From: Chloroflexota bacterium
Lineage (GTDB): Bacteria > Chloroflexota > Limnocylindria > Limnocylindrales > CSP1-4
Length of the DNA stretch: 7,907 nt
Direction of reading: 5' to 3'
NCBI GenBank assembly: GCA_021812735.1
Contig: JAKAMV010000450.1
Location: forward strand, 1 to 7,907
The first letter of the stretch is position 1, and each line of letters starts with the position of its first letter. Below the pieces are notes generated by a model, which was given only the letters and a program-made list of their open reading frames with translations, was not told the origin of the DNA and ran no database searches. Below, piece by piece: positions 1 to 7,907 of this stretch. The position numbers and the translations under genes were made by a program.

Positions 1-341
1 GGATGCACTTCGACGAGGTCTACCACGCCCGCACGGCGACCGAGTTCCTCCAGGACTGGCGCTACGGCATCTCGCACAACATCTACGAGTGGACCCACCC
101 GCACCTCGCGAAGTACATGATCGCGGGCGGGATCGTGGCCTTCGCCGGCCACGACGTGGCGGCCTCGAGCAACCTCGGCGTGGGCGTCAAGGACGCGGCG
201 ATCGAGCCCCGCTACCCGGACGCCACCTCGCCCGACGCGCGCGACGGCGACCGCGTCTGGGCGGTGACCGGCAGCCAGCTCATCGCCTACGACCTGCAGA
301 CCCGCAAGGTCGAGGCGACCTGGGACATCCCGCGCGCCTAG
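1..341 (+). CDS. PMT/GT39-family glycosyltransferase, N-terminal part (cut by window edge, ended by in-frame TAG)
   Basis: This is the visible front part of a protein O-mannosyltransferase-like (GT39) membrane enzyme, which transfers a sugar, typically mannose, from a polyprenyl-phosphate carrier to acceptors on the outer face of the membrane. The ATG at 3 is probably an internal Met. The family's catalytic Asp-Glu motif lies only three residues later (FDEVYHARTA), whereas relatives have a cytoplasmic tail and a first membrane helix before it, so the true start lies left of the window. Next comes the family's HPxLxK element (WTHPHLAKYMIAGG, residues 30-43). From about residue 52 the sequence leaves the PMT pattern and becomes soluble, with beta-strand-like text (RVWAVTGSQLIAYDLQTRKV). 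The frame ends at TAG 339-341 in the middle of this domain. The open frame at 345 continues in the same phase, so the two are halves of one gene. Whether it is a pseudogene, a sequencing error or a true break cannot be told from here. Confidence 0.8.
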   Translation, partial: MHFDEVYHARTATEFLQDWRYGISHNIYEWTHPHLAKYMIAGGIVAFAGHDVAASSNLGVGVKDAAIEPRYPDATSPDARDGDRVWAVTGSQLIAYDLQTRKVEATWDIPRA

Positions 342-1394
342 GCGGTGACGTATGAGGACACCGACCACGTCGTCACCGTGGCGACCAGCACGGGGGCGCT
401 CGAGACCGTCGACGCCACCTCGCTCGACCAGGTCCGGGCGGGCGTGAGCGGCGCCCGGCCGTCGCCCGTCACCGATCTCGGGACGCTCGCCTCCGGCCCG
501 GTCCAAGTCGTGGCCTGGGACAGCGGCGCACGTCTGGCCGCCCGCTTCGCCGACGGGTCCGTGGCGATCGTGGACGCGACGCCCGGGACCGCGACGACGG
601 GAAAGGTCATCGGCTCGGCCAAGTTCCACGGCGCGACCGACATGACCGACATGGGCGAGGGCGACGCCCTGGTGGCGACGCTGGCGAGCGTGCAGGACGC
701 CCCGACGACCGCCAAGACCCTCGCGGGCATCACCGGCGGCAGCGCCGCAGCCTACCAGAAGGCCCTCGAGACCACGAACGTCGCCAGCGTCGCCCTGGAC
801 GCGACGCTGGACAGCGACACCCGGGCCAAGCTCCAGACGGCGATCGACGCGAAGCAGCTGCCCGGCATCGCGATCGCCCAGGCGCCCCTCCTGGCCGTCG
901 CGGACGCGCGGGGCGTCGAGATGCTGGCCGACAACGCCGTGGTCGCCGACCGCGTCCTGCTCCCCGGCCCGGCGTTCGGCATCGCCAGCGTGACCGGCCT
1001 CAGCACGGGGAACCAGCTGTACGTCAGCACGCAGAGCAAGGACGGGACCACCCCGCAGCTCGCCTGGATCCTCACGTCCGGCAAGGATGCGGCCGCGGGA
1101 CCCTCCTTCAACGCCGACCAGAACATGCTGCAGATGCCGGGGCGCGTGACGCGCGTCCTGTTCGACGAGTCAGCGCAGATGGTCGAGGTCCTGGGCGAGA
1201 CCCCGGGCACGGGCGAGCCCACGGTCTACGTCGTCGAGCCGCACGGCAACGCCGTCTTCGCCGACCACAAGCTCGGGTTCACCCCCAGCGCCCTGGTGAT
1301 GGACCACAACGAGCTCTACCCGACGAGCAGCCAGGGCGAGATCCTCGCGTTCTCCGCGGCGGGCCAGGTGTCCCAGCTGGACATCGGCCACTAC
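156..1394 (+). other. Beta-propeller-like extracytoplasmic domain inserted in the PMT-like protein (spans the TAG)
   Basis: About 410 codons of soluble sequence lie between the HPHLAK element and the next predicted membrane helix, which starts near 1410 (MPGVILGALSAGLIYLLTR). The stretch contains repeated short beta-strand patterns with turn residues typical of propeller or PQQ-like blades: RVWAVTGSQLIAYDLQT; VVTVATSTGALETVDATS; RLAARFADGSVAIVDATP; QLYVSTQSKDGTTPQLAWIL; PTVYVVEPHGNAVFADHKL; GEILAFSAAGQVSQLDIG. Codons about 120-175 after the GTG at 345 look helical and may be an insertion or cap. Because it follows the catalytic first external loop, it should face outside the cell. The fold is judged from pattern only; the blade number is not resolved. 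Confidence 0.6.
339..341 (+). other. In-frame amber (TAG) codon splitting the PMT-like gene
   Basis: A TAG codon separates two open frames in the same phase. The flanking protein reads ...TWDIPRA, stop, AVTYEDTDHVVTVAT..., which is continuous beta-propeller-like sequence. A single base change from a sense codon (for example CAG or GAG) would give this; an indel would have shifted the phase. The same codon ends this gene at 3582-3584, and reading through there would run for hundreds of codons antisense to the neighbouring operon. General reassignment of TAG in this organism is therefore unlikely. Confidence 0.9.
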
Positions 1395-3584
1395 GACTTC
1401 TCGTGGCGCATGCCGGGCGTGATCCTCGGCGCGCTCAGCGCCGGCCTGATCTACCTGCTGACGCGGATCCTGTTCAAGCGCCGCCTGGTCGCCGGCCTGG
1501 CGGGGCTGTTCGTCCTGCTCGACGGGCTGATGTTCGTCCAGAGCCGCATCGCGATGAACGACGTCTACGTGGGCTTCTTCCTGCTTGCCGCGTACGTGCT
1601 GTTCGCCTGGCTCTGGGTGGAACCACGCCCCCGAAAGTGGTTCTGGGCGCTCATGCCAGTCATCGGCGTGCTGCTGGGGCTCGCCCTCGGGTCGAAGTGG
1701 GTGGCGGCGTACGCCATCGGCGCGCTCGGGATCCTGATCCTGCTCCGGTCCGCCTTCGGCCGCGTCGTCCTGATCGTGGGCATGGTGGCGGCGACCGCGC
1801 TGCTGGGCTGGATGGCGCTCGAAGTGCCGAGCGACAGCGGGTCCGTCGGCAACGTGATCTTCCCGCTGATCATGATCGTGCTGACGCTGGCCGCGGTGGC
1901 GATCTCCGTCTACCGGCCGATCGCGTGGTCGGACGACGAGATGCGGTTCGCGGTGGGCGGGCCGGCGGCTGCGGGCATCCTGCTGGCGCTGGCCGCGATC
2001 GCGCTGGGCAAGGTGGGCAGCTCGATCGCCCTGGGCCCGCTCAAGCTGACGCCGCTCCCCCTGGCGTTCCTGCTCATCCTGCTGGGCGGCCTCGCGTACC
2101 TCGCCTTCAACGTCGCCGGCCGGATGGGCATCGGCCCGATGGCGCTGCCCGACCCCGACCGCCCGCGGCTCGCCCCGGACCCGCCCCCCGAGGGCTGGCT
2201 GCGCCTGGGCGACGGGCTGGGGCTGTCGGTGCTGTGGTGGGCGGCATGCCTGCTGGTCGTGCCGGTGGTCGTCTACGTGCTGCTCTACATCCCGTGGGCC
2301 AACGTGGAGAACCACCAGATCGTGACTGCCGGGTTCCCCGGCTTCCCCCAGGGCTGGCCGCCGGGCCACACGGGGCAGACCCTCCTCGACCTCACCGGTC
2401 AGATGTACCAGTACCACAACGACCTGGCGACGACCCACCCGGCAAGCTCGCCCTGGTGGGCCTGGCCGCTCAACCTCAAGCCCGTGTGGTTCTACCAGGA
2501 CAGCTTCGCCAACGACAGCAGCGGCGCCATCTACGACGCCGGGACCCTCGCCATCTGGTGGATGTCGATCCCGGCCATGGCGTTCGCCGCCTACCAGGCG
2601 TTCAAGCGCCGGAGCCTGCCGCTCGCCCTGCTCCTGATCGGCTTCCTCGCGCAGTGGATCTCCTGGGCGAGGATCGATCGGGCTGCATTCCAGTACCACT
2701 ACTACACGAGCCTGCCGTTCCTGATCATCGCGCTGGCGTACTTCGCGGACGAGCTCTGGCACGGCGCGTCGAGGCGCACCTGGCTCCTGGCGCGGGTGGC
2801 CGCCGCAGTTGGGGTCATGGGCCCGGCGATCCTGTGGCTGTTCCGGCTGCCGCTCTGCCGCATCGCGGGCGTCGACCTGGTGGACAAGGGGTCGCAGGCG
2901 TGCAACGGCAACCCCGGCAACCTGGTCGTCACGCCGTCGGTGGGGGCGCTCGTGCTGGTCCTGCTGGTGGGCGGTGCCGTCCTCGTCTGGCAGCTCGTCA
3001 AGCTGAGCCGCCCGCGCTCCGACGGCAGGCCGCTCGAGGCGCGCGACGCGCAGGGCGTGCTCGCGACCGGCATCGTGGTGGTGGCGCTCGCGCTCCTGAC
3101 GCGGCTGCTGCCAGCGGACGGCGCGCTGTTCTCGGTCAACGGCCTCTCGCCGGAGCCGATCGCGATCGTGGGCCTCGCCCTCACGGGCCTGATCGCATCC
3201 CAGATCGTCACGGCGCGCGACGCCCGCCGGTTCGTCGGCGGGCTCGTGGCGGCGATCGCGGTCAACTTCGTGCTGCTGTACCCGGACATCTCGGGCCTGC
3301 CGCTGCCGTCGAGCCTGCTGCCCTGGTACCAGGGGGTGCTGCCGACCTACCTCTACCCGTTCCAGTTCTGGTCGAACCAGGCGAACCGCTCCGGCGCGAC
3401 GTCGTTCTCGGACATCCGGTTCCTCATCCTGGTGGCGTTCCTGGTGCTCGCCTCGATCGCGGTGGCGTACTCGGCGTGGACGTGGCGCCAGGCGCTGGCC
3501 GAGGAGGCTCGCGAGACGGGCGAGGACGGCGGCGGCGAGACGCCCATGAGCGGGCCGCACCCGGAGGCGACGGGCGAGGCCTAG
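345..3584 (+). CDS. PMT/GT39-family glycosyltransferase, main part (rest of propeller-like domain plus membrane core)
   Basis: This is the larger part (1,079 residues) of the gene broken at 339-341. The GTG at 345 is only the first possible start after the TAG and lies inside the propeller-like domain, so it is unlikely to be a natural start. Residues 1-350 complete that domain. Residues about 356-376 begin the membrane core. PMT marks follow: VQSRIAMND (R401, D406), GSKW (450-452), then the C-terminal PMT signature with MYQYHND (H691), THPASSPWWAWP (698-708) and VWFYQD, and later RIDRAAFQYHYY (776-787). I count roughly 18 hydrophobic segments. A proline-rich polar loop lies near 600-618 and a Gly/Glu-rich tail ends the protein. 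Well-known bacterial PMT enzymes are about 500 residues, so this one is more than twice as long: beyond the propeller, there is an enlarged middle (about 490-650) and four or five extra C-terminal helices (about 864-1045). Without the upstream catalytic DE loop this fragment alone should be inactive. The family call is firm; the acceptor is unknown. Confidence 0.85.
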   Translation: MTYEDTDHVVTVATSTGALETVDATSLDQVRAGVSGARPSPVTDLGTLASGPVQVVAWDSGARLAARFADGSVAIVDATPGTATTGKVIGSAKFHGATDMTDMGEGDALVATLASVQDAPTTAKTLAGITGGSAAAYQKALETTNVASVALDATLDSDTRAKLQTAIDAKQLPGIAIAQAPLLAVADARGVEMLADNAVVADRVLLPGPAFGIASVTGLSTGNQLYVSTQSKDGTTPQLAWILTSGKDAAAGPSFNADQNMLQMPGRVTRVLFDESAQMVEVLGETPGTGEPTVYVVEPHGNAVFADHKLGFTPSALVMDHNELYPTSSQGEILAFSAAGQVSQLDIGHYDFSWRMPGVILGALSAGLIYLLTRILFKRRLVAGLAGLFVLLDGLMFVQSRIAMNDVYVGFFLLAAYVLFAWLWVEPRPRKWFWALMPVIGVLLGLALGSKWVAAYAIGALGILILLRSAFGRVVLIVGMVAATALLGWMALEVPSDSGSVGNVIFPLIMIVLTLAAVAISVYRPIAWSDDEMRFAVGGPAAAGILLALAAIALGKVGSSIALGPLKLTPLPLAFLLILLGGLAYLAFNVAGRMGIGPMALPDPDRPRLAPDPPPEGWLRLGDGLGLSVLWWAACLLVVPVVVYVLLYIPWANVENHQIVTAGFPGFPQGWPPGHTGQTLLDLTGQMYQYHNDLATTHPASSPWWAWPLNLKPVWFYQDSFANDSSGAIYDAGTLAIWWMSIPAMAFAAYQAFKRRSLPLALLLIGFLAQWISWARIDRAAFQYHYYTSLPFLIIALAYFADELWHGASRRTWLLARVAAAVGVMGPAILWLFRLPLCRIAGVDLVDKGSQACNGNPGNLVVTPSVGALVLVLLVGGAVLVWQLVKLSRPRSDGRPLEARDAQGVLATGIVVVALALLTRLLPADGALFSVNGLSPEPIAIVGLALTGLIASQIVTARDARRFVGGLVAAIAVNFVLLYPDISGLPLPSSLLPWYQGVLPTYLYPFQFWSNQANRSGATSFSDIRFLILVAFLVLASIAVAYSAWTWRQALAEEARETGEDGGGETPMSGPHPEATGEA

Positions 3585-3592
3585 CGCCAGGC

Positions 3593-3643
3593 GAGGAGCC
3601 CGGGGACGAGATGCCCGCGCTGGCCCGCAAGTGGCTCCTCAGC
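3593..3643. terminator. Candidate bidirectional terminator between convergent genes
   Basis: An exact 8-bp inverted repeat, GAGGAGCC (3593-3600) and GGCTCCTC (3633-3640), encloses a GC-rich 32-base interior that can itself fold partly (CGGG 3601-3604 with CCCG at 3614-3617 or 3624-3627). Two further bases can pair outside a one-base bulge (GC 3591-3592 with 3642-3643). It lies in the 54-base gap between the end of the PMT-like gene and the end of the GT4 gene, where a shared terminator is expected. There is no T-run on either side, so a classical intrinsic terminator is not shown. Confidence 0.4.
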
Positions 3644-4826
3644 CCGCTGGGCCCACCCCGATCCGCGGCGACTGCGGCACCTCGGCGTGGAAGCCGGCCG
3701 GGAGCTGCCCGGCGGCGGCGAGGCGCCGGATGACGAAGCCGTAGTAGTCGTCCACCTTGGCGGTCACCCGCGGCCAGGAGAACCCCTCGGCCCGGACCAG
3801 CCCGTTCGCCGACATCTGCGCAGCAAGCTCGCGGTCGCCCAGCAGCCGCTCGATCGCGGCGGCGAGCTCCTTGGGCTCGTGCGGCGGCACCAGCAGCGCC
3901 TCGCGGCCCCGCCGGACCACGCCCTTGTAGCCGTGGATGTCCGAGGCCACGATCGGCGCGCCCGCGGCCATGGCCTCGAGCAGCACGATGCCGAACGACT
4001 CCCGGCCGGTGGCAGGCGAGGTGTAGACGTCCGCGGTCCGGAACAACTGGAGCTTCTCGTCGTCGGAGACGCGTCCCAGGAATTCCACGCCGCTGAGCCG
4101 GCGCGTCGCCACGTAGCGGCGCGCCTCGCGCTCCTGCGGGCCGCCGCCCACCAGCAGGAGCCTCGCCTCGATGCCGTCCTTGCGGATCTGGCGGTAGGCC
4201 TTGAGCAGGTCGAGCACACCCTTGCGCGGCTCGAACCGCCCGACGAACAGGATGTTCGGCGTGCCGTCCCTCCAGCGGGCCAGCGGGACCGCACGCCCGT
4301 ACCGGTCCGCGTCCACGCCGTTGGGGATCACCTTGTAGTCGCCCGGGAAGTAGCGGTCGATGAAGTGGCGCGCCGCTGCCGAGACCGCGATCCGCCCGTG
4401 CAGCCGCGCCGCGTCGCCCCGGAGGACCCGGCTGCCGAACTCATAGGCGGGCGACCAGCCCCCATAGGCGTGGAACGTGCCGATGTTGACGCTGTCCGAG
4501 AGCCGGAGCACCACCGGCGACAGGAACGGCACGAACGGCTCGTGGAAGTGGAGCAGGTCGAAGCGCTCCCGCTCGAGCACGGCATGGACCTGGCTGAGGA
4601 ACCGCGGCGAGACCGTGATGGTCCCCATCGAGCCGTTGGCCGGCATCGAGAAGCCCTTGCCGAGGCGGATGACGTCGCCCTCTGACGAGCGCTGGAGGCC
4701 GTGCGAGGACGTGATGATGCGGACGTCGTGGCCGCGCAGCCGCAGGTTCTCGTACAGGTACCGGACGTGCTGGGTGACGCCGCCCGGGAGCGGGTACACG
4801 TACGGCGAGACGAGGCCGATCTTCAC
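3639..4826 (-). CDS. GT4 glycosyltransferase, PimA-like (phosphatidyl-inositol mannosyltransferase type)
   Basis: This is a 395-residue GT-B fold retaining glycosyltransferase. PimA-type enzymes transfer mannose from GDP-mannose to phosphatidylinositol on the inner face of the membrane. The N-terminus MKIGLVSPYVYPLPGGVTQH has the family's Gly-Gly loop (G15-G16). LLHFHEPFVP (91-100) and GTFHAYGG (H119) sit where PimA has its acceptor-side histidines. The donor site is shown by IPNGVD (167-172), VGRFEPRKG with R197 and K202, and GRESFGIVLLEAMAAG with E276 and E284. Length and motif order match PimA closely. There is no signal peptide or membrane helix, which fits a peripheral enzyme. The start is GTG at 4826, nine bases after the PHP gene's stop and preceded by a plausible ribosome site. 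It is the last gene of the operon, after two acyltransferases, which supports a lipid acceptor. Related GT4 enzymes (PimB-like, or other lipid or exopolysaccharide transferases) share these motifs, so family is near certain but the exact sugar and acceptor are inferred. Confidence 0.9.
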   Translation of the reverse strand: MKIGLVSPYVYPLPGGVTQHVRYLYENLRLRGHDVRIITSSHGLQRSSEGDVIRLGKGFSMPANGSMGTITVSPRFLSQVHAVLERERFDLLHFHEPFVPFLSPVVLRLSDSVNIGTFHAYGGWSPAYEFGSRVLRGDAARLHGRIAVSAAARHFIDRYFPGDYKVIPNGVDADRYGRAVPLARWRDGTPNILFVGRFEPRKGVLDLLKAYRQIRKDGIEARLLLVGGGPQEREARRYVATRRLSGVEFLGRVSDDEKLQLFRTADVYTSPATGRESFGIVLLEAMAAGAPIVASDIHGYKGVVRRGREALLVPPHEPKELAAAIERLLGDRELAAQMSANGLVRAEGFSWPRVTAKVDDYYGFVIRRLAAAGQLPAGFHAEVPQSPRIGVGPAG

Positions 4827-4834
4827 GCGGGAAG

Positions 4835-4842
4835 CCTACCCC
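4835..4842 (-). promoter_or_regulatory. Ribosome binding site for the GT4 gene
   Basis: On the minus strand GGGGTAGG lies eight bases before the GTG start at 4826. It overlaps the TAG stop of the PHP gene (4838-4836), so translation of the two genes is probably coupled. It supports choosing the GTG. Confidence 0.5.
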
Positions 4843-5642
4843 GTGCGGAACCGGGGCGGGCGCTCCGTGCCGCCGGGATACCCGAGGTCGCGGCCGGTCC
4901 CGTTGCGACGGATCCGCCCGTTGGTGTCGGCCGCGATATCGCGCGCGTACTTGGACAGCTGGCGTCTGTAGACGCCGATCTGGCCGAGTGAGCTGTGGAA
5001 CGAGCCGTGGGGCGCTGTGGTGCCGGCGGCGATCGCGGCGCGCAGCTCGTCTGGGGTGCGGCCGGGGAACGTCGACCAGCCCGAGGCGATGGCGACGTTG
5101 ATGTGGGCGTCGCTGTTGCCCACCTCGGCCAGCCCGTGCTCCTTCGCGAACTTGACGCTGGCACGGTGGCCCCACTTGCCGAGGGCCGTGGGGTTGAAGG
5201 TCTCGAGCGCGTCGGGTCGAACCGACGGGTCGTCCGAGGTCACCAGGGGGCGCAGGGAGAAGCCCTGCGCGCAGATGTGGACGGGCGCGAACGGATGTGC
5301 CGGGATCGCGATGCCGCCCTGGTCGTGGATCGCCTCGATCGACCACCGCAGGCTCTTCCAGGGCGGCACCGGGCGGTCTAGGAACAGGCCGAGCAGGTGG
5401 CCGCCCCGGGTGGTGATCTCCTCGCCCACCACGACAGCAACGCGCATGCCCCGGTCGAGGGCGATCGCGCGGCCCGCCAGCCCGGCGTCGATCCGCTCGT
5501 GGTCGGCGATGGCGACCACGTCGAGGAACCCGGTGGACTCGATGTGCTCGAGCACATCGACCACCGATGCCGTGCCGTCCGACGCCCAGGTGTGGACGTG
5601 GAGGTCGGCTCGCCCCAACCGCTCGAGTGAATCCTCGGTCAC
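4836..5642 (-). CDS. PHP-family metal-dependent phosphoesterase
   Basis: This 268-residue protein has the complete PHP metal-site set: DLHVHTWASDGT (H15, H17, D22), ADHERID (D47, H48), VGEEIT (E74), IPAHPF (H116) and GNSDAH (D178, H180). These side chains bind a metal cluster that hydrolyses phosphate esters. Stand-alone PHP proteins of this size include the TrpH/YciV (RNase AM) type, which acts on nucleoside 3',5'-bisphosphates and RNA 5' ends, and histidinol-phosphatase types. The HVHTxxSDGT start and the SDAH motif fit the TrpH-like group better, but the substrate cannot be read from sequence. The last 30 or so residues are Arg/Gly/Pro-rich and probably disordered. The GTG start at 5642 overlaps the previous stop (GTGA) and has a good ribosome site. 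The stop is TAG; the next gene is in the same frame after three codons. Its place in a glycolipid operon could mean a headgroup-phosphate or nucleotide by-product role, but conserved linkage without direct function is equally possible. Confidence 0.9.
   Translation of the reverse strand: MTEDSLERLGRADLHVHTWASDGTASVVDVLEHIESTGFLDVVAIADHERIDAGLAGRAIALDRGMRVAVVVGEEITTRGGHLLGLFLDRPVPPWKSLRWSIEAIHDQGGIAIPAHPFAPVHICAQGFSLRPLVTSDDPSVRPDALETFNPTALGKWGHRASVKFAKEHGLAEVGNSDAHINVAIASGWSTFPGRTPDELRAAIAAGTTAPHGSFHSSLGQIGVYRRQLSKYARDIAADTNGRIRRNGTGRDLGYPGGTERPPRFRTG
5539..5560. repeat. Perfect 22-bp palindrome inside the PHP gene
   Basis: The half-site TCGATGTGCTC is followed immediately by its exact reverse complement, with no spacer, centred on CTCGAG. 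It covers codons 28-35 of the PHP gene (V-V-D-V-L-E-H-I-E region). It could be an operator-like protein site or an RNA hairpin, or a chance result of the codons GTG CTC GAG CAC. No function is shown. Confidence 0.85.
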
Positions 5643-6715
5643 GCGTTGTCCCCTTCGCTGACGGCCAGGTCGGGCCAGATCGGGTGGAAGGCCCCGAACC
5701 ACTGCTCCGGACCGTCGGCCAGCAGTGTCTCGAACACTTTGGCCATCTCGGTGGTGATGGCGGTGACGCGCTCGCGCAGGCGCCCCTTGGCATCGGTCGG
5801 GATCTGGATCAGCTTGCCGCGGTAGCGCAGGTGCGGCGCCCGCCTTGCGGAGCCGGCGTAGATGGGCAGCCCCGTCTCGACCGCAAGCAATGCCGGCCCG
5901 GCGGGCAGCGGCGCCGGGTGCCCGAAGAACGGCACCATGATCCCGTTGTGGAGCAGGTCGCGGTCCGCAACCAGGCCGACCGATTCCCCGCGCTTGATCG
6001 CCGCCATCAGCGCGGGGCGCGCCTCGGTCATCGACACCACGTTCACGCCCGAACGCCTCCGCGAGTCCATGAACCACCGGGCGAGGACCGGGTCGCCGAC
6101 GATCTCCATCGGGGCGGTGACGCGGTGGCCCACCATCTCGCTCACGACGAGCACGGGCACCTCGATCGAGCCGTAGTGGAGGCCCGTCAGGATGACCGGC
6201 TTGCCGGACCGAAGCGCCTCTGTCACCTCGCCGGGCGTCTCGATGTCGATGCGCGCCAGCGTGTCGGCGGCGTCCCGGCTCCCGACTCGGGCCATCTCGA
6301 GGTAGTAGCGGGCGGCGTGGCGGAAGGCACGCCGGACGATCAACTCCAGGGCGTCCGGGTCGGTGGCCGCGCGCCGCACCAGCGAGGATCCGCGGCCCTG
6401 CGCCGCCAGCCCTTCGCAGACGCGGCCCAGGTTCGCGCGGGCCTGCGCCGCCTTGGCGGGTGCGATGCGGTACCACAGCTCGCCGATCGACTCGGCCGCT
6501 GCGACGAGCGGGCCCTCGGGCAGCGCGCCGAGCAGGCGCGTCCCAGCCACGATGGCGCTGCCCTTGAGGCTCCTCGCGGCGCCCGGGCTCGCGTGCACTC
6601 GCCCGCCCGGCCCGTCAGCCGACCCAGGTCCAGCCGACGCAGGGCGGCCTTGCCCCGTGGTCCCGGCGGGCCTGGTGGACTCTGCGGATCCTGCGGACCC
6701 GGGGTCGCCCGTCAC
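5639..6715 (-). CDS. HtrB/LpxL/PatA-family lipid acyltransferase (second of tandem pair)
   Basis: This 358-residue protein belongs to the LpxL/HtrB-like acyltransferases, which move a fatty acyl chain from acyl-CoA or acyl-ACP onto a glycolipid at the inner membrane face. Visible marks are ARANLGRVC (residues 92-100), the catalytic HxxxxE motif in TGLHYGSIEVP (H180, E185), VADRDLL (D251), VPFFGHP (262-267), PLPAGPALLA (269-278) and the closing QWFGAFHPIWPD (338-349). The first 45 or so residues are Gly/Ser/Pro/Ala-rich low-complexity sequence with no family match. The GTG at 6715 is preferred because it gives a GTGA overlap with the previous stop, as at the neighbouring junctions; a later start near residue 40 is possible. 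The frame stays open far upstream of this GTG, but that region is the upstream acyltransferase gene in another phase. In actinobacteria the relative PatA acylates a mannose of phosphatidylinositol mannosides; with a PimA-like gene two positions downstream, a similar role is a reasonable inference. Confidence 0.88.
   Translation of the reverse strand: MTGDPGSAGSAESTRPAGTTGQGRPASAGPGSADGPGGRVHASPGAARSLKGSAIVAGTRLLGALPEGPLVAAAESIGELWYRIAPAKAAQARANLGRVCEGLAAQGRGSSLVRRAATDPDALELIVRRAFRHAARYYLEMARVGSRDAADTLARIDIETPGEVTEALRSGKPVILTGLHYGSIEVPVLVVSEMVGHRVTAPMEIVGDPVLARWFMDSRRRSGVNVVSMTEARPALMAAIKRGESVGLVADRDLLHNGIMVPFFGHPAPLPAGPALLAVETGLPIYAGSARRAPHLRYRGKLIQIPTDAKGRLRERVTAITTEMAKVFETLLADGPEQWFGAFHPIWPDLAVSEGDNA
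5649..5656 (-). promoter_or_regulatory. Ribosome binding site for the PHP gene
   Basis: On the minus strand GAAGGGGA ends six bases before the GTG at 5642, inside the last codons of the upstream acyltransferase. It is the clearest Shine-Dalgarno sequence among the operon's internal junctions and supports the GTG start. Confidence 0.6.
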
Positions 6716-7797
6716 ACGGGCCCGCCGACAGTCGCCGGGGCATCCGCGCCCGGCGTGCCCGCGCCCGGCGTCTCGGCCGCCGCAGCGGTCGAGACGGGAG
6801 TCGGCGTCCCGGACCGCCCGGCGAGCATCTCCATCGCCCGGCGCTCGAGCTCGGCCGCCTCCGCATCGCTGTCCGGCCACATCGGCTTGAAGCTGTACCA
6901 CTGGACCGGCGCCGCGGCGATCGTGCGCTCCAGGGCGTCGGCGATCCGCTGCGTGGCCCGCTGGAGGTCGGCGGGATTCGACGAGGGCACGGTGAACGTC
7001 TCGTCCGCGATCACCTCGAAGCGTCCGCCCGTGATCCGGCGGACCTCCATCGGCGCGATCGCGGCGCCCGTCTTGGCGGCCAGCACGGCGGGTCCCGCGG
7101 GCAGCGTGGTCCAGGCGCCGAACAGCTTGACCGGGATCCCGTCCGGCCGGTAGCCCCAGTCCACCAGCAGCGCCAGGATCTCCTTGCGCCGCAGGATCGA
7201 GAACAGCTCGCGCAGGTTCCGCCACGGCACCACGTGGACGCCCCACGACTCGCGGTTCTGGCGCAGGATCTCGAAGATCTCCGGGAAGGCAGAGTCGTCG
7301 GCGACGACGTTGGCGGGCAGGCCGCGCGACGCCACGCCGGCCGCGACCGCCTCGTTGTTCCCCACGTGGCCCGCGCACACGATCATCGCCTTGCCGTGGG
7401 CGCGCCACGCATCGACGATCTTGTCCACGCCGTCGCCCGCGATCAGCTTCGCCACATCGTCGGCGGGCTGCGCGGGCAGCCGCATGATCTCGACCATGTA
7501 GCGCGCGTACTCCCGGTACGCCCGCAGTGCCAGGCGGCGGACCCGCGGATGGTCGGGCGGGAGCCCCAGCACGTGGCCGAAGTTGGTGTTCGAGAAGCGC
7601 CGCTTCTTCGGCCAGAACAGGTACGAGAGCTGGTTGAAGCTGCCGATGACGGGCACGGTCAGCCGGGTCGGCAGATGCACCAAAGCGGCGGCCATCGACT
7701 TGTAGCCGATAACCGCCGCCTTCTCCACGATGCGCGGAGGGGTGGCCTCGAGGCGCCGGTGCGGCGCCTCGAGCTTCGGTTCCTTGGGTTCGGTCAC
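6712..7797 (-). CDS. HtrB/LpxL/PatA-family lipid acyltransferase (first of tandem pair)
   Basis: This 361-residue protein is in the same acyltransferase family as its downstream neighbour but clearly diverged. Visible marks are FSNTNFGHVLG (residues 68-78, the conserved Asn region before the catalytic part), the HxxxxE motif in CAGHVGNNEAV (H144, E149), LLVDWGYRPDG (D213), VKLFG (223-227), TLPAGPAVLA (231-240) and the closing QWYSFKPMWPD (299-309). Residues 29-61 are moderately hydrophobic and may sit on or in the membrane. The last 30 or so residues are a Thr/Pro/Gly/Ala tail containing a short tandem repeat. The GTG start at 7797 overlaps the previous stop (GTGA), and a strong hairpin lies 24 bases inside the gene. 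The expected reaction is transfer of an acyl chain to a glycolipid or lipid headgroup. Which of the two acyltransferases acts first, and at which position, cannot be inferred. Confidence 0.88.
   Translation of the reverse strand: MTEPKEPKLEAPHRRLEATPPRIVEKAAVIGYKSMAAALVHLPTRLTVPVIGSFNQLSYLFWPKKRRFSNTNFGHVLGLPPDHPRVRRLALRAYREYARYMVEIMRLPAQPADDVAKLIAGDGVDKIVDAWRAHGKAMIVCAGHVGNNEAVAAGVASRGLPANVVADDSAFPEIFEILRQNRESWGVHVVPWRNLRELFSILRRKEILALLVDWGYRPDGIPVKLFGAWTTLPAGPAVLAAKTGAAIAPMEVRRITGGRFEVIADETFTVPSSNPADLQRATQRIADALERTIAAAPVQWYSFKPMWPDSDAEAAELERRAMEMLAGRSGTPTPVSTAAAAETPGAGTPGADAPATVGGPV
6744..6773. repeat. 15-bp tandem duplication in the acyltransferase C-terminal tail
   Basis: CCGCGCCCGGCGT occurs exactly at 6744-6756 and again at 6759-6771, a 15-base period (13 of 15 bases identical). 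On the minus strand it encodes the repeated peptide T-P-G-A-G / T-P-G-A-D in the low-complexity tail of the first acyltransferase. It is probably replication slippage in linker sequence. Confidence 0.7.
7747..7773 (-). promoter_or_regulatory. Strong hairpin early in the first acyltransferase coding region
   Basis: The arm CTCGAGGCGCCG (7747-7758) and its exact complement (7762-7773) form a 12-bp, almost all G/C stem with a three-base loop. On the mRNA it covers codons 9-17 (L-E-A-P-H-R-R-L-E) and begins 24 bases after the GTG start. Such a hairpin can affect ribosome initiation, mRNA processing or transcription between operon genes. It has no T-run and so is not a classical terminator. The structure is directly visible; the function is a guess. 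Confidence 0.6.
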
Positions 7798-7907
7798 TTC
7801 TTGGCGGGTGCCTTCGTCTTGCCGCTTGTCGCCAGCGCCTTGGCGTGCTCCTTCGACTCCTCGGTGCCGACGAGCGTCTCGTTGTCGTCACCGCGGATGA
7901 AGGCCTC
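7794..7907 (-). CDS. C-terminal end of an unidentified protein (gene continues beyond the window)
   Basis: Only the last 37 residues are visible: EAFIRGDDNETLVGTEES, then a Lys/Ala-rich tail ending KAPAKK. The frame runs open from the right edge to a TGA at 7796-7794, which overlaps the next gene's GTG. That overlap and the acceptable codon content make it a real gene end. The EAFIRG stretch resembles the final helix of actinobacterial-type inositol-3-phosphate synthase, which would fit a phosphatidylinositol-glycolipid operon, and a CDP-alcohol phosphatidyltransferase would fit the context too. The evidence is too short to choose, and the product should be treated as unknown. Confidence 0.65.
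   Translation of the reverse strand, partial: EAFIRGDDNETLVGTEESKEHAKALATSGKTKAPAKK

Follow-up and report, generated by a model that had tools for sequence, protein, structure and literature searches.

A very large PMT-type membrane glycosyltransferase of Chloroflexota with a predicted beta-propeller in its catalytic loop

A long glycosyltransferase gene and its neighbourhood

The window, meaning the whole stretch of 7,907 nucleotides analysed here, harbours on its plus strand (3..3584) the 3′ part of a long PMT-type GT-C gene with an insert. The frame runs from base 3 to a stop at 3582-3584 and contains a single internal TAG. The closest relative found, L001 (intact gene at L001:6237-11579), is 95% identical to the window across 1193 shared codons. 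Its frame continues without a stop for 1781 residues, which means that the first ~590 codons of the gene are missing from the window. The best explanation of the window is that it carries the 3′ part of a two-module GT-C glycosyltransferase of ~1780 residues, belonging to Limnocylindria-type Chloroflexota.

Downstream, all on the minus strand, the window encodes a convergent GT4 glycosyltransferase (3639..4826; PF00534, 134.4 bits), a PHP-type metallohydrolase (4836..5642; PHP_C, 38.5 bits, cut-off 21.3), and two lipid acyltransferases, the first at 5639..6610 with a provisional start (PF03279, 112.3 bits) and the second at 6712..7797 (PF03279, 106.4 bits). Past the end of the window, L001 encodes an Ino1 homologue and also a CDP-alcohol phosphatidyltransferase; inositol-phosphate lipid synthases are among the nearest solved relatives of the latter. 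On the upstream side, L001 has genes for a GT2 glycosyltransferase, a 508-residue protein with no Pfam match, and a TMEM260-like protein (PF11028). Among loci with enough flanking sequence, the GT4 gene was kept in 53 of 55, the PHP-type gene in 52 of 53, the second acyltransferase in 42 of 44, the CDP-alcohol enzyme in 27 of 29, Ino1 in 26 of 32, GT2 in 49 of 52, the TMEM260-like gene in 49 of 55, and the 508-residue protein in 53 of 59. The best solved relatives of the GT2 enzyme are ArnC enzymes, and dolichol-phosphate mannose synthase ranks lower. The TMEM260-like and 508-residue proteins (L001:3001-6226, minus strand) are possibly further membrane glycosyltransferases.

The set of neighbours is similar to the phosphatidylinositol mannoside genes of actinobacteria. 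The genes at window positions 3639-7797 and L001:11638-17880 possibly encode a phosphatidylinositol mannoside-like pathway in Chloroflexota. For one cultured Chloroflexota species, phosphatidylinositol, unidentified glycolipids, and mannose in the cell wall are reported (PMC12453558).

A scan of species genomes, with loci picked using patterns from the window protein's own DE loop, insert and membrane part, gave 79 related loci. The titles of 78 of them name Chloroflexi, Chloroflexota, Thermomicrobiales or Limnocylindrales. The remaining locus, L057, is labelled Steroidobacteraceae; it groups with Chloroflexota rows on the tree and is perhaps a misplaced contig. In 64 of the 79 loci a single open frame spans DE loop, insert and membrane part, so the two-gene outcome that the earlier note had named as a refutation did not arise. 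Ten of the other fifteen are truncated by a contig end, four (L058, L063, L065, and L079) are split between frames at positions that differ among them, and one (L049) was matched in the membrane part alone. Partial proteins were also found in the database: P0041 lacks the membrane part, and P0053 has the membrane part and lacks the DE loop.

The spread of the insertion was a question raised by the earlier note, and the matches show that the insert is no chance feature. At E ≤ 1e-3 the insert region of L001 matched 82 proteins, and the insert of a distant relative matched 371, of which the best 120 were listed; one of those listed, P0130, is labelled Methylomirabilota. A long frame with a PMT domain (1777-2337 residues) was present once per genome in 12 of 12 genomes. 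In a sample of 301 genomes of the phylum, the insert profile matched 96 at E ≤ 1e-3, mostly as weak propeller or penicillin-binding protein (PBP) matches, and 29 at E < 1e-15. The public names of the homologues are general or inconsistent, such as 'phospholipid carrier-dependent glycosyltransferase' and '4-amino-4-deoxy-L-arabinose transferase-like' among the matches listed.

The TAG at 342..344 on the plus strand lies in strand a of blade 2 of the insert and is private to the window copy. Of the 79 loci, 78 have a match that extends over this codon, and none of these shows a stop at it, which gives no support to a reading of TAG as a residue in this lineage. In comparison with L001 the frame is kept, and overall dN/dS is 0.155, with values of 0.107 ahead of the TAG, 0.169 for the part of the propeller that follows it, and 0.144 for the membrane part. 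A 147-row column count on the TAG codon is not independent proof, since its rows were preselected as open frames. The lack of a stop in the 78 loci, together with the low dN/dS in a frame that is kept, indicates that the TAG reflects either an error in the sequence or a loss or mutation of very recent date, in a gene under purifying selection.

Two membrane modules and an inserted propeller

The first ~440 residues of the intact relatives are another membrane protein, located at L001:6306-7610 and fused ahead of the PMT-type module. It possesses conserved Asp residues and motifs similar to DYxPGYLY and PTRxHERY. GT87 was matched in 26 and Alg6_Alg8 in 20 of 42 first modules (E ≤ 0.01), near or below the Pfam cut-off; for GT87 (cut-off 25 bits), P0021 scored 25.2, P0029 25.4, and L001 23.8. 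These 42 modules, alignment A4, are those of 46 that passed the length filter. The search for solved relatives by sequence returned just two matches, to unrelated chains at E 0.14 and 0.19. We read the first module as a putative second GT-C enzyme of GT87/ALG6-like type. It is similar to GT87 and ALG6-ALG8 (GT57) enzymes, and differs from them in its fusion to a PMT-type module.

The second module possesses the PMT membrane fold and scored above the curated Pfam cut-offs for PMT (56 bits, cut-off 22.7) and PMT_4TMC (48.9 bits, cut-off 32.4). Its features were located on the plus strand with alignment A2, which comprises 56 of 64 modules. The FDE motif of the catalytic loop 1 (9..17) is invariant in these 56 modules and aligns with the FDE of Pmt1 and Pmt4. 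In the HPHLAK motif of the same loop (96..113), H, P, A and K are invariant. The second conserved Asp (1560..1562), in the R-I-x-M-N-D segment of loop 2, is also invariant; its counterpart in Pmt1 and Pmt4 is the LLD/LDA segment. The loop-1 DE motif and the loop-2 Asp thus agree with those of PMT/GT39 enzymes. With the NCBIfam equivalog model for bacterial protein O-mannosyltransferases, NF058602, the score was 51.7 bits against a cut-off of 800, and the second module was therefore not filed as that equivalog. No MIR family was found among Pfam matches at E ≤ 1 in the full-length L001, L053, L034, and L057 proteins, and a MIR domain in place of the propeller was rejected. The second module is PMT-type by fold and motifs, and is neither a MIR-bearing PMT nor the NCBIfam equivalog.

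The membrane helix that follows the insert directly, helix 2, is located at 1392..1475 on the plus strand (helix 488-515 of the module model, mapped from L001), so the insert stands between the loop-1 motifs and the next helix, where the earlier note had placed it. Structure prediction gave a propeller with high confidence for the insert, of the YncE/PQQ/WD40 type and with seven blades by count. Its model strands map to 144..1382 on the plus strand, interrupted by the TAG in the window copy. The earlier note had given 156-1394 and a propeller-like fold, in good agreement with the model, and the other outcome it had named as a refutation, a segment lacking such a fold, did not arise either. It had also counted about 410 extra residues; profile columns 42 and 480 correspond to residues 98 and 145 of the fungal Pmt4 chain (9i5k), and the loop is therefore longer by ~391 residues. 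Both flanking segments of this Pmt4 alignment are individually weak, and the whole match has an E-value of 5e-5. The extracytoplasmic position beside the DE motif in loop 1, proposed in the same note, agrees with the Pmt4 match and with the topology published in PMC12705809, which places the DE motif between TM1 and TM2 and the MIR domain of eukaryotic PMTs in another loop, between TM7 and TM8, again as anticipated. The start of the gene ~590 codons ahead of the window with a second membrane module, the PBP-like piece described below, and the privacy of the TAG go beyond that note.

The insert architecture is well supported. No named Pfam propeller family was found for the L001 insert, and PQQ_2 reached 25.6 bits in P0023 and 25.8 bits in P0034 against a cut-off of 27.6. 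Across the 64 inserts, positions conserved in at least 75% of them concentrate in blades 6, 7, 1, and 2, while blades 3-5 are more variable. Blades 6, 7, 1 and 2 form the sector where the chain enters and exits, and this pattern fits a propeller whose tethered side would rest on the membrane module. YncE and other YVTN/PQQ/WD40 propellers are free-standing or found within other proteins, whereas the Chloroflexota propeller sits in the loop of a membrane enzyme and carries a nested piece in blade 4. No published account of a propeller in loop 1 was found in the open-licence literature searched.

A PBP_dimer-like piece nested in blade 4

Blade 4 contains a nested helical piece (681..866, plus strand) of ~62 residues. 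It resembles the pedestal at the N-terminus of class B penicillin-binding proteins, in the N-terminal region of PBP_dimer (PF03717). The order of its elements in the model is strand-helix-helix-strand-helix-strand. The blade 4 region comprises at least 94 residues in 48 of 64 inserts and 22-31 residues in the other 16, from which the helical piece is therefore absent. In L031, L073, and L075 the inserts are longer (516-550 residues), and their blade 4 region has 132-209 residues compared with ~95 elsewhere, which puts these further additions at this one site.

The profile of all inserts, searched in the 301 genomes of the phylum with at most six candidates scored per genome, gave 40 matches in other proteins, confined to profile positions 138-263. 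Thirty-nine of the forty lie inside PF03717 matches on the same strand, which makes the match to PBP_dimer proteins specific; G288 is the one that does not. Of the thirty-nine, 37 begin 3-23 residues into the PF03717 match, and two begin 6 and 12 residues ahead of it. G281 and G151, which overlap the piece in part, were excluded from the forty and from the PF03717 check. With a profile of the piece only, in 23 genomes, the long gene was matched in 10 of 10 genomes chosen with the piece and in 0 of 13 chosen without it. The same profile gave 14 further matches in other frames of 615-900 residues; four of them lay in genomes scanned for PF03717, and all four coincide with it.

A PDB search with alignment A3 (41 of 48 nested pieces, restricted to those of 80 to 110 residues) matched the PBP 4ovd at 3e-8, with other PBPs at 0.0068 and worse. 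Contrary matches in that search were designed armadillo chains, with E-values from 3.7e-4, and a chain named 'CAP repeat' (1.5e-7). When profiles were compared with those of host PBPs, five per group, the P-values were 2e-5 and 1.5e-6 and the probabilities 77 and 90. By profile, a stretch of ~75 residues is common to the N-terminal PBP_dimer region of class B PBPs and the Chloroflexota protein, which differs from them in the surrounding propeller and in having no transpeptidase domain. Pfam detected neither complete PBP_dimer nor transpeptidase domains in the full-length L001, L053, L034, and L057 proteins.

On a midpoint-rooted tree built from the membrane part, in which 42 rows carry the piece and 14 lack it, two changes are needed, and none of 500 shuffles was as low. 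The piece could, for example, have been gained once after four distant rows had branched off and then lost once within a clade of ten rows. Comparison of the window with L001 shows 3 synonymous changes in the piece and 4 of other kinds, which are too few to judge.

Acceptor and role of the propeller

The sugar, the acceptor, the position of the propeller over the active site and its role are inferred. In the reading to which we give an even chance, the enzyme is a PMT-type mannosyltransferase acting on exported proteins. A polyprenyl-phosphate sugar, most likely mannose, would enter the GT-C cavity from the membrane and be used outside it. The loop-1 Asp would act as the base that activates the acceptor hydroxyl, and the sugar would be passed to exported proteins. 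The propeller would lie over or beside the active site, where it would most likely select, guide, hold or gate the acceptor, and would thus be a counterpart, from loop 1, of the job presumed for MIR from loop 4 in eukaryotic PMTs. Several observations are contrary to this reading: the neighbours favour inositol lipids over proteins, the NF058602 score is far below its cut-off, the GT2 enzyme is closer to ArnC, and some names of homologues are ArnT-like.

A mannolipid acceptor is a serious rival, which we consider possible without being probable. The enzyme would then extend an inositol-phospholipid mannoside or a lipomannan-like glycolipid, its two GT-C modules would add successive sugars, and the propeller would hold the growing glycan. 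The kept GT4, acyltransferase, CDP-alcohol and Ino1 genes argue for it, as do the similarity of the CDP-alcohol enzyme to inositol-phosphate lipid synthases and the GT87/ALG6-like first module; PimE-type lipid mannosyltransferases belong to GT87. The lipids and wall mannose of the cultured species point the same way. However, gene neighbourhood is not the same as function, the NCBIfam models for inositol-lipid and mannoside acyltransferases scored below cut-off, and the second module is similar in fold and motifs to PMTs, a family known for protein acceptors.

It is unlikely that the propeller, instead of binding the acceptor, is a scaffold joining the two modules or other envelope proteins, with the PBP-like piece as a docking element. 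Propellers frequently bind other proteins, the piece resembles the PBP pedestal, and according to PMC10257715 the pedestal of PBP2 is a place where MreC binds. Nevertheless, 16 of 64 inserts lack the piece and keep the remaining propeller, and MreC, present in 20 of 23 genomes, shows no association with it (MreC occurs in 9 of 10 genomes that have the piece and in 11 of 13 that lack it), so MreC was rejected as the reason for the piece. Doubtful to a similar degree is the proposal that the piece was taken from a PBP and plugs the mannosyltransferase into the peptidoglycan-synthesis machinery, with the propeller as a coupling disc. If true, glycosylation of exported proteins or lipoglycans would be tied to wall growth both spatially and temporally. 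Highly improbable is an artefact, in which two genes or a decayed gene simulate a joined protein with a soluble part unrelated to the membrane part; the TAG, the four split loci, and the partial P0041 and P0053 would suit it, and it is rejected for the family by the single frame in most loci, the differing split positions, the location of the TAG inside the propeller and the dN/dS values on both sides of it.

The preferred reading, a protein mannosyltransferase, can be compared with known PMTs. Eukaryotic PMTs (Pmt1/Pmt2/Pmt4, POMT1/2; GT39) have in common with the Chloroflexota enzyme the GT-C fold, the DE motif of loop 1, the Asp of loop 2, and a loop-4 segment, and are similar in having an extramembrane beta domain close to the active site, which is predicted here. 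They carry a MIR beta-trefoil in loop 4 (PMC12705809, PMC7759382), whereas the Chloroflexota enzyme has a propeller in loop 1, an extra membrane module in front, and no MIR match. For fungi, PMC12705809 proposes that the MIR domain, which lies next to the active site, binds the mannosylated product and keeps the enzyme processive. The actinobacterial MtPMT of Mycobacterium tuberculosis is likewise bacterial and has its catalytic Asp residues in loop 1 and loop 2; PMC12331936 describes it without a bulky soluble domain and with use of a WW-like hairpin of loop 4. The Chloroflexota enzyme falls short of the equivalog model. That paper describes bacterial PMTs in general as devoid of the bulky soluble domain of eukaryotes, and lists how they compensate for it as an open question (PMC12331936).

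The propeller is a bacterial candidate answer, a different beta domain placed in the catalytic-Asp loop itself. The family looks like a variant of protein O-mannosyltransferases with a loop-1 propeller, for which no earlier description was found in the open-licence literature. In a phylum whose envelope has received little study, it also reveals a stretch that a mannosyltransferase shares with penicillin-binding proteins, as well as two membrane glycosyltransferases fused into one protein next to inositol-lipid genes. This very large membrane glycosyltransferase, with a predicted propeller in its active-site loop, appears to be present in many uncultured Chloroflexota, and, by analogy, the propeller may fill a role that in fungi and animals falls to a different domain.
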